Of a stretch of 6,308 nucleotides of DNA, positions 1-6,308 are shown piece by piece. Position 1 is the first letter of the stretch. Each line of letters begins with the position of its first letter. The position numbers and the translations under genes are program-made. Source of the DNA: Clostridiaceae bacterium (GTDB lineage Bacteria > Bacillota_A > Clostridia > Acetivibrionales > Acetivibrionaceae); NCBI GenBank assembly GCA_012513545.1, contig JAAZCB010000142.1, forward strand, positions 1 through 6,308, written 5' to 3'. A model generated the notes under the pieces. That model worked only from the letters and a program-made list of their open reading frames with translations, searched no databases and was not told where the DNA came from.

Positions 1-17
1 CCGCCAACCCGTTAGGC
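1..17 (+). repeat. 3' end of an upstream attC-like recombination site (partial)
   Basis: The window opens with the sequence CGCCAACCCGTTAGGC. The same right-hand end, CGCCAACCCGTT, occurs at 3763-3774 in the complete attC-like site between cassettes 2 and 3. GTTAGGC at 11-17 fits the integron R' core consensus GTTRRRY exactly. It is also the perfect reverse complement of GCCTAAC at 1293-1299, at the end of the same cassette. The inferred crossover lies between G11 and T12. The rest of this site is outside the window. Confidence 0.65.
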
Positions 18-35
18 GAAATACCCCGCCGGTTC
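11..35 (+). repeat. Left terminal inverted repeat of cassette 1
   Basis: The 25-nt arm begins GTTAGGCG and ends GCCGGTTC. Its reverse complement matches 1275-1299 at 21 of 25 positions, without gaps. The outer eight and inner six bases match perfectly. In an excised circle the two arms would be brought together and lengthen the attC hairpin. Confidence 0.65.
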
Positions 36-80
36 TAAAGACAAAAGATAAGAGCGCGCCCTAAGACAAAAGGCAAAGAC

Positions 81-1253
81 ATGAAGACAGAACAAGCAAA
101 GAAAATTTTTAATGAAGGCCTTGAATTCTTGAAAATGAATGGCCTTGAATTTAATGCAAATCAACATGCGAAAAAATTAAGAGATGTTGCATTATCCTAT
201 GTGGCCGAAATTAAAAAAGAAATAAAATCGCAAGCCATTTTCCTAACTGGCTCGTCAATTGTCGGGTGTTCAGGCAAAGGTAGCGATATTGACATTGATG
301 TAATTGTCACTGGCTCTTCTAAACCACTTCAAAAACGTATTTTTGAAACAGTACCTGTAGATCTACAAATTACTTCAATCAGAAATTGGAGAGAGAATGC
401 AACTGCCGGTGAGAATGTCAGATACTTAACGCATTCAGTCCCGATATACGTTAATAATCCATGCATTTTGGAAGAATGGCAGGCGGCAATAAAGAAATAT
501 TATTCGAGACAAAGCTATTCTGCTGAATACCAAAGAGTTAGCAAATTAATATATGGAAAAGAGAAAGATATCGAATATTTTAAATCGCACCGACGACTCT
601 TTTTATCGATATTGCCATTAGAATGGTGTTTAATTGATGCTATAAATTTGCTTATTTATAAGTACAAAGGGTGCCCATCAAACTCTACAATGTTAGATGA
701 ATTCAAAAGAATCAGTCAGATAATTGGGAAAACAATGTGGTACTCAAAAGCATTACAATTGATGCGTTTTGATTTGAATGCCTCTAGTAATAAACATCTA
801 TTACATGTATATAAAAGACTGTTTACAAGAATGAGAGTGTTAATTGCAGACCATGGTAATATAGTAACGCGATTAAAGAAATTGAAAATGGGCATTTTCG
901 ATGCCAGCCATGCTCTGCAGGAGTTAACCACAACGATCAATGAGAAACAGTTGATTGATAAGGTAGAAAGAATGATAGAAAGGAAGAAGAATTATAACGC
1001 AGGTTATGCCTTCTTTTGTGAAGCCTGGTATAACTTTTTTATGTTCACTCCTTTTTTTATGCTCAAAAATGTTGACGAGCAACTATCAGAGAATTCTATC
1101 AAAAATCTCCCTTATAATATTGGCTTTGAATCTTGGGATGCGGATATTAAACAGATGTGGATTGAAGTCTCAAGGGCTGAAAATATTTGTGAACCTATGA
1201 TTTCAGAATGGATTGAGTTGAACAAAGAAATTCTCAAGGAATGCAAACCATAA
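81..1253 (+). CDS. Polymerase-beta-superfamily nucleotidyltransferase, cassette-borne
   Basis: This 390-residue protein probably transfers a nucleotide to an unidentified substrate. Near residues 53-73 it has the signature of the superfamily: a hydrophobic strand, then G57-S58-S59, then the acidic motif in SDIDIDV (D69, D71, with D73 next). A likely third metal-binding aspartate is D94 in PVDLQI. This fits the GS-x(9-13)-DxD...D layout of DNA polymerase beta-like enzymes. Residues 150-385 are mainly helical and charged, and I recognise no named domain there. The size is too large for a minimal MntA-type antitoxin nucleotidyltransferase. The spacing would also suit a CD-NTase/OAS-like or TUTase-like enzyme, but no effector gene accompanies it. 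The ATG at 81 is preceded by AAAAGG at 68-73, 7 nt upstream. No strong promoter is visible, so expression may come from upstream in the array. The superfamily call is firm and the substrate unknown. Confidence 0.8.
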   Translation: MKTEQAKKIFNEGLEFLKMNGLEFNANQHAKKLRDVALSYVAEIKKEIKSQAIFLTGSSIVGCSGKGSDIDIDVIVTGSSKPLQKRIFETVPVDLQITSIRNWRENATAGENVRYLTHSVPIYVNNPCILEEWQAAIKKYYSRQSYSAEYQRVSKLIYGKEKDIEYFKSHRRLFLSILPLEWCLIDAINLLIYKYKGCPSNSTMLDEFKRISQIIGKTMWYSKALQLMRFDLNASSNKHLLHVYKRLFTRMRVLIADHGNIVTRLKKLKMGIFDASHALQELTTTINEKQLIDKVERMIERKKNYNAGYAFFCEAWYNFFMFTPFFMLKNVDEQLSENSIKNLPYNIGFESWDADIKQMWIEVSRAENICEPMISEWIELNKEILKECKP

Positions 1254-1274
1254 GAGGGCGCGCAGAAAGAAGAA

Positions 1275-1299
1275 GAACCGTCGGGGAACATCGCCTAAC
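1275..1299 (+). repeat. Right terminal inverted repeat of cassette 1
   Basis: This arm begins GAACCG and ends CGCCTAAC, and it pairs with 11-35 with four mismatches in 25 positions. Its last seven bases, GCCTAAC, fit the integron R'' consensus RYYYAAC and form the left core box of the adjoining attC-like site. Confidence 0.65.
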
Positions 1300-1387
1300 A
1301 CGGCAAGCACAACATTTTGCGAAGTTGATATAAGGTAGCAAGAATATTATAGTCGCAAAACGTCGTGCGTTGCCGGGCCCGTTGTTT
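1293..1387 (+). repeat. attC-like site A between cassettes 1 and 2 (95 nt)
   Basis: The left core box is GCCTAAC (1293-1299) and the right box begins GTT at 1381-1383 (GTTGTTT, which departs from GTTRRRY). Between them is a long imperfect hairpin. CGGCAA (1301-1306) pairs with TTGCCG (1370-1375). GCAC (1307-1310) pairs with GTGC (1365-1368). TTTTGCGA (1315-1322) pairs with TCGCAAAA (1353-1360). G1369 is an unpaired extrahelical base, a feature also expected of attC sites. The apical part holds TTGATATAAGGTAG (1325-1338) and AATATTATAG (1343-1352), both shared with the other two sites. The 223 nt between genes here contain this site, the cassette-end inverted repeats and a leader. I see no protein gene in them. 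Confidence 0.7.
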
Positions 1388-1408
1388 GCAATTGGCAGCC
1401 AGCCCCCC
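1381..1408 (+). repeat. Left terminal inverted repeat of cassette 2
   Basis: This 28-nt arm is complementary to 3584-3612. It has 8 perfect outer bases, a short unmatched centre (3 against 4 nt), then 17 perfect inner bases ending in a run of six C. This is the strongest of the three cassette-end pairs. Confidence 0.7.
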
Positions 1409-1476
1409 AAGAAAGAAAAGACGAAATTTGAAGATGCGCGGCAAAAAAGCAATAAGATGAAAGGAAAAAGGAATCT

Positions 1477-2670
1477 ATGAATTTAAATAGAGGTAGGTAT
1501 ACTGGTTCAGCCATTTTTTTTCCAATAATAATTACCCTTCTTATAAGCTGTATTCAAGCAAATGATAATTATCCTCAGCAGAATATTGGAGACGAAAATA
1601 AACTTATCATTCACTTCTTTGGCTCATCAACTTGTGGTGAGTGCCACCAAATACGTACGGAAATATTGAAACCGCTTTCTATTCAATATGCCGATGTCCT
1701 TGATATTCGCATTCATGATATAGATGACGAAAAGGGCTATCAACTATTGGATGCGATGGAAAAAGCATATAATGTAAAAGAATCTCTACCGATTCAATTG
1801 TATTTCCCTGATACACTTCTTGCCGGCGGTGAAATAATAAAGAAAGATGGCGCTGCCTTAATTGTGAAATATCTTGCATCGCCCTCGAAATGGCATTACA
1901 AGTTCAATTTTGAAGCATCAAAATCAAGTGCGGAAGCCTTACGCGAGCGTTTTCAGCAGTTTTCATTTATTGGTATTCTTGCGGCAGGTCTTGTCGACGG
2001 AATAAACCCGTGTGCCATTGCGACTATGATTTTCCTTATCTCATTTCTTGCAACACAAAAAAGGAAAAGGTCTGAAATACTCGCTATCGGCCTCTGTTTT
2101 ACTTTATCTGTTTTTTTCACCTATTTACTTCTTGGCCTTGGGGCATTTAAAATACTTACAGTGCTCGATTCATATAGATGGCTCTCCAAGGGTATTAAAT
2201 GGTCTGCTGTTCTGATTGCCGGTGGAGTGGGCCTGGTAAGTTTTTATGATGCCGCCGCATATGCGATTTCCCGCAAATCTGCTTCCATCAAATTACAGTT
2301 GCCCAAGGCCGTTAAATTGCGAATTCATAAAGTCGTTTCGGAAAACCTCACCGGCAGCAGACTGGTAATTGGCGCAATAGTCACCGGATTCCTCGTAACT
2401 CTGCTTGAAGCTGTTTGTACCGGTCAGGTATATCTGCCAACCATTGTTCTAATGACCCGGCATGGCGGCCTAAGATTGCAGGGGTGGCTCTATTTGATAC
2501 TGTATAATTTTTTATTTGTTCTCCCTCTTTTAATAGTCATGCTTATGGCATATTGGGGGCTTACATGGAAGTCGTTGTCTTCTGCGACCCAGAAACATCT
2601 TCCAATACTGAAAATTCTTCTCGGTATTGTGCTTATCGGGCTGGCGGTTTTTCTTGGTATTTCAATGTGA
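1477..2670 (+). CDS. Thioredoxin-CcdA/DsbD-like fusion, membrane thiol-disulfide electron transporter
   Basis: The 397-residue protein probably carries reducing electrons across the inner membrane to periplasmic thiols. The N-terminus has a hydrophobic segment with a lipobox, L22-I-S-C25, so it may be processed as a lipoprotein. Residues about 40-140 look like a thioredoxin fold, with active site C53-G-E-C56 and a probable cis-proline in SLPIQ (P105). From about 164 onward there are roughly six membrane segments of CcdA/DsbD-beta type. These carry the expected paired cysteines C179 in INPCA and C314 in EAVCTGQVYLPT. The order periplasmic thioredoxin then membrane core is opposite to the C-terminal thioredoxin of E. 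coli DsbD. AAGGA at 1468-1472 sits 4 nt before the ATG and a second AAGGA (1461-1465) lies further upstream. The next gene starts 12 nt after the stop and supplies a likely partner. The fold assignment is firm, and the physiological substrate is inferred. Confidence 0.85.
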   Translation: MNLNRGRYTGSAIFFPIIITLLISCIQANDNYPQQNIGDENKLIIHFFGSSTCGECHQIRTEILKPLSIQYADVLDIRIHDIDDEKGYQLLDAMEKAYNVKESLPIQLYFPDTLLAGGEIIKKDGAALIVKYLASPSKWHYKFNFEASKSSAEALRERFQQFSFIGILAAGLVDGINPCAIATMIFLISFLATQKRKRSEILAIGLCFTLSVFFTYLLLGLGAFKILTVLDSYRWLSKGIKWSAVLIAGGVGLVSFYDAAAYAISRKSASIKLQLPKAVKLRIHKVVSENLTGSRLVIGAIVTGFLVTLLEAVCTGQVYLPTIVLMTRHGGLRLQGWLYLILYNFLFVLPLLIVMLMAYWGLTWKSLSSATQKHLPILKILLGIVLIGLAVFLGISM

Positions 2671-2682
2671 AAGGAACGGAAT

Positions 2683-3489
2683 ATGTATAGGTGCTCATCG
2701 AAATTTTTATGGTTGTTTCTTTTATTTTCAGTCCTTCCGCTGTTTGCGGCTGATGACAGTCTGAATGCACAAAAATCCGCCATTCTTGATTCTGTCATCT
2801 CGACATTTAAAATAGAGCACTGTTGCGGGGCATCGCTGAAAACCTGTCTTAATAAGAAAGGAGCATGCCCAATTGCGTTACGCTTGTATAATTTTTCACT
2901 CTGGCTTGTACAGCACGAAAATGACCGCTCAAAAGTATTGGAACAACTCGGAAAAAGGTACGACGGATATTTTACCACCGCAAAGCATGTGATTGACACA
3001 TCCAACTTAACCTGGGCCGGTTCGCCTGCAGCACCTGTTCGGATTGTCGCCTATGTATCATCTTCCTGCAATATATGCAAACACATCGTTGGCGAACTAT
3101 ATGACAGCGTGACAGTTGGCTCTTTGTCAGGTAAAGTGAAACTTATGGCTATACCCTTTGGAACAGGAATAGGCGATATCGCTTTATTCGCCGCAAATTC
3201 TAAAGGCAAATTTTGGGAATTATTTCAGGCAATGAGAGAAAATAAGGTCAGATACAAAGAAGAAGATATTATAAAAATGACTAAAGATGCAGGCATTGCA
3301 GAGAAAGAAATGAGGAATCTTTTAAAGAAACCGGAATTCGATAAATTATTAAAAGATGCAAGAAATCAAGGTTCCGGGAATGGAGTAGAGCTTACACCAA
3401 CCTTTTTTATTAATGAAAAGAGATATAGCAGCTATAAAGACCCTGAGTGGATTATTGATGCCGCATTATTTGAAATTGAGAAAGAATGA
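2683..3489 (+). CDS. Exported DsbA/DsbG-like thioredoxin-fold protein with N-terminal cysteine cluster
   Basis: This 268-residue protein has a typical signal peptide at residues 1-22 (hydrophobic core, then LFAAD), so it should act outside the cytoplasm. Residues about 117-262 form a DsbA-type thioredoxin fold. The active site is C129-N-I-C132 after the strand VRIVAYVSSS, and the cis-proline is P239 in LTPTFFIN. A separate N-terminal region holds a cluster of the form CC-x6-C-x6-C (C47, C48, C55, C62). It may form disulfides or bind metal, and its role is unknown. The Shine-Dalgarno AAGGA (2671-2675) directly follows the stop codon of the CcdA-like gene, 7 nt before the ATG, so the two are almost certainly cotranscribed. 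The context suggests that the membrane protein keeps this protein reduced, making a reductase/isomerase or thiol-delivery role more likely than net oxidation. That is inference. Confidence 0.85.
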   Translation: MYRCSSKFLWLFLLFSVLPLFAADDSLNAQKSAILDSVISTFKIEHCCGASLKTCLNKKGACPIALRLYNFSLWLVQHENDRSKVLEQLGKRYDGYFTTAKHVIDTSNLTWAGSPAAPVRIVAYVSSSCNICKHIVGELYDSVTVGSLSGKVKLMAIPFGTGIGDIALFAANSKGKFWELFQAMRENKVRYKEEDIIKMTKDAGIAEKEMRNLLKKPEFDKLLKDARNQGSGNGVELTPTFFINEKRYSSYKDPEWIIDAALFEIEKE

Positions 3490-3507
3490 ACTAATTAATA
3501 AGACAAA

Positions 3508-3539
3508 GTGTCAAATTTGTATTGACACATCATTTTTTT
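3508..3539 (+). terminator. Rho-independent terminator after the redox operon
   Basis: GTGTCAA (3508-3514) and TTGACAC (3522-3528) form a perfect 7-bp stem around a 7-nt loop. It is followed, 4 nt later, by seven T (3533-3539). It lies 19 nt after the stop codon of the DsbA-like gene and inside the cassette. The stem is short and only moderately GC-rich, so termination may be partial. Confidence 0.6.
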
Positions 3540-3583
3540 CAGACAAGATTGCCGCGCGAAGAATGAATACACGAAGACGAAGA

Positions 3584-3612
3584 GGGGGGCTGGCTGCCAA
3601 CAGACAAACAAC
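3584..3612 (+). repeat. Right terminal inverted repeat of cassette 2
   Basis: This 29-nt arm begins with six G and ends CAAACAAC. It pairs with 1381-1408, giving 25 matched positions in two perfect blocks of 17 and 8. Its last seven bases, AAACAAC, form the R'' box of the next attC-like site. They break the RYYYAAC consensus but keep the invariant AAC. Confidence 0.7.
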
Positions 3613-3778
3613 AAACGCATGGCGGTTCCGGGCTCAAAGCAGCCCTCCACCCAAATGCCCGCTTGGACTAGGGGTAGGCTGAAATACCGTTCCATCAAGC
3701 TCCCAAAGCCTCGCTTGACTGAACAGTATTTCAGCATTATTATAGGCGGGCACTTCGCCATGCGCCAACCCGTTGTAC
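3606..3778 (+). repeat. attC-like site B between cassettes 2 and 3, enlarged (173 nt)
   Basis: The core boxes are AAACAAC (3606-3612) and GTTGTAC (3772-3778). The main stem pairs CGCATGGCG (3616-3624) with CGCCATGCG (3756-3764), and TGCCCGC (3656-3662) with GCGGGCA (3746-3752). The shared loop elements are TTGGACTAGGGGTAG (3663-3677) and ATTATTATAG (3736-3745). Compared with sites A and C there are two insertions. One is a small hairpin, GGGCT/AGCCC (3630-3645). The other, at the apex, pairs GCTGAAATACCGTTC (3678-3692) with GAACAGTATTTCAGC (3721-3735), and TCAAGC (3695-3700) with GCTTGA (3713-3718). The 387 nt between genes here hold the terminator, this site and the cassette 3 leader. The open frames crossing it appear spurious. 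Confidence 0.7.
3678..3735 (+). repeat. Nested apical hairpin inserted in attC-like site B
   Basis: The outer arms of 15 nt match at 14 of 15 positions and the inner 6-bp arms are perfect, with 2-nt unpaired spacers between them and a 12-nt loop. It sits between the two conserved loop motifs, where site A has 4 nt and site C has 5. Its near-perfect pairing suggests either a captured small palindromic element or an enlarged variable terminal structure. Confidence 0.65.
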
Positions 3779-3794
3779 GCCAGCCCGCGCCAAC
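3772..3794 (+). repeat. Left terminal inverted repeat of cassette 3
   Basis: This 23-nt arm is complementary to 4614-4636 at 19 of 23 positions, without gaps. The outer nine and inner eight bases match perfectly. All four mismatches fall in the middle, where both ends happen to carry GCCAGC in the same orientation. Confidence 0.65.
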
Positions 3795-3821
3795 GGAAAA
3801 AAAACCATAAGAGCATGGGGA

Positions 3822-3840
3822 GCCAGCCGTCATAGCTGGC
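3822..3840 (+). other. GC-rich hairpin in the cassette 3 leader
   Basis: GCCAGC (3822-3827) and GCTGGC (3835-3840) form a perfect 6-bp stem with a 7-nt loop, ending 36 nt before the start codon at 3877. A further GCCAGC at 3779-3784 could compete for the same GCTGGC arm. No T-run follows, so it is not a simple terminator. Whether it regulates the downstream gene cannot be told from one copy. Confidence 0.4.
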
Positions 3841-3876
3841 GGAGAAGAAAAGGGAATTTAGGAAAAGGAGAGACTA

Positions 3877-4536
3877 ATGATATTTAGAAATTCACTTTAT
3901 CTAATTTGTTTAATATCTTCATACATTTCTGCTGCAAATGACATTTGTGGTAACTGGTTAAATATTGGATTCACAGAGGAAGGTGTATATAATAATGAGC
4001 CATACTCTGGTACTATGTATCTGGACACAATAGAGTATATGATGATAGTGGATTCAGATACATGCAAAGCATTTACATTTAACCAGAATCGAATTTATAA
4101 CTTGAACCATTCATTTGTGGTTTCAAATGATGTAATTACAACACAAGCATTAGAAACTCCGATTTCATGGAAAAGGAATGGCGATACTCTATTTACTTCC
4201 ATGTATTATGTTGATAATGACGATTGGGAAAAGGTTACTTTTATTTTTATTTCAACACCATCATCGCAGTTTCCTAATATTTGGCCTGTAACAGATGCGA
4301 TTTATATACCTGACAGATTAACACCATTTGGCCCTTTTAGTTTTGGATCAAGCCCTGATAATCCTGTAAATACCAAGCCGGTAAAAAGAATGAATAAATT
4401 TAAAAGCAAAAGTCAATTTTCATATTTTCAACTCAATGGTCGCATTTGCAAAAAACTCTCAAACCATTTTCCCCAGATTGTGATAATTAACGACATAGAT
4501 TTGCGTGCTAACCAAGTCAAAGTATATATAAAATGA
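3877..4536 (+). CDS. Small exported protein of unknown function
   Basis: I do not recognise this 219-residue protein. Residues 1-20 form a signal peptide (short basic start, hydrophobic core, ISAAND), so it should be exported. The mature part is rich in aromatic residues, beta-strand patterns and acidic turns. It has two early cysteines (C24, C63) that could form a disulfide. The opening CGNW resembles lipocalin-like beta-barrel starts only loosely. Residues 147-165 are proline/glycine-rich, like a linker. The C-terminal segment from about 172 contains YFQLNGR (183-189) and ends in VKVYIK, which vaguely resembles the C-terminal T9SS sorting domains of Bacteroidota/Fibrobacterota. That comparison is weak. 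The start is supported by AAGGAG (3865-3870), 6 nt before the ATG. The gene is alone in its cassette, between two attC-like sites. Confidence 0.75.
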   Translation: MIFRNSLYLICLISSYISAANDICGNWLNIGFTEEGVYNNEPYSGTMYLDTIEYMMIVDSDTCKAFTFNQNRIYNLNHSFVVSNDVITTQALETPISWKRNGDTLFTSMYYVDNDDWEKVTFIFISTPSSQFPNIWPVTDAIYIPDRLTPFGPFSFGSSPDNPVNTKPVKRMNKFKSKSQFSYFQLNGRICKKLSNHFPQIVIINDIDLRANQVKVYIK

Positions 4537-4613
4537 ACATATGGTGAAATCTTTCCCGGCCGGAAAATCTGAGCGCGTCCTGCTTAAGAACCATGCGGAA
4601 AAGGGAAATAGGA

Positions 4614-4636
4614 GTTGGCGCAAGCCAGCGTACAAC
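4614..4636 (+). repeat. Right terminal inverted repeat of cassette 3
   Basis: This 23-nt arm starts GTTGGCGC and ends GCGTACAAC, and pairs with 3772-3794 with four mismatches. Its last bases are the R'' box of attC-like site C. Confidence 0.65.
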
Positions 4637-4726
4637 AGGCCAAGGCCAAAAATTTACAAAGTTGATCTATGGTAGATTAAAATATTATAGTTGTAAATCT
4701 TCGGCCTGTTGGCCGGACCGTTGTAA
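4630..4726 (+). repeat. attC-like site C between cassettes 3 and 4 (97 nt)
   Basis: The core boxes are GTACAAC (4630-4636) and GTTGTAA (4720-4726). The hairpin pairs ATTTACAA (4652-4659) perfectly with TTGTAAAT (4691-4698). The GC-rich outer part pairs GGCCAA and GGCC (4638-4647) with GGCC and TTGGCC (4703-4714), leaving two unpaired bases on the right arm. An alternative pairing of CAACAGGCC with GGCCTGTTG is also possible. The loop carries TTGATCTATGGTAG (4662-4675) and AATATTATAG (4681-4690), nearly identical to site A although the stems differ completely. Confidence 0.7.
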
Positions 4727-6182
4727 AACATTGCATGGGCAAACACTCTAAAAAAGATATAACAAGAGGGGCGCATAAAAAAATGACTGATTAATGCAAT
4801 TTGATAAACATCTACATAATATGGTATTATAAAACAATCAAACGTTCTGTTCTACCCCACAAAAAAAGGTAAAAGAAAAAAGAAGGATTATAAATGTTTG
4901 CTTCTAAATCCACTATACATTTAAAAGTAGATCCAGTAAATGTCACATTAGGTGAATTATCTGAAAAAATAACAAGCACAGGGAGAGTGTCTGGATATCA
5001 AATTGAAATGTGGCATAAAGGTTTAAATGAACATAAATACTTATCAGCATCTGACATAGATGTTTTAGCACATAAGATTCAATCACTTGCTGACAAGTGG
5101 GATGAGAAGTGGAGCATAATAAAAGAAAAAAAAGAAAATAAAGAAACTGCTGAAAGAATTACAAATAATGCTAATAGAACATTTTCAGAAATTGATAAAA
5201 TATTACATCGAGCACTAGATGTTAATAATGCTGCAAACTTGGATTGGGATTCATTAAAAGATAATAGAAAATTCGAGGTAAAGGAATTTGAAAAACAACC
5301 TTTTATTATTTACTCTGAAGACAAGAAACCTCTAAGACTAAAAGATAAATTATATAAGGAACCGATGGAGGAAGACATTGAGTATCAACCAAAATTAAAT
5401 CTATTTGACCATATTATAACAGCATGGAAAGAAAATAAAATTAGCGAAAAGAAATATGATTTTGATTCAGATCATAAAAGATGGAGAAAAGAACAAGATT
5501 TGAGAGAAAGCATATTTAAAAAAGAGTTAAATCAATGGGAAACTGAAGAGGCTGAATTTATTAGAAAACAAACTGAACACAATCAAAATATTGATAACAT
5601 TAAAAAAGGATACTTTCAAAAAGAAGTACCAGCAATAATTGGAAATTGTGAACAAGTATTGAAGAATTCTCAATACCCAATAAATTTTGTTAAAAACTTT
5701 GAAATTGATTTTAATATTTGTAATGGAGTATTAATAGTTAATTATTTACTTCCGAATAAAGATGATTTTCCGACATTAAAGGAAATGAAATATCTTGTTA
5801 CAAATAACGAACTGAAAGAAAGTCACCTTACTGAAAACCAATTAAATGAAATGTATGATACCACATTATATAACATTTCCTTAAGAACAATTCATGAGTT
5901 GTTTAAAACCGATTTAATAAATGTTATATCAACAATTGTGTTTAACGGTTGGGTTGAATTTATCAATCCAGCAACTGGTAATATTGAGAAAGCTTGTATC
6001 TTGTCATTAAGTACAGCGAAGGATAAATTTGATAAAATAAATTTAAAAAACATAAATCCTAAAGATTGTTTTAAAAGCCTAAAAGGCGTTAGTAGTTCAA
6101 AGCTATATGGATTAACACCAATAAAGCCGATTCTTCAAATAAATAGGGAAGATAAAAGGTTTATATCATCCATTGAGGTAGC
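4721..6182 (+). mobile_element. Gene cassette 4, interrupted by an insertion sequence (partial)
   Basis: The cassette starts at the G/TT crossover 4720/4721 (GTTGTAAAACATTGC). No matching R'' box such as GCAATGTTTTACAAC is found downstream in the window, because the gene is cut by an insertion sequence at 6183. The cassette end, if it survives, should lie beyond that element. Unlike the earlier cassettes it has a recognisable promoter of its own. Confidence 0.55.
4801..4830 (+). promoter_or_regulatory. Sigma70-like promoter of cassette 4, with extended -10
   Basis: TTGATA (4801-4806) serves as the -35 element and TATTAT (4825-4830) as the -10, separated by 18 nt. The -10 is preceded by TG at 4822-4823, giving TGnTATTAT, the extended -10 form. 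Transcription would start near 4837, leaving a leader of about 57 nt before the ATG at 4894. This is the best promoter match in the window. Confidence 0.6.
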
Positions 6183-6252
6183 TGTCAACACCGGTTTAAT
6201 ATTTCCCACATTCACCGGAATATTATTTCCCATTATGCTTTCCAGAAGATAA
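4894..6252 (+). CDS. Mrr-type restriction endonuclease-like protein, N-terminal part only; truncated by an IS
   Basis: The open frame encodes 452 residues, of which only about 1-430 are native. Residues about 55-250 are highly charged and helical, probably coiled-coil in part. Residues 270-425 match, from memory, the conserved region that precedes the nuclease domain in a family of large Mrr-like restriction proteins: SLRTIHELF (329-337), VFNGWVEFINPATG (349-362) and CFKSLKGVSSSKLYGLTP (392-409), then INREDKRFI (416-424). In that family the Mrr catalytic domain follows almost at once. Here the frame enters an IS21-type end after A430, and the last 22 residues come from the element. The catalytic domain is therefore absent and the gene is best seen as disrupted. 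AAGGA (4883-4887) lies 6 nt before the ATG. The ancestral role was probably DNA cleavage in phage or plasmid defence. Confidence 0.75.
   Translation: MFASKSTIHLKVDPVNVTLGELSEKITSTGRVSGYQIEMWHKGLNEHKYLSASDIDVLAHKIQSLADKWDEKWSIIKEKKENKETAERITNNANRTFSEIDKILHRALDVNNAANLDWDSLKDNRKFEVKEFEKQPFIIYSEDKKPLRLKDKLYKEPMEEDIEYQPKLNLFDHIITAWKENKISEKKYDFDSDHKRWRKEQDLRESIFKKELNQWETEEAEFIRKQTEHNQNIDNIKKGYFQKEVPAIIGNCEQVLKNSQYPINFVKNFEIDFNICNGVLIVNYLLPNKDDFPTLKEMKYLVTNNELKESHLTENQLNEMYDTTLYNISLRTIHELFKTDLINVISTIVFNGWVEFINPATGNIEKACILSLSTAKDKFDKINLKNINPKDCFKSLKGVSSSKLYGLTPIKPILQINREDKRFISSIEVAVNTGLIFPTFTGILFPIMLSRR
6189..6236 (+). repeat. Two tandem terminal repeats of the IS21-type element
   Basis: CACCGG followed by an A/T-rich stretch and TTTCCCA occurs at 6189-6212 and again at 6213-6236, with a 24-nt period and 18 of 24 identical positions. 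Repeats of this kind inside the ends are typical of IS21-family elements, where they are thought to bind the IstA transposase. Confidence 0.65.
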
Positions 6253-6308
6253 CAGATTTGAGGGTATTAGACCCAATTTAGTGCGGTTTTTGATCCTGTA
6301 GCTTTCTC
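6223..6308 (-). CDS. istB: IstB-like ATPase, transposition helper protein (C-terminus only)
   Basis: The minus strand reads into the window from the right edge and ends at a TAA (complement of 6223-6225). The 27 visible residues begin ESYRIKNRTKLGL, and the codon cut by the edge ends in GA, compatible with glycine. A GESYR(L/I)K-type stretch followed by a basic tail is characteristic of the extreme C-terminus of IstB, the AAA+ helper of the IS21 transposase. The ATPase motifs lie outside the window. The stop codon falls inside the second terminal repeat, so the gene end overlaps the transposon end. Confidence 0.65.
   Translation of the reverse strand, partial: ESYRIKNRTKLGLIPSNLLSSGKHNGK

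Follow-up and report, generated by a model that had tools for sequence, protein, structure and literature searches.

The analysed window, a stretch of 6308 nt that probably comes from a Chitinispirillum-like bacterium (Fibrobacterota), contains three complete and two partial gene cassettes, whose main open reading frames (ORFs) all lie on the plus strand. There is, in our judgement, about an even chance that these are a variant form of integron-like mobile cassettes and that IS91-type elements encoding an IntI-clade tyrosine recombinase plausibly move them. The pairing of the cassette ends, the junctions, the covariation of the hairpin stems and a bias towards folding of the bottom strand are features of the sequences themselves.

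Three hairpins, A (1300-1380), B (3613-3771) and C (4637-4719), occupy the spaces between the ORFs, each with ...AAC on its 5' side and GTT on its 3' side. The window opens with the right end of a preceding site (CCGCCAACCC) and the R' box that starts cassette 1 (1-18), a segment complementary to 1274-1299. Cassette 1 encodes a protein of 390 aa (81-1253) that weakly resembles nucleotidyltransferases (Pfam NTP_transf_2, E 0.0087, below the cut-off), and its outer arm and R'' box (1274-1299; complementarity of 85% to 11-36) lead into hairpin A. Cassette 2 begins with an R' box and an outer arm (1381-1408), of which positions 1392-1408 are complementary to 3584-3600 in 17 of 17 bases. It harbours two ORFs, one for a CcdA/SfLAP-like membrane protein (1477-2670), assigned by a domain match and by relatives, and one for a DsbA-like thioredoxin (2683-3489; PF13462, E 1.9e-16). 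The pairing of its ends places the closing outer arm and R'' box at 3584-3612, upstream of hairpin B, which includes both a side hairpin and an apical hairpin. Cassette 3 starts with an R' box and an outer arm (3772-3794), part of a pair that shows 81% complementarity to 4614-4639, and encodes a protein of 219 aa without a Pfam family (3877-4536); end pairing likewise defines its second outer arm and R'' box (4614-4636), followed by hairpin C. The R' box and start of cassette 4 (4720-4746) have no partner above the null in the downstream part of the window, and the end of this cassette lies beyond it. Its ORF (4894-6252), probably cut short, resembles type IV restriction enzymes (PADLOC mREase_IV, E 1.8e-31) and has no match in Pfam.

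R'' and R' boxes with complementary own ends are found in all three complete cassettes. In each of them the 3' end is the exact complement of the starting 8-mer (GTTAGGCG/CGCCTAAC, GTTGTTTG/CAAACAAC and GTTGTACG/CGTACAAC), so that the 8-mers are identical when read as complements. This complementarity between both ends of each cassette constitutes the signature of integron-type cassettes.

Related sites were sought in 167 genomes taken as Fibrobacterota. A covariance-model search of related genomes, as proposed in the sequence-only reading, recovered seven further sites with a model built from sites A and C. These sites belong to four of the 167 genomes, with four sites in G405 and one each in G406, G418 and G420, at E-values of 1.2e-17 to 1.9e-7; two matches at E 0.39 and 0.46 were disregarded. 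Site B is not recognised by the A and C model, which gives only a 5.5-bit match on the opposite strand. Site B is 91.6% identical over 166 nt to a G418 site (L126:6966-7131), and site C is 90% identical over 90 nt to a G418 site. A successor model of nine sites (A, C and the seven homologues) returned the same seven sites, followed by a match in G424 at E 0.0013 and nine matches at E 0.02-0.94. It detected nothing in 18 examined stretches that carry IntI, each of 4-20 kb, and gave two weak matches (E 0.007 and 0.008) in 386 genomes related to a Dictyoglomota genome, a set that consists mostly of other phyla and includes a few Fibrobacterota.

In the nine aligned sites, standard pairs make up 95.2% of the pair cells, and 8 of the 14 pairs show a double change. 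Covariation amounts to 0.373 compared with 0.098 in shuffles, none of 500 shuffles being as high, although the alignment was fitted to the model and these statistics therefore lean towards pairing. The matches to the A and C model in four genomes, together with the covarying stems, indicate that the shared sites are not due to chance. The sequence-only reading had also named recent duplication of a single site as an outcome that would speak against it. For A and C this is unlikely, as their stems differ and covary and homologues are present in other genomes.

The complementarity of the cassette ends is not confined to the R boxes. Pairing continues beyond the box in all three complete window cassettes and in seven of eight family cassettes, and R boxes paired with at most one mismatch are likewise found in seven of the eight. 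The own-end score beyond the R box has a mean of 10.8 in the eight cassettes, as opposed to 4.7 (maximum 7) for ends taken from different cassettes. The pairing of the own outer arms is significant in seven of the eight (p ≤ 0.012), the exception being L170's own cassette (p 0.606). By comparison, nine canonical cassettes score 3-9, and two of them show some extension (p 0.010 and 0.052). The canonical attC sites of Fibrobacterota that were examined have a different loop and are without outer arms in seven of nine cassettes.

The sites thus combine familiar and unfamiliar traits. Shared with integron attC sites and cassettes are the RYYYAAC/GTTRRRY-like boxes, the pairing of own ends, the position of the hairpin 3' of the genes, the arrangement in arrays, and the folding of the bottom strand. 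Unlike integron attC sites, those described here pair for about 8-17 bp past the R boxes as a second helix, which follows after a few unpaired bases. Unpaired spacer bases occur on both arms but mostly on the right one, and a subfamily has an apical motif in common. In A and C, the left arm contributes 1 nt and the right arm 5 nt to the central spacer; in B the figures are 3 and 7 nt. Extra bases are located on the R'-L' (right) arm, 6 bp from the spacer, with one in site A and two in site C. In site B, single extra bases are absent from the lowest stem, and the left arm holds the whole side hairpin. By definition, canonical attC sites have their extrahelical bases on the R''-L'' arm, as given in the excerpted text of PMC2727003, a placement seen in none of the sites A, B and C. 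The sequence-only reading had suggested a distinct lineage of recombination site, and this suggestion is supported by the cassette-specific R boxes, the extended outer arms, the one-sided spacer and the right-arm extra base. Further support comes from the lack of model matches in the IntI-bearing stretches and of canonical IntI at E ≤ 1e-50 in the four site-bearing genomes.

Strand preference was assessed in minimum-energy folds of 19 family sites and 15 canonical sites, both sets being hand-picked with weaker hairpins left out and with three sites (two in L107 and one in L110) outside the counts. The family sites contain 47 G.T pairs in bottom-strand folds and 12 in top-strand folds (binomial 2.6e-6, a value overstated because the sites are related), whereas the canonical sites contain 26 and 24, respectively. 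Owing to this excess, the bottom strand seems to be the strand that is kept foldable. Under canonical rules, the right-arm position of the extra base would favour the top strand (PMC2727003, in the excerpted text). The G.T bias and the side of the extra base are therefore in conflict, the former pointing to the bottom strand and the latter to the top strand.

The hairpins were originally singled out by a conserved loop carried on divergent stems that still pair. Folding bears out the divergent but paired stems for A, B and C. The loop motifs are TTGATATAAGGTAG (1325-1338) and AATATTATAG (1343-1352) in site A, TTGGACTAGGGGTAG (3663-3677) and ATTATTATAG (3736-3745) in site B, and TTGATCTATGGTAG (4662-4675) and again AATATTATAG (4681-4690) in site C. 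They are thus shared by all three window sites, at the positions first reported, provided that one or two bases are allowed before GGTAG. In site B, however, the first motif exceeds the proposed pattern by one base, and the two halves are 58 nt apart, separated by the apical hairpin. The shared part is therefore an internal loop and does not always form the apex. A conserved loop does exist in the window and marks a subfamily, but it is on average not better conserved than the stem, as the mean pairwise identity in the nine aligned sites is 0.74 for the loop and 0.73 for the stem.

Both exact motifs are present in 3 of the 19 family sites, all three in the window. A looser version, with thresholds set by the analyst, is found in 7 of the 19, compared with 41 of 5700 mononucleotide shuffles. 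In the B-type sites of G406 and G418, the second motif is degenerate, with 3-4 mismatches. Other loops occur in five family sites from G405 and G420: three of these are in the arrays L127, L128 and L129, which also hold class-1 sites, and have by eye a common TAAAGC...GCATTA type, and two more are in L170. The relative in G424 (L210) has kept the stem and carries a short, unrelated loop. Judged by eye, the B-type sites in G405 and G406 have in common a side hairpin (GGGCGAGTACGCCC) and also the sequence CACTA(A/T)GGTA, while their lower stems differ and pair. Based on the motif counts, the other loops in relatives and the degenerate second motif of B-type sites, the conserved apical motif characterises, at the level of sequence, a single subfamily of sites, and cassette sites can do without it. 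The possibility, raised at the outset as contrary evidence, that many sites of the same array lack the motif is thus partly realised in the arrays of relatives, although not in the window.

The proposal that a protein reads the apex gained no support: other sites in these genomes, including three within the very arrays concerned, have different loops. Furthermore, replacement of the apical part of a canonical site had only minor effects, according to the excerpted text of PMC2727003. Occurrences of the exact loop pattern in viral contigs (13 stretches) and genome contigs (18) were attributed to chance, as no attC-like stem was seen by eye. TATAAT in the loop was considered, by eye only, as part of a promoter; this reading was dropped because the stems are variable where the -35 element would lie.

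The integrase profile TIGR02249 matched at E ≤ 1e-50 in 15 of the 167 genomes, in 13 of them over the cut-off. At the same threshold, the four site-bearing genomes yielded no canonical IntI; these searches ran on draft genomes, in which genes may be missed, and several IntI contigs are short. The tyrosine recombinases of the four site-bearing genomes and of G424 include XerC/D types and, in G405, G406 and G420, a third kind. The third-kind recombinases score 150-177 bits, compared with the integron cut-off of 265 (NCBIfam). In a midpoint-rooted tree of 60 proteins, they are placed in the half that contains IntI, apart from XerC/D (99/100), and L157, L158, L161, L163, L181 and L183 form one group at 98/90. 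G418 has homologous sites, yet no match to the IS recombinase was obtained there at E ≤ 1e-30. IntI-like recombinases of the L156 type, with a long N-terminus, were also considered as the enzyme and rejected, since no hairpin of G420:C272 was judged to be of the family. The XerC-like L151, whose contig is shared with two G418 sites, was another candidate; it has a long branch in the tree.

In G405 and G406, the gene of the third-kind recombinase is followed by that of a Y2/IS91 transposase (in G405, PF04986 at E 1.5e-61 and PF14319 at E 1.3e-30), and the element lies within arrays of sites such as those of the window. A related transposase is also found beside a recombinase in G420 (twice), G441 and G416. 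In G420, no family site was seen on the contigs of these elements. Comparison of copies defines the element ends as GTTGAAC[AC]AAGCC... and ...GTTCAAC, followed by a hairpin, about 6 nt and GTT. All five right ends with the exact end motif (G405, G406) have GTTG on their 3' side, which by eye continues like a cassette arm. For other right ends, the sequence is GTTG in G441, GTTA in G416 and an ambiguous GTGTT twice in G420. The left end of the element in L171 is on the R'' side of a site. In L130 (G406), a class-1 site directly abuts the IS-type left end GTTGAACAAAACCGC, and another left end of this type comes after an apparent IS-type right hairpin. The orientation of the IS is opposite to that of the array in L170 and L171, the IS ends are without the apical motif, and outer-arm pairing past the R box is significant in only one of six IS copies, with the L171 row mixing two copies. 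Taken together, the shared ends, location and kinship make it plausible that IS91-type elements mobilise the cassettes.

Members of the IS91 family have a 3' hairpin end that abuts a fixed tetranucleotide (GTTC/CTTG), and some carry such a recombinase gene. The linked element resembles this family in its Zn_Tnp_IS91 and Y2_Tnp domains and has a 3' hairpin, which adjoins GTTG in some of the copies; it differs in its IntI-clade tyrosine recombinase and R-box-like paired ends. A parallel can also be drawn with the strand-biased circularising elements of the SE-6945 type, whose tyrosine recombinases are proposed to act on one strand. Unlike the present system, those elements are described, in the excerpted text of PMC9345347, with nicking independent of HUH enzymes and without attC-like inverted repeats or cassettes.

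According to the proposed explanation, each cassette begins with GTTR... and closes at its 3' end with an attC-like hairpin, immediately followed by the GTTR of the next cassette. Excision would join the two ends in a circle, whose bottom strand would fold into one long hairpin consisting of the outer helix, a small internal loop, the R box, the one-sided spacer, the L helix with the extra base on its right arm, the inner stem and the apical structure. Strand exchange would take place at ^GTTR on the folded bottom strand, presumably catalysed by the IntI-clade recombinase of the IS91-type elements, while the HUH transposase of the same elements would provide the circles as single strands. On this view, the gene cassettes would be non-autonomous partners of these elements. 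Within the same data, the IS could alternatively merely target cassette junctions. Going further, it is tentatively suggested that such partner cassettes form a separate cassette system, which combines an HUH enzyme with an insertion-less IntI relative: the former would make the single strands, and the latter would insert the folded strand. If true, integrons would have a living sister in this system, which would hint at how a tyrosine recombinase came to act on folded single strands. To our knowledge, the origin of integron recombination on a folded single strand is an open question. Arrays that share their plan with an element encoding HUH and IntI-clade enzymes would make the origin of this chemistry directly testable.

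The leading alternative holds that a canonical IntI exists but is absent from the draft assemblies. The array would then be an ordinary sedentary integron, or an integrase-less CALIN, with drifted attC sites, and the IS91-type element would only target these sites, as other elements targeting attC sites do. This is possible rather than probable. The cassette-specific R boxes and the direction of the genes are as in integrons, and the phylum does contain canonical IntI in the 13 over-cut-off genomes, but none of these hits falls within the four site-bearing genomes. The differing loop and mostly absent outer arms of the canonical Fibrobacterota attC sites examined, and the placement of the extra base on the other arm, are also at odds with this explanation.

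It is improbable that the HUH transposase alone moves the cassettes, by IS91-like rolling circle with insertion 5' of GTTG and without tyrosine recombination. A Y2 transposase is present, and the cassettes, like the five IS copies of G405 and G406 with a readable right end, terminate in a hairpin and GTT. However, paired R boxes and outer arms, each present in seven of eight cassettes, are not required at rolling-circle ends, and the IS also carries the tyrosine recombinase. In the window cassettes themselves, a Pfam search detected no Y2 HUH transposase, whereas the linked element has one. Far less probable still is the suggestion that the hairpins are RNA elements, either structured leaders or terminators, with the loop read as RNA. 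The covariation speaks for this reading, but the G.T bias is on the strand opposite to the genes, and the pairing of cassette ends over 0.8-3.6 kb has no RNA reading. An Rfam covariance-model search of the window gave no match at E ≤ 1.

Relatives of the IS-type recombinase and of a cassette-encoded protein are found in named organisms. A relative of the IS-type recombinase with 86% identity is present in Chitinispirillum alkaliphilum. For the CcdA-like protein, 120 relatives were listed, 15 of them with an organism name; the ten closest of those listed are unnamed and lie outside this tally. The named relatives comprise 12 Chitinispirillaceae, one Fibrobacter sp., one Fibrobacterota and one Proteobacteria MAG.

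The 3' end of the window (6213-6308) resembles DNA in two of the stretches with related arrays, namely L171 (positions 572-666, 78%) and L130 (84.5%), and both copies adjoin IS91-type fragments. In L171 the matching DNA seems to break up a transposase gene. This end of the window therefore probably holds the start of a further insertion sequence that truncates the type IV restriction enzyme-like ORF of cassette 4.

Restriction and defence-like genes form part of what the related arrays carry as cargo (L128:6919-8976, L170:13055-18346, L171:7449-9056). Within this set, GmrSD, an HNH protein, DUF2326, and a BfiI-like nuclease are found, the last with adjoining ORFs that look methylase-like by eye. 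The related arrays also contain a second site class, in which a common apical sequence, TAAAGC...GCATTA, was recognised by eye (L128:11840-11922, L127:287-370, and L129:15968-16060).

In the recombinase tree, a second group of IntI-related proteins is positioned between true IntI and the recombinases that accompany the IS91-type transposases. Its members include those encoded on G420:C272, G421:C121, G434:C103, G440:C537, and G553:C114 (genome:contig), besides others, and several have long N-termini. A Y2-type transposase gene (L105:2071-2973, 32% identity) is located amid the attC sites of a canonical Fibrobacterota integron array.
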